This document shows, piece by piece, positions 1 through 64,000 of a stretch of 64,000 nucleotides of DNA. The translations under genes were made by a program, and so were the position numbers. Source of the DNA: Sulfitobacter sp. HI0040 (GTDB lineage Bacteria > Pseudomonadota > Alphaproteobacteria > Rhodobacterales > Rhodobacteraceae); the NCBI RefSeq assembly GCF_001634885.1, contig NZ_LWEX01000489.1, positions 1 through 64,000 of the forward strand, in the 5' to 3' direction. Under the pieces are notes generated by a model. It searched no databases. It was not told where the DNA came from and was given only the letters and a program-made list of their open reading frames with translations. Positions within the stretch are counted from its first letter, which is position 1. Each line of letters starts with the position of its first letter.

Positions 1-926
1 CCCTCGGCGCCTTTTTCCCAAGGGATGATCTGGCCGCTTTCCGGGTCCAGCAGTTCGGTGATGACATAGTCCATGTTCACCATGTGCATTCCCGACTGGG
101 CGTCGCACTCGGCCCAGTAGGTGACACCAAGATCGGTGCCGCCCAGCATTTCGGTGCATTTTGCACCCCAGGCGTCTTCGATCTTGGCGCGGATGGCCGG
201 AATGCCGCCGCCGGGCTCTCCGCCGACGATCACCTGTTCGACGCCCAGCTCACTAGCCTTGCACCCCAGAACCTCTGGGGCTTTTTCTGCCAGGTGCAGA
301 ACGAAATTCGGTGCACCGACGATGCAACGCGGCCGCGTGTCTGCGCAGGCGCGCAGCAGACGTTCTGCACCGCCATCCGCCCCCACCGGCACATCGATCG
401 TGCCCATGTACTGCAATCCCTGCATCACCGGGATGCCGCCGACAAAGCCCTTGGCCAGCGAAAACGCGTGCAACACCATATCGCCCGGTCGCACCCCGTT
501 GGCGAAGAAGCAGCGCGCCGTCATCTCGTGCCACATCTCGGCGTCGGATTCGGTCAGAGCCACATACGAGGGGCTGCCGGTGGTGCCCGACGAGGCCTGC
601 ATCTGGATGATGTCCGACATTGGTGCCGCGCGGTGCTTGCCGAACGGCGGTTCGGCGGCCAGGCTTTCGCGGATCTCGGTCTTGTAGGTGAAGGGCAGCT
701 TCTGCAAATCTTCGATGGTGCGGATGTCGTCGAAATCCACACCGGCCTCGGCGAACTTTTCCTGATAGAAGGTCGAGTTCGCCTTGAGGTAGGCCATCTG
801 ATCGCGCAGCCGCTCTTCCTGTATGCGGCGCACCTCGTCGAGTGGCGTGCCTTCGATCTCGTGCCAGAAGCGATCATTCGCCTTGCCGGCGGCGTCCTGA
901 CGCCGGAAGCGCATTCCAAATTGCAT
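1..926 (-). CDS. Phenylacetate-CoA ligase (PaaK-like) family protein, 3' part missing
   Basis: This is an adenylate-forming acyl- or aryl-CoA ligase of the PaaK type. It opens with ATG at 926 and runs off the left edge, so about 308 N-terminal residues are visible, against roughly 430-440 for a complete PaaK. The A3 nucleotide-binding loop SSGTTGSP is near residue 110 and a GGEPGGG segment follows near residue 240, in the usual PaaK order. It is the last visible gene of a leftward operon (AliB-like dehydrogenase, crotonase, dehydrogenase, ligase) and starts 27 nt after the preceding stop. In that context it probably activates the free acid that the dehydrogenases then oxidise. The substrate is not predictable: phenylacetate is possible, but no paaABCDE ring-oxidation genes are nearby. 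Confidence 0.85.
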   Translation of the reverse strand, partial: MQFGMRFRRQDAAGKANDRFWHEIEGTPLDEVRRIQEERLRDQMAYLKANSTFYQEKFAEAGVDFDDIRTIEDLQKLPFTYKTEIRESLAAEPPFGKHRAAPMSDIIQMQASSGTTGSPSYVALTESDAEMWHEMTARCFFANGVRPGDMVLHAFSLAKGFVGGIPVMQGLQYMGTIDVPVGADGGAERLLRACADTRPRCIVGAPNFVLHLAEKAPEVLGCKASELGVEQVIVGGEPGGGIPAIRAKIEDAWGAKCTEMLGGTDLGVTYWAECDAQSGMHMVNMDYVITELLDPESGQIIPWEKGAE

Positions 927-952
927 GTCGTCCTCCCTTCCGGGCCGCGCGA

Positions 953-2113
953 TCAATAGGATCGCGGCAGGCCCATGACCTTTTCGCCGATAAAGCTGAG
1001 GCAGAGTTCGCGGTTCACCGGTGCCGTGCGCAGCAGGCGCACCAGCGGATACATCTCGTAGAGCCCCGTATCCTCGGTAAAGCCCGACCCGCCATGCGCC
1101 TGAAGCGCCGCGTCGACCGCTTCGATCCCGGCTTCGGCGGCGGCGTATTTTGCCATGTTTGACGACGCTCCTGCCGGCAGTTTGTTGTCAAACTCCCATG
1201 CCGCGCGACGGGTCATCAGGCTGGCCATCTCGACCGCTGAGTGCGCCTTGGCCATCGGGTGCTGCACGCCCTGGTGCGCACCGATGGGTTGGCCAAAAAC
1301 ATTGCGCTCGGAGGCATAGGCCACGCCCTTGTTCAGGGCGAACCGGCCGATGCCGCAGCAAAGGGCGGCCAGGATGATACGCTCGGGGTTGAGGCTGTCG
1401 AACAGGATCGAGAACCCTTCGTCCACCTCGCCGACCACATCCTCGGGGCCCAGATCGACCTCGTCAAAGAACAGGGTCCACTGTTCCTCGGGCAGGGGGA
1501 TCGAGATCTTCACCCGCTGCTTGTCGACGCCCTTTTTCTTCAGGTCGACGGCAAATAGGGTAAAGCCGTCAGTCTTGCGGCTAACCTCGGTATGCGGCTG
1601 GGTCCGCGCCACAACCAGGCAATAGTCCGAGACCTCGGCACCGGTGATAAAGGTCTTCTCCCCGGACAGGCTGAACCGATTGCCCCGACGCTTGGCCAGC
1701 GTGGTGGCCTTCATCGTGTTCGACCCGGCCCCCGGTTCGGTGATCGCGAAACAGAACTGGATATCACCGCGGCAGGCGGCCGGCAGCAGTTCTTTCTTGT
1801 GGAACTCGCTCCCGTGGCTGGCGATATGGGCCAGCGACATGGTCGGCCCGACCACCATCATCAAAAGCGGAATGCCGTGATTGGCGGTGCCCTCCATGAA
1901 CAGGGCCATTTCGGTCATGCCAAGGCCCGCGCCACCATATTCCTCGGGCACCATAATGCCGAGGAAGCCGTCATCGGCGATCTGGCGGAACATTTCGTGC
2001 GGAAACTCGTGCCTGCGCGCGTGTCTCAGCCAGTAATCGTTGTCGAACTTCTGCGCCAGTTGGCCGCCATACTCGTAAATCTGGCGTTGTTCGTCGTTCA
2101 AAGTAAAGTCCAT
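953..2113 (-). CDS. Acyl-CoA dehydrogenase
   Basis: A flavin-dependent acyl-CoA dehydrogenase of 386 aa that introduces a trans-2 double bond into an acyl-CoA and passes electrons to ETF. The motif ITEPGAGSN (about residues 124-132) and the C-terminal HGGSGF segment are typical of the family. The likely catalytic base is Glu244 in SLNPERI, the isovaleryl-CoA-dehydrogenase-type position. There is no Glu at the medium-chain position, where the sequence reads RTAPVNREL. The ATG at 2113 is preceded by a GAGGAC ribosome site. It lies 9 nt after the crotonase gene and before the CoA ligase, as part of one leftward operon driven from about 4.1 kb. Substrate chain type is unknown. Confidence 0.9.
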   Translation of the reverse strand: MDFTLNDEQRQIYEYGGQLAQKFDNDYWLRHARRHEFPHEMFRQIADDGFLGIMVPEEYGGAGLGMTEMALFMEGTANHGIPLLMMVVGPTMSLAHIASHGSEFHKKELLPAACRGDIQFCFAITEPGAGSNTMKATTLAKRRGNRFSLSGEKTFITGAEVSDYCLVVARTQPHTEVSRKTDGFTLFAVDLKKKGVDKQRVKISIPLPEEQWTLFFDEVDLGPEDVVGEVDEGFSILFDSLNPERIILAALCCGIGRFALNKGVAYASERNVFGQPIGAHQGVQHPMAKAHSAVEMASLMTRRAAWEFDNKLPAGASSNMAKYAAAEAGIEAVDAALQAHGGSGFTEDTGLYEMYPLVRLLRTAPVNRELCLSFIGEKVMGLPRSY

Positions 2114-2122
2114 GTGCTGTCC

Positions 2123-2902
2123 TCAGGCCTTGAATCTGGGGGCGCGCCGGTTCTCGAATGCGTCGAGGCCCTCGGCCACGTCATCGCTGGGCAGTGCGCG
2201 CACCGCGGCGTCACGCTCCAACCGCATCTGCTGGTCGACACCAAGGTCCGCGCCTTCACGCGCCAACCGCTTCATCTCGGCGATACCGGGACGCGAACGG
2301 GCGGCGATTTTCTCGCAGTATTCCAGCGCGGACTTGTGCAGGTCCGCATCCGGCACGATGTAGTTGACCAGGCCGGCCTCTTTGGCCTCGTCCGACTTGA
2401 GCCAGCGGGCCGAGAACATCAGGTCGAGCGCCCGGCGCTGCCCCATCAACCGCGTCAGCCGCTGCGAGCCACCCCAACCGGGAATCAGCCCGAATTGCGC
2501 ATGCTGATCGCCAAACTGGGCGCTTTCGGCCGCAAAGCACACGTCGCAGGCCAGCATCAGTTCGATCCCGCCGGCCAGACACAACCCCTGCACTGCGACT
2601 ACGACAGGGAGGGAGGAGGTTTCGAGCGCACGCAGGTTTTTCATGCCAAAGGCGATGAAATGGTCCAGCGCGGCGGGATCGTTCAATTTACCTTTCACTT
2701 CCACCAGATCGGCGCCGGTGCAAAAGTTCTTGCCTTGCGCCCGGATCAGGATCGCCCGAATATCCGGGTTCGCCTCGAATTCCGACCGCGCAGCAGAAAT
2801 GCGCTCATGCACGTCAAGTGACAGGCAATTGAATTTCTCGGGGCGGGCAAGTTCGATGATGCCGGTGTTGCCCTCGGAAGTGACGAGGATGGGGCCGCTC
2901 AT
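2123..2902 (-). CDS. Enoyl-CoA hydratase/isomerase (crotonase) family protein with altered active site
   Basis: A crotonase-superfamily protein of 259 aa. The oxyanion-hole segments (FCTGADL around residue 60, LAGGIEL around residue 112) are present. Aligned by eye to rat enoyl-CoA hydratase, the first catalytic acid (Glu144) is kept as Glu114. The second (Glu164) is replaced by His134 in FGDQHAQFGL. A classical hydratase needs both acids, so isomerase, hydrolase or a variant hydratase activity is possible. The ATG at 2902 overlaps the stop of the upstream dehydrogenase (ATGA), so the two are translationally coupled. This pairing suggests it acts on the product of the AliB-like enzyme. Confidence 0.88.
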   Translation of the reverse strand: MSGPILVTSEGNTGIIELARPEKFNCLSLDVHERISAARSEFEANPDIRAILIRAQGKNFCTGADLVEVKGKLNDPAALDHFIAFGMKNLRALETSSLPVVVAVQGLCLAGGIELMLACDVCFAAESAQFGDQHAQFGLIPGWGGSQRLTRLMGQRRALDLMFSARWLKSDEAKEAGLVNYIVPDADLHKSALEYCEKIAARSRPGIAEMKRLAREGADLGVDQQMRLERDAAVRALPSDDVAEGLDAFENRRAPRFKA

Positions 2903-4080
2903 TTGGCGGCTCCCTTCGCCTTCTTGTCATACTGCAGCGCCATGCGACCGACCTTCTCGCGGGCGATCACCAGCTTCTGGATCTGCGCGGTGCCGTCACC
3001 GATCTGCAAGCCGAGCACATCGTTGTAGCGCTGGTGGTGGGGCAGGTCGGTGGTGTAGCCGTAATGTCCGTGCAGGATCAGGCACTGGTGCAGGATCTCG
3101 CAGGCGGTTTTGGGCAGGTACCATTTGCACATGGCAGCCTGAGAGGTGTGGGGCAGGCCACGGTCGCGCAGGTCCAGCGTGTAATAGCAAAGCTGGCGCA
3201 TCATGGTCAGTTCGGTCTCGGCCTCGGCCAAGGGAAAGCTGACACCCTGATACTGCACGATCGGGGCTCCGAATGCCTCGCGCTCCTGAACGTAGGCCCA
3301 GGTTTCATCCACCGACGCTTGCGCGGCCCCCAGGCACTCCAGCCCGATCAGTGCGCGGGAATAGTCGAAGCCCGCCATGATCGTGCCAAAGGCACGGTCC
3401 TGTTCCGCCATCATATTTTCGGCCGGCACGAAAACATCGTCAAAGAAAACCGACCCGCGCCCGACAGGCTTGGTGCCGATGTCGTCAAAATGGGTGCGCT
3501 TGATGCCTTCCTGGTTCAGATCGACGAAAAAGGCGCTGACCCCGCGTGAGCCGCCGTCAGGATCGCCGGTACGGGCAAAGACGACCGCCGCATCCGCCTG
3601 ACTGGCAAAACTCATGGATGTCTTTTCACCGTTCAGCCGCCAGCCGTTGCCGGATTTCTCGGCTCTCAGAATCAGGTTCGCCGCATCCGAACCGCCGCGC
3701 GGCTCTGTCAGGCCCAGGCCAATGACCGCATCACCCGAAACAACCTTGGGCACCCATTCCGACGCGATGTCCTTGGAGGCATGTTTGGCAACCATTCCGC
3801 CCATGAGAGAGCCCAGAAGCTGCACGTAACTTGCGTTGAAATCGGCATAGGCGATCTCTTCGACGATCAGCCCTGACGTGACAGAGCTTTCGCCGAGTCC
3901 CCCGAATTCCTCGGGCAGATCGGCCCCGATCAGCCCCAGTGCGCCCATCTCCTTGATCAGCGCACGGTCGAATGTATGGCCGCTGGCGCGTTCTTGATAT
4001 GTGGGCGCAAGCCTTTCAGTTGCGAAGCGCTTTGCGGTCTCGCGAAACGCCTTTTGATCGTCTGTAGGCTGGAATTGCAT
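2899..4080 (-). CDS. Acyl-CoA dehydrogenase, cyclohexanecarboxyl-CoA dehydrogenase (AliB)-like
   Basis: A 393-aa flavin acyl-CoA dehydrogenase. The start is ATG 4080, after a GGGGAGGAG ribosome site; a longer reading frame upstream runs across the operator and is rejected. LTEPRGGSD (about residues 124-132) is the FAD/substrate loop. At the usual medium-chain catalytic-Glu position the sequence is IGDGTAQIQ with Asp362, and the isovaleryl-type position is FDYSRA without an acid. An Asp base is known in cyclohexanecarboxyl-CoA and cyclohex-1-ene-1-carboxyl-CoA dehydrogenases. Segments such as YVQLLGSLMG and GLPHT also resemble, from memory, the AliB group. It is the first gene of a leftward operon and diverges from the fadH homologue across an operator. 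Confidence 0.85.
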   Translation of the reverse strand: MQFQPTDDQKAFRETAKRFATERLAPTYQERASGHTFDRALIKEMGALGLIGADLPEEFGGLGESSVTSGLIVEEIAYADFNASYVQLLGSLMGGMVAKHASKDIASEWVPKVVSGDAVIGLGLTEPRGGSDAANLILRAEKSGNGWRLNGEKTSMSFASQADAAVVFARTGDPDGGSRGVSAFFVDLNQEGIKRTHFDDIGTKPVGRGSVFFDDVFVPAENMMAEQDRAFGTIMAGFDYSRALIGLECLGAAQASVDETWAYVQEREAFGAPIVQYQGVSFPLAEAETELTMMRQLCYYTLDLRDRGLPHTSQAAMCKWYLPKTACEILHQCLILHGHYGYTTDLPHHQRYNDVLGLQIGDGTAQIQKLVIAREKVGRMALQYDKKAKGAAK

Positions 4081-4122
4081 CGGTGCTCCTCCCCATGAGC
4101 GAAAATCTTCTTTCCAAAAAAA

Positions 4123-4138
4123 TCTAACAAATGTTAGA
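4123..4138. promoter_or_regulatory. TetR-type operator, copy 1 (perfect arms)
   Basis: TCTAACAAATGTTAGA: two perfect 7-bp inverted arms (TCTAACA and TGTTAGA) around a 2-bp centre. It lies 42 bp upstream of the AliB-like gene (leftward) and 37 bp upstream of the fadH homologue (rightward), so it can control both. The same motif recurs at five other promoters in the window. Binding by the TetR-type regulators encoded nearby is inferred. Confidence 0.8.
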
Positions 4139-4175
4139 ATGTAGATCAAGTGCAGTTTTGAGGAGGAGAACCAAA

Positions 4176-6209
4176 GTGAAAAATAGACCAGATGGAAGCT
4201 TTGAAACCATGCTCTCGCCCATCCGCGCAGGCCAGCATACATTGCGAAATCGTGTCATCATGGGGTCGATGCACACGCGGTTGGAAACCGAGCCTGACGG
4301 CATAGCCAAACAGGTCGCTTTTTACTCTGAGCGGGCGCGGGGGGAGGCGGCGATTCTGGTCACCGGCGGGTTTTCGCCCAATGCAGAGGGCATATTCGAT
4401 CCGGAAGGTCCGCGAATCGATGTCCCGGAAGAAGCGCTTGACCTGCGCCCAATCTGCGAGGCGGTGCAGACCGAAGGCAGCCTGATCTGCGCGCAACTCC
4501 TTCACGCCGGGCGCTATGCAAAAATCGAAGGGTGTGTGGCCCCGTCGCCGATCCAGGCACCGATCAACCGTTTCATCCCGCGTGAAATGACCGAAGCCGA
4601 CATTCTCCGTACCATCGAGGATTTTGCCGTGGCGGCCGCCAATGCGCAGGCCGCAGGCTTTGATGGCGTCGAGATCATGGGGTCCGAGGGATACCTGATC
4701 AACGAATTCACCGTCACCCACACCAACAAGCGCCAAGACGACTGGGGCGGCAGCGCCGCGAACCGCCACCGATTCCCGGTCGAGATCGTGCGCGCGGTGC
4801 GCGAACGTTGCGGCCCCGAGTTTCTGGTCATCTACCGGATTTCGGCGGCCGATCTGGTCGAGGGCGGCGCGCCCGCCGATGAAATTGCCGCACTGGCCCG
4901 CAAGATCGAGGCTGCAGGTGCGGATATCCTGAACACCGGCATCGGCTGGCACGAGGCCCGCGTGCCGACGATCGCCTATCCGGTGCCGCGCGGTGCCTGG
5001 CGCAAGGCGGCAGCCAACGTCAAAGCGGCGGTATCGATCCCGGTAGTTGCCTCGAACCGGATCAACACACCCCAGCTTGCCGAAGACATACTTGCCTCTG
5101 GCGATGCGGACATGATCTCGATGGCGCGACCGTTTCTTGCTGATCCGCATTTCGTGAAAAAGGCGCGCGAGGGCCGCGCAAACGAGATCAACACCTGCAT
5201 TGCCTGCAACCAGGCCTGCCTGGATTTCATCTTTTCGGACCGGCCGGTCGGATGTCTGGTCAATCCAAGGGCCGGGCGTGAAACGGAATTCCGGGATACG
5301 CCAACCGACGCCCCAAAGAAGGTCGCTGTCGTCGGCGGTGGCGCAGCGGGCCTGGCCACGGCGGCCGAGGCGGCGCGGCTGGGCCACGATGTCACCCTGT
5401 TCGAAACGCAGGACAAATTGGGCGGTCAGCTGAATCTGGCCCGCGCCGCACCAGGCAAGGACGAATTCGACGAAACCCTGCGGTATTATGCCGGTCAGAT
5501 GCAGAAACACGGGGTCACTCAGCGTCTGGGACAGCAGGCAGAGGCGAGCGATCTTGAGGGATTTGACCATGTGGTCATCGCCACCGGGGTCACGCCGCGC
5601 ATTCCCGACCTGCCGGGTATCGACCATCCCAGCGTCGCGACCTACGCCGAAATTCTGTCCGGTGACCGCGAGGCGGGCGACCGTGTCGTGGTGATGGGGG
5701 CGGGGGGCATCGGTCATGATGTGGCCGAGTTCCTAGTGACCAAACCCGCCGAGACCGCCAATTCCGACGTCTTTTGCGAAACCTGGGGTGTGGACCCCGA
5801 ATTTGTCTCCTCGGGTGCCCTGGCGGGCGACCCTCTGGCACCGAAGCCGTCGCGCCGCAAGGTCGTCATGCTGCAGCGCAAGACCGCTAAACCGGGCGCG
5901 GGGCTTGGTGTATCGACAGGGTGGATCCTGCGCAACGCGCTGCGCAAACATGGGGTCGAGGGAATGGGCGGCGTGACCTATGAACATATCGACGATGCGG
6001 GGCTGCATATCGTCGCGGACGGAATGCCAAAGGTCATCGCAGCCGATACGATCGTGCTGTGCACCGGTCAGGAACCGGAACGGGCCCTGGCCCAAGAGCT
6101 TGCCGCGCGCAGCGTCCCGGTTACGATGATCGGCGGGGCAAAGGAGGCCGCCGAACTGGATGCGCTGCGCGCCATTGATGAGGGCGTGCGCCTGGCGCAG
6201 GATCTCTGA
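4176..6209 (+). CDS. fadH: 2,4-dienoyl-CoA reductase (FadH-type, FMN/FAD/4Fe-4S)
   Basis: An NADPH-dependent reductase of 2,4-dienoyl-CoA, used when pre-existing double bonds block beta-oxidation. The N-terminal half is an old-yellow-enzyme barrel. It is followed by a 4Fe-4S motif C-X2-C-X3-C-X11-C (from CIACNQAC) and a flavin/NAD(P) domain opening with VAVVGGGAAGL. Residues matching E. coli FadH Tyr166 (EGYLINE) and His252 (GIGWHEA) are present, and the 677-aa length matches the family. GTG 4176 is chosen because AGGAGGAG ends 7 nt before it and because this leaves the operator upstream; the ATG at 4209 lacks a good ribosome site. It is followed 26 nt later by a CoA ligase. A FadH in this cluster implies an unsaturated substrate or intermediate. 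Confidence 0.93.
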   Translation: MKNRPDGSFETMLSPIRAGQHTLRNRVIMGSMHTRLETEPDGIAKQVAFYSERARGEAAILVTGGFSPNAEGIFDPEGPRIDVPEEALDLRPICEAVQTEGSLICAQLLHAGRYAKIEGCVAPSPIQAPINRFIPREMTEADILRTIEDFAVAAANAQAAGFDGVEIMGSEGYLINEFTVTHTNKRQDDWGGSAANRHRFPVEIVRAVRERCGPEFLVIYRISAADLVEGGAPADEIAALARKIEAAGADILNTGIGWHEARVPTIAYPVPRGAWRKAAANVKAAVSIPVVASNRINTPQLAEDILASGDADMISMARPFLADPHFVKKAREGRANEINTCIACNQACLDFIFSDRPVGCLVNPRAGRETEFRDTPTDAPKKVAVVGGGAAGLATAAEAARLGHDVTLFETQDKLGGQLNLARAAPGKDEFDETLRYYAGQMQKHGVTQRLGQQAEASDLEGFDHVVIATGVTPRIPDLPGIDHPSVATYAEILSGDREAGDRVVVMGAGGIGHDVAEFLVTKPAETANSDVFCETWGVDPEFVSSGALAGDPLAPKPSRRKVVMLQRKTAKPGAGLGVSTGWILRNALRKHGVEGMGGVTYEHIDDAGLHIVADGMPKVIAADTIVLCTGQEPERALAQELAARSVPVTMIGGAKEAAELDALRAIDEGVRLAQDL

Positions 6210-6235
6210 ACCGAGGCTCGGGCAAGGGGGAAACT

Positions 6236-7756
6236 ATGCTGACCGACGTCATCCGCGCGGGGCGCGCTGATCTGTATTCGATCTTTAGAACCCGCGCACA
6301 TGACTGCGCCCGCGCCCTCGCCATCGAGGACGGCAGCAGGAAACTGACCTATGCAGAACTGCTGGAGCGGGTCGATCGTCTGGCGGCTGTCTTTCTGGCA
6401 CGAGGCGTGGCGCCCGGAGACAGGATCGCGATCCTGTCGCATAACCGCTCAGAATACCTGGAGGTCGAACTTGCAGCGGCGGGAATCGGCGCGATTGTCG
6501 CTTGCCTGAACTGGCGGCTTGCCCCCGATGAACTGCGGCATTGCATAGATCTGGTCGCGCCGGTTCTCGCGGTCGTCGAACCGGATCTTTCAGAAGCTTA
6601 CCGGGCCGTCGCGGCAACGCCCTGTCTGACCATCGGGCCGGATCTGGAAACGGCTATTGCAGGGGCCGTGCCGGACCCGCGCACCGGAACCATGGTTGAC
6701 GACCCCGAGGCCGGTCTGACGATCCTGTATACCTCGGGGACCACGGGCCTGCCCAAGGGGGCGCTTATCAGCCACCGCGCGCATATCGCACGATCCATGG
6801 TATTTGCGGCGCAGCTGGCGCTGGATCCCGGCGACGGGTTCATCGCCTGGGCGCCGATGTTCCACATGGCCTCCACCGATCATGCGCTGGCGACGATCCT
6901 GCGGGGCGGGACCGTGGTGATGGTGGACGGGTTGAGGCCTGCCGTCATCAACGAGGCGCTGTCACGCCACAGGATCGGCTGGTTCGTGATGATGCCCGGG
7001 GCGCTGGAAGCTTTTATTGCCGAACGACGCGCCAACCCCTTGCCGGTAAAGGGCATCAAGGTTTGTGGGGCTATGGCCGATCTGGTGCCGCCGCATCAGA
7101 TCGCGGAACTGACCGGTCTTCTGGACACGCCTTACCTGAATTCCTTCGGGGCGACCGAAACCGGCCTGCCGCCGGGAACCGCCGATCGGATCGCGCCGGG
7201 TGTGACCCCGGACCGGCTGTCCAAACGCATCAGTGCCTTTTGCGAGGTGCGGCTGGTCGATCCCGACGACCGCGAAGCCCCCGAGGGAACGCCGGGCGAA
7301 ATGGCGCTTCGGGGTCCGACGCTGTTTTCCGGGTACTGGAACGCCGACGACACCAACGCCCGTGACTTTCGCAACGGCTTTTTCCACATGGGCGATCTGT
7401 TCCGGCGCAATGCGGACGGCACCGTCGACTTTGTGGATCGGGCGAAATATCTGATCAAGACCGGAGGGGAAAACGTCTATCCGGCGGAAATCGAACGTGT
7501 GCTTCTTTCCCATCCCGATGTGGCCGATGCTGCCGTGGTCCGGGCCTTCGACGCGAAATGGGGCGAAAGCCCGGTGGCCTTTGTCGCCTGTGGCGATGAA
7601 GGGCCGGATGCCGAGGCGCTGATGAATTTGTGCCGCGAAAACCTCGCAGGCTATAAACGGCCGCGCGAGTTTTTTTTCATCGCGTTCGAGGATTTTCCTA
7701 GATCGACCAGTGGCAAGGTCCAGCGGCATATCCTCGAAGCCCGGCTCGCAGATTAG
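6236..7756 (+). CDS. AMP-dependent acyl-CoA synthetase/ligase
   Basis: A 506-aa adenylate-forming enzyme that activates a carboxylic acid to its CoA thioester using ATP. The A3 loop YTSGTTGLPKG lies near residues 163-173, then FGATE, the A8 hinge around KTGGENVYPAEIE near residue 410, and the A10 lysine in STSGKVQRH close to the C-terminus. All core motifs are intact. ATG 6236 follows AAGGGGG. It is the second gene of the rightward fadH operon, so it is likely co-controlled by the operator at 4123. The acid substrate is unknown. It is one of three CoA ligases in the region, possibly acting on successive intermediates or on alternative entry compounds. Confidence 0.9.
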   Translation: MLTDVIRAGRADLYSIFRTRAHDCARALAIEDGSRKLTYAELLERVDRLAAVFLARGVAPGDRIAILSHNRSEYLEVELAAAGIGAIVACLNWRLAPDELRHCIDLVAPVLAVVEPDLSEAYRAVAATPCLTIGPDLETAIAGAVPDPRTGTMVDDPEAGLTILYTSGTTGLPKGALISHRAHIARSMVFAAQLALDPGDGFIAWAPMFHMASTDHALATILRGGTVVMVDGLRPAVINEALSRHRIGWFVMMPGALEAFIAERRANPLPVKGIKVCGAMADLVPPHQIAELTGLLDTPYLNSFGATETGLPPGTADRIAPGVTPDRLSKRISAFCEVRLVDPDDREAPEGTPGEMALRGPTLFSGYWNADDTNARDFRNGFFHMGDLFRRNADGTVDFVDRAKYLIKTGGENVYPAEIERVLLSHPDVADAAVVRAFDAKWGESPVAFVACGDEGPDAEALMNLCRENLAGYKRPREFFFIAFEDFPRSTSGKVQRHILEARLAD

Positions 7757-7776
7757 TTTTCGCTCCGACCCGATCG

Positions 7777-8232
7777 TCACCCCGCCACGCCCGTTCGCCC
7801 CACTAGCGATATAAGCGTTCCTGTCATCGTTGCGACGAGCTTTTCATCCTGCCCCTTCACGGCATAGGCACGCGCCTCACAAATGGTCAGCGTCCTGCCT
7901 GGTTTCACCACGTCAGCGACGAAACGAAACCGTTCGCCGACCGCCGGGTTGAGCAGGTTGATCTTGAATTCGGCCGTCAACACCGCCGCGTCCGCTGGCA
8001 GCAACGAAAAGGCCGCGTATCCGCAGGCGCTGTCCAGCGCTGTCGACACGATTCCGGCATGCAAAAACCCATGCTGCTGGGTCAAGGCATCCTCATGTGC
8101 CATTTCCAGAACGATGCGGCCGGGTGACAACTCGGCAATGCTGATCCCCAACGTGTTCATCACCTTCTGGCGATCGAAACTGTTGCGCACGCGTGCGTTA
8201 TAGTCGGCGTTATTAGGTTTGAATTGCGTCAT
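7777..8232 (-). CDS. PaaI-type hotdog-fold thioesterase
   Basis: A 151-aa single-domain hotdog protein. The segment HGFLHAGIVSTALDSACGYAA is the PaaI-family signature, with the HGG/HAG turn and the catalytic acid of the following helix. It probably hydrolyses stalled acyl- or aryl-CoA thioesters to free CoA. It converges with the CoA ligase, ending 21 nt from it. It is the last gene of the leftward group (synthetase, NAD-binding protein, broken AraC gene, thioesterase), starting 22 nt after the AraC remnant. It is one of three PaaI-like enzymes in this window, consistent with a pathway prone to dead-end CoA esters. Confidence 0.85.
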   Translation of the reverse strand: MTQFKPNNADYNARVRNSFDRQKVMNTLGISIAELSPGRIVLEMAHEDALTQQHGFLHAGIVSTALDSACGYAAFSLLPADAAVLTAEFKINLLNPAVGERFRFVADVVKPGRTLTICEARAYAVKGQDEKLVATMTGTLISLVGRTGVAG

Positions 8233-8253
8233 GGCGGGTCTTCCTCTTCGATT

Positions 8254-8933
8254 TCATTCGTAAATGACCAATCTTGGGCGGTCTTTGAGGCGCGTATCTT
8301 GCAGCGAAAGGTCAAAACGACGCGGAATAGACAGAGCGCGCAACGCTCCGGGCGGTTTGCCGGCGAAGAACCGGCAAGCGGCGGACAAGTGAGATTGATC
8401 GTAATATCCGGCGTCCAGCGCCAGATCGCTCAGCGGCAGGGTCTTGACGCAAACTGCCCGAGAGCCCGGCGAAAGCGTCGCAAGGTCGCTAGCCGCCGCC
8501 GCGACACGCCGGTTTCCGCCCGCACCTTTCGACGTTTGGTCCGGTCGCTGTAAGCTCCGGGTGGTGCGGCAAAGCGCAGGTCTCTCGCAAGGCCGTCAAG
8601 CACCGCGATGAGCGCAGGCAGGTCACCGTCCCCGGTCTGAACACGGGCCCGTTCTGAGGCCAACATGTCCAGCACTTCGGATTCGGGTAAGTGCTTGGGT
8701 CGTGACGACAGCCTCAGCCCGGCCACGACACCATGGAATGGCCTTGGGCGGGGAGTGAAACCCGAGCGCGGTGGCGCCAGCGATACACGCGCCCCGCCGC
8801 TGTCGTCGCGCGTTACCGAAAGGGTAAAGAGGTCGGTTGCGAACCGCCCGCGTCCACCACCGCTCAGCACATCGGTATCGAGGAACACGAACAGATGGTC
8901 GATCTGTTTGGCCGCTTCCTCGGGCGCCGCCAT
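8254..8933 (-). pseudogene. AraC-family transcriptional regulator, frameshifted
   Basis: From ATG 8933 one frame encodes a regulator-like protein that reaches the first AraC helix-turn-helix (VSRRRLATLRRFRRALGQF) and then stops at about 8438. A different frame continues at once with LPLSDLALDAGYYDQSHLS and an RFFAGKPP segment, the second AraC helix-turn-helix, and ends at 8254. Joining the frames with a single-base indel near 8440-8470 gives one normal AraC DNA-binding domain of about 225 aa in total. The gene is therefore inactivated, or the base is a sequencing error. It sits 4 nt after the NmrA-like gene within a leftward operon. The N-terminal part has no domain I recognise. Confidence 0.7.
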
Positions 8934-8937
8934 CAGA

Positions 8938-9792
8938 TTACTTGACGAAAGCATCCCGGTTCTCGGCGACGAAATCGGCAAATCGGCGCGCCGGGCGTCC
9001 CATCACATCGCTGACCGTGGTCTCGATGCCGGCAAGGTAGCCCTTGGGCGCGATGGAAGCCAATTCGACCATGGCTCCGGCGACCTCGTCCTGCATTCCG
9101 CCAGCCACCATGCCCGCCTTGGCATTTTCGACCGACAGGGGCGCGCAGGTGACAGTGCGCCCGGTCACCTCGGACAGAAGCGCCGCGATATCTTCTCCGG
9201 TGAGAGCTTCGGGCCCGGTCAGGCCAAGAGCCTTGCTTTCGTACCCCGGAGCGGTAAGCGCCTCGGCGGCGACATCGGCGATGTCGCGTGCGTCGATCCA
9301 GGCCACGGGGCCGCCCAGATCGTCATAGTACACGGCGTCCTTTGCAATGTTGCCGGCCTGCCACAGCAGGTTCTGCATGAAATAGGTCGGCTGGACAAAG
9401 GTCCAGTCAAGGCCGCTTTGCTTCAGCAGTTCCTGGGTTTCCGAATGCCATTTGCCAAAGGTCAGCCCCGCCTTGGGCGACGCGCCAAGCCCCGTGGCCA
9501 AAACGATATGGCGCACGCCCGCGGACTTGGCCGCCTCGATCACGTTCGCCTTCCACTGGCGCATGTTCAGATGGGCAGGCGTGACCAGGTATATCTTTTC
9601 TGCCCCGTCACAGGCCCGCGCCAGCGCGGCAGGGTCCGTGAAATCCGCGACGACCGCCTCGCATCCTTTGGCCTTTAGCGCGTCTAACTTTGAGAGGTCG
9701 CTGGTGACAGCGCGCACGGTCGCGCCTTTTGCCAGAAGCGTGTCGACGAGGGGCGCACCAGTCGTGCCCGTGGCTCCGAAAACAGTGATCAT
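8938..9792 (-). CDS. NmrA-like / SDR family NAD(P)-binding protein
   Basis: A 284-aa atypical SDR. The N-terminal dinucleotide-binding motif VFGATGTTGAP and the early strand-helix pattern match the NmrA/QorB type, which lacks the classical Tyr-Lys pair. Such proteins act as NAD(P)H-dependent quinone or aldehyde reductases or as redox sensors; which one applies cannot be told. ATG 9792 overlaps the stop of the upstream synthetase by four bases, so the two are coupled. Its partner genes suggest a role tied to the acyl-CoA pathway, but no specific reaction can be assigned. Confidence 0.8.
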   Translation of the reverse strand: MITVFGATGTTGAPLVDTLLAKGATVRAVTSDLSKLDALKAKGCEAVVADFTDPAALARACDGAEKIYLVTPAHLNMRQWKANVIEAAKSAGVRHIVLATGLGASPKAGLTFGKWHSETQELLKQSGLDWTFVQPTYFMQNLLWQAGNIAKDAVYYDDLGGPVAWIDARDIADVAAEALTAPGYESKALGLTGPEALTGEDIAALLSEVTGRTVTCAPLSVENAKAGMVAGGMQDEVAGAMVELASIAPKGYLAGIETTVSDVMGRPARRFADFVAENRDAFVK

Positions 9793-11726
9793 GACTTTTC
9801 CTTTTGCAGGTCTGCGATGGGCTGAATGGTTTCCGGGTTGCTGATCGACGACAGATCGCCCGGATCTTCACCGAGAAAGGCGGCACGCACGACACGGCGC
9901 ATGGTTTTCATGCTGCGGGTCTTGGGCAGCGCCTCGACAAAGTGAATCTCGCGCGGGCGGAAGGGTTTCGAGACGATCTCTCCGACCCGATCCTTGAGCC
10001 GGTTCACGAGCTCCACGTCCGGCGACACATTTGGCGCCGCCACGCAGACGCAGACGACGGCCACGCCCTTGATGTCATCAGGTGCCGCGATGGCAGCGGC
10101 GTCCACCACCTCTCCGGTTTCGGTCAGGGCCGCCTCGATCTCGGGCGGGCCAATGCGTTTGCCGGCGATGTTCAGCGTGTCGTCCGACCGGCCCAGGATA
10201 TACCATGTCCCGTCCGGATCGCAGCGCACCCAGTCGCCGTGCCGCCAGAGGCCGGGGAAGGTGGACCAGTAGGTTTCAAGGTAGCGATCGCGGTCCCCCC
10301 AGATGGCCGGGGTCAGACCCAGAGGCGGCTGGGTCACGACCAGTTCGCCGACCTCGCCCGGTGCGGCTTCGCTGCCGTCCTGGCGCAGAACCTTGGCCCC
10401 GACACCCAGGGCCTGGGCCGAAAATCCGCCGGGCTTGAGCTCGTGCAGCACGGTCGAGGTCAGGATCGCGCCAAAAAGCTCGGTCCCGCCCGAGATGTTC
10501 AGCGGCACGGCTCGGCGGCGACAGATATGATCGAGCTGCCAGAGCCAGGCATCCTCGGTCCAGGGCTCGCCGGTCGAGGCGACGATGCGCAGGGACGACA
10601 AGTCATAGCCCGACAAAGATTCAGTATCCTGCGTCATGAACTGCCGTACCAGGGTCGGGGCCACGCCGAGATGCGTGACCTCCATCTCGGACGCAAGACG
10701 CAGCAGCCTGAAGGGATCGCCGGGCATTGATGGTGCGCCCTCGGCCAGCACCAGAGTCGAACCGGACAAGAGCACCGACAAAAGGGTAAGCGGTCCCATG
10801 ACCCACCCCATGTCGGTCATCCAGAGGTGCCGGTCATACCGTTTCATGTCGAGGCAAAGCAGGAAATCGGCCGTGGCCTTGACCTGCACGCCCAAGTGGG
10901 TATGCACGACACCCTTGGGCCGCCCGGTGGTGCCCGATGTATAGGCGATGAGAAAGGTGTCATCGGGACTGACGGGAACGGCGGCAAACTCCGGACTGGC
11001 GCGGCCCACTGTTTCGGTCCAGTCCAGATCGCGGGCCGGATCGGCCACCGCACCGCCGAACCGTCGCAGGCTGATCACGGTATGAACCGATGGCACGTCG
11101 GTCAAAGCCTGGGCGAGGCTCGCCTCCATCCAGACCGGCTTGCCTCGCCGGGGTGTGGCATCCGCTGTCAGCACCGCCACGGCATCCGCGTCGTTCAGGC
11201 GCGATACGATGGCATGAGGCGCAAAACCGGAAAACAGCGGCACCGCAACCGCGCCCAGCCGGGCAATACCCAGAAGCGCGGCCTCGATTTCGGGGATCAT
11301 CGGCATATAGATGCCCACCGCCTGACCGGGCCTTACACCGCGCGCGGCAAGGGCCGAGGCGACGCGGGAGGCTTCGGCGGTAAGGTCGGAATAGGTCCAG
11401 CGGCGGCGGCTTCCGTCTTCGCCGACCCAGTCGATTGCGACCTTGTCGCCCAAGCCATCGACAATTCGGGCGTCAAGACAGGTTTCCGTCAGATTCAAAG
11501 TACTCCCGACGGCCCACTGGATCGATTCAGGCCCTTCGGAGATATCTCGCAACCGGCTGTAGGGCCGCGCGAACCGTATCCCGGCATGGTCAATGATCCG
11601 GCCCCAGAACCAGTCTGGGTCTTCATTCGAACGGCGGACGAGTTCCTCGTAACTGTCAATGCCGCAGCCCGTCAGAAATGCGGTCAGCGTGCTTGTCCGC
11701 TGGATGTCAGAGCCTGGCTGAAACAT
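9789..11726 (-). CDS. Acetyl/acyl-CoA synthetase-like AMP-dependent ligase
   Basis: A 645-aa adenylate-forming ligase of the acetyl-/propionyl-CoA synthetase size class. It has an N-terminal ACS-like cap, the A3 loop YTSGTTGRPKG near residue 265, then GGTELFG and, near the C-terminus, the A8 segment RSDDTLNIAGKRIG. ATG 11726 is preceded by an AAAGG site; the in-frame GTG at 11759 lacks one and would add 11 residues. It heads a leftward operon with the NmrA-like gene, the AraC remnant and a PaaI thioesterase. No copy of the shared operator is seen upstream, so it may be regulated separately, perhaps once by the now broken AraC protein. Substrate unknown; a medium or branched acid is plausible. 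Confidence 0.88.
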   Translation of the reverse strand: MFQPGSDIQRTSTLTAFLTGCGIDSYEELVRRSNEDPDWFWGRIIDHAGIRFARPYSRLRDISEGPESIQWAVGSTLNLTETCLDARIVDGLGDKVAIDWVGEDGSRRRWTYSDLTAEASRVASALAARGVRPGQAVGIYMPMIPEIEAALLGIARLGAVAVPLFSGFAPHAIVSRLNDADAVAVLTADATPRRGKPVWMEASLAQALTDVPSVHTVISLRRFGGAVADPARDLDWTETVGRASPEFAAVPVSPDDTFLIAYTSGTTGRPKGVVHTHLGVQVKATADFLLCLDMKRYDRHLWMTDMGWVMGPLTLLSVLLSGSTLVLAEGAPSMPGDPFRLLRLASEMEVTHLGVAPTLVRQFMTQDTESLSGYDLSSLRIVASTGEPWTEDAWLWQLDHICRRRAVPLNISGGTELFGAILTSTVLHELKPGGFSAQALGVGAKVLRQDGSEAAPGEVGELVVTQPPLGLTPAIWGDRDRYLETYWSTFPGLWRHGDWVRCDPDGTWYILGRSDDTLNIAGKRIGPPEIEAALTETGEVVDAAAIAAPDDIKGVAVVCVCVAAPNVSPDVELVNRLKDRVGEIVSKPFRPREIHFVEALPKTRSMKTMRRVVRAAFLGEDPGDLSSISNPETIQPIADLQKEKS

Positions 11727-11801
11727 TCGCAACCTTTCTAGAATGAAAAAGGGCCGCACAAAAGGCGCGGCCAGTCGGGGAGGTAACTCTTGGCACGGAT
11801 T

Positions 11802-11833
11802 GGCAGCAGCGCCTTGAGTCCGGCGCTGCTGCC
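11802..11833. terminator. Hairpin, candidate terminator of the BadH-like gene
   Basis: A perfect 12-bp stem (GGCAGCAGCGCC paired with GGCGCTGCTGCC, 8-nt loop) lies 6 bp beyond the stop of the leftward SDR gene. No clear U-tract follows on the minus strand, so factor-independent activity is uncertain. Confidence 0.55.
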
Positions 11834-11839
11834 AGCGCT

Positions 11840-12601
11840 TTAACCGTGCATGGACAGGCCGCCCGAAACCGAAATCACCTGGCCGGTAATGAACCCCGCG
11901 TCGTCCGACGACAGAAAACAGATGATGCCTGGGTAATCTGTCGGCTGCGCCAGGCGCTTCATCGGAATCGCCCGCTTGAGACCCTCGGCGATCTTTTGAC
12001 CTGCCTCGCCCTCGGCAAATTGAGCGAACAGAGGTGTGTCGGTCGGTCCCGGGGCGACCGCATTCAATTGTATACCTTTGCGCGCCAGCTCGCGCGCCAC
12101 GGTCTTCGTGAACGAAATGATGCCGCCCTTGCAGGCTGAATAAACCGCCTCGCCGGATGACCCGACACGACCAGCGTCAGAGGCGATGTTAACCACGCGA
12201 CCGCCGCCGCTCTTGACCATGCCCGGAAGCACCGCGTGATGCATGTTGAGCGGGCCGTAAAGATTGATGTCGATAACCTTTTTCCAAAGGTCGGCATCGG
12301 TGTCGAGAAACATTTTGCTGACGTCCCAGCCGGCGTTGTTCACCAGCACATCAATCGGGCCGCCGGATTCGAACTCGGCCACCGCCGTGTCGACTTGACT
12401 ACGGTCGGTGATATCTACCTTGAAGGCCTGCGCCTTCCCGCCAGCCTCGGTGATCAGTCGGACAGTTTCCTCCGCCCCATCCTTGTTCAGATCGAAAACG
12501 GCAACTTCGGTGCCCTCTTCGCCGAACCGTTCGCACACCGCGCGGCCAATGCCGCTTCCACCGCCGGTCACAATGACCCGTTTTCCACTCAACCCTCGCA
12601 T
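11840..12601 (-). CDS. SDR dehydrogenase, 2-hydroxycyclohexanecarboxyl-CoA dehydrogenase (BadH)-like
   Basis: A 253-aa classical SDR. The Rossmann motif TGGGSGIG is near residue 12, NNAG near residue 88, and the catalytic Tyr and Lys sit in AVYSACKGGI. Whole stretches (MHHAVLPGM, GRVGSSGEAVY, APGPTDTPL, DDAGFITGQV) match what I recall of BadH from Rhodopseudomonas palustris. BadH oxidises 2-hydroxycyclohexanecarboxyl-CoA with NAD in the alicyclic branch of benzoate/cyclohexanecarboxylate degradation. ATG 12601 is preceded by GAGGAGGACC; the longer upstream frame crosses the operator. It is transcribed divergently from the tandem TetR gene with the operator between. A BadI-type ring-opening hydrolase was not recognised with certainty in the window. 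Confidence 0.88.
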   Translation of the reverse strand: MRGLSGKRVIVTGGGSGIGRAVCERFGEEGTEVAVFDLNKDGAEETVRLITEAGGKAQAFKVDITDRSQVDTAVAEFESGGPIDVLVNNAGWDVSKMFLDTDADLWKKVIDINLYGPLNMHHAVLPGMVKSGGGRVVNIASDAGRVGSSGEAVYSACKGGIISFTKTVARELARKGIQLNAVAPGPTDTPLFAQFAEGEAGQKIAEGLKRAIPMKRLAQPTDYPGIICFLSSDDAGFITGQVISVSGGLSMHG

Positions 12602-12664
12602 GGAGGTCCTCCTCTTCCGATAAACCTTTGTCAAGAACTTGATTCGGAACGTTCCTTGCATTAT

Positions 12665-12680
12665 TCTAACATCTGTTAGA
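12665..12680. promoter_or_regulatory. TetR-type operator, copy 2 (perfect arms)
   Basis: TCTAACATCTGTTAGA, with perfect 7-bp inverted arms and a 2-bp centre, between the BadH-like gene (leftward from 12601) and the tandem TetR gene (rightward). Its place at the regulator's own promoter suggests autoregulation and points to the tandem TetR protein as its ligand (inference). Confidence 0.8.
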
Positions 12681-12689
12681 TTTAATGCA

Positions 12690-14090
12690 ATGGACAGTCT
12701 CGTGTCCTGCAAGTATCGAAATGGAATGGTACACGAGACTGACCCATCCAGGACACTGAGCGAAGACTTGAGCAAGTCTGAGAGAACACGTGAGGGTATC
12801 CTCTCGGCGGCCGCTCGACTTTTTCGGAATGAAGGCTATCACGCAACGACGATGCGCGACATCGCGCAGGAAGCTGGCATTGAGGCCGGCAGCATTTATT
12901 ACCATTTTCAATCCAAGGACCAGATTCTGAGCGAAGTTCTCGAACTTGGTGTCCGTCAACTTTATGAGACGGTCAGCGAAATCGTTCGGTCGGCAACGAC
13001 AAGTTCGGAGGATTTTCGCAAGACTTTCGGACTGCTGATTGAAACACACCTTACCTATCTATTGACCGACAGCGACTTCACGTCAGCCAATATTCGGAAC
13101 TATCCGATGTTGTCGGACGAAACACGCGCCCCGCATCGCGAATTGCGTGCATCATATGCGGGTGCCTGGGGCAAATTCCTGAATGACGCCAAACGCGCCG
13201 GCCACCTTCGAAGCGACATATCCACTGCTGTGATCCGCCAGTTCATCCTGAGTGCCATGAACTGGACCGTAGAATGGTACGATGTCGACAAGTATCCGGT
13301 GCGCATCCTCGCGGAACGAATGAGTAAGCTGATACTTGACGGAATGTGTCCACATCGCAAGGCGGATACCGAAGGCTTGAAGCTGTGCCCCGCCACTCCC
13401 GCCAAAACCCCGGATCCCGACGGCAAGGCGGCTAAGACCCGTGCAGAAATTCTAAAGGCCGCAGCGCGCGTTCTGAGGGACAATGGCTACAAGGCGACCA
13501 CGCTGAGAAAGATCGCGGAAGAAGCGGACATGAAAGCGGGCAGCGTCTATTACCATTTCAACTCCAAGGAAGCGATCGTTGACGAAGTTCTAAACGCCGG
13601 ACTGAGGGACTTGCTATCAGGTGTCGAAGCCGCCGTTCGGAAATTCGATGCCCCGTACGATCAGCACGCCAGGATAGCGACTGCAATCTGGGCGCACCTG
13701 GATTTCCTCTTCAAGGCAAGCGAATTCACCTCGGCGAATATCAGAAGCTATGGAATGCTCCCCAATCATTTCAGGGAGAGGCACAGGGGTATTCGCCATG
13801 AGTATGGAAAACTCTGGGATCGGATACTCCGTGAAGCTCAGGACGACGGTGCCATACGGTCGGATATCAAGATCGTCCCCTTGCGCCAGGTGATGTTGGG
13901 TGCCTTAAACTGGACGGTGGAATGGTTCGACCCGAACAAGGCAGGAGTGGAAGGATATCTATCACTGCCTGAATTCTCCAGCATGCTCATCAATCTGTTA
14001 TTGGAAGGCATTTGTAACCGGGAAGCGACCCCGTCCACAGGACAAGGTAGCCCTGAAAGCGGTTGCCCCGGTCAGACCAGAAGGAAGTGA
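12690..14090 (+). CDS. Tandem TetR-TetR fusion transcriptional regulator
   Basis: One polypeptide of about 466 aa holds two full TetR units. The first DNA-binding domain is near residues 30-76 (ending GSIYYHFQSK). The second is near residues 249-297 (ending GSVYYHFNSK). Each is followed by its own ligand-binding half with matching signatures (FTSANIRNY and FTSANIRSY; NWTVEWYD and NWTVEWFDP), and a short Pro/Lys-rich linker joins them near residues 225-248. TetR proteins are normally about 200 aa and act as homodimers, so this looks like a covalent dimer formed by duplication. No stop or frameshift separates the halves. The start is uncertain: ATG 12690 or ATG 12726, neither with a strong ribosome site. 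The operator at 12665 lies just upstream. Likely a repressor relieved by an acyl-CoA. Confidence 0.9.
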   Translation: MDSLVSCKYRNGMVHETDPSRTLSEDLSKSERTREGILSAAARLFRNEGYHATTMRDIAQEAGIEAGSIYYHFQSKDQILSEVLELGVRQLYETVSEIVRSATTSSEDFRKTFGLLIETHLTYLLTDSDFTSANIRNYPMLSDETRAPHRELRASYAGAWGKFLNDAKRAGHLRSDISTAVIRQFILSAMNWTVEWYDVDKYPVRILAERMSKLILDGMCPHRKADTEGLKLCPATPAKTPDPDGKAAKTRAEILKAAARVLRDNGYKATTLRKIAEEADMKAGSVYYHFNSKEAIVDEVLNAGLRDLLSGVEAAVRKFDAPYDQHARIATAIWAHLDFLFKASEFTSANIRSYGMLPNHFRERHRGIRHEYGKLWDRILREAQDDGAIRSDIKIVPLRQVMLGALNWTVEWFDPNKAGVEGYLSLPEFSSMLINLLLEGICNREATPSTGQGSPESGCPGQTRRK

Positions 14091-14473
14091 TACAGCCCTT
14101 CGGCAACCGCCTTTTCCCGATCCGTCTGCCAGCTGAGCACGCTGACGCTTGCCATCCGCTTGCCTTTGCGCGTGACATTGGCGCGCGCAAAAAGCGGTCC
14201 CTTCACACCGGGTCTGAGGTAATCGACGGTCAGGTTGATCGGCTTGGCCGGAACGTCGGCGAAATCGGGCTGTACCGCGATGGCGGCAGTGGCCTCCATA
14301 AAACTCGCGATTATGCCGCCATGGTAGTACTCCATGATCGGGTTACCGATATGGCGGTCATCAAAGGTCATTTCCGCCTCAGCATGGAGACTGTCTAGAC
14401 TTCTGACCTCAAAGTTGAGAAATCGGAAGAACGGCACCCGGGATACATTGGCATTGACAGTTTGCACGTCCAT
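14072..14473 (-). CDS. PaaI-type thioesterase family protein (a)
   Basis: A hotdog-fold protein of about 133 aa. The segment NPIMEYYHGGIIASFMEATAA carries the PaaI-family HGG turn and the helix with the conserved acid. It probably hydrolyses acyl-CoA. ATG 14473 overlaps the stop of the neighbouring thioesterase (TGATG), so this is a coupled pair, perhaps forming a mixed hotdog oligomer. It is the last gene of the leftward operon that begins at 19055. Its 3' end overlaps the convergent TetR fusion gene by 19 bp. Confidence 0.85.
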   Translation of the reverse strand: MDVQTVNANVSRVPFFRFLNFEVRSLDSLHAEAEMTFDDRHIGNPIMEYYHGGIIASFMEATAAIAVQPDFADVPAKPINLTVDYLRPGVKGPLFARANVTRKGKRMASVSVLSWQTDREKAVAEGLYHFLLV

Positions 14474-14955
14474 CACGAGGTTTTTCCTTTTGTCATTGCG
14501 TCAAACAGGCTGGTTTCGCCGCGCGTCAATGCAAACGAGGCGGTTCCCCTGGCTATTTCAGCATCCTCATGGCCAGCGAACCAGACGCTGCCGGAATTGA
14601 AGGCGATGTGGCGGGTCTTGCGAAAACAATACGCTTGAACGATGACATCCGCGCGCGAGCGGGCCGGGCGCAGGTAATCAACTCTCAGGTCAAGAGTGGC
14701 CATGGTACTGACGCCTTCGATGGCAACAAAGTTCGCCAGTCCAAAGACACTGTCCAGAAGTGCCGTCAGGATACCACCGTGGAGCAGCGATTGTTTCGCA
14801 TCGACGCAAAAGTCCGGATTGAACGGCATCCGAACCCGAACACCTTCCGTCGAGACCTCTTCGATCTCAAGCGCCATATGCGTTATCAGACCCTTGCCGC
14901 GCGCATTCCACATCTGCGCGATTTGCTCCATCTTCTTTTGGGTGATGTCTGACAT
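14473..14955 (-). CDS. PaaI-type thioesterase family protein (b)
   Basis: A 160-aa hotdog-fold thioesterase. The PaaI signature is SLLHGGILTALLDSVFGLAN, with HGG followed by the Asp-bearing helix. It likely acts on acyl- or aryl-CoA esters of the pathway. ATG 14955 lies 12 nt after the stop of the crotonase gene. It is paired with the downstream thioesterase, and the two differ enough to suggest division of labour or a heteromer. Its role may be CoA salvage or release of a product acid. Confidence 0.85.
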   Translation of the reverse strand: MSDITQKKMEQIAQMWNARGKGLITHMALEIEEVSTEGVRVRMPFNPDFCVDAKQSLLHGGILTALLDSVFGLANFVAIEGVSTMATLDLRVDYLRPARSRADVIVQAYCFRKTRHIAFNSGSVWFAGHEDAEIARGTASFALTRGETSLFDAMTKGKTS

Positions 14956-14967
14956 GCGATCTTTCCT

Positions 14968-15771
14968 TTAACGCCCCGTGAAATTGGGTTTTCGTTTTTC
15001 GACGAACGCAGCAACCGCCTCGTGGTGGTCTTCGGTCTGATGCATGAGCGCCTGATAGGCCGCCGCGGAATTCAGGAAATCCGGCAGGTCCATCCGTTCG
15101 GCATTGCGCATCAGACGCTTGGCGACCCGCACCGCGCGCGGCGGTTTCGCGGCGATGACAGCGGCCCGTTCGCGGGCCCGTTCCATCAATTTTTCATGAG
15201 GCACAAGTTCAAGCACCATACCAAGCTCCAGCGCTTCCTTGGCCTCGACCATGCGCCCTGAGAAGGTCAGATCGGCGGCCTTCTGGTGGCCCAGACGACG
15301 CAACAGGAACCAGCTGCCCGCATCGCCCGGAATGATTCCGAGATTCAGAAACACCTCGCCGAACCTTGCTTTCTCCGATGCGATGCGCATGTCGCACATC
15401 ATGGTCAGGTCGCAACCCGCGCCCACCGCCGGGCCGTTGACCGCGGCGATCGTCGGAATATCCATGTTGTAGAGCGCAAGCGGCAGCCGCTGCACCCCAT
15501 CAACATAGCTCTGCGCCGCCGCCAGCGGCTCCTTGCGGAACACGCTGTCGGGATCGTTCATCTCCTTGATGTCCCCGCCTGCACAAAAGGCCGGGTCGGC
15601 CCCGGTAAGGATCATCACGCTGACCTCCGGGTCGGCCTGCACCTTGGCGAAGGTCTCCAGAAGGGCAGCGATCATGTCGTTGCCGGTGACCGGGTTGCGC
15701 CGCTCGGGGTCGTTCAGCGTAACCGTGGCGATCCTGTCGGAAATCTCCAGAAGGACGGGCTGTTTATTCAT
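14968..15771 (-). CDS. Crotonase-family enoyl-CoA hydratase/isomerase
   Basis: A 267-aa crotonase-fold protein. FCAGGDIKEM forms the first oxyanion segment. At the two catalytic-Glu positions of rat enoyl-CoA hydratase it has Asp121 (GAGCDLTMMCD) and Phe141, with a nearby Glu139 in FGEVFLNLGI. The classical two-Glu site is therefore absent, as in a large uncharacterised FGEVF subgroup. ATG 15771 is chosen because GGAG lies about 9 nt upstream; ATG 15780 would sit directly on that site. It overlaps the end of the preceding SDR gene by 8 bp. Hydratase or isomerase chemistry on the product of the paired dehydrogenases is likely but unproven. Confidence 0.85.
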   Translation of the reverse strand: MNKQPVLLEISDRIATVTLNDPERRNPVTGNDMIAALLETFAKVQADPEVSVMILTGADPAFCAGGDIKEMNDPDSVFRKEPLAAAQSYVDGVQRLPLALYNMDIPTIAAVNGPAVGAGCDLTMMCDMRIASEKARFGEVFLNLGIIPGDAGSWFLLRRLGHQKAADLTFSGRMVEAKEALELGMVLELVPHEKLMERARERAAVIAAKPPRAVRVAKRLMRNAERMDLPDFLNSAAAYQALMHQTEDHHEAVAAFVEKRKPNFTGR

Positions 15772-16618
15772 TCTTGCCATCTCCGCGTTCGCGTTTCTCG
15801 AACATCGCGGGGTTGATCATGTCCCGCGCGTCATGGCCCATATGCAGGGTCTCACCGCCGTCTACATAAATGTCTTCTCCGGTGATGAAACCGCCAAGTT
15901 TCGAGGCCAGGAAAATGATCGTGCCTGCGATGTCCTCGGCCGCCCCCATCCGGTTTAGCACCGAGCGGTTCAGCTTTTTCCACTGTTCCGGCGGAATCGG
16001 ATAGCGGCCAAGCGCATCGGTCTTGATCGTGCCCGGCGCGACACAGTTCAGCCGGATGCCGTACTCGCCCCATTCGGCGGCCAGCGTTTTCATCATGCCC
16101 GTCACACCGGCGCGGGCGGCGACGGTGTGTGTAAAGCCGGTAAGCGCGGTGCGCGCCGAGATGGCGGTGACAAACACAACCGATCCACCATTGTCGTACA
16201 TGAAGTGATCCGCCGCTGCCCGGGTCATCTGCCAAGATCCGATCAGGTTGTTGCGGATCACGGCTTCGAAGCCCTTGTTGGTGATATCGCGGGCGGCCGC
16301 GATATACTGGCCGCCGGCATTGTTCACCAAAACATCCAACTGCCCATAGTGGTCCTTGATCCGCCCCATCGCAGCTTCGATACTGTCTTCGTCGCGGGTG
16401 TCTCCGGGCACGACAAAGGCCTCGCCCCCCGCCGCCCGGATCATTTCGGCGGTCTCTTCCAGCGGCTCTTCGCGGCGCGCGAACAGCGCAAGCCTGGCCC
16501 CGCAAGCGGCCATTTCGATCGCCGTCGCCCGGCCCATTCCAGATCCGGACCCCGTGACCAGGGCAACTTGACCCGCCATGAGATCCGACGCGTAACGCCT
16601 TGATTTCGCTTCGCTCAT
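15764..16618 (-). CDS. SDR family oxidoreductase (2,4-dienoyl-CoA reductase/AtuB-AtuG-like), atypical active site
   Basis: A 284-aa SDR with the cofactor loop TGSGSGMG near residue 22, a basic FARREE segment suggesting NADP preference, NNAGG near residue 99, and a C-terminal GGFITGEDIYVDGG segment. At the classical Tyr-X3-Lys site the sequence is THTVAARAGV. By alignment Tyr is Thr165 and Lys is Arg169; Ser154 remains. Related SDRs of the peroxisomal 2,4-dienoyl-CoA reductase type and terpene-cluster SDRs also lack the classical Tyr. The role is therefore either reductase of a dienoyl- or oxoacyl-CoA, or another step. It is the third gene of the leftward operon, 9 nt after a dehydrogenase. 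Confidence 0.85.
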   Translation of the reverse strand: MSEAKSRRYASDLMAGQVALVTGSGSGMGRATAIEMAACGARLALFARREEPLEETAEMIRAAGGEAFVVPGDTRDEDSIEAAMGRIKDHYGQLDVLVNNAGGQYIAAARDITNKGFEAVIRNNLIGSWQMTRAAADHFMYDNGGSVVFVTAISARTALTGFTHTVAARAGVTGMMKTLAAEWGEYGIRLNCVAPGTIKTDALGRYPIPPEQWKKLNRSVLNRMGAAEDIAGTIIFLASKLGGFITGEDIYVDGGETLHMGHDARDMINPAMFEKRERGDGKNE

Positions 16619-16627
16619 GTTCCGCCC

Positions 16628-17827
16628 CTAGTTCTTCAGCAATTCGCCAGAGATGATGAGTTTGCGAACCTCCTGGGTGCCTGCGCCGACCTCAAGCACG
16701 CGACCGGTCCGGTATAGTCGGTTCACTTCTGTATCACGCATGTAACCCGAGCCGCCGTGAATCTGGACAGCTTTGTCCAGCACGAAGGATGTCGCCTCAG
16801 CGGCCTTGTAGATCGCCGCAGCGGTGAGCTTGTGGATTTCGCCGCGCCCGCCTTCGCCCTCTTCGAGGCCTTCACACATGGCAGCGGTGCGCAAGGACAG
16901 GCTCCGCGCGGCCTCGATCTGCGTATACATGTCGGCCAGCATCGCCTGAACCATCTGAAAACTGGCGATCGGTTTGCCGAATTGCTGGCGTGTCTTGGCG
17001 TAATCGATGGAAATATCCAGCGCCCGCTGCGCAATGCCCAGAGCGTTGAAACAGACGATGGCACGTTCCAGATCAAGTCCGGACATGGTAACGGCAACCC
17101 CGCCATCCAGCTTGCCGACCATGTTTCTGGCCGGAACACGGCAATCTTCGAATACCAGTTCGCCCGTCGGCGAGCCCCGGAATCCCATCTTGTTGAGCTT
17201 CTGCGCCACCTTGAAACCGGGCGTGTCGGTTTCCACGATAAAGGCGGAAATTCCCTTGGCCCCTTTTTCGGGCGATGTCTTGGCATAGACCAGCACCAGA
17301 TCGGCAATCGGCCCATTGGTGATGTAGATCTTGGCCCCGTTCAGGATGTAATCGTCGCCATCCTTCTTCGCCGTGGTCCGCATAGAGCCCAGCGCATCCG
17401 AGCCAGCACCGGGTTCGGTCAAGCCCAATGCGCCGATCAACGTGCCATCGCAAAGCCCCGGTAGATACTTGCGGCGCAACTCGTCATTGGCGTTGCGATA
17501 GATATTATTGACGCAGAGGTTGTCGTGCGCCACATGGGTCAGTCCGATGGCCGCAGAGGATCGCGACAGCTGTTCGGTGATGATACAGGCCGAGGTAAAA
17601 TCGAGCCCGGCACCGCCGAATTCCGTCGGCACGTTCAGTCCCAGGTAGCCCATTTCGCCCAGCTTGGGGAAAACCGAAGACGGCAGGTCATCAGTATCGT
17701 CCATTTCCGCATTCAGATGGTGGAATTCGGACATGAAGAACTTGCCGGCCTGATCGGCCAGGGCCTGCTGTTCGTCCGTCATGAAATGTGTTGGCAGTGC
17801 GGTGTCGTTGCGCAGTTGCTTGTTCAT
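16628..17827 (-). CDS. Acyl-CoA dehydrogenase, isovaleryl/citronellyl-CoA type (second of tandem pair)
   Basis: A 399-aa flavin dehydrogenase. LTEPGAGSDALGS, KIYITNG and GFRGSPTGELVFEDCRVP mark the isovaleryl-CoA-dehydrogenase branch, with the catalytic Glu in SGLDLERAI. ATG 17827 follows a GGGAGA site; the longer upstream frame overlaps the previous gene and is rejected. It is highly similar to the gene just upstream (14 nt gap), so the two arose by duplication and may act on successive substrates or as a mixed tetramer. In terpene degradation AtuD is such an enzyme (citronellyl-CoA), which fits the AtuA and carboxylase genes across the divergent promoter. Confidence 0.9.
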   Translation of the reverse strand: MNKQLRNDTALPTHFMTDEQQALADQAGKFFMSEFHHLNAEMDDTDDLPSSVFPKLGEMGYLGLNVPTEFGGAGLDFTSACIITEQLSRSSAAIGLTHVAHDNLCVNNIYRNANDELRRKYLPGLCDGTLIGALGLTEPGAGSDALGSMRTTAKKDGDDYILNGAKIYITNGPIADLVLVYAKTSPEKGAKGISAFIVETDTPGFKVAQKLNKMGFRGSPTGELVFEDCRVPARNMVGKLDGGVAVTMSGLDLERAIVCFNALGIAQRALDISIDYAKTRQQFGKPIASFQMVQAMLADMYTQIEAARSLSLRTAAMCEGLEEGEGGRGEIHKLTAAAIYKAAEATSFVLDKAVQIHGGSGYMRDTEVNRLYRTGRVLEVGAGTQEVRKLIISGELLKN

Positions 17828-17840
17828 GGTCTCGTCTCCC

Positions 17841-19055
17841 TCAGGCGCGCAAAAGTTCTTCGGCAATGATGATCTTGCGGACTTCGCTTGTACCCGCGCC
17901 GATTTCCAGCAGCTTGTTGGCGCGGAACAGCCGGTTGATCTCGGTGTCCTGCATGTAGCCAGAGCCACCATGAATATGGCAGGCTTCGGTCACCGCCTTG
18001 TTGAATGCCTCGCCTGCGTAAAGACAGGCCGCCGCAGTCAGCTTGTGGATTTCGCCGCGGCCACCGGCCCCTTTCGGCAGGCCGGTACAGGCGGCCAGCG
18101 CCCGATAACTGAAGGCACGCGCGGTTTCGACCTCGGTGTAGATCTCGGCCAGTTTCGACTGCATCATCTGGAAACTTGCAATCGGCTTGCCGAACTGTTC
18201 GCGAATCTTGGCGTATTCCAGCCCCAGTTCCAGCGCGCGTTCGGCCATGCCAACGCAGACTGAGGCAACCATAGCACGCTCCAGATCCAGCCCGCTCATT
18301 ACCACCGAAACGCCGGTGTTTTCCTGTCCAACCATGGCGGACGCGGGTACGCGGCAATCCTCAAACACCAGTTCTCCGGTTGGCGAGCCGCGAAAGCCCA
18401 TCTTGTCAAGCTTTTGCGCCACCTTGAAACCGGGATTGTCCGTCTCGATTATGAAAGCGGAAATGCCCTTGGCGCCCTTCGACTTGTCGGTTTTAGCGTA
18501 AAGCAGGATCACATCGGCAATCGGCCCGTTGGTGATATAGATCTTCGAGCCGTTGATGACGTAGTCATCGCCGTCGCGGCGCGCGGTGGTCGCCATGGAC
18601 CCAAGCGCATCGGACCCCGCGCCCGGTTCGGTCAGGCCCAAAGCACCAACCAGCTCGCCCGAGCAAAGACCCGGCACGTATTTCTTCACATGCTCTTCGG
18701 ATCCATTGCGCAGCAGGTTATTCAGGCACAGGTTGTCATGCGCCCCGTGTGAGAGGCCCACAGCCGGATTCCACTTCGAAATCACCTCGGACACCAGCGC
18801 CTGGGTGAACTCGTTCTGTCCCGATCCGCCTAGCTCCTCCGGCGCGGTAATCCCCAGCAGGCCCAGCTCGCCCATCTGCTTGAACAGATCATCGGGCCAC
18901 CATTCCTCGTCATCCATACGCGCTTGCAGCGGGTGTAGCACCTCGCGCGACACCCGATCCACGTGATCGACAATCTGGCGTTGCTCATCGGTCAAAGAAT
19001 AGTTCGCCCTGATGGCTTCCAGATGCGCCGCGATGGCCTCACTTTGAGCGGTCAT
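17841..19055 (-). CDS. Acyl-CoA dehydrogenase, isovaleryl/citronellyl-CoA type (first of tandem pair)
   Basis: A 404-aa acyl-CoA dehydrogenase with the same signature set as its neighbour: LTEPGAGSDALGS, KIYITNGPIAD, GFRGSPTGELVFEDCRVP and the catalytic Glu in SGLDLERAM. ATG 19055 is preceded by a GGGAGGACG ribosome site, and the upstream in-frame extension crosses the operator. It heads the leftward operon dehydrogenase, dehydrogenase, SDR, crotonase, thioesterase, thioesterase. It faces the AtuA/carboxylase operon across the operator at 19097, so both arms are probably induced together. Probable substrates are beta-methyl-branched acyl-CoAs. Confidence 0.9.
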   Translation of the reverse strand: MTAQSEAIAAHLEAIRANYSLTDEQRQIVDHVDRVSREVLHPLQARMDDEEWWPDDLFKQMGELGLLGITAPEELGGSGQNEFTQALVSEVISKWNPAVGLSHGAHDNLCLNNLLRNGSEEHVKKYVPGLCSGELVGALGLTEPGAGSDALGSMATTARRDGDDYVINGSKIYITNGPIADVILLYAKTDKSKGAKGISAFIIETDNPGFKVAQKLDKMGFRGSPTGELVFEDCRVPASAMVGQENTGVSVVMSGLDLERAMVASVCVGMAERALELGLEYAKIREQFGKPIASFQMMQSKLAEIYTEVETARAFSYRALAACTGLPKGAGGRGEIHKLTAAACLYAGEAFNKAVTEACHIHGGSGYMQDTEINRLFRANKLLEIGAGTSEVRKIIIAEELLRA

Positions 19056-19096
19056 ATCGTCCTCCCGAAAAATGTTGTTTGCGTTGTTGACCAAAA

Positions 19097-19112
19097 TCAA
19101 ACACATGTTAGA
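19097..19112. promoter_or_regulatory. TetR-type operator, copy 3 (one mismatch)
   Basis: TCAAACACATGTTAGA matches the shared TCTAACA-NN-TGTTAGA repeat with one base changed in the left arm. It lies 41 bp upstream of the tandem dehydrogenase operon (leftward) and 76 bp upstream of the crotonase-AtuA-carboxylase operon (rightward). Confidence 0.75.
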
Positions 19113-19188
19113 AAATAGATCAAGCCAAGCTTTTGACGACCTGACGTAAGAAAGCGCGGTGTCCTGAATACAGGGGGGAGCTTCGGAA

Positions 19189-19974
19189 ATGACTGAGAGC
19201 GTTGTTCAATCGCAGGTGCTCGGCAAAGAAGTGCGTATCACGATTCGACGTCCTGATAATCGAAATGCCCTCAACCGTGAGGTCGCAGACGGGATCATGG
19301 CCGCCATATGTGCTGCCGAGAGGGACATCGATTGCCGCGTGATCGTTCTGACCGGCGAGGGCGAGCGCGCCTTCTGTGCCGGGGGCGACATCAAGGCGGG
19401 GGCGGATGGCGGCCCGTTTGTTCAGGATCCGGCGGACCCGGATCATTTTGCCGGAAGGTTGTTCGAGACGATACAGGCGTGCCGAAAGCCAACGATCGCG
19501 CGCATCAATGGCGTCGCGATGGGGGCAGGAGCGGGCATCATCTGTGCCTGCGATCTGGCTGTGATGGCGGATCATGCCCGCATCGGAACGCCGGAAGTGA
19601 AGGTGGGTCTGTTTCCCATGACGATCGTGCCACCCATGATGCGCGTGCTGCCCCGGCGGAGGCTGATGGAGATGTTCATCACCGGCGTTCCTCTGACGGC
19701 CGAGGAAGCCCTGCAGTTCAATCTGGTCAACTATGTGACCGATGCCGCGGGGTTGGACGACAAGGTTGCAGAACTGGTTGCCCAGATCGCCGCGCAGTCG
19801 CCGAGCGCTATCCGGCTGGGAAAATACGCCTGTCACGCGATGGAGGATATGACCTATCCGCAGCAAATGCGGTTTGCAGAAACACTTTTACCGCGTGTGG
19901 CGCAGACCGAAGACGCGCGCGAAGGCTTTGATGCCTTCATTGAGAAGCGCAAACCTGAATGGACGGGCCGCTGA
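19189..19974 (+). CDS. Enoyl-CoA hydratase/isomerase family protein (AtuE/LiuC-like)
   Basis: A 261-aa crotonase-fold protein, with FCAGGDIKAG as the oxyanion segment. The first catalytic position (Glu144 of rat hydratase) is Gly116 (MGAGAGIICACD), while the second acid is kept as Glu136 in IGTPEVKVGL. This single-Glu pattern is shared with 3-methylglutaconyl-CoA hydratases and related isohexenylglutaconyl-CoA hydratases. ATG 19189 follows a GGGGGGAG site. It is the first gene of the operon crotonase-AtuA-BC-BCCP-CT. Hydration of a carboxylated, methyl-branched enoyl-CoA made by the adjacent carboxylase would fit the terpene or leucine logic. Confidence 0.85.
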   Translation: MTESVVQSQVLGKEVRITIRRPDNRNALNREVADGIMAAICAAERDIDCRVIVLTGEGERAFCAGGDIKAGADGGPFVQDPADPDHFAGRLFETIQACRKPTIARINGVAMGAGAGIICACDLAVMADHARIGTPEVKVGLFPMTIVPPMMRVLPRRRLMEMFITGVPLTAEEALQFNLVNYVTDAAGLDDKVAELVAQIAAQSPSAIRLGKYACHAMEDMTYPQQMRFAETLLPRVAQTEDAREGFDAFIEKRKPEWTGR

Positions 19975-19995
19975 TCAAACGGGGAGGAGAGGAAT

Positions 19996-21795
19996 ATGTC
20001 GGAACGAAAGCTGCGCATCGGATGCGCGTCGGGCTTCTGGGGCGATACGCCGGAAGCGATCGGTCAACTGGTCTCAAAGGGCGAGATCGACTATCTGGTG
20101 TTTGACTATCTGGCAGAGGTGACAATGTCGCTGATGGCGCGGGCCCGCGCCAAAGCGCCCGAGTCGGGCTATGCGCCGGACTTCGTCAAGGCGCTGGCAC
20201 CCTGGTTGCCGGATATCAAGGCAAAAGGGATCAAGGTCGTTGCCAATGCCGGGGGCGTGAACCCGCGTGGCTGCAGCGATGCGCTTGCCAAAGCCGCCGC
20301 CCAGGCCGGGATCGATCTGTCCATCGGAGTCGTGCTGGGAGATGACCTGTTGCCTCGGGCCGATGAAATTCGCAAAAACGGTCAGACGGAAATGTTCTCG
20401 GGTGTCGCATTTCCAGATGATATCTGGAGCATGAATGCCTATCTGGGTGCCCGCCCCATCGCTGCCGCGCTGGATGCCGGGGCCGACATCGTGATCACCG
20501 GGCGCTGCGCCGACAGCGCGGTGGCGCTTGGTCCGCTGATGCATGAGTACGGCTGGGGCGATGACGACTGGGACAAGCTCAGCCAGGGATCGCTGGCCGG
20601 ACACCTGATCGAATGCGGCCCCCAGGGAACCGGCGGCAACTTCACCGACTGGCAGGACGTGCCGGGTTGGGACAATATGGGCATGCCCATCGTCGAGGTG
20701 TCCGAAGACGGCAGTTTCACTATGACCAAGACGCCTGACACCGGCGGGCTGGTTGTGCCCGGGTCAGTCGGAGAGCAGATGCTCTATGAAATCGGGGATC
20801 CCCGCGCGTACCTGTTGCCCGACGTGATCTGCGACTGGTCCGGGGTCACCCTGGAACAGGTCGGACCCGACCGGGTGCTGGTCAAGGGCGGCAGGGGGCT
20901 TGGGCGCACTGACAGCTACAAGGTGTCGGCGACCCATGCCGATGGCTGGCGCGCCGTCTCTACCCTGACACTGGCCGCGATTGATGCACCCGCCAAGGCC
21001 GAACGTGTGGCCGAGGCGATCCTGACCCGCTGTCGCCGGATTTTTCGCGACCGCAACATGGCCGATTTCCGGCAGGTCAGCGTCGAGGTGCTGGGCGCCG
21101 AGGCCGCCTATGGCGCAAACGCGCGCGCCCGGACCCGCGAGGTGGTGCTCAAGATCGGCGCGGTCCATGACGATCGCGCCGCGCTGAACATCTTTGCCGG
21201 AGAAATCGCACCGATGGCGATTTCGACCGCGCAGGGTCTGACCGGGTTCTTCGCCGGACGGCCCAAGGTGCAGCCGGTGGTGCGTCTGTTCTCGTTCCTG
21301 CAAGACAAGGCAGCCACGCCGGTAGCGGTCGAGGTCGACGGCAAGGATGTGCCCGTGAGCGTGGCCACTACGCCAGTCCACCTTGATCCACCTGCCGCAC
21401 CGCCCGCAGATAGCCGCGAGCCCGGCCCGGACGCTGTCAAGGTCCGCCTCGTCGATCTGGCTTGGGGCCGCTCGGGCGACAAGGGGGATATCGCCAATAT
21501 CGGCATCCTTGCGCGCAGGCCGGACTACCTGCCCTATATCCGCGCGGCCCTTAGCGAAGAGGTGGTGAAAGACTATTTCGCCCATGTCTGCGACGGCAGG
21601 GTTGAACGGTTCGACCTGCCCGGAAGCCATGCGCTGAACTTCATGCTGCATGAATCCTTGGGCGGGGGTGGCATCGCCTCTGTCCGCATCGACCCGCAAG
21701 GCAAAGGGTTTGCGCAGATGCTGCTTGATATCGAAATTCCCGTGCCAGCCGATCTGGCCGCAAGTGACGGGCTGAACGCCGCGAACCCGAACTAA
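19996..21795 (+). CDS. atuA: Acyclic terpene utilization AtuA-family protein
   Basis: A 599-aa AtuA-type (DUF1446) protein. The long N-terminal domain (roughly residues 1-450) includes the family stretches GFWGDTPEA and VNPRGC and the segment ending in TGRCADSAVAL. A C-terminal ferredoxin-fold-like domain (about 485-590) begins near VDLAWGRSGDKGD. AtuA is required for growth on citronellol and geraniol in Pseudomonas, but its biochemical function is unsettled. It follows the crotonase gene by 21 nt with a strong GGGGAGGAG site and precedes the carboxylase genes, the usual neighbourhood of this family. Homologues also occur outside terpene clusters, so terpene use is suggested rather than shown. 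Confidence 0.85.
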   Translation: MSERKLRIGCASGFWGDTPEAIGQLVSKGEIDYLVFDYLAEVTMSLMARARAKAPESGYAPDFVKALAPWLPDIKAKGIKVVANAGGVNPRGCSDALAKAAAQAGIDLSIGVVLGDDLLPRADEIRKNGQTEMFSGVAFPDDIWSMNAYLGARPIAAALDAGADIVITGRCADSAVALGPLMHEYGWGDDDWDKLSQGSLAGHLIECGPQGTGGNFTDWQDVPGWDNMGMPIVEVSEDGSFTMTKTPDTGGLVVPGSVGEQMLYEIGDPRAYLLPDVICDWSGVTLEQVGPDRVLVKGGRGLGRTDSYKVSATHADGWRAVSTLTLAAIDAPAKAERVAEAILTRCRRIFRDRNMADFRQVSVEVLGAEAAYGANARARTREVVLKIGAVHDDRAALNIFAGEIAPMAISTAQGLTGFFAGRPKVQPVVRLFSFLQDKAATPVAVEVDGKDVPVSVATTPVHLDPPAAPPADSREPGPDAVKVRLVDLAWGRSGDKGDIANIGILARRPDYLPYIRAALSEEVVKDYFAHVCDGRVERFDLPGSHALNFMLHESLGGGGIASVRIDPQGKGFAQMLLDIEIPVPADLAASDGLNAANPN

Positions 21796-21807
21796 GAGGA
21801 CAACTCC

Positions 21808-23277
21808 ATGACCATTTCGAAACTTCTGGTCGCAAATCGGGGTGAAATCGCGGCGCGCGTGTTGCGCACCGCCAACGCACACGGGCTTGCGACGGCCGTG
21901 TTGCGCCATGCCTCGGAACAAGAGGGGCCTGCCCATCTGATCGCGCATGAGGTTGTGACCATCGACGGCCCGACGCCCGTGGCCGCCTATCTGGATATTC
22001 CTCAGATTGTCGAAGCCGCCAAAAGGATCGGCGCGGACGCGGTGCATCCCGGCTATGGCTTTCTGTCAGAGAATGCCGGTTTTGTCGCGGCACTGGAAAA
22101 AGCCGGAGTGACCTTTGTCGGCCCGACGTCAGAGGTCATCGACCTGATGGGGGACAAGGTCCGCGCCCGCGCCTTTGTCGAGGAACGCGGGTTTCCCGTC
22201 GCCCCCTCGGCGATCGAGGATGACGATCCGGCGAGCTTTGTCGAACGTGCCCGCGCCGTTGGCTATCCGCTGCTGATCAAGCCCTCGGCGGGCGGTGGCG
22301 GCAAGGGCATGCGCGTCGTACGCGAGGACAGCACGCTGGAGACCGAAATCGAAACCGCGCGCCGCGAAGGCGAACGGTATTTCGGTGACGGCCGCCTGTT
22401 TGTCGAACGTTACATCGAACGCCCGCGCCATATCGAGGTGCAGGTGATGGGCGACGGGCAAGGCAACGTGGTCCATTTCTGGGAACGCGAATGTTCGATC
22501 CAGCGCCGGTTCCAGAAGATTATCGAGGAAACGCCCTCACCGGCGCTGACCCCCGAGCAACGGGATAAGATCTGCGAGACCGCTGCCGGAATTGCCCGCG
22601 CCGTCAAATACCGCGGGGCAGGGACCGTTGAATTCATCTATGCGCAGGACGGGGCCTTTTATTTCCTGGAAATGAACACCCGCCTTCAGGTCGAACATCC
22701 GGTGACCGAGATGGTAACCGGCTTTGATCTGGTTGCCGAGCAGCTGCGTGTCGCGGCGGGCGACGGGCTGAGCGCCGTGCAGGCGGATATTCCACAGAAC
22801 GGCAATTCGATCGAACTGCGCATCTGTGCCGAGGACGCGACGGCCGATTTCCGGCCCGCGATCGGCGATATCCTGCTGCTGGACGAACCCCAGGGCGAGG
22901 GTGTCCGCGTAGACAGCGGCATTCTGGACGGCGGCAAGGTAACGACCGACTTCGACCCGATGTTGTCCAAGCTGATCGTACATGGCCGGGATCGCGCGCA
23001 GGCCATCGCCCGCGCGCGGCAGGCGGTGCAGAACTATGTGGTTCTGGGGGTGACAACCAACACCGGCTATCTGGATGCAATCCTTGCGCATCCCGATTTT
23101 GCCTCGGGCGACATTTCAACCGGGTTCCTGACTGAACAATCCGAAACGCTGACTGCGCCGGGCGAAGATGTCTCGGACCTGCTGATGGCGGCAGCGGCCC
23201 TGTCGGACGAGCGGCTGGTGAGTGAAGTCATGCAGATACCGGAGATGCACCGCAAGATGGGCGGGTGGAGAAACTGA
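21808..23277 (+). CDS. Acyl-CoA carboxylase, biotin carboxylase subunit
   Basis: A 489-aa biotin carboxylase: ATP and bicarbonate carboxylate the biotin carried by a partner protein. The N-terminal LVANRGEIAARV, the ATP-grasp glycine loop KPSAGGGGKGM near residue 155, HIEVQVMGD and the FLEMNTRLQVEHPVTE block near residue 283 are all intact. Unlike AtuF or LiuD, which fuse carboxylase and biotin domains in about 660 residues, this protein ends after the carboxylase domain. The biotin domain is encoded by the next gene, which overlaps its stop (TGATG). ATG 21808 has an AGAGGA site. Together with the downstream genes it forms a three-part acyl-CoA carboxylase. Confidence 0.92.
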   Translation: MTISKLLVANRGEIAARVLRTANAHGLATAVLRHASEQEGPAHLIAHEVVTIDGPTPVAAYLDIPQIVEAAKRIGADAVHPGYGFLSENAGFVAALEKAGVTFVGPTSEVIDLMGDKVRARAFVEERGFPVAPSAIEDDDPASFVERARAVGYPLLIKPSAGGGGKGMRVVREDSTLETEIETARREGERYFGDGRLFVERYIERPRHIEVQVMGDGQGNVVHFWERECSIQRRFQKIIEETPSPALTPEQRDKICETAAGIARAVKYRGAGTVEFIYAQDGAFYFLEMNTRLQVEHPVTEMVTGFDLVAEQLRVAAGDGLSAVQADIPQNGNSIELRICAEDATADFRPAIGDILLLDEPQGEGVRVDSGILDGGKVTTDFDPMLSKLIVHGRDRAQAIARARQAVQNYVVLGVTTNTGYLDAILAHPDFASGDISTGFLTEQSETLTAPGEDVSDLLMAAAALSDERLVSEVMQIPEMHRKMGGWRN

Positions 23278-23780
23278 TGCGACGGATTTTTCAAATCGAC
23301 GGCGAGGAGACCGAAACCTGGTTGGCCCATGACGGGGCCTGCTTCATACTGAACACACCCGACGGGGCAATTCCCTGTCAGCTGGAAGCCGCCGGGGCAA
23401 AGGGTGGCCATGTGCTGCGTGCAAATGGCAAGGTCCGGGAATTGCGGCTGGCCGCCGGACCGGACGCAACCTTCGTGCATATGAACGGGCGCGTCCATGA
23501 GATAAGGCGTATTGACCCGGCCGAGCGCCTGGCGGGCGGCGACAGCGGCAGCAGCGACGACCGGGTCACCGCGCCGATGCCGGGTGTTGTCGTGTCCATT
23601 GCGGTCAAGCCCGGCGACCAGGTCAACGAAGGCCAGCCGCTTCTGGTGATCGAAAGCATGAAGTTGGAAACCACACTGACGGCGCCGCGCGACGGGGTCG
23701 TTGCTGAATTGCCGTTCGCTGAAGGCGACAGTTTCGGTCTGAAAGACATCCTGGCCCAATTGGTTCCGGAGGAGGAGTGA
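23277..23780 (+). CDS. Biotin carboxyl carrier subunit of acyl-CoA carboxylase
   Basis: A 167-aa protein with a C-terminal biotinyl domain. The biotin-accepting Lys129 lies in ESMKLETTLTAP, with the usual GVVVSIAVKPGDQV strand before it and a GVVAEL strand after it. The first about 90 residues are a beta-rich segment resembling the carboxylase-transferase (BT) linker of fused alpha subunits. This suggests the gene arose by splitting a fused subunit. ATG 23277 overlaps the stop of the biotin carboxylase gene; a GTG at 23265 is an alternative start. It is followed within 3 nt by the carboxyltransferase gene. Confidence 0.9.
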   Translation: MRRIFQIDGEETETWLAHDGACFILNTPDGAIPCQLEAAGAKGGHVLRANGKVRELRLAAGPDATFVHMNGRVHEIRRIDPAERLAGGDSGSSDDRVTAPMPGVVVSIAVKPGDQVNEGQPLLVIESMKLETTLTAPRDGVVAELPFAEGDSFGLKDILAQLVPEEE

Positions 23781-23782
23781 CC

Positions 23783-25390
23783 ATGCGCAGAATTGAAAGT
23801 CAGATCGACACCAATGCCGCCGACTACAAGGCAAATTTTGCCGCCATGTCTGAACGGCTGAAGGAATTCCACGCCCGCCAGCACGCAGCGCGTTTCGAAC
23901 GCCCGCAACGCGATATCGACCGCCTTGCCCGCCAGAACAAACTGGGCGTGCGCGAGCGCTTGAAACTACTACTGGACCCCGGCACGCCCTTTTTGGAGTT
24001 TTCCACACTTGCCGCCTGTCGCGAATACGACGGCACCGTCCCTGGCGCCGCTGTGGTGACAGGCATCGGCATCGTGCAGGGCCGCGAGGTCGCCATTCAT
24101 GCCAATGACGCCAGCGTCAAGGGCGGTGCCTGGTATCCGCATACCGTGAAAAAGATCGTGCGTCTTCTTGACGTCGCCTTGGAAAACCGACTGCCGGTCA
24201 TCCATATCTGCGACAGCGCGGGCGGTTTCCTGCCGCTGCAGCACGGGGTCTTTCCCGACCGGTATCTGGGCGGGCGGGTGTTCCGCAACCAGGTCAAGCT
24301 GAGCCAGGCCAATATCCCGCAGATTGCCGTGGTCGGCGGTCACTGCACGGCTGGCGGCGCCTATGTGCCGACGCTGAGCGACTACAACATCATCATCGAA
24401 GGCACAGGGGCGATTTTCCTTGGCGGTCCCCCGCTGGTCAAGGCGGCTACCGGCGAAGAGGTCGGTGTTCAGGAGCTTGGCGGCGCGGTCATGCACACCT
24501 CGGTATCGGGCACCGGCGACTATCGCGCCGCGACCGAACAACACGCCTTTTCACTGGCCCGCGAGATTGTCGGCCAGTGGAAGCGCACGCCGAAAACGAT
24601 CATCGAAACCGCGGCCTATGAAGAGCCTTACTATGACCCCAAAGAACTCTACGGGATCATTCCAAAAGACCGGAAAACCCAGTTCGACATGCGCGAGGTT
24701 CTGGCCCGGATCGTGGACGGCTCACGCTTTCACGAATACCAGCCGAACTATGGCACCACGATGGTGTGCGGCTTTGCCCATATCTGGGGTTACAAGGTCG
24801 GCATCCTTGCCAACAACGGGGTGCTGTTCAACGACAGTTCGCTCAAGGCAGCGCATTTCATGCAGTTGTGCAACCAGAACCGCACGCCTCTGGTCTTTTT
24901 CCAGAACATCACCGGCTATATGGTGGGCCGCGAATACGAAGAACGAGGCATCGCCAAGGATGGCGCCAAGATGCTGATGGCGCAGGGCGGCTCGGTCGTG
25001 CCGAAGTTCACAGTGATCGCCAATGCCTCTTACGGGGCCGGCAACTACGGGATGTGCGGACGGGCCTGGGACGCGCGCACGCTGTTCATGTGGCCCCAGG
25101 CCGAGATCGGCGTGATGGGGGCGGATCAGGCCGCCAATACCATGGCTGACGTCAAGATTCGGCAGCTTCAGCGCGAAGGCAAAGAGCTGACCGAAGAAGA
25201 AATCGCCGCGATCCGCGAACCGGTGCTGGAAAAATACAAGCGCGATGTCGAGGCTTATACCTCGACCTCGGAATTGTGGGACGACGGCATCCTCGATCCG
25301 GCGGACACACGCAACGCGCTTGGCATGTCGATTTCTGCCTCGCTCAATGCACCGATCGACGATCCGCACTACGGGATCTTCCGTCTGTAA
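23783..25390 (+). CDS. Acyl-CoA carboxylase, carboxyltransferase subunit (geranyl-CoA carboxylase-like)
   Basis: A 535-aa biotin-dependent carboxyltransferase with both crotonase-like halves, of the methylcrotonyl/geranyl-CoA carboxylase beta type (GGHCTAGGAYVP near residue 185; YGAGNYGMCGRA in the C half). Where methylcrotonyl-CoA carboxylases read DHFGR, this protein reads YLGGR (residues 161-165), placing Gly in the Phe position. A Phe-to-Gly difference has been linked to the longer acyl pocket of geranyl-CoA carboxylase, though I cannot confirm the numbering. With AtuA upstream, a beta-methyl-branched substrate longer than methylcrotonyl-CoA is the best guess. ATG 23783 follows GGAGGAGGAG; GTG 23777 lies within that site. 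Confidence 0.88.
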   Translation: MRRIESQIDTNAADYKANFAAMSERLKEFHARQHAARFERPQRDIDRLARQNKLGVRERLKLLLDPGTPFLEFSTLAACREYDGTVPGAAVVTGIGIVQGREVAIHANDASVKGGAWYPHTVKKIVRLLDVALENRLPVIHICDSAGGFLPLQHGVFPDRYLGGRVFRNQVKLSQANIPQIAVVGGHCTAGGAYVPTLSDYNIIIEGTGAIFLGGPPLVKAATGEEVGVQELGGAVMHTSVSGTGDYRAATEQHAFSLAREIVGQWKRTPKTIIETAAYEEPYYDPKELYGIIPKDRKTQFDMREVLARIVDGSRFHEYQPNYGTTMVCGFAHIWGYKVGILANNGVLFNDSSLKAAHFMQLCNQNRTPLVFFQNITGYMVGREYEERGIAKDGAKMLMAQGGSVVPKFTVIANASYGAGNYGMCGRAWDARTLFMWPQAEIGVMGADQAANTMADVKIRQLQREGKELTEEEIAAIREPVLEKYKRDVEAYTSTSELWDDGILDPADTRNALGMSISASLNAPIDDPHYGIFRL

Positions 25391-25473
25391 AGGCTTGAGG
25401 GACGGCACACCGGGTCGGGGAGTGCCGTTCCGCGTCAAGGCGCTTCCATCTGGCGCTTTCGGAATCTGAAGTA

Positions 25474-25508
25474 GTCCTGACCGGTCCGGTTCCCGGACAG
25501 GTCAGGAC
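25474..25508. terminator. Bidirectional hairpin terminator
   Basis: GTCCTGACCGGTCCGG and CCGGACAGGTCAGGAC form a 16-bp stem with one mismatch and a TTC loop. It sits between the convergent carboxyltransferase and PaaY-like genes and overlaps the last codons of the latter. It could end transcription from both sides. Confidence 0.65.
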
Positions 25509-26113
25509 GATGTCCGCCGCGCCTCCTGAATGGAGACGACGTCAGAGGCCGCCATGCCGGGCCGGTCTGCCTCGACCGCCTTCAGCGGCTCGACCGGCGT
25601 CAATCCGGCCAGACTATCGCGCGCAAGTTGCTGGTATTCAGCGGTGCCGCGCGTTTTCCACGCGATTTCTTTCTCGCTGACCTCGCGGATCACCTTTGCC
25701 GGCGATCCCACCACCATCGAACGCGGCGGAATCACGGTTTCGCCACGCACAAACGCCTGCGCGCCGACAATCGATTCCGCCCCAAGCTCTACACCATCCA
25801 TAATGACGGAATTCATTCCGACCAGAGCGTTCCGGCCCACTGTGCAACCGTGCAGGATCGCGCCATGGCCGATGTGGCCGTCGCTTTCCACCACGGCGTC
25901 GCGGCCGGGAAAGGAATGGATGATGCAATTGTCCTGAACATTGGCTCCATCCCCGATCACGATCCTGCCGAAATCGCCCCGCAAGCTTGCTCCGGGGCCG
26001 ATGTAGCATCCATGACCCAAGATGACATTTCCGATCAGAACGGCCTGGGGGTGGACATATGTATCCTCGGGCACGACGGGTATAAAACCCTTGAACTCAT
26101 AACAGTATGCCAT
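25502..26113 (-). CDS. paaY: PaaY-like left-handed beta-helix (gamma-carbonic-anhydrase family) thioesterase
   Basis: A 203-aa hexapeptide-repeat protein. Segments such as [53 protein letters not shown] and [14 protein letters not shown] match E. coli PaaY closely. The three metal ligands are His66, His83 and His88. PaaY is reported to be a CoA thioesterase that removes inhibitory ring-derived CoA esters during phenylacetate degradation. ATG 26113 follows an AAAGGTGG site; the longer frame reaching 26182 is rejected. It is a single-gene leftward unit with an operator-like repeat about 100 bp upstream. No paaABCDE genes are visible, so it probably protects this acyl-CoA pathway instead. Confidence 0.85.
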
Positions 26114-26214
26114 TCCGACCACCTTTCGTAAGCTGAGTGCTAAACGCTTGTCAGCGGTTGCGCCGGGACCAGAATCCCTCAATTGTGCCGCCGATCAGGG
26201 CGTGTGGCCCGAAA

Positions 26215-26230
26215 ACAAACACAAGTTAGA
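26215..26230. promoter_or_regulatory. TetR-type operator, copy 4 (degenerate)
   Basis: ACAAACACAAGTTAGA differs from the shared repeat at three positions but closely resembles the 19097 copy, including its flanking AAAA. It lies upstream of the PaaY-like gene (leftward). Less certain than the other copies. Confidence 0.5.
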
Positions 26231-26296
26231 AAACAGCGCAAGCTCCCTACGTCACAGCTTGGCGATATTGACACTTCCCAAGGTTGGGATTTAAAA

Positions 26297-26312
26297 TCTA
26301 ACAAATGGTAGA
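26297..26312. promoter_or_regulatory. TetR-type operator, copy 5 (one mismatch)
   Basis: TCTAACAAATGGTAGA has one mismatch in the right arm. It lies 54 bp upstream of the thiolase start. The flanking GAAAATAGG resembles that of copy 3 (GAAAATAGA), so promoter and operator share more than the core. Confidence 0.75.
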
Positions 26313-26366
26313 AAATAGGCTGGCGGACCGATTAGGGTGGCCTGACCGAACTTGGGAGAGAGAGAA

Positions 26367-27551
26367 ATGACAGACAAAGCCTATGTTGCAGGCGTTGGGA
26401 TGGTCCCGTTCCAGAAGCCGGGAAAATCCGAAAGCTACGATGTGATGGCGACCGCTGCGACCCGGTCCGCTCTGGCAGACGCGGGGTTGGATTATGATAA
26501 AGTCCAACAGGCCTATGTGGGCTATGTCTATGGCGACAGCACCTGCGGTCAGCGCGCCCTGTACCATGTCGGAATGACAGGCATCCCGGTTCTGAATGTG
26601 AACAACAACTGCTCGACCGGATCGTCCGCCCTGTTCCTGGCCAGGCAGGCAGTTGAAAGCAGCGCGGTCGAATGTGCTCTGGCACTTGGGTTCGAACAGA
26701 TGCAGCCCGGCGCAATCGGTGCGATGTTCCATGACCGGGTCAGCCCGTTTGCGGCATTCGACAGTGAAACCGACGAACTGGTTGGCAGTGCCGAGATCCC
26801 GCTGGCGCTGCGGTACTTCGGCGGTGCGGGCAAGGCGCATATGGACGAGTTCGGCACCCCCCTGGAAACCTTCGCAAAAATCCGCGCCAAGGCCAGCCGA
26901 CATGCTGCGAAGAATCCGGTTGCCCTGTTCCGGCAGGAGGTGACGGCGGAAGACGTCATGGCCGCCCAGGTCGTCTGGCCCGGCGTCATGACCAAGCTCA
27001 TGGCCTGTCCGCCAACCTGTGGCGCGGCCGCCGCGATCATTTGCTCCAAGGAATTCGCCGACAAGCACGGACTGGACAGTTCGGTTCGGATCGCGGCGCA
27101 GGCCATGACGACGGACGGCCCGGAAACTTTCGAAGCCCATGACATGCGCGAAGTGGTCGGCTTTTCGATGGCCAAGCGCGCCGCCGATCAGGTTTACGAG
27201 GACGCGGGCATCGGGCCCGAGGACGTGGATGTGGTCGAACTGCACGACTGTTTCGCCCACAACGAGCTTATCACCTATGAGGCGCTTGGCCTTTGCGGGC
27301 GCGGCGAAGCGGCGAAATTCGTTGATGATGGCGACAACACCTACGGCGGAAAATACGTGACCAACCCGTCGGGCGGTCTTTTGTCCAAAGGCCATCCGCT
27401 TGGGGCGACCGGCCTAGCGCAATGTACCGAGCTCGTTCAGCAGCTTCGCGGCCAGGCAGATGCGCGCCAGGTTGATGGCGCACGTCTGGCGCTTCAGCAC
27501 AATCTGGGCCTCGGCGGGGCCTGCGTCACCACGCTTTATGAAAAAGCCTGA
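26367..27551 (+). CDS. SCP-x-type thiolase (lipid-transfer-protein thiolase)
   Basis: A 394-aa thiolase of the sterol-carrier-protein-x branch without an SCP-2 domain. The nucleophile Cys82 lies in NNNCSTGSSA. Further motifs are HDCFAHNEL (branch-specific) and the C-terminal GHPLGATG with its His. Members cleave branched or bulky 3-oxoacyl-CoAs, for example in sterol side-chain degradation; related members are aldolases, but those usually need a DUF35 partner, which is not seen here. ATG 26367 follows GGGAGAGAG. It is co-transcribed with an SDR 24 nt downstream and preceded by an operator copy. The pair could perform the last two steps: 3-hydroxyacyl-CoA oxidation and thiolysis. Confidence 0.88.
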   Translation: MTDKAYVAGVGMVPFQKPGKSESYDVMATAATRSALADAGLDYDKVQQAYVGYVYGDSTCGQRALYHVGMTGIPVLNVNNNCSTGSSALFLARQAVESSAVECALALGFEQMQPGAIGAMFHDRVSPFAAFDSETDELVGSAEIPLALRYFGGAGKAHMDEFGTPLETFAKIRAKASRHAAKNPVALFRQEVTAEDVMAAQVVWPGVMTKLMACPPTCGAAAAIICSKEFADKHGLDSSVRIAAQAMTTDGPETFEAHDMREVVGFSMAKRAADQVYEDAGIGPEDVDVVELHDCFAHNELITYEALGLCGRGEAAKFVDDGDNTYGGKYVTNPSGGLLSKGHPLGATGLAQCTELVQQLRGQADARQVDGARLALQHNLGLGGACVTTLYEKA

Positions 27552-27575
27552 TAGCGCCTTTCGGGAGGAATCAAT

Positions 27576-28406
27576 ATGACTGGAAAACTCGACGGGCGCG
27601 TGGCGCTGGTCTCGGGCTCGGGCCGGGGCATTGGCCGCGAAATCGCTCTCAAACTGGCCTCGGAAGGGGCCCGGCTGGTGATCAACGATCTGGACGCCGG
27701 TCCGGCCAATGAAACCGCCGAGGCGGTGCGCGCGATGGGAGCTGAGGCCGTGGTCTGTGCCGGCAGCGTTACCGAAGACGGTTTTGCCGAACGGTTCATC
27801 AAGACCGGCGTGGACAGCTTTGGCGGGTTAGACATCATCGTGAACAACGCAGGCTACACTTGGGATAGCGTCGTTCAGAAGATGTCCGACGAACAGTGGC
27901 AGGCGATCATCGACGTCCACCTGACGGCACCTTTCAAGATCCTGCGCGCTGCCCAGCCGGTGATCAGCGCCAAGGCCAAGGAAGAGGCCGCCGCCGGACA
28001 GGAAGTGTTCCGCAAAGTAGTCAACATCTCGTCCATCGCAGGGACCGGCGGCAATGCTGGCCAGATCAACTATTCCGCCGCTAAGGCCGGTATCCTAGGG
28101 GTCACCCGGACGATGGCCAAGGAATGGGGCCGCTATAAGGTCAACGTCAACGCCGTCGCCTTCGGCCCGATTCGCACCCGCTTGACCGAAGGCAGCGCGG
28201 ATGGCGACAGCACGATCAAGGTCGAGGAAAAAGAGATCAAGGTCGGCGTGAATCCCGATCTCCTGTCCCAGATGGAGCGCATGATTCCGCTGGGTCGGGT
28301 CGGCACGCCGGAAGAGGCCGCAGGTGCGGTTTATCTGTTCTGCGCGCCCGAATCGAACTTCATTTCCGGCCAGCATGTCATCTGCGGCGGCGGGTTCGTG
28401 ATCTAA
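27576..28406 (+). CDS. SDR family 3-hydroxyacyl-CoA dehydrogenase-like protein
   Basis: A 276-aa classical SDR. The cofactor motif SGSGRGIG is near residue 13, NNAG near residue 89, and the catalytic Ser, Tyr and Lys in the NISS and NYSAAKAGI segments are all present. There is a short insertion around residues 130-145 (SAKAKEEAAAGQE), as in SDRs found beside acyl-CoA genes in actinobacteria and alphaproteobacteria. ATG 27576 follows GGGAGGAA. Being second in an operon with the thiolase, it is most likely the 3-hydroxyacyl-CoA dehydrogenase that supplies the thiolase substrate. A strong double hairpin follows the gene. Confidence 0.85.
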   Translation: MTGKLDGRVALVSGSGRGIGREIALKLASEGARLVINDLDAGPANETAEAVRAMGAEAVVCAGSVTEDGFAERFIKTGVDSFGGLDIIVNNAGYTWDSVVQKMSDEQWQAIIDVHLTAPFKILRAAQPVISAKAKEEAAAGQEVFRKVVNISSIAGTGGNAGQINYSAAKAGILGVTRTMAKEWGRYKVNVNAVAFGPIRTRLTEGSADGDSTIKVEEKEIKVGVNPDLLSQMERMIPLGRVGTPEEAAGAVYLFCAPESNFISGQHVICGGGFVI

Positions 28407-28411
28407 GGCAT

Positions 28412-28483
28412 TTGCCCGGACCCGATGGCAAGGTCCGGGCAAGAACGTTCATGTCCGGGCGGCCCCATGATGGCCGCTCGGAC
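28412..28483. terminator. Two adjacent hairpins after the thiolase-SDR operon
   Basis: The first is a perfect 11-bp stem, TTGCCCGGACC (28412-28422) with GGTCCGGGCAA (28432-28442). The second is a 12-bp stem with one mismatch, GTCCGGGCGGCC (28453-28464) with GGCCGCTCGGAC (28472-28483), followed by a short GGTCTTT tract. This is consistent with transcription ending before the next TetR gene. Confidence 0.65.
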
Positions 28484-28544
28484 GGTCTTTACCGCAACCG
28501 CCACGCGAGCATGCTCAGAAAGGTTGACTCACGTACATCGTTTA

Positions 28545-28560
28545 CCTAACAGTCGTTAGT
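28545..28560. promoter_or_regulatory. TetR-type operator, copy 6 (variant)
   Basis: CCTAACAGTCGTTAGT keeps the CTAACA...GTTAG core but differs from the shared repeat at three outer positions. A second CCTAAC/GTTAGG pair (28545-28550 and 28559-28564) nests over it. It lies 26 bp upstream of the second TetR gene, so it may be that protein's own, slightly different operator. Confidence 0.6.
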
Positions 28561-28586
28561 TAGGCGCTGAGGTGAATAGAAGACCC

Positions 28587-29216
28587 ATGAAACAAACCAC
28601 GACAAACAAAGCCCCCGAGACAGCGCGCAGCGCGGTCGGACGGGACGGGGTGCTGGACATTGCCGCGCGGCTTTTCCGCGAACAAGGCTACGGGTCCGTT
28701 TCGCTCCGAAAAATTGCCGAGGCCGCCGGGATCAAGGCGGGCAGCATATATTATCATTTTGGTTCCAAGGACGAGATCGTCGCGGCCGTTCTTGATGCAG
28801 GGATTCAAGTCGTTCACGCGAGCATGAGAGACGCCATCACCGCCCTGCCAGCCGATACCGATGGTGAAACGGTACTGCGCGCCGCGATCCGGGCGCATCT
28901 GCGCGCACTTCTTGATGTGAGCGATTATACATCGGCGAATGTGCGTATTTTCGGGCAGGTGCCGCAATCCGTGCGGGATGCCAACTTGCCCACGCGACGG
29001 GCCTATGAGGCAGAGTGGGACAGTCTTCTGTCCCAGCTTAAGAAAGACGGCACGCTGAAACAAGACGTCGATGTCCGCCGCCTGCGCCTGATGCTGATCG
29101 GTACATTGAACGCTACGCTCGATTGGTTCGACCCGGACCGCGGTAGCGCCGATGCGTTGTCACGCACCTATGCCGATGTGTTCCTCAACGGGATACTCCA
29201 AAGACAGGATACCTGA
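28587..29216 (+). CDS. TetR-family transcriptional regulator
   Basis: A 209-aa TetR protein. The DNA-binding domain is near residues 20-65 and ends in GSIYYHFGSKDEI, followed by a C-terminal domain with YTSANVRIFGQ and NATLDWFDPD. Both of these echo the two halves of the tandem TetR fusion (FTSANIR..., NWTVEWFDP), so all three units belong to one subfamily. ATG 28587 (AGAAG upstream) is preferred over GTG 28572. It is followed after 4 nt by the carboxyltransferase gene, so regulator and carboxylase operon share a transcript. Likely a repressor that senses an acyl-CoA intermediate and regulates this operon, and perhaps the other copies of the operator. Confidence 0.9.
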   Translation: MKQTTTNKAPETARSAVGRDGVLDIAARLFREQGYGSVSLRKIAEAAGIKAGSIYYHFGSKDEIVAAVLDAGIQVVHASMRDAITALPADTDGETVLRAAIRAHLRALLDVSDYTSANVRIFGQVPQSVRDANLPTRRAYEAEWDSLLSQLKKDGTLKQDVDVRRLRLMLIGTLNATLDWFDPDRGSADALSRTYADVFLNGILQRQDT

Positions 29217-29220
29217 CTTC

Positions 29221-30819
29221 ATGGCACGACTTGAAACAGCGGTACAGACCGCATCAGAGACCTACACCCGCAACCACGCCGCACAAAGCGAGCGCGTCGA
29301 AACGCTGCGCGCGCGGATCGCCGAAGCAACGGCTGGCGGCCGCCCCGACATGGTCGCGCGGCATCGCAAGCGCGGCAAGCTTCTGGTGCGTGAACGGATC
29401 GACCTGCTGGTGGATCCGGGCACCGCGTTCATGGAACTGTCATCGCTTGCAACCTACGGGCAATATGGGGACGAGGTGCCCGGCGCGGGGATCGTGACCG
29501 GCATCGGTATTGTCCACGGGTTGCCCTGCGTGGTGATCGCCAATGACGCCACGGTGAAAGGCGGATCATTTTATCACGAGACGGTGCAGAAGCACATTCG
29601 CGCCCAGGAAATCGCGGCGGATAACCGGCTGCCCTGCCTCTATCTGGTGGACTGCGGCGGCGCCTATCTGCCGGAACAGGATCGGGTTTTCCCCGATGCC
29701 CGGCATTTCGGCAATTCCTTCTATCGCCAGACCAACATGTCGGCCAGCGGTCTGCCGCAGATCTCGGCCGTGTTCGGCGGCTGCACGGCGGGCGGCGCCT
29801 ATATTCCCGCCCTGTCGGACGAGGTCATCATGGTGCGCGGAAATGCGCGCATCCATCTGGGCGGGCCGTCAATCGTCAAGGTGGCGATCAACGAAGAGGT
29901 CGATGGCGAAACGCTGGGCGGGGCCGAGATGCATTCGCGTGTTTCGGGGGTGTCCGACCATCTGGCCGAGGACGAGTATCACGCATTGGCACTCATGCGC
30001 GACATCGTGGCCGAGCTGGGCCAATCGCGCGCGATGCAGCCGGACCAGACCCCCGAAGCGCCCGCCCATGATCCCTCCGAGCTGCTTGGCGTGATCAGCG
30101 CCGACCGCAAGGAGCCTTATGACATGCGCGAGGTACTGCTGCGCATGATCGACGCCGGCGAATTCCGCGAATTCAAGCCCGGTTGGGGCGAAACGCTGGT
30201 CTGCGGCACGGCGTGCATCCATGGATACCGGGTTGGCATTCTGGCCAACAACGGCGCGCTTTTGTCCGAAAGTTCGCTGAAGGGCGCGCAGTTCGTGTCG
30301 ATGTGCGATCAACGGAACATCCCGCTGTTGTTCCTGCACAACATCTCGGGCTTCATGGTCGGAACCGACGCCGAACGCGGCGGAATCGCCAAGGACAGCG
30401 CCAAGCTGGTCTATGCCATGTCGGTGGCCAAGGTGCCGCGCCTTTCGGTCCTCTTGGGCGGCTCATACGGGGCGGGCAACTACGGCATGTGCGGACGTGG
30501 TTTCGCCCCGAATTTTCTCTTTGCCTGGCCCACGGCGGAACTGGCCACCATGTCTGCCGACATCGCCACAAATGTGATGCTGGAACTGCGCCGCCAGAAA
30601 GGGGGCGACCCGGGCAAGATGGAGGCCGACATGAAGCTGATCGAGGAGCAAGTTCGGGCCCAGTATGGTGAACAGTCCGATCCCTATTATGCCACCTCGC
30701 GGCTTTGGGATGACGGGCTGATCGAACCCGCGCAAACCCGCGATATCCTTGGCCTGTGCCTGGCCATCGTGACATCGGTGCCCGAAGCCGGTCGCCATAC
30801 GCCTGTATTCAGAATGTGA
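29221..30819 (+). CDS. liuB: Methylcrotonyl-CoA carboxylase-like carboxyltransferase subunit
   Basis: A 532-aa carboxyltransferase (beta) subunit. Conserved blocks are NDATVKGGSFYHETVQKH, FPDARHFGNSFY, GGCTAGGAYIPALSDE and YGAGNYGMCGRGF. The HFG Phe typical of methylcrotonyl-CoA carboxylase is kept, unlike in the first carboxylase of this window. With the downstream hydratase, biotin subunit and dehydrogenase it reproduces the liu (leucine/isovalerate) gene set. ATG 29221 is taken as the start; the longer frame overlaps the TetR gene. The liu assignment is by order and motifs; another short branched enoyl-CoA is possible. Confidence 0.85.
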   Translation: MARLETAVQTASETYTRNHAAQSERVETLRARIAEATAGGRPDMVARHRKRGKLLVRERIDLLVDPGTAFMELSSLATYGQYGDEVPGAGIVTGIGIVHGLPCVVIANDATVKGGSFYHETVQKHIRAQEIAADNRLPCLYLVDCGGAYLPEQDRVFPDARHFGNSFYRQTNMSASGLPQISAVFGGCTAGGAYIPALSDEVIMVRGNARIHLGGPSIVKVAINEEVDGETLGGAEMHSRVSGVSDHLAEDEYHALALMRDIVAELGQSRAMQPDQTPEAPAHDPSELLGVISADRKEPYDMREVLLRMIDAGEFREFKPGWGETLVCGTACIHGYRVGILANNGALLSESSLKGAQFVSMCDQRNIPLLFLHNISGFMVGTDAERGGIAKDSAKLVYAMSVAKVPRLSVLLGGSYGAGNYGMCGRGFAPNFLFAWPTAELATMSADIATNVMLELRRQKGGDPGKMEADMKLIEEQVRAQYGEQSDPYYATSRLWDDGLIEPAQTRDILGLCLAIVTSVPEAGRHTPVFRM

Positions 30820-30828
30820 GGCTTCAAG

Positions 30829-31623
30829 TTGACCAATACCTACAACACGATCCTTGTCGAAACTGATGCGCGCGGCGTCGCCACGCTGACGCTCAACCGC
30901 CCCGACAAACACAATGCGCTGAATGGCGAATTGATCGCAGAGCTATACGATGCCGCCGAAAAGCTGGCTGCAGATGACGATGTGCGTATTGTGGTCCTGA
31001 CCGGCGCGGGCAAGAGCTTCTGCGCGGGCGGCGATTTCAACTGGTTCTCGTCAAACATCGAAAAGTCCCGTGCCGAACGGGTAGACCAGAGCGCCACGCT
31101 GGCGCGGTTGTTGCGCCGTCTTGACACGCGGCCCAAACCCTTGATCGGGAGGATCAACGGCCCGGCCTACGGTGGCGGTGTCGGCATGATTTCCGTCTGC
31201 GACTACACCATCGGCGCCGAAGGCGCGCGCTTCGGTCTGACCGAGGTCAAGCTGGGCCTTCTGCCCGCGAATATATCGCCTTACGTGGTGGCCCGCATCG
31301 GCAAGGTGCATTCGCGTGAGACCATGCTGTCGGGGGCGTTGTTCGACACCGCCCGCGCCGAGCGGATCGGTCTGTTGACCGAAGTTGTCGCGCCGGGCGA
31401 CTTGGACGCCACGGTGAACCGGGTGGTGCATGATCACCTTCAGGCCGCGCCGGGTGCCGTGGCCGATACCAAGGCGCTGATCGCCTATGTCGCGTCCCAC
31501 GATCTGGAGACCAATATGATCTACACCGCCGACCGGCTGGCCGATGCGTGGGAGACGGAGGAAGGTATCGAAGGCATCAACAGCTTCATCAACAAGGGCG
31601 TTCCGTCATGGCGGGTGAAATGA
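30829..31623 (+). CDS. liuC: Methylglutaconyl-CoA hydratase-like crotonase
   Basis: A 264-aa crotonase-fold hydratase. It has FCAGGDFNW, YGGGVGMISVCD (Gly at the first catalytic position) and LTEVKLGLLPANISPYVV (Glu at the second). This single-Glu arrangement and the NISPYVV segment match LiuC-type 3-methylglutaconyl-CoA hydratases. The start is TTG 30829, supported by a GAGG site 8 nt upstream and by the N-terminal NTILVE strand; no ATG is available. It overlaps the biotin carboxylase gene (ATGA). The predicted role is hydration of the carboxylated product of the surrounding carboxylase. Confidence 0.85.
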   Translation: MTNTYNTILVETDARGVATLTLNRPDKHNALNGELIAELYDAAEKLAADDDVRIVVLTGAGKSFCAGGDFNWFSSNIEKSRAERVDQSATLARLLRRLDTRPKPLIGRINGPAYGGGVGMISVCDYTIGAEGARFGLTEVKLGLLPANISPYVVARIGKVHSRETMLSGALFDTARAERIGLLTEVVAPGDLDATVNRVVHDHLQAAPGAVADTKALIAYVASHDLETNMIYTADRLADAWETEEGIEGINSFINKGVPSWRVK

Positions 31624-33629
31624 GCTTCACCCGCGTTCTGATCGCCAACCGGGGCGAGATTGCCCGCCGTATTCAGCGCGGATGCCGCAAACTAGGGTTG
31701 GAAAGCGTGGCTGTGTTTTCAGAGGCCGACCGCGACGCGCCCTTCGTGCACAAGGCCGATCATGCCGTCTGCATCGGCGGGGCGGCCCCTTCGGAAAGCT
31801 ATCTGAACGTCGGGGCCATTCTGGATGCCGCACGCGCGACCGGCGCGGGGGCGCTGCATCCGGGCTATGGCTTTCTGTCGGAAAACGCCGGTTTCGCGGC
31901 CGCGGTCGAGGCGGCGGGCCTTGTGTTCATCGGGCCGAAGCCCGATGCAATTGCCATGATGGGGTCGAAAATCGAGGCCAAGGCGGCTGCCGAGGACGCA
32001 GGCGTGCCCGTGCTACCCGGTTATCGCGGCGAAGATCAGTCCGTTGCGTGCCTGCTGGAAGAGGCCGAGGCGCTTGGCACCCCCTTTCTGGTCAAGGCCA
32101 GCGCAGGCGGCGGCGGGCGCGGGATGCGGCTGGTCACCGATCTGGGCGAGGCACCCGAGGCGATCGCATCCGCCCGGGCCGAGGCCCAGGGGGCCTTTGG
32201 CGATCCGGCGGTGTTCCTTGAACGCTACGCGCCCCGCGCCCGCCACGTCGAGGTTCAGGTGCTGGGCGATACTCACGGCACCGCGCTGCATCTTGGCGAC
32301 CGCGACTGTTCGCTTCAGCGCAACCACCAGAAGCTGATCGAAGAGGCCCCCGCCGCAGATCTGCCCGAGGCATTGCGCGACGACATGCGCGCGGCGGCTG
32401 TGCGGCTGGCGCAGGCGATCGGCTATCGCTCGGCCGGGACGGTGGAATACCTCTATGATCCGGCCCGTGGCGAATATTACTTTCTTGAAATGAACACCCG
32501 CCTGCAGGTCGAACACCCCGTGACCGAGGCGATCACCGGCATCGACCTGGTTGAATGGCAGTTGCGCATCGCGCGGGGCGAGCCACTGACACTGGCGCAA
32601 TCGGATGTGAAATTCGACGGGCACGCCATTGAAATCCGCATCGCCGCCGAAAACCCGGCCGAAAATTTCCGCCCCGAAACGGGCCAGATCACCCTTTGGG
32701 CTCCGCCCGTGGGTGTGCGGCTGGACACAGGGGTCGAAGCAGGCTCGGTCGTCAGCCACCATTACGATTCGATGATTGCCAAGCTGGTCGTCCATGCGCC
32801 GGACCGGGCCGGAGCGATCCGCCGGGCGGTTGCCGCGATGGATGACTTTGCCGTCGGCGGCGTCGGTCTGAACCTGGCCTATCAACGTGCCCTGCTGCTG
32901 CATCCGGATTTTCAGACGTTCCGGCACCACACATCGGGTTTGCCCGAGATGTTCCCCGATGGCTGGACGCGCCCGACCCCCGATCCCCGGGACATGGCCC
33001 TTGCCGCGATTGCGCTGCACCTGCATCTCGCGCCAGCGGCGGCGGGCGCGTCGCCCTGGGAAAGCCTTGGGTCATGGCGGCTCACGGCCCCTGGCGGACG
33101 GCCCGGTGCGGCATCTTATTGGGATACAACCAATGACGACCCGATCCGCGTGACCGGCTCCGGAACAATATTCGCCGCCGGGCCGCTAGGCGGCCTGACC
33201 ATCACGGTCGAAACCGCCGCCCTGACCGGGGACCGTCTGAGCGGACGCATCGACGGTGTTCCATTTGCGCACATCGCCCATTTCGAACGTTCCCGCGATC
33301 ATTGGCGGGTGCACCTGCAAACCTCTGCCGGAATGACCGCGACAGATCTGCGTACGCTGGAAGACCAGCATCTGCAACGTGCCACCGGCGGATCTGGCGG
33401 CGCTAACCTGTTGTCCGCACCCATGCCCGGCGCGGTCGCCGAGCTGCGCGTCGCGCCCGGCGACCGCGTCGAAGCCGGTGACGCGCTGATGGTGCTGGAG
33501 GCCATGAAGCTCTTGCAAAGCCTGACCGCGCCGGTCGCGGGCGTGGTGACTGAAATCTATTGTGCACCCGGCGATACGGTTGCCGGGCACGCCCCACTTA
33601 TCAAACTCGATCCAGAGGAAAACACATGA
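31620..33629 (+). CDS. liuD: Methylcrotonyl-CoA carboxylase-like biotin subunit (BC-BT-BCCP)
   Basis: A 669-aa alpha subunit with the full fused layout. The biotin carboxylase domain spans about residues 1-445 (ANRGEIARRI, KASAGGGGRGM, MNTRLQVEHPVTE). A BT linker follows, and the biotinyl domain has Lys630 in LEAMKLLQS at the C-terminus. ATG 31620 overlaps the stop of the hydratase gene (ATGA); ATG 31608 is an alternative. The next gene overlaps its stop in the same manner, so four genes are tightly coupled. Unlike the first carboxylase of this window, carboxylase and carrier are not split. It depends on biotin, which fits bioY a short way downstream. Confidence 0.9.
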   Translation: MSFTRVLIANRGEIARRIQRGCRKLGLESVAVFSEADRDAPFVHKADHAVCIGGAAPSESYLNVGAILDAARATGAGALHPGYGFLSENAGFAAAVEAAGLVFIGPKPDAIAMMGSKIEAKAAAEDAGVPVLPGYRGEDQSVACLLEEAEALGTPFLVKASAGGGGRGMRLVTDLGEAPEAIASARAEAQGAFGDPAVFLERYAPRARHVEVQVLGDTHGTALHLGDRDCSLQRNHQKLIEEAPAADLPEALRDDMRAAAVRLAQAIGYRSAGTVEYLYDPARGEYYFLEMNTRLQVEHPVTEAITGIDLVEWQLRIARGEPLTLAQSDVKFDGHAIEIRIAAENPAENFRPETGQITLWAPPVGVRLDTGVEAGSVVSHHYDSMIAKLVVHAPDRAGAIRRAVAAMDDFAVGGVGLNLAYQRALLLHPDFQTFRHHTSGLPEMFPDGWTRPTPDPRDMALAAIALHLHLAPAAAGASPWESLGSWRLTAPGGRPGAASYWDTTNDDPIRVTGSGTIFAAGPLGGLTITVETAALTGDRLSGRIDGVPFAHIAHFERSRDHWRVHLQTSAGMTATDLRTLEDQHLQRATGGSGGANLLSAPMPGAVAELRVAPGDRVEAGDALMVLEAMKLLQSLTAPVAGVVTEIYCAPGDTVAGHAPLIKLDPEENT

Positions 33630-34792
33630 CCAGACAAGACAGCATTACTCAGGTCACCGGCCCGTTCAACGAAGACCTCGACATGATCCGCGACCAGCTG
33701 CGCAGGTACATCGAAACCGAGGTGACCGCCAAGGCCGAGCCTTGGGAGGAGGAGGGCAAGGTCCCCCGCGACGTGCTGCGCCGGATGGGTGATCTCGGCG
33801 TGCTGGGGATGCGCTATGACGAACAGTATGGCGGCGCGGGGCTGGACGTGATGTCCAGCGTGGTTTTGGCCGAAGAGGTCGGGCGATCCACTTACGGCGG
33901 ATTCTCGGCCACGGTTCTGGTCCACACCGACATGGCCTCGCCGCATCTGGAAAATGCCGGCACGCCCGAACAAAAGGCGCGGTGGATGCCATCGATCACC
34001 TCGGGCGAAATGATCACCGCCGTCGCAGTGACCGAGCCTGGCGCGGGCTCGGACGTCGCGGGCATGCGCACCCGCGCGGTGCGGGACGGGTCGGATTGGG
34101 TGCTGAACGGCACCAAGATGTTCATCACCAACGGCGTGCATGGCGATCTCTACTTTGTCGGTGCCAAGACCGATCCCGATGCCAAGGGGTCCCGCGGGAT
34201 CACCATTTTTGCGGTCGAACAAGGCACGCCGGGCTTTTCGGTCGGACGGGCGTTGAACAAGACCGGCTGGCTGTGCTCGGACACTGCCGAACTGATCTTC
34301 GAAGATGTCCGCATCCCGGCCGAAAACGTTTTGGGCGAGGTCAACCGCGGCTTCTATTCGGTAATGAAGAACTTCCAGAACGAACGCATCGTGCTGGGTG
34401 CGATGGCCTGTGCCGAAGCGCAGACCGCGCTGGAGATGACCGTGGATTATGTCAAGCAGCGCAGGGCCTTTGGCGGCGTTCTGTGGGACAAGCAGGCCGT
34501 GCGCCAACGGCTGGCCGACTGTCAGACGCGGATCGCGGCAGGACGTCAGTTGGTCTATCACGCCGCGGGTCTGGATGCCGCAGGTCGTGACTGCGTGAAA
34601 GAGGTCTCGATGGTCAAAGCTTATTGCGGGGAACTGGTGAACACTGTGCTTTATGACTGCGTCCAGTTTCACGGCGGCATGGGTTATATGCGCGAAACAC
34701 CGGTGGAACGCATGTCACGCGATGCCCGTGTGCAGGCCATCGGCGGCGGGGCGAGCGAAGTCATGTTGGAAGAAGTCGCAAAGCGCATGTGA
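33626..34792 (+). CDS. Acyl-CoA dehydrogenase of the liu-like operon
   Basis: A 388-aa flavin acyl-CoA dehydrogenase with VTEPGAGSDVAGM near residue 133, MFITNGVHGD, and a Glu in QNERIVLGAM at the isovaleryl-CoA-dehydrogenase-type position; HGGMGYM follows near the C-terminus. ATG 33626 overlaps the previous stop (ATGA); the longer frame starting at 33560 lies inside the biotinyl domain and is rejected. In liu operons this place is held by isovaleryl-CoA dehydrogenase (LiuA), but the sequence is not clearly LiuA. It could act on isovaleryl-CoA or on a related branched chain. Confidence 0.88.
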   Translation: MTRQDSITQVTGPFNEDLDMIRDQLRRYIETEVTAKAEPWEEEGKVPRDVLRRMGDLGVLGMRYDEQYGGAGLDVMSSVVLAEEVGRSTYGGFSATVLVHTDMASPHLENAGTPEQKARWMPSITSGEMITAVAVTEPGAGSDVAGMRTRAVRDGSDWVLNGTKMFITNGVHGDLYFVGAKTDPDAKGSRGITIFAVEQGTPGFSVGRALNKTGWLCSDTAELIFEDVRIPAENVLGEVNRGFYSVMKNFQNERIVLGAMACAEAQTALEMTVDYVKQRRAFGGVLWDKQAVRQRLADCQTRIAAGRQLVYHAAGLDAAGRDCVKEVSMVKAYCGELVNTVLYDCVQFHGGMGYMRETPVERMSRDARVQAIGGGASEVMLEEVAKRM

Positions 34793-34840
34793 GCTTACTA
34801 CCCGAAAAATCAACAATCTACAGAAACAAGGACGTAAAAG

Positions 34841-35407
34841 ATGAATTTGGAAACCACTCAAAGCCAATCACTCGCAAAACTGACGCGAGAGATCTCGATC
34901 ATACTCGTCGGCACAATTCTTCTGACACTATCCGCCAAAATCGTGGTGCCGTTCTACCCGGTTCCTATGTCTACACAAACCCTGGTTGTCTTGGGTCTGG
35001 GTCTTTTCCTGGGGCCGGTGCGCAGTAGTCTTGTTGTTGTGACATACCTTTTCGAAGGTCTACTTGGCTTGCCGGTCTTCGCAGGCACGCCTCCGGCGCC
35101 GGCCGGACTGGCGTATATTGCGGGTCCCACAGGCGGATACCTGATAGGCTTCGCACTTGCAGCGGCCGCTACCGGAAGGATTGTTCAAGCACTGCAAGGG
35201 CTTCGGCCCGCATTCAGAGCATCTGTCGCTGTCTTGTTTGGTTCGATAATCATGTACTGCGCAGGGCTGTTCTGGTTGGGTGGCTTTGTCGGTTATGGCG
35301 AAAAGTTGCTGAACGCCGGTCTTTACCCGTTCCTTCTCGGGGATCTGACGAAGGCGACAATTGCTGTAGTTCTGTATACTGCTTACCATAATCGCCGCCG
35401 CGTGTGA
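34841..35407 (+). CDS. bioY: BioY biotin transporter (S component)
   Basis: A 188-aa hydrophobic protein with about five to six membrane helices. The PFYPVPMSTQTLVV stretch near residue 37 and AGPTGGYLIGF near residue 95 are BioY signatures. BioY captures biotin in the inner membrane, alone or with an ECF energising module (BioMN), which is not seen here. It begins 48 nt after the liu-like operon and is probably read through from it or co-regulated. This is a logical pairing, as two biotin-dependent carboxylases lie upstream. A strong hairpin follows the stop. Confidence 0.93.
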   Translation: MNLETTQSQSLAKLTREISIILVGTILLTLSAKIVVPFYPVPMSTQTLVVLGLGLFLGPVRSSLVVVTYLFEGLLGLPVFAGTPPAPAGLAYIAGPTGGYLIGFALAAAATGRIVQALQGLRPAFRASVAVLFGSIIMYCAGLFWLGGFVGYGEKLLNAGLYPFLLGDLTKATIAVVLYTAYHNRRRV

Positions 35408-35415
35408 CTGCCAGC

Positions 35416-35456
35416 CCAAGACTGTATCAGACTGTTTCAGTCTCATACGGTCTTGG
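35416..35456. terminator. Long hairpin after bioY
   Basis: CCAAGACTGTATCAGACTG and CAGTCTCATACGGTCTTGG form a 19-bp stem with two mismatches and a 3-nt TTT loop, 9 bp beyond bioY. It has no long U-tract. It probably ends the liu-bioY transcript, though a protein-binding inverted repeat is possible. Confidence 0.6.
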
Positions 35457-35608
35457 TCCAATATAAGTTGAAATGGTCCGATGCCAGATTTGACAGGCAC
35501 TGGACGCCAGCCTGAGGTTTCCGACTCCATGCGAGAGCAATGCGGAAAACTGTGCGAACAGGTTTGTTCGCAATCAATACCTGGTCGCACACAATGAAAA
35601 GAAGCAGC

Positions 35609-36369
35609 ATGTTTTTCTCAGAGCCGGAGCCTTGCCGCGCGAAGGGAGTCGAATTGGCCCCTGGAATTCTGAGGATCGTCGCGAACAATCCCGGAAAGAT
35701 GACCTACCACGGGACAAATAGCTACATCATTGATACGCCTGATGGTCGGCTCATAATCGACCCCGGCCCAGCAGAAGACCGTGCGCATTTCGAGGCAATC
35801 GTCGAAAGTTTGGGGGCCAAACCATCCGGGATTCTGCTCACACACCACCATTCTGATCATTTCGGAGCCGCCCCAGCCGTGCGCGAAAGGACAGAGGCGC
35901 CTGTTTATGTCTCACGGGCATTCCCTGACGATGCATTTCGACCTGACCGGTTTCTGGAGGACGGACAGGTCATCGCCGGTCTTACCGTCCTGCACACACC
36001 CGGTCACGCGAGCGATCACCTTTGTTTCGCGAGACCTGACGGAGTGCTCTTCACGGGCGACCACGTTATGAGTTGGAACAGTTCGATCGTCAGCCCCCTA
36101 ACGGAAACGTGCACGACTACTGCGCGCGGCTACACCGGCTGATTGAGCGCGAAGATAGGATCTACTTTCCGGGGCACGGACCTATACTCCGGGATCCGCA
36201 ACCTTACGTCAAACGGTTGCTCTCCAACCGTATGCGTCGCGAGGCGGAGATCCTCGCCCACCTCTCAAACACCCCGGATTCGGTCCAGAATATCGCCACT
36301 TCCGTCTACCAGAAAACCGACCCCCATATCGCAATGGCCGCAGAACGAGACGTTGCGGCGCATCTGTAG
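35609..36369 (+). pseudogene. MBL-fold hydrolase (LACTB2-like), frameshifted in a C run
   Basis: A metallo-beta-lactamase-fold hydrolase of about 253 aa if repaired. The metal motif THHHSDHFG, HTPGHASDH and FTGDHVM lie in one frame, which runs on to a spurious end at about 36142. The continuing homologous sequence (NGNVHDYCARLHRL, YFPGHGP, then the usual C-terminal helices) lies in another frame to 36369. Restoring one C in the CCCCC run at 36094-36098 gives the expected SPPNG junction. It is either a true one-base deletion, possibly phase-variable, or a sequencing error. ATG 35609 (AGAAG upstream) or 35594 may be the start. The role is unknown; it is separate from the carboxylase operon. Confidence 0.75.
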
Positions 36370-36453
36370 AAGCTGTTGTCTGAGTCGCGGGTGGTACAAG
36401 ATGGCGGGATCTGGAAATTAACATAAACTTCATTATGCGTCGTTATAGTTAGT

Positions 36454-36473
36454 GTTGCGATAGTATATTATCG
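36454..36473 (+). promoter_or_regulatory. Palindromic promoter element, copy A
   Basis: GTTGCGATAGTATATTATCG, containing the inverted pair CGATA/TATCG, lies 36 bp upstream of the secreted-protein gene at 36510. A 17/20 match occurs on the opposite strand at 48801-48820, upstream of another secreted-protein gene. Probably a shared promoter or regulator site of the conjugative locus. Confidence 0.55.
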
Positions 36474-36509
36474 TATGTATGCTGGATTCCTGTCACGAGG
36501 TTCCTCAGC

Positions 36510-37205
36510 ATGCGCCATTCAGTCAAGAAGCTCCTCCCCTCAGTCGCAGTCGCTTTGACCGTGACTGGTCTTTCGCTACCAATGTCCGCCCGAGCGCAGA
36601 CATACCCGATCGACTGCGCGATCCTCTTGTGTCTGTCTGGCGGTTGGCCGGCTTCGGTACCATGCGCCCGGGCTCGCGCCGAATTCATCAGGCGGATAAC
36701 GCCCTGGCCGGTGGAACCGCCGCTGCAAATCTGGCGCTGTCCCATGGGCGCCTCCTATGAGAGCGATCGGCCATCAAACAACGCTGGGCGCATATTTGAA
36801 GTTTTGTACCGGCCCGACAACCGTCGGCCGCTCCAATCCTCGCCAGTTTACGATCTCGTTCCAGCCAACTGGGCTCTTCAGCACGTTCAAGATCGCGCAG
36901 ACATCGATATCAGCGGACCTGAATTCAACTTCGTGCGGTCCATCCGCGTCTTTGATATTCGCTATGCGCGGCAGCATGAATCCGGTCGTGACGGTGACTG
37001 CAATCGCAGCGCGACTGTAGTCCTTGGCACTTACAGGACCCAAGGCGATTTCTCCTGGCAACGATCTTCCATAACTGCCCTGCCCGAGGCCCATGTCGGT
37101 CTCGAACGTTGGGGCCAGAATTGCCCGGGTATCTATCACCGGTCCGTCTTCGTTGATTGGCGTGACTATGAGGGCAATTACGGATTTGAGCAGGTAAACT
37201 ACTAG
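36510..37205 (+). CDS. Secreted Cys-rich hypothetical protein of type IV secretion loci
   Basis: A 231-aa protein with a signal peptide (basic KK, a hydrophobic stretch to about residue 25, cleavage near ARAQ) and several Cys in the first 80 mature residues (YPIDCAILLC, VPCARARAEF, WRCPMG). From memory, proteins with this CAILLCL...GGWPAS start are common beside virB clusters in Rhodobacteraceae, but their function is unknown. Here it is about 11 kb away from the virB operon at 48.8 kb. The operon at 37.4-47 kb lies between, which suggests an insertion. It has its own palindromic promoter element. Confidence 0.75.
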   Translation: MRHSVKKLLPSVAVALTVTGLSLPMSARAQTYPIDCAILLCLSGGWPASVPCARARAEFIRRITPWPVEPPLQIWRCPMGASYESDRPSNNAGRIFEVLYRPDNRRPLQSSPVYDLVPANWALQHVQDRADIDISGPEFNFVRSIRVFDIRYARQHESGRDGDCNRSATVVLGTYRTQGDFSWQRSSITALPEAHVGLERWGQNCPGIYHRSVFVDWRDYEGNYGFEQVNY

Positions 37206-37460
37206 CGTCGACAATAGCAGCGGTATCATCGACCTGCGGCAATTTGAGCGCGCTCAGTTACTCGAATACCAGCCGTTCGCTGCTGTCTGTGGCAAGGACC
37301 GTAGAGCGGGACAATTTGGACCTTGCCCCCGGCAAAACTAAGGTCTGCTCACAACACTTTGCGGACTGAGCCATCCGATCGAAGAGTGGTTTTCTCACGA
37401 TTAAAGTTGCTGAAAAATCGAGGCCGTGCATGATCATGAAAACTGATCCTGTAGGCCAAA

Positions 37461-38363
37461 ATGATAAAAAGTCAGATCACACTGAAGCAACTCGAAGCTT
37501 TTGCCTTTGTCGTTGACACTGGCACCTTCCGAGCCGCTGCGACTGCTCTCGGAACGACGCAGCCTAATATCTCGTCGCGGATTTCTGCTCTGGAAATGGC
37601 TTTGGATGTTGCGCTTCTTTATCGAGACGCAGGTTCAGTACGCCTGACCGAGAAGGGTCGGGAGCTCCTCGTTCTAACACGGGACATTCTTCGCGCCGGA
37701 GAAGCCCTGTTGGAGGCGGCGGGACGTCAAGAGTTGATCGAAGAACGCCTTCGGCTTGGTGTCACAGAACTTGTGGCTTGCACATGGCTGCAATCGTTCC
37801 TGCGGCTTTTGCGACAAGAGTACCCAAACCTGCGCGTCGAGCTGGAGGTCGATCTATCCCGTCAGATTGACGAGCGCTTGCGCGAAGGACGGCTCGATCT
37901 GGCGCTGCAGAATGGTCCTTTTGCATTTCAAGCAACCGGCGAACAGGCGTTGTCCGAGGAACCTTATGTTTGGGTCGCCAACGCGGACCTTGCGAACGAG
38001 CTAGCAGGCGGGACATCAGTCGCGCGTTTCTTTGACAAGGCCGTTTTAACTCATGCCCGTCATACGAGTGCCGCACGTGCGCTGCACGAGCTGGCTGCGA
38101 AGGGTGGCTATGACGCGGGCAAGATCATTCACTCGAGCGCTCTGTCCGCGTGTCTTCCGATGGTCAATGAGGGCTTGGGGGTTGCGTTGCTGCCCCGCTC
38201 CCTGGTCTCGGAGGAGATTAAAGACGGACGTTTGCAGTCTCTCAAGTCGGATTGGATTGCGCCGCCGCTTTCATTTTTTGCCCGTTTCAACACGGATCGT
38301 GCTCCGCGCTTCGTTGCCAAGGCTTGTGAGATTGCAGCATCTGTTCGGCCAGCGGAAACGTAA
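37461..38363 (+). CDS. LysR-family transcriptional regulator
   Basis: A 300-aa LysR-type regulator. The N-terminal winged helix-turn-helix starts LKQLEAFAFVVDTGTFRAAA, with the recognition helix at TTQPNISSRI. The periplasmic-binding-protein-like effector domain follows from about residue 90. It lies just upstream of, and in the same direction as, the hydantoinase-type operon, with a 100-bp gap that should hold the controlled promoter. It is probably the activator of that operon in response to its substrate. ATG 37461 gives a normal N-terminus for the family. Confidence 0.9.
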   Translation: MIKSQITLKQLEAFAFVVDTGTFRAAATALGTTQPNISSRISALEMALDVALLYRDAGSVRLTEKGRELLVLTRDILRAGEALLEAAGRQELIEERLRLGVTELVACTWLQSFLRLLRQEYPNLRVELEVDLSRQIDERLREGRLDLALQNGPFAFQATGEQALSEEPYVWVANADLANELAGGTSVARFFDKAVLTHARHTSAARALHELAAKGGYDAGKIIHSSALSACLPMVNEGLGVALLPRSLVSEEIKDGRLQSLKSDWIAPPLSFFARFNTDRAPRFVAKACEIAASVRPAET

Positions 38364-38463
38364 GATAACTCAGATTTATCAGGTATAGAAAATCTATTGA
38401 TTTGCTTTCTGCTCTCGCGCGGGACCTAATGCTCTGAATTCAGGTGCTTGAGTGGAGATCGTA

Positions 38464-40551
38464 ATGAAGGCCGAATCTATTCGCATGGGCGTCGACATTG
38501 GCGGCACCTTCACGGATGTCGTCCTCGAAAAGGGCGGTGAGCAGTTCTCGACCAAAGTCCTGACGACCTATGCGGCCCCCGAGAGCGCGATCATAGACGG
38601 TATGCATCAGGTCTGCGCTAAGGCAGGTGTCGATCCCTCAGCCATTGAGCAGATCATCCATGGAACAACTCTGGCCACCAACGCGCTGATTGAGCGGCGC
38701 GGTGCCAAAACGGCATTGATCACAACCGAAGGCTTCCGTGATGTGATCGAGATGCGCACCGAAAGTCGGTTTGAGCAATACGACCTGAACCTGAACCTCC
38801 CTGATCCGCTTTTGCCGCGTCAGATGCGTTTCACTGTCCCAGGGCGGGTGAACGCCAAAGGCGAAATCCTGGTAGAGCTTGAGCGTGCGGATGTCGAAGC
38901 CGTTGTGGACCGGATCGCGGAAGCGGGCTTCGAAAGCGTCGCGGTCGGTTTGATCCACTCGTACCTCAACCCCAAGCATGAACAGTTGGTTCGTGATGTT
39001 CTGGCCGAAAAACTCCCCCATGTGTCGGTGTCGATCTCGTCCGAGGTCTCGCCGCAGATGCGCGAATACGAGCGGTTCAATACCGTGGTCGCCAATGCGT
39101 ATATCAAACCGCTGATGGCGTCCTACCTTGGACGTTTAGAGGACAGGCTTCGCGGCGAAGGCGTCAGTTGCCGGATTTTCCTGATGCATTCGGGCGGTGG
39201 AATTATCTCGATCCAGAACGCAGCGGATTTTCCAGTACGACTCGTGGAAAGCGGACCAGCGGGCGGTGCGGTCTTTGCGGCCCATATTGCCGCCCGATAT
39301 GGTCTGGACAAGGTGCTGTCCTTCGACATGGGCGGGACCACGGCCAAGATTTGCCTGATCAAGATTCAGACCCCCAAGACCAGCCGCGTGTTTGAGGTCG
39401 CGCGCACGTATCGCTTCAAGAAAGGTTCGGGCATGCCGATCTCGATCCCGGTGATCGATATGGTCGAAATTGGTGCGGGCGGCGGGAGCCTTGCCCATGT
39501 GGACGGCATGCGGCAAATTCGTGTCGGCCCTGAAAGTGCAGGGTCCGAACCTGGACCCGCCTGTTATGGGCGTGGCGGCACGAAACCGGGTGTGACAGAT
39601 GCCGACCTTGTGCTGGGCAAGTTGGATCCGGACAATTTTGCCGGTGGCTCGATCGCCCTGCATCCCGATCAATCGCAACAGGCGTTGAGCACGCATGTCG
39701 GTGACACGCTGGACATGGACGCGATTGAGGCGGCCTTTGGCGTGGCCGAGGTGGTTGACGAAAACATGGCCAATGCGGCGCGGGTTCACGCCGTCGAGAA
39801 TGGCGAAGACCTGAGCGAGTACACCATGATCGCCTTTGGCGGCGCAGCTCCGCTGCATGCCGGGCGTCTTTGCGAAAAGCTTGGGGTTGAGCGGCTGCTT
39901 GTGCCACCTGGCGCAGGTGTCGGTTCTGCCATTGGCTTCCTGCGCGCGCCGTTCAGCTTCGAGGCCAACCGGTCGGTCTATATGAAGCTGAGCGATTTCG
40001 ATGCGGACAAGATCAAAGGCCTGCTGACCGATCTCAAAGCCGAGGCGACAGGCTTTGTGCGCACTTGCGATGAAGTCAGCCCGATCCTGTCGGAGTTCAA
40101 GGTCTACATGCGCTACACCGGTCAGGGCTGGGAAATCCCAATTGACCTCACCGAAGAACAGGCGATGAACCCTGATGCTGCTATCTTTGAGGCCCGGTTC
40201 GAGGAAGACTACACCAAGCTTTTCGGTCGTCCGGTCGCGGGCATGGATATCGAGATCACCGTCTGGTCGGTGAACGCCACAACGCCGCCGGAAGACGTCG
40301 CGCGCATTGAAACGACGGACGGCAGCGCGCCTGTTGTGCTGAACGGCACGAGGCAGCTTTTTGATGCGGCATCCGGCACATACCTTGAGGCCCATGTCAT
40401 CGACAGAAGCCTTATGGAAACAGGTCAACGCGCGCATGGCCCTGCCGCCGTAACCGAGGCCGAAACCACCATCATCGTGCCCGCCAGTCGGGATGCTATC
40501 CGCCAACCGGACGGCTGTATCGACGTGGTGACAAAGGGAGCAGCGCAATGA
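38464..40551 (+). CDS. hyuA: Hydantoinase/oxoprolinase subunit A (HyuA-type)
   Basis: A 695-aa ATP-dependent amidohydrolase subunit of the hydantoinase A/oxoprolinase family. MGVDIGGTFTDVVLE at the N-terminus is the family's phosphate-binding motif. SGPAGGA and FDMGGTTAKICLI form the second actin-like half, and an intact C-terminal domain ends at about residue 690. Partnered with HyuB, such enzymes open cyclic amides (5-oxoproline, N-methylhydantoin) or carboxylate ketones such as acetone and acetophenone. ATG 38464 follows GGAG; GTG 38452 is an alternative. The next gene starts in its stop (ATGA). The substrate is unknown. Confidence 0.9.
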   Translation: MKAESIRMGVDIGGTFTDVVLEKGGEQFSTKVLTTYAAPESAIIDGMHQVCAKAGVDPSAIEQIIHGTTLATNALIERRGAKTALITTEGFRDVIEMRTESRFEQYDLNLNLPDPLLPRQMRFTVPGRVNAKGEILVELERADVEAVVDRIAEAGFESVAVGLIHSYLNPKHEQLVRDVLAEKLPHVSVSISSEVSPQMREYERFNTVVANAYIKPLMASYLGRLEDRLRGEGVSCRIFLMHSGGGIISIQNAADFPVRLVESGPAGGAVFAAHIAARYGLDKVLSFDMGGTTAKICLIKIQTPKTSRVFEVARTYRFKKGSGMPISIPVIDMVEIGAGGGSLAHVDGMRQIRVGPESAGSEPGPACYGRGGTKPGVTDADLVLGKLDPDNFAGGSIALHPDQSQQALSTHVGDTLDMDAIEAAFGVAEVVDENMANAARVHAVENGEDLSEYTMIAFGGAAPLHAGRLCEKLGVERLLVPPGAGVGSAIGFLRAPFSFEANRSVYMKLSDFDADKIKGLLTDLKAEATGFVRTCDEVSPILSEFKVYMRYTGQGWEIPIDLTEEQAMNPDAAIFEARFEEDYTKLFGRPVAGMDIEITVWSVNATTPPEDVARIETTDGSAPVVLNGTRQLFDAASGTYLEAHVIDRSLMETGQRAHGPAAVTEAETTIIVPASRDAIRQPDGCIDVVTKGAAQ

Positions 40552-42257
40552 GCCAGGACCATTCCAAAGTCGCCTATCAGGTCATGTGGAACCGCCTGAT
40601 TTCGGTCGTCGAAGAACAGGCGCAGGCACTGGTGCGCACGGCGTTCTCCACTTCCGTCCGCGAGGCCGGGGACCTGTCGGCAGGCGTCTATGACACGCAT
40701 GGGAACATGCTGGCGCAGGCCGTCACGGGCACTCCGGGCCATGTCAACGCAATGGCCGACGCCGTGGCGCATTTCATTCGCCGGATTGGGCGTCAAAACA
40801 TGTTTGAAGGCGATGTCTATATAACCAACGATCCGTGGGAGGGCACGGGGCACCTGCATGACATCACCATGGTCACACCTTCCTTCCACAATGGCACTTT
40901 GGTCGGTTTTTTTGCCTGCACGGCGCATATTGTGGATATCGGCGGGCGAGGCTTTGGCGCGGATGCGCAGAGCGTTTACGAGGAAGGCTTGTATATCCCG
41001 ATCATGAAATTCGCTGATCGTGGTGAGGTGGACGAAACGCTTGTCCGCATCATCAGGGGCAACGTGCGGGAACCGGATCAGCTGATCGGCGACATCTACG
41101 CGCTGGCAACCTGTAATGAGATCGGACACCGCCGCTTGATCGACATGATGGAGGAGTTTGAACTCGACCATCTGGACGGCATCGCCGCTTTCATCCTCGA
41201 AAACTCGCGCCGGGCGACGATCGAGGCGATCGCTGCATTGCCGCAGACATCCGCCTCCGGCGAGATGACGATGGACGGCTTTGATGTGCCCATCACGCTG
41301 AAGGTGAAGGTCAGCGTTGAAAACGACCGTATCGTCACCGACTTCACGGGAACGTCCGGTCTCGACAAGAAGGGCATCAACTGCCCGCTTGTCTACACAA
41401 AGGCTTACGCCTGCTACGCGCTCAAAGTGGCGATTGCGCCGGAGATCCCGAACAACGCGGCCTCTCTCGCGCCGTTTGAGATCACCGCACCCGAAAACTC
41501 CATCGTCAACGCATTGCACCCCGCGCCTGTCGCGCTGCGTCACATCGTGGGGCATTTTGTGCCGGATGCGGTCTACGACGCGTTCGACAAGATCGTGCCG
41601 GGTTTGGTGCCTGCCGAAGGCGCGGGATGTCTGTGCAACTTCCAGGTCAGCTTGCGGCCGCGCAGCGACGCACCGGCCCCTGCGGACGCGCGCAGGTCCG
41701 AGGTTTTGACCTTCAATTCAGGTGGCTCCGGTGCACGGCCCGAACATGACGGCATGAACGCTACAGCCTTCCCATCGGGCGTGATGACCATGCCGATTGA
41801 GGCGACCGAACACGCAGGCCCCGTCATCATCTGGCGCAAGGAACTGCGGCCCGACAGCGGCGGCGCGGGCAAGACGCGCGGCGGTTTGGGGCAGTACATG
41901 GAAGTCGGCGCACAGGAAGGCCACGAGTTCGATATTCAGGCCATGTTCGACCGCAGCCAGCACCCCGCTCGGGGCCGCCGCGGCGGCTCGAGCGGCGCAC
42001 CAACGACCATCGCGCAGGACGATGGATCGGCGATGCGGGTCAAGGGCAAGCAGTTCGTCCCACACGGTCGAAAGGTGGTGATGGCCTTCCCCGGCGGCGC
42101 TGGCTACGGCAATCCGGCGGAGCGTCCCAAGGACCTTGTGAAACGCGATCTGGCGCGGGGCTATATTTCTGAAGAAACGGCTCGGACGGACTATGGCTTG
42201 TCCCCCGAGGACATCGCGGCGGTTCAATCTGCCGTCGCAAGGGGGGAACAGATATGA
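40548..42257 (+). CDS. hyuB: Hydantoinase/oxoprolinase subunit B (HyuB-type)
   Basis: A 569-aa HyuB subunit. The family motifs TSVREAGDLSAGVYD near residue 35 and ITNDPWEGTGHLHDITM near residue 95 are present, and the C-terminal GGAGYGNPAERP segment is typical. It forms the catalytic complex with HyuA for ATP-dependent hydrolysis of a cyclic amide or for carboxylation of a carbonyl. Overlaps at both ends (ATGA) show strict translational coupling with hyuA and with the FAD oxidoreductase gene. Confidence 0.9.
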   Translation: MSQDHSKVAYQVMWNRLISVVEEQAQALVRTAFSTSVREAGDLSAGVYDTHGNMLAQAVTGTPGHVNAMADAVAHFIRRIGRQNMFEGDVYITNDPWEGTGHLHDITMVTPSFHNGTLVGFFACTAHIVDIGGRGFGADAQSVYEEGLYIPIMKFADRGEVDETLVRIIRGNVREPDQLIGDIYALATCNEIGHRRLIDMMEEFELDHLDGIAAFILENSRRATIEAIAALPQTSASGEMTMDGFDVPITLKVKVSVENDRIVTDFTGTSGLDKKGINCPLVYTKAYACYALKVAIAPEIPNNAASLAPFEITAPENSIVNALHPAPVALRHIVGHFVPDAVYDAFDKIVPGLVPAEGAGCLCNFQVSLRPRSDAPAPADARRSEVLTFNSGGSGARPEHDGMNATAFPSGVMTMPIEATEHAGPVIIWRKELRPDSGGAGKTRGGLGQYMEVGAQEGHEFDIQAMFDRSQHPARGRRGGSSGAPTTIAQDDGSAMRVKGKQFVPHGRKVVMAFPGGAGYGNPAERPKDLVKRDLARGYISEETARTDYGLSPEDIAAVQSAVARGEQI

Positions 42258-43465
42258 GTAACCAAAGCCCAACACAGCAGAGCTATGACGTGATCATCAT
42301 CGGAGGCGCCATTATGGGCGCCTCGACCGCTTGGTTCCTGTCCGACAACAAGGATTTTGACGGCTCGGTCCTCGTTGTCGAACGTGACACGACCTATGAG
42401 AACTGCTCGACCACGCACACGAACTCCTGCATGCGGCAGCAATTCTCGACCGAATTGAACGTGCGGATTAGCCAGTTTGCCGCCGATTTCGTCAAAAACA
42501 TCCGCAGATATATGGGTGGCGATGACCGCGTGCCGGAACTTGGTATCCGCTCCTTCGGGTACATGTATTTTGCCGACAACGAAGGCTTTGCCGATGTGCT
42601 GCGCGAAAGCCAACAGGTGCAATTGGCGGCTGGTGCGGCAACCCAGCTTATGACACCCGAAGAGATCAAAACCGCTTACCCCTTTTACAATGTGGACGAC
42701 ATCGTGCTGGGGTCCATCAACCTGGTGGACGAAGGCTATTGGGACGGAGCCGCTGTCAATGATTGGTGGCGACGTCAAAGCCGCGAGCGTGGTGTCGAAT
42801 GGGTCCAGAACGAAGTTGTGGCGATGACCCGCAACGCTGCTGGCACCCGCGTCGAAAGCGTCACTCTCGCCTCAGGCGAAGTGATTGCCTGTGGTCAGGT
42901 CGTCAATGCGTCCGGCCCACGCGCGGCACGCACCGCCGAGATGGCAGGCATCGATGTGCCGGTGGAGCCGCGCAAACGCTATTCGTGGATATTCAAGGCC
43001 GAACAACCTTTGGATCAGGACTTGCCACTAACCATCGACCCCTCGGGTGTGCACGTGCGCGAAAACGGCGGCGGCACATATCAGTGCGGCGGGCATTCCG
43101 ACTATGATCCGGCGGTAGACTTTGACGATTATGCGATGGATCATTCCATGTGGGAAAACCACGTCTGGCCCATCCTTGCGACCCGCATCCCGCAGTTCGA
43201 GGCGATCAAAGTGCAATCCGAATGGGGCGGGCATTACGCCATGAATACGTTTGATCACAACGCAATCATGGGACCGCACACAGAGCTTTCGAACTTCGTC
43301 TTCCTTAATGGTTTCTCTGGACACGGGCTGCAGCAGGCGCCTGCCATGGGGCGTGGGACGGCCGAATGGCTGACCTATGGCGAATACCGCGCGCTTGATC
43401 TAACACCGTTCAATTACGCACGAATTCCGGCAAATTCGCCGATCATCGAGAAAGCCATTATCTGA
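42254..43465 (+). CDS. FAD-dependent oxidoreductase (DAO/glycine oxidase family)
   Basis: A 403-aa D-amino-acid-oxidase/sarcosine-oxidase-fold flavoprotein. The FAD-binding start IIIGGAIMGASTAWFL is near residue 15. The STTHTNSCMRQQFS segment resembles dimethylglycine/FAD-dehydrogenase-like proteins, and the C-terminal NGFSGHGLQQAPAMG holds the last flavin contacts. Such enzymes oxidise secondary or D-amino acids to imines or keto acids. Following HyuAB, it may oxidise the amino acid freed from a ring compound. It overlaps both neighbours by 1-4 bp. Confidence 0.9.
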   Translation: MSNQSPTQQSYDVIIIGGAIMGASTAWFLSDNKDFDGSVLVVERDTTYENCSTTHTNSCMRQQFSTELNVRISQFAADFVKNIRRYMGGDDRVPELGIRSFGYMYFADNEGFADVLRESQQVQLAAGAATQLMTPEEIKTAYPFYNVDDIVLGSINLVDEGYWDGAAVNDWWRRQSRERGVEWVQNEVVAMTRNAAGTRVESVTLASGEVIACGQVVNASGPRAARTAEMAGIDVPVEPRKRYSWIFKAEQPLDQDLPLTIDPSGVHVRENGGGTYQCGGHSDYDPAVDFDDYAMDHSMWENHVWPILATRIPQFEAIKVQSEWGGHYAMNTFDHNAIMGPHTELSNFVFLNGFSGHGLQQAPAMGRGTAEWLTYGEYRALDLTPFNYARIPANSPIIEKAII

Positions 43466-44238
43466 TGAAGCTTCCCGCCAATCCCTTCACCCGCGCCATT
43501 GCCACCGGTGAGAAACAAATCGGCCTTTGGATCAGCCTGTGCAGCAACTTCGCCGCAGAGGTGGTATCGACCGCAGGATACGACTGGGCGCTGATCGACA
43601 TGGAGCACAGCGCCAACGATTATTTCAGCGTACTCGGTCAGCTTCAGGCCTTTGCGGCGTCCTCGACCACGGCCCTCGTGCGGGTGGAGTGGAACGACGC
43701 GGTTGCGGTCAAGCGGCTGTTGGATCTGGGCGCGCCGGGCCTGTTGTTTCCGATGATCCAATCTGTGGAAGAGGCCAAACAAGCGGTTGCGGCGACGCGC
43801 TACCCGCCACACGGCGTTCGTGGCGTCTCGGGCGCGACCCGCGCGACAGCCTTTGGGCGCATCACCGATTATGTGGCGCGTGTAGAGGACGAAACCACTG
43901 TTCTCTTGCAACTGGAAACCCGTGCTGCCGTCGAACAGGCCGAAGCGATTGGCGCGGTCGATGGCGTCAGCGGTATCTTCTTTGGACCTGCAGACATTGC
44001 CGCCGATATTGGCAAACTCGGCAAGCCGATGGACCCGCCTGTTTGGGCCTTGATCAAACCGGCGGCGCAAAAACTGATTGCCAAGGGCATGCCGGTTGGC
44101 ACCTTGGTCACGGACCCTGCCTTTGCGGCTGACTTGTTGAACGAAGGCTTCACCTTTGTTGCAATTGCAACTGACACGGGGCTTTTGGCGCGGGCCGCAG
44201 ATGCGGCCCTGGCGCAAACAAAAGGCGCGCTGCAATGA
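43465..44238 (+). CDS. HpcH/HpaI-family aldolase
   Basis: A 257-aa class II pyruvate aldolase-like protein. WALIDMEHS near residue 43 carries the conserved acid and His, with GLLFPMIQSVEEA and HGVRGVSGATRA in the phosphate/anion loop and GIFFGPADIAADIG as the metal-site segment. Such enzymes split 2-keto-4-hydroxy acids into pyruvate and an aldehyde. Within this operon it may cleave the keto acid made by the oxidase or aminotransferase. It overlaps both neighbours. Confidence 0.9.
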   Translation: MKLPANPFTRAIATGEKQIGLWISLCSNFAAEVVSTAGYDWALIDMEHSANDYFSVLGQLQAFAASSTTALVRVEWNDAVAVKRLLDLGAPGLLFPMIQSVEEAKQAVAATRYPPHGVRGVSGATRATAFGRITDYVARVEDETTVLLQLETRAAVEQAEAIGAVDGVSGIFFGPADIAADIGKLGKPMDPPVWALIKPAAQKLIAKGMPVGTLVTDPAFAADLLNEGFTFVAIATDTGLLARAADAALAQTKGALQ

Positions 44239-45449
44239 GTTTCGCCTCATCACGTCTTGCTCAGGTCAAACCGTCCGCTTCTGCCTGGGTCAGTCAGGCG
44301 GCGAAAGAGGCCAAGGCGCGCGGTGAAGATGTCATTGACCTTGGTCTTGGCGAGCCGGATTTCGACACACCCGACCACATCAAAGAGGCTGCGCATCAGG
44401 CGGCCTTGCGCGGTGAGACAAAATATCCCCCGACCAATGGCACGCTCGCGATGCGGCAGGCTGTCGTGGACAAGTTCAAACGCGAAAACGCTCTGGACTA
44501 CGCGCTGGACGAAGTGATCGTGTCAAACGGGGCCAAGCAGGTGTTGTTCAACGCTTTCATGGCCACGTTGGAGCCGGGAGACGAGGTGTTGCTGTGCGCG
44601 CCCTATTTCGGTCAGTACAAGGACATTGTGCTTATCCTGGGCGGCGTGCCGGTACCGCTGGAATGCCCAGCTGACGCGGGCTTTCTGCTGACGCCTGATC
44701 AACTGCGGGACGCCATCACGCCCAAAACGCGCTGGCTGCTTTTGAACCAACCGTCAAACCCATCGGGTGCGGTCTATTCGGATGCCGAGATCACGGCATT
44801 GGGCGACGTGCTGGCCGATCATGACCGCGTGCTGGTCCTGTCGGACGAAATCTATGAGCACATCCTGTTTGACGGCCGCGTGTTCCGATCGTTTGCGGCG
44901 CTTTGCCCGAGTTTGAAAGACCGCACTCTGACGGTCAACGGCGTGTCCAAAGCCTATGCCATGACGGGTTGGCGCATTGGCTTTGGTGCTGGGCACAAGG
45001 AACTGATCGCGGCGATGACCAAAGTACAAAGCCAGATCTCGTCAGGAGCGTGCTCCATCGCCCAAGCGGCTGCCGCGGCCGCATTGAACGGGCCACAAGA
45101 TGAGGTCCGTAACTTTTGCCGGGCGTTCGAGGCGCGCCGTGATCTTGTGGTCGCGCGTGTGGCCCAGATCCCGGGCTTGACGCTGGACGCACCGGACGGT
45201 GCGTTTTACGGCCTTATCGGCTGCGCGGGTCTAATTGGCGCCAAGACCCCTCTGGGCGAGACGATTGAAGCAGATACAGACGTGACCGCCTATCTTCTGA
45301 AGGCCGCAGGCGTCGCCGCCGTGCCCGGCAGCGCCTATGACCTTTCACCGTTTTTCCGAATTTCAACAGCGGCCTCGGAAGAGGTTCTTAACGATGCGAT
45401 GGATCGCATTGCTCGCGCTGTTTCTGACCTCAAAGGACTGACTTTATGA
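44235..45449 (+). CDS. PLP-dependent aminotransferase, class I/II
   Basis: A 404-aa fold-type I aminotransferase close to aspartate/aromatic aminotransferases. Motifs are LGLGEPDFDTPDHI near residue 38, YPPTNGT, NQPSNPSGAVY near residue 171 and Asp204 in LSDEIYE. The Schiff-base Lys239 is in NGVSKAYAMTGWRIGFG, and FFRIST with a substrate Arg lies near the C-terminus. All catalytic residues are in place. It moves an amino group to or from an intermediate of the operon's pathway. The overlap with the aldolase gene (ATGA) supports co-translation. Confidence 0.92.
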   Translation: MSFASSRLAQVKPSASAWVSQAAKEAKARGEDVIDLGLGEPDFDTPDHIKEAAHQAALRGETKYPPTNGTLAMRQAVVDKFKRENALDYALDEVIVSNGAKQVLFNAFMATLEPGDEVLLCAPYFGQYKDIVLILGGVPVPLECPADAGFLLTPDQLRDAITPKTRWLLLNQPSNPSGAVYSDAEITALGDVLADHDRVLVLSDEIYEHILFDGRVFRSFAALCPSLKDRTLTVNGVSKAYAMTGWRIGFGAGHKELIAAMTKVQSQISSGACSIAQAAAAAALNGPQDEVRNFCRAFEARRDLVVARVAQIPGLTLDAPDGAFYGLIGCAGLIGAKTPLGETIEADTDVTAYLLKAAGVAAVPGSAYDLSPFFRISTAASEEVLNDAMDRIARAVSDLKGLTL

Positions 45450-46282
45450 AAAAGATCGTACTTACCGGCGCGGCTGGTCGCCTTGGTTCCTATCTGCGAG
45501 AGCCACTTTCGAAGATGTGCGAAGACTTCGTATCCTCGGACATTGCGGACAGCGTCACAAATCTTGCGAATGAAACCTACGTAAAGGCAGACATCACCGA
45601 TCTCGACGCCATGGTTGCCCTGCTCGAAGGCGCGGACATGGTGGTGCATTTCGGCGCGGTCGGTGACGAAGCCCCGATGGATGTGCTGTGGGGCCCGAAC
45701 TTCTACGGCGCTTACACCGTGTGGGAGGCCGCCTATCGCAACAAGCTGCGCCGCGTTGTCTATGCCTCGTCCATCCATGCGGTTGGCATGCATAAGAAAA
45801 CGGACTTCATCGGCATCGACGCGCCGCACAAGCCCGACACGTTCTATGGGCTTGCCAAGTGTTTTGCCGAAGACCTCGCCTCTCTTTACTGGGACAAACG
45901 CGGGGTGGAATCTGTATGCATGCGCATCTTGTCGTGTGCGCAACCGACCAATTCACGCGCCGTGGGCACCTGGCTCAGCTATGATGATCTGATCCACATG
46001 GTAGAACGCGCCATCAACACGCCCATCACAGGTTTCAGCGTGGTCTACGGCGTGTCGAACAACGATCGTGCACCAGTCGATAACGCCAAGGCGCAACACT
46101 TGGGCTACCGCCCGAAGGATAACGCGGAGCAATTCGCTGCAGAAATCTATGCCGCAGATGGCCCGCTCGACCCCCATGATCCCGCCAACACCCACCACGG
46201 CGGCCCGTTTGCATCCGTCGAGTTGGGCAATAGCGGCATGGCCCATCTGAACCTCAGCACAGACGATACCGGAAAGGATTAA
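45446..46282 (+). CDS. NAD-dependent epimerase/dehydratase family protein (uronate dehydrogenase-like)
   Basis: A 278-aa extended SDR. The NAD motif TGAAGRLGSYL is at residues 7-17. The catalytic pair is in SSIHAVGMH and FYGLAKCFAEDL (Tyr-X3-Lys). The layout resembles uronate dehydrogenases, which oxidise hexuronates to lactones, but there is no other uronate gene nearby. It probably oxidises a hydroxy or aldehyde intermediate of the operon. It overlaps the aminotransferase stop by 4 bp. Confidence 0.87.
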   Translation: MKKIVLTGAAGRLGSYLREPLSKMCEDFVSSDIADSVTNLANETYVKADITDLDAMVALLEGADMVVHFGAVGDEAPMDVLWGPNFYGAYTVWEAAYRNKLRRVVYASSIHAVGMHKKTDFIGIDAPHKPDTFYGLAKCFAEDLASLYWDKRGVESVCMRILSCAQPTNSRAVGTWLSYDDLIHMVERAINTPITGFSVVYGVSNNDRAPVDNAKAQHLGYRPKDNAEQFAAEIYAADGPLDPHDPANTHHGGPFASVELGNSGMAHLNLSTDDTGKD

Positions 46283-46286
46283 GCAC

Positions 46287-46988
46287 ATGGAAAAAGTTGC
46301 ACTGATTACAGCGGGCGGATCAGGTATGGGCGCAGATAGCGCGCGCGCCTTGGCCGCGGATGGCTTTAAGGTTGGGATCCTGTCATCCTCCGGCAAAGGC
46401 GAAGCACTTGCCAAAGAACTTGGCGGTGTCGGCATCACAGGCACCAACAAATCTGAAGAAGACCTGCAAAAGCTGGTCGATGCAGCCATGAACCACTGGG
46501 GCCGTGTCGACGTTTTGGTGAACTCCGCCGGTCATGGACCGCGTGCACCTGTCTTAGAACTCACCGATGAGGACTGGCACGAAGGCATGGAAGTCTACTT
46601 CCTGAACGCGGTGCGCCCTTCGCGTCTCGTCACACCGATCATGCAAAAACAGGGTGGCGGTGCGATCATCAACATTTCAACCTTTGCAGCGTTTGAGCCG
46701 AACCCTGTGTTTCCAACCTCAGGCGTGATGCGCGCCGGGCTTGCAGCATTCACAAAACTCTTTGCCGACAAATATGCAGCCGAGAACATCCGCATGAACA
46801 ACGTGCTTCCAGGGTTCATCGACAGCCTGCCAGAAAAAGAGGAATTCCGCTCGATGATCCCGATGGGCCGCTACGGCAACTCCCTTGGAGAGATCGCAAG
46901 TGTTGTGGCCTTCCTGGCTTCCGAGGGCGGGGCCTATATCACCGGTCAGAATATACGGGTTGATGGGGGGATTACGCGGTCGGTTTAG
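46287..46988 (+). CDS. SDR family oxidoreductase with atypical Tyr/Lys site
   Basis: A 233-aa SDR that starts 4 nt after the previous gene. The TAGGSGMGADSA cofactor loop and ITGQNIRVDGG C-terminus are normal. At the Tyr-X3-Lys site it reads SGVMRAGL: by alignment Ser145 replaces Tyr and Arg149 replaces Lys, though Ser131 of NISTF remains. Similar active-site changes occur in a divergent SDR subgroup, and activity is uncertain. It is the last gene of the hyu operon; its stop lies directly against the IS200-type transposase sequence. Confidence 0.85.
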   Translation: MEKVALITAGGSGMGADSARALAADGFKVGILSSSGKGEALAKELGGVGITGTNKSEEDLQKLVDAAMNHWGRVDVLVNSAGHGPRAPVLELTDEDWHEGMEVYFLNAVRPSRLVTPIMQKQGGGAIINISTFAAFEPNPVFPTSGVMRAGLAAFTKLFADKYAAENIRMNNVLPGFIDSLPEKEEFRSMIPMGRYGNSLGEIASVVAFLASEGGAYITGQNIRVDGGITRSV

Positions 46989-47077
46989 TATCCACTCCTT
47001 GGAGTAAACCCACCGGCAGCCACTGCGTTTTCTACCATCGCTACCATATCGTCTGGTCAACCAAGTACCGCTACAAA

Positions 47078-47416
47078 GTGCTGCAGGGCGACATTCGACT
47101 GCGTGCCCGTGACATCTGCCGCCAGGTTTGCAGCGAGAAGGGCGTCGACATTATCCGTGGTGTGCTGTCATCGGACCATGTCCACATGTTCGTGTCGGTG
47201 CCGCCCAGGCTCGCGGTGAGCGATCTGGTGCGGCTGATGAAGGGCCGCTCCTCACACAAGGTCCAACGTGAATTCCCTGAGCTACGCAAGCGCTACTGGG
47301 GACGGCGCTTTTGGGGCCGGGGATATTTCTCGACGACCAACGGTGCCATCACCGAAAACATCGTACTTCAGTACCTGGAGCAGCATATCGCCGATCCTAC
47401 CGGCGCCAGCCGGTAG
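47078..47416 (+). CDS. tnpA: IS200/IS605-family Y1 transposase (TnpA), start lost or non-standard
   Basis: A single-strand (HUH) transposase of the IS200 type. SSDHVHMFVSVPP holds the HUH motif, followed by LKGRSS-like MKGRSSHKV, RKRYWGRRFWGRGYF and a C-terminal catalytic Tyr in VLQYLEQH. Homologous reading continues upstream of GTG 47078 (SHCVFYHRYHIVWSTKYRYK from about 47018), but no ATG, GTG or TTG precedes it before the end of the SDR gene. The natural start therefore seems to be missing, and the element may be dead or 5'-truncated. No tnpB accompanies it. It marks the right edge of the hyu operon. Confidence 0.85.
   Translation: MLQGDIRLRARDICRQVCSEKGVDIIRGVLSSDHVHMFVSVPPRLAVSDLVRLMKGRSSHKVQREFPELRKRYWGRRFWGRGYFSTTNGAITENIVLQYLEQHIADPTGASR
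47397..47416 (+). repeat. Right-end hairpin of the IS200-type element
   Basis: CTACCGG-CGCCAG-CCGGTAG is a perfect 7-bp stem at the very 3' end of tnpA, where IS200/IS605 elements carry the subterminal hairpin recognised by the transposase. It could also act as a terminator. Confidence 0.6.
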
Positions 47417-48033
47417 TGGTTCAGTACCAATTATAGTGAGCCTGGGAGCATCGCTAGTCGCCGGCGCGCTTGGGGCTTGTCATCGACGAAGTCCCCTATC
47501 CGCGCTTGGTTGCCATTTATGCATCTTGCAGCATCGGTTATTTTGGGCTCTCAACCGGCTTTCGCTGCCAGTTGTTCCAATGTCCGGTATGCTGGCAAGA
47601 CCCTTTAGTGAAACGGGACTGCCGCCTCTCAATCGACCCTATCCACTCTCGCCACTTCCGATCCGCGTGAGCGCATCGAAGTCGATTTCTTGTTTCTGCT
47701 CGTCACTTATGTCTGGCCGGATTTCAGATACCGGCTTGGGCCCATGGACGTCCCACATCACCGCATGCGCGCCTGTAGTCCAGCGATACACCCAACCAAC
47801 GATACTGCACCCATCGGTCCCGATCAGATTTGCGATCGCGACGCCCTCACCTTTATCATCGTTCACTGTTTACGGACTTCCTGCACTATGGCGCTGATAT
47901 TGCAGCGTGACGAACTGCTGTGCTCGCCAGCACCGCTTGCCGCGCTTGGGAGATGTTGGCTAACTGCTCTTTCTTGAGGAGCTCACTTCACATGGGGACT
48001 CACGGAGGGGAGCGTCCCAAAACTGCTTTGCTG
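47417..48033. other. Region without a convincing gene
   Basis: About 620 bp between the transposase and the XRE-type regulator. The rightward open frames here have compositions unlike real proteins and no recognisable motif. Only a small leftward frame (listed separately) looks possibly coding. No repeats, attachment site or RNA were recognised. Confidence 0.5.
47639..47866 (-). CDS. Small hypothetical protein
   Basis: A 75-aa frame with a balanced, acidic composition (start MNDDKGEGVAI, end SDEQKQEIDFDALTRIG), unlike the shadow frames around it. No family is recognised. It has an ordinary start codon, but no clear ribosome site was established. It lies alone between the transposase and the XRE-type gene. 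It may be a relic of mobile DNA; coding status is a guess from composition. Confidence 0.4.
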   Translation of the reverse strand: MNDDKGEGVAIANLIGTDGCSIVGWVYRWTTGAHAVMWDVHGPKPVSEIRPDISDEQKQEIDFDALTRIGSGESG

Positions 48034-48291
48034 TCAAATCCTGTGGTCGGGTTCCGTGGCGGCTTCGACAATCGACAGGATTTCATTTTTGTCAAAGCCA
48101 ATGACCCTCGCCAGAACCGTGAACTCCACGACGTCGATACGACGCTCGCCGCTTTCGAGACGTGCCACAAATGACTGGTGGCGTTTGAGCTTCGCCGCCA
48201 ACTGCTGCTGGCTGAGACCCGCATTCTGACGTGCATCAACCAACGCACGGACGAGCGCCAACTGGCCATTTGTTCTGATTGTTTTCGCCAC
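48034..48291 (-). CDS. XRE-family helix-turn-helix regulator
   Basis: An 85-aa single-domain Cro/C1-type protein. The helix-turn-helix NAGLSQQQLAAKLKRHQSFV is at about residues 23-42, and VVEFTVLARVIG closes the five-helix fold. GTG 48291 is the start, with AAAAGG upstream inside the loop of a CGTCACA/TGTGACG inverted repeat. Small XRE proteins like this often control transfer or addiction functions of mobile elements. It lies between the transposase and the virB locus, and its target is unknown. Confidence 0.82.
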   Translation of the reverse strand: MAKTIRTNGQLALVRALVDARQNAGLSQQQLAAKLKRHQSFVARLESGERRIDVVEFTVLARVIGFDKNEILSIVEAATEPDHRI

Positions 48292-48292
48292 G

Positions 48293-48313
48293 CGTCACAT
48301 ACCTTTTGTGACG
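48293..48313. promoter_or_regulatory. Inverted repeat over the XRE gene leader
   Basis: CGTCACA (48293-48299) and TGTGACG (48307-48313) are perfect 7-bp arms around a 7-bp spacer that contains the XRE gene's AAAAGG ribosome site on the minus strand. This suits either an autoregulatory operator or an RNA hairpin that hides the ribosome site. Confidence 0.5.
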
Positions 48314-48415
48314 TCGCTAGCGGATGAAATCCGTTATCTAAAAAGTAGATATTTGAGGGTGTTATCGGCGTCTGGTTTCCATTGGCTGCAAGTCTGATGC
48401 ACACCCAATCGCCCA

Positions 48416-48736
48416 TCAATCCCCCACCAGTTCCAGAAACCGACCGTAGTCCTGACTGACTTCGCGGGCTTCCTCAAAAGCACGCGCACGCTCCTGCTCA
48501 AGGCAGCGGAAGTAGTCCTGAATGTCCGTGATGTAGACCTCGAAGTCCCGACGGATGATGTCGGCGTAGTCCCGGGCGGCCTGCGAATCGCTGGGAACGA
48601 AGGGCCGGACCGGGGCGAGACAGGATCCCGCCTGGCTTGCAGCCGGAACGAGCATCACCAATGCCGTAGCCTGTATCGCCACCCATCGGCTCAACCGCAG
48701 GTTTCTGAAACCCCTATTTTCCTTGATAGACGCCAA
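48416..48736 (-). CDS. Small secreted hypothetical protein
   Basis: A 106-aa protein with an N-terminal signal peptide (RLSRWVAIQATALVML, cleavage near SQAGS), two Cys in the mature part (SCLAPV, YFRCLEQ) and a helical, charged C-terminus. No family name is known to me. Its upstream region carries a palindromic element (48801-48820, minus strand) that matches one before the secreted protein at 36510. It is therefore likely an accessory periplasmic component of the type IV secretion locus. It is transcribed away from the virB operon. Confidence 0.65.
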   Translation of the reverse strand: MASIKENRGFRNLRLSRWVAIQATALVMLVPAASQAGSCLAPVRPFVPSDSQAARDYADIIRRDFEVYITDIQDYFRCLEQERARAFEEAREVSQDYGRFLELVGD

Positions 48737-48800
48737 TGGCCGTGCCTAGAGTTTGAGTAACCGAGATACAGCCGTATCTGCCGCATTATATCTTGCGGTT

Positions 48801-48820
48801 AATAATATACTATCGTAACT
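48801..48820 (-). promoter_or_regulatory. Palindromic promoter element, copy B
   Basis: On the minus strand this reads GTTACGATAGTATATTATTA, matching 17 of 20 bases of the element at 36454-36473. It lies between the leftward secreted-protein gene (48736) and the rightward gene that opens the virB region, so it could control both. Confidence 0.55.
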
Positions 48821-48837
48821 CTGGGCTTCAAGTGGGA

Positions 48838-49233
48838 ATGCCCGGGCGTTGCGCGTTTGAAGAAAGCGTGAGCCGGGCCATGAACTGGGACATCGAAGCA
48901 CCAAATGTGGTTACGGAAGCACGTTTCCGCGAACTCGTGGAAAGTGGCTATAGCGCTGAAATCCTGTGCCAGGAGTCGGCACACAAGAAGGGCCCGAGTT
49001 ATTACGGGGTCTGGATCATGCGCGTCGTCTCTGACGATGGCGTGGAAAAGCTGCTGGTCACGGCCCGTACCCGCACGACCTATAACGACATCAAAATCCG
49101 TGAGTTCAAAACCATCACGGGCGTGGTCTCTTTCCTCATCGGAATCGGTTTCTCCCATGCCGATGTCCCGCTCGAGGAGGGCCAGCGGACGACACACAAA
49201 CTGGCTGCGACCGACAAGGGCGGCAGCAAGTAG
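48838..49233 (+). CDS. Hypothetical protein at the head of the virB operon
   Basis: About 131 aa with no domain I recognise. It is basic to neutral, with [20 protein letters not shown] and [20 protein letters not shown] segments and a possible hydrophobic stretch ([14 protein letters not shown]) near the end. The start is uncertain: ATG 48838 (GTGGG immediately upstream) or ATG 48880. An in-frame earlier start at 48793 would cross the palindromic element and is rejected. It overlaps the start region of the transglycosylase gene and reads in the direction of the virB genes, so it is likely the first gene of that transcript. Confidence 0.6.
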
Positions 49234-49891
49234 TCTTCTTTTCCTCGGCTTTCTGGCGGGTCCCGCCACTGCGCAGATGGTGCTGGTCATGGAGAGCGAT
49301 GGCTCTTTGACCCCGTCCCGCTCCCAGGACAGCTTTGCCCGCAATTACAATGACGGCATTGGACAAGGTTCAGCGGCCGATGATCTGGCAATCTTTGGCG
49401 AACGGGACGCTGAACCAGAAGACATCCAATTGGCAGCCCTCTCACGGCCTGCGCCCCTACCCCGCGCCGATATCCTCACGGCCATCGAGGCCACCGCCTT
49501 TCGCTATGCCGGGCATCCCGGGCTACGCGGCGCGGAACTCTCGGTTCGCGATTGGCTAACCCTCTACCGGGCCAATATCGAGGTGGAGAGCGCCTACCGG
49601 CAGGATGCGGTCTCGAGTGCAGGCGCCATTGGCCTTGGTCAATTGATGCCAGCGACGGCGCGCGACCTCGGTGTCGACCCGCGTGATCCTATTCAGAACC
49701 TAGACGGTTCCGCCCGCTACCTCGCGATGATGCTGGAGACGTTCGGCGATCCGCGGCTCGCGCTCGCAGCCTACAACGCCGGACCGGATGCGGTCCGCCA
49801 GTACGGCGGCATTCCCCCCTACAGAGAAACCCAGACCCACGTGGCCCGTGTCATGGCCGTCGTGGCCCGATTGGAAGGATCAAATTCATGA
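49205..49891 (+). CDS. Lytic transglycosylase (VirB1-like), start codon unclear
   Basis: A periplasmic peptidoglycan-cleaving enzyme that makes room for the secretion apparatus. A signal peptide ([15 protein letters not shown]) is followed by an SLT domain with the catalytic Glu in [25 protein letters not shown] and the AAYNAGP motif. No ATG, GTG or TTG precedes the signal peptide in frame near a ribosome site; CTG 49205 is the only plausible near-start, and the first in-frame ATG (49277) would remove the signal. The start may be non-standard, or a mutation may have damaged the 5' end. Its stop overlaps virB2. Confidence 0.75.
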
Positions 49892-50181
49892 GACAGATTT
49901 CAAACCTCTTTGTCGCCTCGCTCGCGCTCTTCCTGCTCGTCGCAGAGCCTGCGCTTGCCCAGAGCATCGATCTCTCGCCGATCCAAAGCCTGCTACAGGG
50001 CATCGTCGATGCGCTGACCGGCCCGCTTGGCGTTGTCATCGCGACGCTTGCCGTGCTCGGTGTTTTCTTGAGCTGGTTCTTCAACATCATCGATCTACGA
50101 CAGGCCCTCTGGGTGCTTGTCGGCATTGCCGGCGTCGCTGCCGCCCCCACGATCGTTGCCGCGGTCTTTGCCGGTGGCTGA
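49888..50181 (+). CDS. virB2: VirB2-family type IV secretion pilin
   Basis: A 97-aa pilin precursor. The signal peptide ends near ALAQS, followed by a short amphipathic segment and two membrane helices (about residues 43-65 and 72-95) typical of VirB2/TrbC. It overlaps the transglycosylase stop by 4 bp, and virB3 begins inside its last codons. It would form the pilus of the conjugation or effector-transfer machine. Confidence 0.88.
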
Positions 50182-50452
50182 GCGCGCGCCTCTGTTTCTG
50201 GGTCTCGTGCGCCCGCCCAAGCTTCTGGGCCTGCCCATCATGTACGCGATGGTCTGGCTCTTCGGTTCGGTGCTGCTCTTTGTCTGGGTCCAGCACGTCG
50301 CGGTGCTGGGCGTGGCCGCCCTGCTCTATCCCGTGCTTTGGAAGGCCGCGGACTGGGATCCGCGCTTCATCGACGTGATGATAACGGCACTGCAGGAAAC
50401 CCCGCCGACGCGGAACCGCACTATCCATGGCGGGGACAGTTATGCGCCCTAA
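50174..50452 (+). CDS. virB3: VirB3-family inner-membrane protein
   Basis: A 92-aa protein with the LFLGLVRPPKLLGLP lead and one to two membrane helices near residues 25-60, as in VirB3. The start is GTG 50174, just before the virB2 stop; an earlier frame start lies inside virB2 and is rejected. VirB3 works with the VirB4 ATPase, whose gene overlaps its 3' end. Confidence 0.85.
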   Translation: MAERAPLFLGLVRPPKLLGLPIMYAMVWLFGSVLLFVWVQHVAVLGVAALLYPVLWKAADWDPRFIDVMITALQETPPTRNRTIHGGDSYAP

Positions 50453-52817
50453 TACTGCCATGGACGAAACGCTCGATCCCCGCACAATGACTCCCGACTG
50501 GTATGCCCGTGAAACACGCCTCGCGCATATGCTTCCTTACGTCAGCCTGGTCGATGACCGCACCGTGCGGACACGGGTGAACGAGCTCTTCCAGTGCATC
50601 CGGCTCGAAGGGATCAACAGCTACACGAAGGATGATGCCTATCTCGACAAGGTGACCGCGCTCTTTGCCCGGATCATCGCGCAGCTGGGACCGGAGTTCA
50701 GCTACTACGTCCACAAGGTCTCGAAGGCGATCACGCCGGACCTCGAGCCTGTGCGCGAAGACAGTTTTGCCGGAGAAGTCGACCGCCTCTGGCGCGCGAA
50801 ACTCGAAACCAGCGGTCTGCGCGACAAGACACTGACGCTCACCGTCATTCACCGCCCGCCTCCGAAAAGCGTCCTGCCGTTCCTGAACCGCAGCGCGCCG
50901 GATCGCCTCAAGGAAGCAACCGAGAAGCGCCTGCGCCGTCTGGGCGAGGCCGTGAGTGTCTTCCTGTCAGGCCTGACGGAGCTGAATCCGCGCGTGCTAA
51001 CCGCCAAAAGCGGCGAGTTGATCGGGTTTCTAGGGGCGCTCAACACGGGAACGGAACTGCCGCTCTATCCGGCCAATACCTACGGCTTCCTATCTTTCAA
51101 TGTCGCGAATACCCGCGTGACGTTTCACGGCGATCACTTCGAGCTCTCCGAAGGCGTGGTGGGTCATCGCTACGGCAAGAGTTTCACCATCGGGGAATAT
51201 TCCGAGGCCACCTCCTGCACCATGTTCGACATGCTGAATCTGCCGGTCGACATGATCGTCACCCATTCCTTCACGCCGATCAATTCCAACCTCATGGCGG
51301 GTCGGATCAAGCGGCAAAAGCGACAGATGCAGGCGAGCCAGGACGCGGCCCTGTCGCTCATGGAAGCGCTCGACATTGCTGCCGATGATCTCGAGGCCAA
51401 GCGCCAAAGCTTCGGCGAGCACCATATGGTCGTGACCATCTTCTGCGACACGCTGGATGAGCTGCAGACTCTGAGCGCCGAGATCGTCAACGCCGCTGCC
51501 ACCGAGGGCGTGAAGATGATCGGCGAACGGGTGGCGGCAAAGGCGCATTACCTGAGCCAGCATCCCGGCAACCAACCCAAGCGCGTGCGTGCCAGTGCGA
51601 TCACCAATCGAAACTTCGCGGATTTCGCAGCCTTCCACCGGACCCAACTCGGCAAACCCGCCACGAAAACCCCTTGGGGCCGCGTCATCACCTATCTGCC
51701 CACGCCCGAGCAGAGCGCCTATCGGTTTTCCTATCACGAGCAAGGCTCGCCCGACAAAGAACCGACCAGCGGGCATACACTGATTATGGGGCGGCCCGGG
51801 TCAGGTAAGTCTGTGCTTTCCGCATTCCTCATGACACAGGCCCGCAGGGCGGGGGCACGGGTCTTCATCTTCGACTACCGTCTCGGTATGGAGATGGCGG
51901 TCCGCGCGAATGGGGGGCGCTATGCGTCTTTGAAAGCCGGGCAACCCACGGGCCTCAACCCGCTCTGGACCGAGACCGATGCGCGCGGCACAGCATGGCT
52001 CTCGGACTGGCTTGCGACCTTGCTTTATCGTGCCGACAAGCCGCTGACGCCTGCACAGACCAACCGCATCCAGGAAGTCGTCCGCCAGAACGCGCAGGCC
52101 ACCAATCCGGCCCTGCGGAACTGGCGGGATTTCGCATCACTTTTTGTGTCCACCGATGATGGCGGTGATCTGCACCAACGCCTGCTCGAATGGACGGAAG
52201 AAGGCCGCTACGGCTGGATCTTCGGCCAGACGTTGGAAGACACCTTCTCGCTGGAAGGCGATGTGGTGGGTTTCGATCTCACTGGCATTCTAGACAGCGA
52301 GGCCGACAAGGAACGGATGGCGGTCCTATCCTATCTCTTCCGCCGGGTCGAGCGCGAGATCGAGGATCGTCGCCCCACAATCATCGTGATCGACGAGGCC
52401 TGGAAGGCGCTCGACAACGCGTATTTCGCCGAGCGGCTGTCGAACTGGCTCGTGACCGCGCGCAAGCAGAACACCGTCGCGGTGATGATGACGCAATACG
52501 CCAGCCAGCTCGAGCGCACCCGAACCGGCAAGACCATCGTCGAGGCGGTTCCCACGCAAATTCTGCTGCCGAACATCCGCGCCCATGCCGCCGACTACGC
52601 GATGCTCAATCTCTATGAGAAGGAACTCGATGTGCTTCTCAATACCGGCAGCGACAGCCGCCTTGCGCTCATCCGCGACGACCAGGGCTCGATCGTCGTC
52701 GATGCCGATCTGAGCGCCCTCGGGCCCAATCTCACCATCCTCGGCGGCATGGAAAAAGGCGAGGCGCTGGTCGGCGCCGATTACCGCGACCGCCCAGACT
52801 TTTGGAGGCTTGCATGA
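50442..52817 (+). CDS. virB4: VirB4-family ATPase
   Basis: A 791-aa type IV secretion ATPase. The CagE/VirB4 N-terminal domain is followed by Walker A GRPGSGKSV near residue 448 and Walker B IIVIDEAWKAL near residue 646; TQYASQLERTRTGKTIVE lies after it. All nucleotide-binding motifs are intact. ATG 50442 has GGGGAC upstream; ATG 50427 and 50460 are alternatives. It overlaps virB3 by 11 bp, and the next small lipoprotein gene starts within its stop. It powers pilus assembly and substrate transfer. Confidence 0.93.
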   Translation: MRPNTAMDETLDPRTMTPDWYARETRLAHMLPYVSLVDDRTVRTRVNELFQCIRLEGINSYTKDDAYLDKVTALFARIIAQLGPEFSYYVHKVSKAITPDLEPVREDSFAGEVDRLWRAKLETSGLRDKTLTLTVIHRPPPKSVLPFLNRSAPDRLKEATEKRLRRLGEAVSVFLSGLTELNPRVLTAKSGELIGFLGALNTGTELPLYPANTYGFLSFNVANTRVTFHGDHFELSEGVVGHRYGKSFTIGEYSEATSCTMFDMLNLPVDMIVTHSFTPINSNLMAGRIKRQKRQMQASQDAALSLMEALDIAADDLEAKRQSFGEHHMVVTIFCDTLDELQTLSAEIVNAAATEGVKMIGERVAAKAHYLSQHPGNQPKRVRASAITNRNFADFAAFHRTQLGKPATKTPWGRVITYLPTPEQSAYRFSYHEQGSPDKEPTSGHTLIMGRPGSGKSVLSAFLMTQARRAGARVFIFDYRLGMEMAVRANGGRYASLKAGQPTGLNPLWTETDARGTAWLSDWLATLLYRADKPLTPAQTNRIQEVVRQNAQATNPALRNWRDFASLFVSTDDGGDLHQRLLEWTEEGRYGWIFGQTLEDTFSLEGDVVGFDLTGILDSEADKERMAVLSYLFRRVEREIEDRRPTIIVIDEAWKALDNAYFAERLSNWLVTARKQNTVAVMMTQYASQLERTRTGKTIVEAVPTQILLPNIRAHAADYAMLNLYEKELDVLLNTGSDSRLALIRDDQGSIVVDADLSALGPNLTILGGMEKGEALVGADYRDRPDFWRLA

Positions 52818-52981
52818 TCCGCATTCTTCTAGCAGTGGCAGCGCTCGGCGCGCTGGCCTCCTGCGCCCCGTACCAGGAGCCGCAGGCCAATTGCTTCACC
52901 TTTCTGGCCTCGACGGCACCCGTCGCACCCGATTGTACCTTCACGCCTCTAGATAGGCCGGAGGGCGACATTGAAGTCTAG
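52814..52981 (+). CDS. Small lipoprotein of the virB operon (VirB7-position)
   Basis: A 55-aa lipoprotein. The signal MIRILLAVAALGALASC has a clear lipobox (LASC, Cys17), and two more Cys follow (NCF, DCT). It overlaps the virB4 stop by 4 bp and the next gene by 11 bp. By size, lipobox and location it may fill the role of VirB7, which anchors VirB9/VirB10 at the outer membrane, though VirB7 proteins share too little sequence to confirm. Confidence 0.8.
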   Translation: MIRILLAVAALGALASCAPYQEPQANCFTFLASTAPVAPDCTFTPLDRPEGDIEV

Positions 52982-54125
52982 CCTGCCTCATATCGTGGCG
53001 CTTTGCCTGCTGCCAGGTCTGGTCGCCGCACAAGGCGTACCCACCAATGACAGTGGGCTGACCGCACGCGATATCTTCGAGACAGGCGATCGCGAGGCAG
53101 ACCTTGCCACCCAAGCCGACAAGCTGTCGGTCCGCGAACTCATCGCCGAGATCGAACGGGAGCAACTCGAAACTCTGCAGCGCATCCTCGACGCCCAGAC
53201 TAGCTTCGGCGGTCAGGGCTTGCCGGCCATGGTCTCTGGGCTCGAAAGCGGCAGCGGCGATCCCGCTCGTTCCGTCGAGGCCGTCTATGGCAATGCCGAA
53301 ACCGATCCCAACCCCGGCGGCGCACAGATGTTCGGGGATGCGGCAGAAAACATCGAGCAGCTCATCATCCGCGTCGCCCAGGAAACCAGCGGGTTTGCGG
53401 GCGTGGGCCGCGCGGGCCTCTCCCCAGTCCAATGGCGCGCACTCCTACAAGCGCTCATCTGGCAGGAAAGCCGCTTCACCATCGGCGCCCGCTCGCCGGT
53501 CGGCGCTTTTGGCCTCACCCAGATCATGCCCGGCACCGCCAGCGATCTTGGTATCAACCCGGAATATTATGACAGCCCTTACCTTCAGGTGCATGGCGGC
53601 GCGCGCTATCTCGCGACCCAGCTCAACACCTTTGACGGCAATATCATCAACGCACTCGCCGCCTATAATGCCGGACCCGGTCGGGTGTTCGAGTATGGTG
53701 GGGTGCCGCCCTTCCGCGAGACGCAGCACTACGTCCAGGTCATCCCCGAACGCTACAATCTCTATCTGAGCCGCATCGGTGGGATCGAAGCGCTCGGCAC
53801 GATCGATCCGGCGCTTCTAGCCAATGCGAACCTCTCAATCACCGGGCACGGCGCAGCCTTCTATGGCAACAACTCGCCCGCCGCGATCCGGCAAGCCGCC
53901 TTGCGTATTGCGGACATCGTCGAGCGGATTTCCGAAACGGAAGATGTTCAGGAAAGCATCGCGCTCAACACCTATGCCCGCGCCGAACTGGTGCGCCTCG
54001 TCGCCGCGCGCATCCGGCTTCAGGCGGCGCGGACCCGTGTCCTGAGCGCAGAAGAATTGGCGCAGGCCAGCGCCCGCATGGCCGAGGGCGCATTCATGGA
54101 ATTTGCGATCAGGGAGATAGACTGA
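52971..54125 (+). CDS. Periplasmic lytic transglycosylase (VirB1-like) with long flanks
   Basis: A 384-aa protein with a signal peptide (VALCLLPGLVAAQ) and a helical N-terminal segment. The SLT domain lies about residues 155-265, with the catalytic Glu in LIWQESRFTIGARSPVGAFGLTQIMPG and [11 protein letters not shown], and a C-terminal helical extension follows. TTG 52971 is the start, with GGAGGG 7 nt upstream. It is the second transglycosylase in this operon; the first is half as long. The extensions may tie it to the VirB5 protein encoded next. Confidence 0.87.
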   Translation: MKSSLPHIVALCLLPGLVAAQGVPTNDSGLTARDIFETGDREADLATQADKLSVRELIAEIEREQLETLQRILDAQTSFGGQGLPAMVSGLESGSGDPARSVEAVYGNAETDPNPGGAQMFGDAAENIEQLIIRVAQETSGFAGVGRAGLSPVQWRALLQALIWQESRFTIGARSPVGAFGLTQIMPGTASDLGINPEYYDSPYLQVHGGARYLATQLNTFDGNIINALAAYNAGPGRVFEYGGVPPFRETQHYVQVIPERYNLYLSRIGGIEALGTIDPALLANANLSITGHGAAFYGNNSPAAIRQAALRIADIVERISETEDVQESIALNTYARAELVRLVAARIRLQAARTRVLSAEELAQASARMAEGAFMEFAIREID

Positions 54126-54934
54126 TGGGACGGATGTTTCTGAGAACGGCTTTGGCCACGACACTTGGGATTGGCCTGACTCTGGGAGCCCTCTCCCCTG
54201 CTGCGGCGCAGGGCGTGCCCGTCGTCGACACGCAGAACATCGCGCAAAACATCCAGCAGCTCCGGCAGATGATCGAAGACGAGATCCTGCAGAACGAGCA
54301 GCTGACGCAGCTCCGCGAACAGCTTGCCACACTCACGGACCAACTCGCGGAGCTGCAAAGAACCTATGAGGCACTGACGCGCCTCGCCGAACTTCCCGAG
54401 ATCATCCGCACGGAAATGGAAGATGAGTTGAACGGTCTGCTCGACCAAGAATTTGGCGACATCCTCGCTACCATCGAAGCGATCAAGACAGGCGACTTCT
54501 CCGGCCTCTCTGGCTCCGGTGCGGGCGAAATCGAAACCCAGATGGACCGGGTCCTGGCCGATCTCGGCTTTGACGACGATACGCTCTCGGAAATGGCCAC
54601 GAGCGGAAATCCCGGGGCCAACCGCGTGGCGACACAAGCCACGACCGGCGCGCTTGTCTCCGCTGCTGCCCAGAACAGCTATGAGGATGCCGGCCAGTCG
54701 CTGGAACGCGTCGACCGCCTCGTCGGGCTCATCGACGACATGGATGAACTCAAGGAAAGCATCGACCTCAACACGCGCGTGACGGCGGAACTCGCCATTG
54801 CGCTGGTCGCCATGTGGCAACTCGAAGCCATCCAGACCGTGGGCGATGGCACAGGCGGCGTGATCGATGCCGCCACCATCGCCGAGGAGCAGCGGTTTAT
54901 GGACTTCACGCTGCCCGAGTTGCGGGCAGACTGA
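54125..54934 (+). CDS. virB5: VirB5-like / TrbJ-like type IV secretion protein
   Basis: A 269-aa secreted protein. The signal peptide ends at AAAQG, followed by a Gln/Leu-rich coiled coil (about residues 38-85, QQLRQMIEDEILQNEQ and onward) and helical segments to the end. This architecture fits the VirB5/TrbJ minor pilus components. It starts on the last base of the transglycosylase stop. Assignment rests on layout and position more than on motifs. Confidence 0.75.
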   Translation: MGRMFLRTALATTLGIGLTLGALSPAAAQGVPVVDTQNIAQNIQQLRQMIEDEILQNEQLTQLREQLATLTDQLAELQRTYEALTRLAELPEIIRTEMEDELNGLLDQEFGDILATIEAIKTGDFSGLSGSGAGEIETQMDRVLADLGFDDDTLSEMATSGNPGANRVATQATTGALVSAAAQNSYEDAGQSLERVDRLVGLIDDMDELKESIDLNTRVTAELAIALVAMWQLEAIQTVGDGTGGVIDAATIAEEQRFMDFTLPELRAD

Positions 54935-54950
54935 TCAAGGGTTGTGACAG

Positions 54951-55604
54951 GTGGCGAGTGAACAGGAAATCATCGAAGAAGAGCTGGTCTATGGTGCCCT
55001 GCGCCGTGAACGGCTCTGGCAACGCCTTGGGCTCATCGGCCTCATCTTCGGCATCATCGGGTGCCTGAGCGCGGCGGCTGTCGCGATCCTCGATGTCGAC
55101 CCCCCGCCCGTGGTCGTGCCCTATGATCCCGCGACCGGCTTTGCCCTGCCCGAGGCTTCGGTGGGCGCGACGTCTGTCACAGCCAACCAGGCGGTCATAG
55201 AGGCGGAGGTCTTCCGCTACGTGACCGACCGCGAGGTCTATAACCAGCTCGACAATGATCTGCGCATCCGCAGCGTCCTGCGCCGCTCGGACGGGGCAGC
55301 CGAGAGCGGGCTGCGCCAGATCTGGAACAGCGCCAACGAGAACTACCCGCCGACGGTCTATGGCCCGAACGCACGGCTCGACGTGGAAATCCTCAGCATC
55401 AACCGGATCGGCACAAACCGCGCCACTGTCCGTCTGCGCAAGCGCCTGACATCTATCAACGGCGTCCAAACCGGGCTTTTCACCGCCACGCTTCTCTTCG
55501 AGTTCCGCCCCGAGACCCGCCGCTCCATTGATGAGGTCTGGACCAACCCCTTCGGCTTCACGGTCCTCGAATATTCCATCCGCTCCGACAGATTGGAGAA
55601 TTAG
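54951..55604 (+). CDS. virB8: VirB8-family protein
   Basis: A 217-aa bitopic inner-membrane protein: a short cytoplasmic N-terminus, one membrane helix at about residues 25-47 (LGLIGLIFGIIGCL and onward), and a periplasmic NTF2-like domain with NRIGTNRATVRLRKR and NPFGFTVLEYSIRSD segments. GTG 54951 is the start. VirB8 nucleates assembly and contacts VirB9 and VirB10, both encoded next. Confidence 0.9.
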   Translation: MASEQEIIEEELVYGALRRERLWQRLGLIGLIFGIIGCLSAAAVAILDVDPPPVVVPYDPATGFALPEASVGATSVTANQAVIEAEVFRYVTDREVYNQLDNDLRIRSVLRRSDGAAESGLRQIWNSANENYPPTVYGPNARLDVEILSINRIGTNRATVRLRKRLTSINGVQTGLFTATLLFEFRPETRRSIDEVWTNPFGFTVLEYSIRSDRLEN

Positions 55605-55605
55605 T

Positions 55606-56301
55606 TTGCTTAAGAAGGCCCTCGTAACAATTGTGCTTGTGCTGCTGCCCGGCCTCGCCTTAGCCGAAGCCATCCCGCGTGGCGGTCCCAACGATAGCCG
55701 GGTGCGCTTGGCCACCTACCAGGAGGATCAGGTCTACCGTCTCAGCGTCTCGCTCACCCATGTCACCACCATCGAGTTCGGCGAAGGCGAAAGCATCCGC
55801 TCGATCATCGCGGGCGACACGGAAGGCTTCGAGATCGACGGCGTACCCGGCGGTCAGGCCTTCGCGATCAAGCCGGTGGCGCGCGGGGTGCATACCAATG
55901 TGACCGTCTACACGAACAGGCGCAGTTATTACTTCAACGTCCAGGAGACCCGCAGCCCGACCTTCTACGTGGTGCAGTTCCGCTACCCTGAAGACAATGC
56001 ACGGCCCACGCGGGCCATCGCGGCGCAAGCGCCGAACTACAATTACGGTGCAAGCGCGCGGACCGAGTTCACCCCGGCACGTATCTGGGATGATGGAACG
56101 TTTACGTATTTCGAATTCCCGCGGAACGCGCCGGTGCCGGCGATCTTCCGCGTCGCGAATGGCCGGGAACGGACGGTCAACACGCAAGCCACCGAGGACG
56201 GCGTGATCCGGGTTTCAGGCGTGAACCGGCAATGGGTGCTGCGGATCGGGGAAGAGGTGGTCTGTATCGAGGCCACACCGCCTGCGGGAGTGGGATCATG
56301 A
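55606..56301 (+). CDS. virB9: VirB9-family protein
   Basis: A 231-aa periplasmic/outer-membrane-core protein. The signal peptide (ALVTIVLVLLPGLALAE) is followed by the CagX/VirB9 pattern: DSRVRLATYQEDQVYRL, HTNVTVYTNRRSYYF, then a C-terminal IWDDGTFTYFEFPRN motif that is nearly invariant in VirB9. TTG 55606 is the start, with TGGAGAA upstream; a longer frame overlapping virB8 is rejected. It overlaps virB10 by ATGA. Confidence 0.92.
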   Translation: MLKKALVTIVLVLLPGLALAEAIPRGGPNDSRVRLATYQEDQVYRLSVSLTHVTTIEFGEGESIRSIIAGDTEGFEIDGVPGGQAFAIKPVARGVHTNVTVYTNRRSYYFNVQETRSPTFYVVQFRYPEDNARPTRAIAAQAPNYNYGASARTEFTPARIWDDGTFTYFEFPRNAPVPAIFRVANGRERTVNTQATEDGVIRVSGVNRQWVLRIGEEVVCIEATPPAGVGS

Positions 56302-57677
56302 GCGACACAGAAAACGCGGACCTCAAAAAGCGCCTCGCTGCCCTAGAACAAGGCAAAGGTGCGAGCTCACCCCCTGCCCCACGGCGCTCACCGCTGCTCG
56401 CTTTGGTCGTCGTCCTCGTGATCGGGGCGGGTGGGGCGTTGCTCTATCTCCTCTCCCAGCCCGAGGAAGAAGAAGCCCTGCCCACGGCCACGCCGGATGT
56501 CTTCCAGAACGAAGGCGACGGGTTCGGCGCCATCGAAACCCTCCCTCCGCCTGAGCCAGAGGTGGTTCTGGTCTCGCCGGAACCGGTCGAACCAAATGCA
56601 GAGCTTCTGGCGCAGCTCGAAGCCCTGCAGGCCCAAATCGAGGAATTGCGCAACGCGCCAGAACCAGTGGTGGAAGAAGACACGGCTGCCGCCGAAGCCA
56701 TCGATGCGCTGACCGCCCAGATCGCCGCCCTGCAATCCGCCTCGGAAGCCGCACAGCAGCAGTTTCGCGAAGAGCTTACGGCACGCGACCGCGAGCTGGA
56801 GCAACTCCGCATGGACCTCGAACTTGCGCAGCTCGAAGCCAATCGCCCCCTTCCGGCACCCATCGGTCCCACCGAGGACGAGCTACGCGCGCGGGAAGAA
56901 GAAAGGCTCCGCCGCGAGGAGGAAGCAAGACGTCTCGCGGAACTTGAACGCCGCGCGGCGGAAGAACGTGCATTCCAAGAACGGCGCATCACCTCGCCCA
57001 CCATCGCCTTTGGCGGCTCGTCTGGCGCAAATGAGACGGCTCTGACTGAACGGACTTTTGGGGAGGTGACGGATTTCGTGCTGAATGGCGCGCTGCCCAC
57101 TTCAGTGACGCAAGCCGAAGTTATTGCCAATCCGTCCAACACCATCATCCAGGGCACGATGATCCAGGCCGTCATGGAAACCGCGCTCGACAGCTCCCTG
57201 CCCGGCCAGACCCGGGCCGTGGTGTCTGAGGATGTCTACAGCGTCGATGGAGCGCGCCTATTGATCCCACGCGGCTCCCGCCTCATCGGGCGCTACCGTT
57301 CCGGCGTCGATATCGCACAGCGCCGGGTTACGATCGCCTGGGACCGGATCATCCTGCCCGCGGGCCAAACCGTCCAGATCAGCTCCTTCGGCGGTGATGA
57401 ACTTGGCCGTTCGGGTGTCACCGGTTTCGTGGACACGCGCTTTGATGAGCGCTTTGGCTCGGCAGCGCTGATTTCACTGATCTCCGCCGCGCCTAGTGCA
57501 GCCGCTGCAAATGTGCAGGACGAAACCGCCGCGGATGTGCTCGAAGACGTGGGCGATGATTTGGCCGATGCCACGGATAGTGTGATTGGCGACTATCTTT
57601 TGATCGGGCCGTTCATCTATGTCGACCAGGGGGCGCGCGTCACCGTCATGGTCGACCGCGATCTGGAGATTTTCTGA
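56298..57677 (+). CDS. virB10: VirB10-family protein
   Basis: A 459-aa energy-transducing core protein. It has a short cytoplasmic tail and a membrane helix at about residues 33-53. A long acidic/coiled-coil periplasmic stretch (residues 80-240, rich in Glu, Gln, Arg) follows. The conserved TrbI domain contains TVVSEDVYSVDG-like and PRGSRLIGRYRSGVDIAQRR segments. ATG 56298 overlaps the virB9 stop. It spans both membranes and gates the channel. Confidence 0.92.
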   Translation: MSDTENADLKKRLAALEQGKGASSPPAPRRSPLLALVVVLVIGAGGALLYLLSQPEEEEALPTATPDVFQNEGDGFGAIETLPPPEPEVVLVSPEPVEPNAELLAQLEALQAQIEELRNAPEPVVEEDTAAAEAIDALTAQIAALQSASEAAQQQFREELTARDRELEQLRMDLELAQLEANRPLPAPIGPTEDELRAREEERLRREEEARRLAELERRAAEERAFQERRITSPTIAFGGSSGANETALTERTFGEVTDFVLNGALPTSVTQAEVIANPSNTIIQGTMIQAVMETALDSSLPGQTRAVVSEDVYSVDGARLLIPRGSRLIGRYRSGVDIAQRRVTIAWDRIILPAGQTVQISSFGGDELGRSGVTGFVDTRFDERFGSAALISLISAAPSAAAANVQDETAADVLEDVGDDLADATDSVIGDYLLIGPFIYVDQGARVTVMVDRDLEIF

Positions 57678-57681
57678 GCCC

Positions 57682-58668
57682 ATGTCGCTGAGTTATCTCC
57701 AGACCTCCCTCGACAGGATCAACGCTGCCGCCCGCGACGATGTCATCGAGATCTGCATCAACCCCGATGGCAGCTGCTGGGGAGAATTCCAGGGCGATCA
57801 CTTCATGCGAAAACTGGACCAGGTGTTGACCGCAACAGAAGTCAAAGACCTCGGCAACCAGATCGCCTCTTCCGCCAATACCACCATGAGCAAGGACCGC
57901 CCGATCGTCTCGGTCTCGATCACCTACAAGGGCCGCCCGATCCGGGCGCAGGTCATCACACCGCCTGCCGTGCTCTCGGCGATGTCGATCAGCCTGCGGT
58001 TCTTCTCGAGCCTGCCGCTTGACGGGATCGCGCTTGATTTCCTCTATGGCAAGGAACGAAAGCTCGAGGAACTCCGCCTCGAGAAAACCCGGGAACTGCG
58101 CGAAGTGGTGGCCGCGGGCATGATCGACGATGCGCTGGCCTTTTGCGTCAAAAACAAGCTCAACATGATCGTCTCTGGCGGCACCTCCACCGGCAAGACC
58201 GTGGCTGCGCGCAAGATCCTCGCCCACGTCCCTGTGGACGAACGGATCGTCACTATCGAGGAAGCCGCGGAGCTTCTGCCGACCCAACCAAACGCTGTCA
58301 CCCTCATCGCCAATCGCGACACGGAATTCCAGACCGCCGATGTGCTGCTCACCGCAACGCTGAGGATGCGCCCCGACCGGATCATCCTGGGCGAGGTGCG
58401 CGGCAAGGAAGCCATGACCTTTCTCGAGGCGATCAACACCGGCCATGGCGGGTCCATGACCACGCTGCATGCCGAGACCCCACAACTCGCCGTGCAGCGT
58501 CTCGCGATCGCGGCGCTCAAGACCGAGATCCCGATGACCTATGCCGACATGATCCAGTACATCGAGAACTCCATCGATGTGATCATCCAGGCCGGCCGCC
58601 ATGACGGAAAACGCGGCATCACCGAATTCTACCTCCCCGGCGCAACCGAGATTGGAGCTTCCCAATGA
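57682..58668 (+). CDS. virB11: VirB11-family ATPase
   Basis: A 328-aa hexameric secretion ATPase. Walker A SGGTSTGKT is near residue 163, followed by the Asp-box (TIEEAAELLP), Walker B region LRMRPDRIILGEVRG and the His-box TGHGGSMTTLHAE. All are intact. It starts 5 nt after virB10 and overlaps the next small gene by 4 bp. It switches the system between pilus building and transfer. Confidence 0.93.
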   Translation: MSLSYLQTSLDRINAAARDDVIEICINPDGSCWGEFQGDHFMRKLDQVLTATEVKDLGNQIASSANTTMSKDRPIVSVSITYKGRPIRAQVITPPAVLSAMSISLRFFSSLPLDGIALDFLYGKERKLEELRLEKTRELREVVAAGMIDDALAFCVKNKLNMIVSGGTSTGKTVAARKILAHVPVDERIVTIEEAAELLPTQPNAVTLIANRDTEFQTADVLLTATLRMRPDRIILGEVRGKEAMTFLEAINTGHGGSMTTLHAETPQLAVQRLAIAALKTEIPMTYADMIQYIENSIDVIIQAGRHDGKRGITEFYLPGATEIGASQ

Positions 58669-58853
58669 AGACCTTTGAATATGACATCCTGTTCTTCCAG
58701 GTAAAGAAGCAAAAGGACTACGACGCGATGCGATGTGCCTTAAATGAGCGCGGCGCGGAGGGGTGGGAAGTCATCACCGCCGAGGTAGGTGACTACGGCT
58801 ACACCACGTTCTTGAAGCGTGAATCTTTGGCTACGAAGGTAACTTCAGAGTGA
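58665..58853 (+). CDS. DUF4177-like small protein
   Basis: A 62-aa protein with the pattern FEYDILFFQVKKQKD...LNERGAEGWEVITAE...TTFLKRE, typical of DUF4177-like proteins. No function is known. It is translationally coupled to virB11 (4-bp overlap) and to the next secreted protein (stop and start share a base), so it belongs to the secretion operon. Confidence 0.75.
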   Translation: MKTFEYDILFFQVKKQKDYDAMRCALNERGAEGWEVITAEVGDYGYTTFLKRESLATKVTSE

Positions 58854-59254
58854 TGCGGGTCGTTGCGACGGCAAGCCTGCTCATCGTTCTCTACGCAACC
58901 GCTGGCGTCGCTGAACGGAACCTGATCCCAACGCTCGAAAACCAGCCAGATGTCTGTCCCGACCAGCCTCCAGAGCCACAGTGGATGCAAGGCATCGATG
59001 TACGCGAGTCCCACAAACGGCTCCTGATCCAACAAATCTATCGTGCGCAGAGCATGCAACGGATCGTTGAAGCCCAAAGCTGTGAATGTCCCACGCGGTA
59101 TCCGTCTTGGGACGCAGCTGAAGGCGACTTCGTCGAGCATTTCGCCGCATCTGACTACTGGGACATCGTGGAAGCGACGTCAGAATACCGACGGCAGGCA
59201 AATGAGCTTCGGCGCGAAGCCATGCCAATCTGCGAAGCTGCTGGAAACTGGTAG
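58853..59254 (+). CDS. Secreted hypothetical protein of the virB operon
   Basis: A 133-aa protein with a signal peptide (MRVVATASLLIVLYATAGVAE) and four Cys in the mature part (VCPD, SCECP, ICEA). It is otherwise acidic and helical. No family is recognised. It lies between virB11 and virB6, in the same transcript. It may be a periplasmic accessory or a VirB7-like stabiliser. ATG 58853 is preferred; GTG 58850 is directly in front. Confidence 0.72.
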   Translation: MRVVATASLLIVLYATAGVAERNLIPTLENQPDVCPDQPPEPQWMQGIDVRESHKRLLIQQIYRAQSMQRIVEAQSCECPTRYPSWDAAEGDFVEHFAASDYWDIVEATSEYRRQANELRREAMPICEAAGNW

Positions 59255-59260
59255 GGTTCC

Positions 59261-60340
59261 ATGAGCGTCGTCACTTACTTCGTGGAAACGGCTGAAGGCT
59301 ATCTCAATACCGCTGCTGAGACGCAATTTGGCGCGGTCGCCGCAACAGTCGGAACGATGCTCGTACTCGGCACCACACTCGTTGTCATTCTGGTTTTCAT
59401 CAACACGATCTACCAGTATCGCGCCATGGACGGGCGCACGGCCTTTTGGCTCGCCGTGAAAGTCGGGCTGATAGGCGCATTTGCAACGAACTGGGTGCAG
59501 TTCAACATCTTTGCTGCGGCGATCCTGAACGGGATCGACAGCATTGCTGGGTCGCTCGTGGCCTCAGTCGGCGGCGGTTCACCCGGCCCATCCGGCACCT
59601 TCGCAGAGGAGTTCGATGACTTGATCGCGGCGCTCGGGGACTATCTGAATGCCGCGGGGTCCGAACTGAACTGGATGGCCGGTGCCCTGTTGGACACCCT
59701 TGGGGTTTTGCTGCTCTCTATTCTCGGTGGCTTGGCGGCGTTTATCGTCGTTGCGTCCAGGCTCATGATCGCTCTGCTGATCGGGATTGCACCAATCATG
59801 ATCTTCCTGACCCTTTTTGAAGTGACCAAGGATTATTTTGCACGCTGGCTTTCGGCGCTGATCTCCTTCGCTATGTACCCAATCGTCGTTGCTGGCGTGT
59901 TCGCAACCATCACGGGTGTCTCGCGTGCGCTTCTTGCTGAATTGGGCGACCCGGAAGGCGCGTCCAACATCGGCGCGCTCATTCCGTTCTTCATGATGGT
60001 GCTAATGGCAAAGGGGTTCATCATAGCAACGCCCTTCCTGGTTCGAGCAATTTCAGGAAACATCATGATGCCAGCGCTCTCAGCCGGCTTCGGCGGCAGC
60101 TATGCCTTTGCCCGAGGGCTTGCAGGAAGCCAACAAGTCTACAACCGGTACGCCATCGGTGGTGCGACTGGCGCGGAATACGCAGCTCTGCGGGCGCGCC
60201 AATTCTTTGGTGTGCAAGCGTTGCCAAGCCGACCCAATTCAGCAGGCGGCCCAACCGCAGCTCCATCTGGTGACGGAGCCGGCACAGGAGCTCAAATGCT
60301 AGCACAGCTTTCTAGGTTGGGTCGTCTCGGCAAGCGGTGA
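59261..60340 (+). CDS. virB6: VirB6/TrbL-family inner-membrane protein
   Basis: A 359-aa polytopic membrane protein. There are about six hydrophobic segments, including LVLGTTLVVILVFINTIYQY near residue 35, LIGIAPIMIFLTLFE near residue 175 with the VirB6/TrbL pattern, and a central periplasmic Gly-rich loop. It forms the inner-membrane channel with VirB8 and VirB10. It is the last gene of the cluster, followed by a gap of about 220 bp. No VirD4 coupling protein or relaxase is visible in the window. Confidence 0.9.
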   Translation: MSVVTYFVETAEGYLNTAAETQFGAVAATVGTMLVLGTTLVVILVFINTIYQYRAMDGRTAFWLAVKVGLIGAFATNWVQFNIFAAAILNGIDSIAGSLVASVGGGSPGPSGTFAEEFDDLIAALGDYLNAAGSELNWMAGALLDTLGVLLLSILGGLAAFIVVASRLMIALLIGIAPIMIFLTLFEVTKDYFARWLSALISFAMYPIVVAGVFATITGVSRALLAELGDPEGASNIGALIPFFMMVLMAKGFIIATPFLVRAISGNIMMPALSAGFGGSYAFARGLAGSQQVYNRYAIGGATGAEYAALRARQFFGVQALPSRPNSAGGPTAAPSGDGAGTGAQMLAQLSRLGRLGKR

Positions 60341-60563
60341 TGGCCCGAAACGAAGTGGACATCTGCGCATCCCGTCAACGCAGCGGCGCAGGTTTTTTAA
60401 AGCAGACCATAGTCATTACTAGAATTTTGGCGATGCCTATTGCGGGACACAACATGTTGTTGAAAGGCTATCCTCGATCAACTATGTTGAGAACAAAGCG
60501 TAAACTTGTTCGATTCGGTGGGAGGCGCGTCACTCAGGTTTTCCAAGCTAAGGAGCAGTACTG
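60341..60563. other. Intergenic gap between virB6 and the MBL/E2-E1-JAB genes
   Basis: About 220 bp, visibly richer in A and T than the virB genes. The open frames here have no recognisable protein signal. No repeat or attachment site was recognised. It probably carries the promoter of the next operon; AAGGAG (60550-60555) is that operon's ribosome site. Confidence 0.5.
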
Positions 60564-61736
60564 ATGAGCGTCGAAACTTCGCATTTCAAAGTCGCCAATG
60601 GCGACATGAGCCTGATCAAAACCCAGAGTGGCCGTTATATACTCGTAGACATAAACATTACCGCCTCGGCTGACGACAAAGATGAGGATGTGCCTGATGT
60701 TGGGGCACAGCTTCGCAACGCGCTTGACCGTGACTGTGACGGACGTCTGTTTGTCGATGCATTCTTGCTGACGCATCCGGACATGGATCATTGCTCTGGA
60801 CTGCAGAACCATTTTCATCTCGGCAAAATTGAGGATTGGTCGCCCGAAGACGACAAAATCGTAATTCGCGAGATGTGGTCTTCCCCAATTGTTTTTAGAC
60901 GTGCCAGCAGTACCAACAATCTTTGCGCTGACGCAAAGGCTTGGGCGACAGAAGCGCGCCGGCGCGTTGAAATGTTCCGCCAGGACAAAGATATCGAAGA
61001 CGGAAGCAGAATTTTGATCCTGAGCGAGGATGCGGACGGCAAGACGGATGATTTGGCCGACATTCTGATCAAAACGGGCGAGACATTTTCCGAGATTTGC
61101 GGCGTAGCAGATGACAGTTTCAAGGCGGTCTTGTTGGCTCCGTTGCCGGTCACGGACGATGAAGACGAAGAAGAGTTGCTCAGCAAGAATAACTCTAGTG
61201 TCATCACTCAGTTTACGCTTGCGAAAGATGATACCGAAAACGCCGCCCAGTACCTGTTTGGTGGTGACGCCGAAGTGGCGATTTGGGAGAAAATATGGGC
61301 AGAGTATTCTGAAACTCCCGAGGTTCTTGCATATGATGTCTTGATCGCGCCCCATCATTGTTCCTGGCGGTCACTGTCGCACGACAGCTGGTCCAAAAAG
61401 GGAAAAGATGCGGTAGTTTCTGAAGATGCCCGATCAGCTCTTTCACAAGCAAACGACGGTGCAATAATCCTGGCGAGCAGTAAGAGTGTTGTAGACGACG
61501 ACAACGATCCGCCCTGTATCCGCGCAAAGGAAGAATATGAAGCCATTCTGAGCGAAGCGGAAATCAATGGGGAGTTCCGGTGTTTAGAGGACGAAAAAGG
61601 TGACAAGCCGCTAAAGATGGAAATCACCGAACATGGTCCAAAAGTCGCCTCCCTGAAAATGGCAGCCGCTATCTCTTCATCGTCCGCTCTTGGAGTCGAG
61701 GCACATGCTCATGGTTGTGGGTCAGACTTGGCATGA
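60564..61736 (+). CDS. MBL-fold hydrolase partnered with an E2-E1-JAB protein
   Basis: A 390-aa metallo-beta-lactamase-fold protein of the ComEC-like branch. The metal motif is THPDMDHCSG (His71, Asp73, Asp75, His76), with LFGGDAE and LIAPHHCSW later. The acidic stretch TDDEDEEELL near residue 205 is an insertion. It has no signal peptide, so it is cytoplasmic. Nine bases separate it from the E2-E1-JAB gene. Comparative-genomic work on prokaryotic ubiquitin-like systems has described MBL proteins beside such fused proteins; the substrate is unknown. Base composition is lower in GC than the virB genes, suggesting separate acquisition. Confidence 0.82.
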   Translation: MSVETSHFKVANGDMSLIKTQSGRYILVDINITASADDKDEDVPDVGAQLRNALDRDCDGRLFVDAFLLTHPDMDHCSGLQNHFHLGKIEDWSPEDDKIVIREMWSSPIVFRRASSTNNLCADAKAWATEARRRVEMFRQDKDIEDGSRILILSEDADGKTDDLADILIKTGETFSEICGVADDSFKAVLLAPLPVTDDEDEEELLSKNNSSVITQFTLAKDDTENAAQYLFGGDAEVAIWEKIWAEYSETPEVLAYDVLIAPHHCSWRSLSHDSWSKKGKDAVVSEDARSALSQANDGAIILASSKSVVDDDNDPPCIRAKEEYEAILSEAEINGEFRCLEDEKGDKPLKMEITEHGPKVASLKMAAAISSSSALGVEAHAHGCGSDLA

Positions 61737-61745
61737 GTCAGCTGC

Positions 61746-64000
61746 ATGGTAACCGTCGATGATCTTCTAGCCGTTCCCGTAGCCATTGCACGTGCAATTC
61801 GCACACTGGACAAGCACCCTCAAGTAATCGGCATAGCTCTTGCGTCGCGGGCTGATGACGATTGTCCGGTGGATGTGACTCTACAAATCAAAACGGAACT
61901 TCCATCTCGGTTTCGAGGCGAAAGCCCGTCGGGAGTACGACGTGTCGAGCCCGTCAAACTATCGTTTCCTGTCTCCTTCCCTCTGTTTGCACCGCGCCCG
62001 AGTTTACGGGACGACTTTGACCGGTCCCATCCTCACTTACAGCCAAGTGCAGCCGGTTCAGCGCCTGAACCGTGCCTCGTTTTCGGATCTCCACGTGAGC
62101 TAATTCAGTCCGGGGGCGGTATTCTTGCGCTTCTCCAGCAACTTCTGGACTGGCTCGATCGAGCAGCGATGCTGAAACTGAATGATCCAAAACATGGTTG
62201 GGAATTTGTTCGGCGTGACCACTTGAACGACCTTATTGTTGGAGATGCCTCGCAGATCCGGAGTGTAGTTAAACGTAGGTCCGGCGGGACTTGGCACCGT
62301 ACGTGGGTTTTTGCGCAGCTGGGTCAGTCCGACCCCTACTATCGAATCTGTCTAAAGGGCGATGAGCAGGTCAAAATTGATGAAAAGACACTGAAATCCC
62401 TTGGACAGGTCCCGAAAGGTGACAACGAATGGACGGGGTTTAGCCTCGGACTGATTGTCTGGCCCGGCAAGCATCCAAACGGAAAGCCAATCATCTGTGA
62501 CCGCTATCTTCCAGAGACAGTAAGCAACGTTGCTGAGTTATACGAACGCGCTGAACTCTACGGCTGCGGCAAGATGCTGGCAGAGAGGATGAAGTGGCTG
62601 CGTTCGAAGCTCGACGGCTATACCATCAAAAAGGCATTGCCAGTCACAGTGATATTGATCGCCCGCCGACCGTTCAATCTCATTGGCCAAGCCTCACCTC
62701 TTGAAATCTGCCCATATGTGATCGAATTCCAATCTGTGGATGACCTCAAGCCGACATCAAGTGCGATTGTCCGTTTGGCGGGCCACAGAGATTCGATCTC
62801 GATCGATGTCTTAAGAAGAACCTCACATGGTGATCCCAGCTCGCAATGGCTTTCATGGTCCATGCTAGGTTGTGGAAGCTTAGGTTCGAAAATTGCGATG
62901 CATCTCGCGCGGTCCGGCCGTGCCCCAATATCGGTCATAGACAACGACACCATGGAACCGCACAACTACGCGCGACATTCCTGCTTGCCGTATTCTGCTG
63001 ATTTGGATTCGATGTTCTACTCTTCCAAGGCTGGGGAATTTGCGCATGACGTCAGCAAACTTGCGCAGGAGTCGGATGGGTATCGGATTGATGCCAACAC
63101 TGTGCTGCGTACCAAAGAGCTTCGCAGAAAGCTGAAGCTCGAAAAATCCAAAGCAATATTGAACACTACCGCCTCTGCGGTTTTGCGGGAAACCTTGAGC
63201 TATACAGATTGGGCGAAGGGCAAGACACCACGGGTGATGGAAGCAAGCCTAATGGGTGATAGTGACATTGGTTTCTTCTCGGTGTCAGGCCAGAGCGCCA
63301 ACCCCAGTAGCAGCGACCTGATGACCGAGTTTTATCACCATTTACGGAGCGACGACGCACTCCGATCTAAAGTGATGGGCCAAAGCGCTGACGAGATCAT
63401 CATTGGTCAAGGATGCTCGAGCTTCTCGATGATTGCCTCAGACACTCGGCATTCTATGATGGCGGCTCCGCTCGCGAAGCTGACAAGCGACGTGCTTTCC
63501 GGGAGTTATGTAGATGAAAGTGGGCAATTCAACATTGGGCACCTGCAGGCCGATGGTCTTTCCCAGAATTGGGAAAGCCATACCGTTGAACCCTATACCA
63601 TCGTAAAAGGACCCAAGATGGGCGCGCTTGAAACGCGGCTTGCCAGCCGGGTTACGATAGAAATTGAAGCTGAAATTGCGCGCAAGCCGGGATCTGAAAC
63701 CGGCGGTGTTTTGGTCGGGCGCTTCTCGGCCATCGGTAACGTCTTTCAAGTCGTAGATACGATTCCAGCTCCGCCCGATAGCAGATTTTCTAAAACGGAG
63801 TTTGTTCTGGGTACCGAAGGTTTGAGTGATCAGCTCGCACAATTATCCAAGTCTTCGGGAAACACTCTCTACCCGCTGGGAACATGGCACAATCACCTTG
63901 CGTCCACGGGTCCCTCTGCAACTGATTTCAGTACAGCGGCCAAGCTTGCAATTGGACAGCTGTTTCCCGTTCTGATGATTATCAGAACCCCAACTGGGTA
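61746..64000 (+). CDS. Fused E2-like / E1 (ThiF) / JAB protein, 3' end missing
   Basis: At least 751 aa, cut by the right window edge. The N-terminal part (residues about 1-140) resembles an E2 fold with an HPH segment (residues 95-97) and a candidate active-site Cys110 in PEPCLVFG. The middle is an E1/ThiF adenylation domain with the nucleotide loop LGCGSLGSK (residues 374-382) and VIDNDTMEPHNYARH. The C-terminal JAB/JAMM peptidase domain has Glu651, His715, His717 and Ser724-X2-Asp727 in the canonical order. One protein could thus activate, conjugate and remove a ubiquitin-like modifier. No modifier gene is seen upstream; it could lie beyond the edge. ATG 61746 is the start, 9 nt after the MBL stop. 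Confidence 0.88.
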   Translation, partial: MVTVDDLLAVPVAIARAIRTLDKHPQVIGIALASRADDDCPVDVTLQIKTELPSRFRGESPSGVRRVEPVKLSFPVSFPLFAPRPSLRDDFDRSHPHLQPSAAGSAPEPCLVFGSPRELIQSGGGILALLQQLLDWLDRAAMLKLNDPKHGWEFVRRDHLNDLIVGDASQIRSVVKRRSGGTWHRTWVFAQLGQSDPYYRICLKGDEQVKIDEKTLKSLGQVPKGDNEWTGFSLGLIVWPGKHPNGKPIICDRYLPETVSNVAELYERAELYGCGKMLAERMKWLRSKLDGYTIKKALPVTVILIARRPFNLIGQASPLEICPYVIEFQSVDDLKPTSSAIVRLAGHRDSISIDVLRRTSHGDPSSQWLSWSMLGCGSLGSKIAMHLARSGRAPISVIDNDTMEPHNYARHSCLPYSADLDSMFYSSKAGEFAHDVSKLAQESDGYRIDANTVLRTKELRRKLKLEKSKAILNTTASAVLRETLSYTDWAKGKTPRVMEASLMGDSDIGFFSVSGQSANPSSSDLMTEFYHHLRSDDALRSKVMGQSADEIIIGQGCSSFSMIASDTRHSMMAAPLAKLTSDVLSGSYVDESGQFNIGHLQADGLSQNWESHTVEPYTIVKGPKMGALETRLASRVTIEIEAEIARKPGSETGGVLVGRFSAIGNVFQVVDTIPAPPDSRFSKTEFVLGTEGLSDQLAQLSKSSGNTLYPLGTWHNHLASTGPSATDFSTAAKLAIGQLFPVLMIIRTPTG

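What the first reader, a model, noticed from the sequence alone, without database searches (positions are those of the whole stretch)
60564..64000. MBL plus fused E2-E1-JAB operon beside a conjugative locus
A single protein combines a candidate E2 (Cys110), an E1/ThiF domain and a complete JAMM site (Glu651, His715, His717, Asp727). It is preceded by an MBL-fold enzyme with an intact metal site. Related ubiquitin-like operons in bacteria take part in phage defence or target modification. Here no modifier gene is visible, the MBL enzyme's role is unknown, and the A+T content and location suggest mobile cargo.
Basis: partly seen in the sequence, partly recalled or inferred. Interest (0 to 1): 0.7.

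Follow-up and report, generated by a model that had tools for sequence, protein, structure and literature searches.

The report
Enzyme that may act as ubiquitin
A plasmid-borne bacterial gene cluster of a kind already labelled anti-phage carries a ubiquitin-type tagging machine but no ubiquitin, and the conserved tail of its neighbouring enzyme suggests that this enzyme is itself the tag, which can be tested directly.

Summary
An MBL-fold gene (60564-61736) is followed by a fused E2-E1-JAB gene that runs 64 bases past the window and by a third gene just outside it, a predicted membrane protein. The operon sits at the end of a virB-type conjugation cluster. Both proteins pass NCBIfam's cut-offs for an "anti-phage 6A-MBL system", and the pair is operon type 6a of Iyer et al. 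2006, so the operon itself is not new. The E2-E1 part is predicted to fold like Cap2 of type II CBASS.
The missing modifier is probably the MBL protein itself. Its low-complexity C-terminal tail holds a conserved Gly (HG; Gly384, then six more residues, in the window). Of 73 non-redundant MBLs with an E2-E1-JAB neighbour, 71 carry [HYF]G or RAG within seven residues of the end (shuffled mean 6.3, maximum 15). The tail type changes with the E2-E1-JAB subtype although MBL bodies stay about 53% identical; 0 of 18 members of a second MBL family carry it. Predicted membrane proteins or lipases are linked, and WYL or ImmA-type regulator genes lie upstream in 39 of 69 loci.
Nothing was tested at the bench. 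The paper behind the NCBIfam name was not held, so the tail may already be published.

The parts
60564..61736 (+). MBL-fold protein (390 aa), 6A-MBL enzyme; proposed conjugated modifier
   Evidence: NCBIfam NF058524 416 bits, cut-off 220; metal motif intact
61650..61733 (+). low-complexity C-terminal tail of the MBL protein (about residues 363-390)
   Evidence: variable linker in alignment A3; the NCBIfam model match stops at residue 358
61713..61715 (+). codon of Gly384, the conserved tail Gly (HAHG, then CGSDLA)
   Evidence: invariant in 19 of 19 MBLs; motif in 71 of 73 non-redundant MBLs
61716..61733 (+). six-residue extension after the Gly, proposed (not shown) to be removed by the JAB domain
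   Evidence: extension absent in 47 of 74 tails, 1-7 residues in 27; differs in a relative, HG-CRNKDS
61746..64000 (+). E2-E1-JAB (Cap2-Cap3-like) protein; cut by the window end, gene ends at contig 64064; third gene (predicted membrane protein) at contig 64082-64804
   Evidence: NCBIfam NF058523 567 bits, cut-off 320
61746..62168 (+). E2 domain with Cys110 (codon 62073-62075)
   Evidence: Prok-E2_A; Cap2-like fold; C110 invariant in 45
62796..63587 (+). E1/ThiF adenylation domain with Cys557 (codon 63414-63416)
   Evidence: ThiF; Cap2 E1 chains Z about 24; C557 invariant in 45
63618..64000 (+). JAB/JAMM domain (Glu651, His715, His717, Asp727), cut by the window end
   Evidence: Prok-JAB; residues invariant in 45
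59261..60340 (+). VirB6-like T4SS protein; last gene shared with related plasmids before the cargo site
   Evidence: in 29 of the 30 best plasmid records similarity ends at 60216-60351, and one, Sagittula p6, runs on through the operon; annotated neighbours

Best explanation
This is a 6A-MBL immune-type operon that works like type II CBASS, with the cyclase replaced by an MBL-fold hydrolase. Proposed steps: (1) where there is an extension, the JAB domain trims the MBL C-terminus to expose the conserved Gly (Gly384); (2) the E1 domain adenylates that Gly and the MBL is passed through Cys557 and Cys110; (3) the MBL is conjugated to a target, and the JAB domain reverses this; (4) the conjugation state sets the activity or location of the MBL, a ComEC-like enzyme and so probably a phosphodiesterase or nuclease (that activity is recalled, not from a call); (5) this triggers the membrane protein (perhaps a lipase in some relatives), which damages the membrane of an infected cell. 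Shown by sequence and model: the domain set, conserved catalytic residues, Cap2-like fold, tail conservation and its match to E2-E1-JAB subtype, linked membrane-protein or lipase genes, and regulator types. Inferred: conjugation itself, trimming, the target, the MBL substrate, the effector action, and defence for this copy.
For: Tail: Gly384 invariant in 19 of 19; 71 of 73 non-redundant MBLs have [HYF]G or RAG within 7 residues of the end, against a shuffled mean of 6.25 and maximum of 15 in 1000 shuffles; the other two end in ..VRSG and ..PAGFA. In a separately drawn sample, searched with a model that excludes the tail, 7 of 7 MBLs over cut-off (own copy included, others close to loci already held) have it. 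Tail follows partner: cluster E0 89 of 89 HG/YG/FG; E1 13 of 14 RAG and one RSG; E2 2 of 2 YG/FG; E3 two near-identical loci with GFA. Median MBL body identity is 55.7% within HG/YG/FG and 53.0% between RAG and these. Control: 0 of 18 MBLs of a second family, 12 of them in loci that also hold E2-E1-JAB. Gly codons at the site (GGC 30, GGA 17, GGT 16, GGG 11) match background usage, so it is not a ribosome-binding-site effect. Fold: best PDB match is Cap2 in complex with its non-ubiquitin substrate. Precedent: the cyclase C-terminal Gly/Ala is conserved only in operons with Cap2 and Cap3 and is conjugated (PMC10097602, passages). Context: a WYL gene (23) or an ImmA-type peptidase gene (16) divergently upstream in 39 of 69 representatives; one of four predicted membrane-protein families in 66 of 75 and lipase homologues in 9 (7 DUF2235-type, 2 patatin-type).
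Against: No biochemical or phage data here. Cap2 substrates end at their Gly/Ala, whereas 27 of 74 MBL tails, the window's included, run 1-7 residues further, so trimming must be assumed. Two of 73 tails lack the motif as defined. Of three weak MBLs without E2-E1-JAB (L036-L038, 47-60 bits, left out of the 73), two also end in Gly, so a terminal Gly alone is not specific. Clusters of E2-E1-JAB rest on loose single linkage, and the distant rows L010 and L123 sit on long branches of the tree, where several forks near the RAG clade are weak. The membrane protein matches no Pfam, NCBIfam, PADLOC or PDB family, so an effector role rests on linkage only. The window copy has no such regulator gene upstream. 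The MBL was matched to ComEC only by sequence and was not modelled, so disorder of the tail is judged from sequence. The MBL found no match in the collection of annotated phages.
Confidence: 0.68

Rival explanations
1. The MBL is only an enzyme (sensor or effector hydrolase); the E2-E1-JAB conjugates a modifier encoded elsewhere (a ThiS/MoaD-like protein of the host), and the MBL tail serves docking.
For: The E1 domain is distantly related to ThiF; most bacteria have ThiS/MoaD-type proteins (general knowledge, not searched here).
Against: A docking tail need not keep a Gly at or near the C-terminus in 71 of 73 cases or switch type with E2-E1-JAB subtype; the closest fold is Cap2, ahead of ThiF.
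Confidence: 0.13
2. The operon is a stress or plasmid-maintenance pathway rather than phage immunity; conjugation of the MBL could regulate it all the same.
For: It is often carried on plasmids; a 2026 paper says that Bub operons, which can have the same regulator types, have not been shown to protect against phage (PMC13373217, passages).
Against: NCBIfam names both proteins anti-phage; restriction-modification genes lie next to it in L013 and L020, and copies lie on contigs of the viral collection.
Confidence: 0.15
3. The tail Gly is a nucleotide-level feature (Shine-Dalgarno or translational coupling to the next gene).
For: By a homology proxy, the MBL stop lies within 80 nt of the next coding sequence in 64 of 75 representatives.
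Against: Gly codon usage at the site equals background and both His codons are used; spacing to the next gene varies; HG and RAG differ by partner type.
Confidence: 0.02
4. An ordinary metabolic ThiF/JAB pathway (thiamine, molybdopterin or cysteine synthesis).
For: ThiF and JAB domains occur there (general knowledge).
Against: The adjacent genes are conjugation genes and a membrane protein; E2 domain and Cap2-like fold; patchy distribution (MBL over cut-off in 7 of 398 genomes).
Confidence: 0.02

Closest known systems
Anti-phage 6A-MBL system (NCBIfam NF058524 / NF058523, June 2026)
   Same: Both proteins exceed the curated cut-offs (416 v 220; 567 v 320 bits); adjacent genes.
   Different: The match to the NCBIfam MBL model stops before the tail. 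The third gene matched no NCBIfam family, and the paper behind the name could not be read.
Operon type 6a of Iyer, Burroughs and Aravind 2006 (PMC1779556)
   Same: Triple-module E2-E1-JAB protein beside a specialised MBL, in Proteobacteria and one Gram-positive (passages).
   Different: Described there as usually two genes; the passages I saw give no role for the MBL, no tail and no membrane protein.
Type II CBASS (CD-NTase, Cap2, Cap3, effector)
   Same: Cap2-like E2-E1 fold, JAB, conserved Gly at or near the C-terminus of the partner enzyme, linked membrane-protein or lipase genes, WYL or ImmA-type regulator genes in relatives.
   Different: No CD-NTase in the operon; an MBL in its place; JAB fused to E1; tail Gly often followed by a short extension.
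Bil and Bub ubiquitin-like systems
   Same: Bacterial E1/E2/JAB-type machinery; BubCD is among the fold matches.
   Different: They use ubiquitin-like modifiers (recalled; not read here); no such gene is in this operon.
PDC-M48B MBL (PADLOC candidate defence family)
   Same: MBL-fold protein paired with the same membrane-protein family in two-gene units.
   Different: A different MBL family, without E2-E1-JAB in the solo units and without the Gly tail (0 of 18).

Membership tests
6A-MBL system (NCBIfam) | MBL-fold protein above the NF058524 cut-off | tested here: met
   416.1 bits, cut-off 220
6A-MBL system (NCBIfam) | Cap2_3 protein above the NF058523 cut-off, adjacent | tested here: met
   567.1 bits, cut-off 320; genes 9 nt apart
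6A-MBL system (NCBIfam) | anti-phage activity | not testable with these tools
   needs phage challenge
Operon type 6a (Iyer 2006) | E2, E1 and JAB in that order in one protein, next to an MBL | tested here: met
   Pfam order 15-172, 372-413, 640-747; definition
Type II CBASS | CD-NTase gene in the operon | tested here: not met
   the operon's three genes are MBL, E2-E1-JAB and a membrane protein
Type II CBASS | Cap2-like E2-E1 fold | tested here: met
   7to3_A Z 24.1 over model residues 5-614; Foldseek E 4.1e-26
Type II CBASS | separate Cap3 JAB protein | tested here: not met
   JAB is fused to E1
Type II CBASS | conjugated partner enzyme ends in a conserved Gly/Ala | tested here: inconclusive
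   the partner is an MBL, not a cyclase; 48 of 73 non-redundant MBLs end in Gly and 71 of 73 have the motif within 7 residues of the end; in the window the conserved Gly is residue 384 of 390
Bil / Bub | ubiquitin-like modifier gene in the operon | tested here: not met
   none among the three genes by Pfam and by reading the ORFs

The most novel reading that the evidence does not exclude
The MBL-fold enzyme is a second kind of non-beta-grasp protein that is used as a ubiquitin: an active hydrolase, often made as a precursor, conjugated through its C-terminal Gly by a self-contained E2-E1-JAB enzyme that reads a subtype-specific tail (HG or RAG), and acting with a swappable membrane or lipase effector.
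Probability: 0.7. Interest if true: 0.78.

Novelty: new member of a known kind. Interest (0 to 1): 0.6.

Why it matters
[quoted passage not shown] If the MBL is conjugated, that category gains a second, unrelated member, and protein tagging in bacterial immunity becomes a more general way to control enzymes. It also gives the MBL of an operon type described in 2006 a role that can be tested with single mutations, and the HG and RAG tails offer a natural test of E1-substrate specificity.

Tried and rejected
Looked for a separate modifier or nucleotidyltransferase beyond 64000: none in the operon; some Rhizobiaceae loci have an NTase-WYL pair upstream, treated as regulatory, not as a cyclase. 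I first thought that solo MBL + membrane-protein pairs were a tail-less "type I" of the same MBL; they are a different MBL family (PDC-M48B), so they serve only as a control, not as proof of a type I/II split. A ribosome-binding-site origin of the Gly was tested and is not supported. Fold search of the membrane-protein model (pLDDT 94) gave no PDB match at E 0.001 or better; the search of annotated phages with the MBL gave none. In the VIA look at the E2-E1-JAB model the JAB part was barely tested.

Rows set aside: L036-L038 (weak MBLs without E2-E1-JAB) from the tail count, of which L037 and L038 end in Gly; two C-incomplete fragments from the control, which was made non-redundant only by identical last 60 residues; L031 and L124 as duplicates; a half-length MBL in G601 below cut-off. 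Loci cut by contig ends stay in the effector count as misses, and effector families were counted anywhere in the locus, not only in the third-gene slot. The 80 genome loci are the best 80 of 387 confirmed, so they lean towards relatives of the window MBL. Of the 107 loci, 21 were found through E2-E1-JAB or the membrane protein or are the window itself. The regulator count used HMMER searches seeded with annotated examples, and the HTH partner of the ImmA-type gene was not counted separately. Papers: PMC1779556, PMC10097602, PMC12355090, PMC9122588, PMC13373217 and PMC11153139 seen as passages; PMC9122601 searched for five terms, none found; the rest as search listings. Searches that showed me nothing in print on the MBL tail or the name 6A-MBL; no bioRxiv and few subscription papers are held, so this is weak evidence of absence.
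Full report
What is there. The window ends inside an operon. Contig C489 is 89,496 bp; beyond 64000 the E2-E1-JAB gene ends at 64064, and a third gene on the same strand, 64082-64804, encodes a 240-aa predicted membrane protein. After that come, on the other strand, TraG/VirD4-like and relaxase genes. Upstream are virB10-, virB11- and virB6-like genes. Sagittula plasmid p6 (conjugative, MPF_T) has the same order, with a 94% identical E2-E1-JAB. Of the 30 best plasmid records in a search with 56100-64000, one (p6) matches throughout and 29 stop at 60216-60351, at or near the end of virB6; two of these that I opened carry other cargo and an integrase gene there. G+C of the operon is 0.521 against 0.606 for window 1-60340.

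Domains and fold. Pfam finds Prok-E2_A, ThiF and Prok-JAB in order. In 45 sequences of the same subtype, window included, Cys110, Cys557, Glu651, His715, His717 and Asp727 are invariant. AlphaFold2 gives a confident model (pLDDT 90.2, pTM 0.84; the loop with Cys557 is the one low-confidence stretch, residues 553-559). Its best PDB match is Cap2 of CBASS (7to3_A: Foldseek 4.1e-26; VIA Z 24.1, 516 residues aligned, model residues 5-614), so the match takes in the E2 domain and the linking region, not only E1. The MBL has an intact ComEC-like metal site.

Known name. NCBIfam of June 2026 calls the MBL "anti-phage 6A-MBL system MBL-fold protein" (416 bits, cut-off 220) and the big protein "6A-MBL cap2_3" (567 bits, cut-off 320). 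Iyer et al. 2006 described the pair as operon type 6a, usually two genes (passages). So the operon is a member of a named system. I could not read the paper behind the NCBIfam name (nothing relevant; papers not held).

The tail. The match to the NCBIfam MBL model ends at residue 358; then comes a low-complexity, length-variable stretch with one invariant residue, Gly384 in the window (..VEAHAHG-CGSDLA), in 19 of 19 aligned MBLs. I gathered more MBLs with a pattern that lies far from the tail. Of 110 MBLs, 76 remain at 85% identity; three weak ones without E2-E1-JAB were set aside (two of those also end in Gly). Of the other 73, 71 have [HYF]G or RAG within seven residues of the end; the same test on shuffled 30-residue tails gives a mean of 6.25 and at most 15 of 73 in 1000 shuffles. 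The two misses end in VRSG and PAGFA. In a separately drawn sample of 398 genomes of the window's phylum, searched with the NCBIfam model, seven MBLs pass the cut-off (own copy included; some are close to loci already held) and seven of seven have the motif.

The tail follows its partner. E2-E1-JAB proteins of 107 loci fall into four clusters by loose single linkage: 89 with HG or YG/FG tails (89 of 89), 14 with RAG (13) or RSG (1), 2 with YG/FG, and 2 near-identical Acetobacter loci (E2-E1, with a JAB match in a separate frame) whose MBL ends in GFA. On a tree of 73 MBL bodies an 11-row RAG clade lies among HG rows, and the four tail labels together need 5 changes against a shuffled mean of 18.1 (some forks there are weak, and the distant RAG row L123 sits on a long branch). 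Body identity is about the same within HG/YG/FG (median 55.7%) and between RAG and these (53.0%). So similar enzymes have different tails when their E2-E1-JAB differs.

Controls. A second MBL family (PADLOC PDC-M48B) sits in some of the same loci or pairs with the same membrane-protein family without E2-E1-JAB; 0 of 18 members, 12 of them in loci with E2-E1-JAB, carry the tail motif and none ends in Gly. The Gly codons are used in background proportions (GGC 30, GGA 17, GGT 16, GGG 11 of 74; background 0.43, 0.19, 0.20, 0.18), so this looks like a protein feature and not a ribosome-binding site.

Effector slot and regulators. Among 75 representatives, 66 have a member of one of four predicted membrane-protein families in the locus; the largest, with a conserved YGFRRN-like motif, is in 42. 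Lipase homologues (DUF2235/Tle1-type in 7, patatin-type in 2) occur too. The membrane-protein model is confident (pLDDT 94), all-helical and without a PDB match. Divergently upstream lies a WYL gene in 23 of 69 and an ImmA/IrrE-type peptidase gene in 16 of 69 representatives with enough flank (Pfam for the seeds; counts). These resemble the arrangements of CapW (PMC9122588: upstream, opposite strand) and CapH+CapP (PMC13373217), regulators of CBASS and other immune operons. The window copy has neither.

Reading. In type II CBASS the cyclase's C-terminal Gly/Ala, conserved only where Cap2 and Cap3 are present, is loaded on Cap2 and conjugated (PMC10097602, passages); in a Bacillus system the cyclase is linked to PspA and released by Cap3 (PMC11153139, passages). 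The 6A-MBL operon has the same E2-E1 fold, a partner enzyme with a similar C-terminus, a JAB, and membrane-protein or lipase genes, but an MBL instead of a cyclase. The simplest explanation for a conjugation machine without ubiquitin is that the MBL is what it conjugates. Extensions of 1-7 residues after the Gly in 27 of 74 tails suggest precursors trimmed by the fused JAB domain; in a relative of the window copy the extension differs (HG-CRNKDS) while HG is kept. What the MBL hydrolyses, what it is attached to, and whether the membrane protein kills are inferences.

Limits. All of this is sequence and model evidence. The tail observation may already be in print under the 6A-MBL name; the library held no such paper.

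Noticed in passing
contig C489 72757-76344 (L006 9758-13345, - strand), beyond the window: A subtilisin-like S8 protease next to an AAA ATPase. Similar-looking pairs lie near the 6A operon in G029 (L010 1337-4674, from reading the ORFs) and beside it in Hymenobacter (L025, annotated as ATP-binding protein and S8 peptidase); possibly a separate two-gene unit that travels with it.
   Followed up: partly
L026, L119-L122, L125, L127 and inside L050, L086, L092, L099, L102, L108: A PDC-M48B-type MBL paired with the same membrane-protein family forms a two-gene unit, alone or inside 6A loci.
   Followed up: partly
window about 60340 and L134, L135: The end of virB6 in this plasmid family looks like a cargo site: 6A-MBL here and in Sagittula, S41 peptidase or alpha/beta hydrolase plus a tyrosine recombinase in two others.
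   Followed up: partly
L027, L029, L030, L032-L035: 6A-type MBL with E2-E1-JAB on contigs of the IMG/VR viral collection, so the operon may also ride on phages or proviruses; annotated phages gave no match to the MBL.
   Followed up: no
G423:C1 791425-797152 (within L196): The E2-E1-JAB match is split into two pieces about 2.4 kb apart beside an MBL over cut-off, perhaps an interrupted copy.
   Followed up: no
L008 6774-8003: Another MBL-fold gene (Pfam Lactamase_B; probably the LmuA-like PADLOC match of that set) next to the patatin-type 6A operon of a same-genus relative.
   Followed up: no
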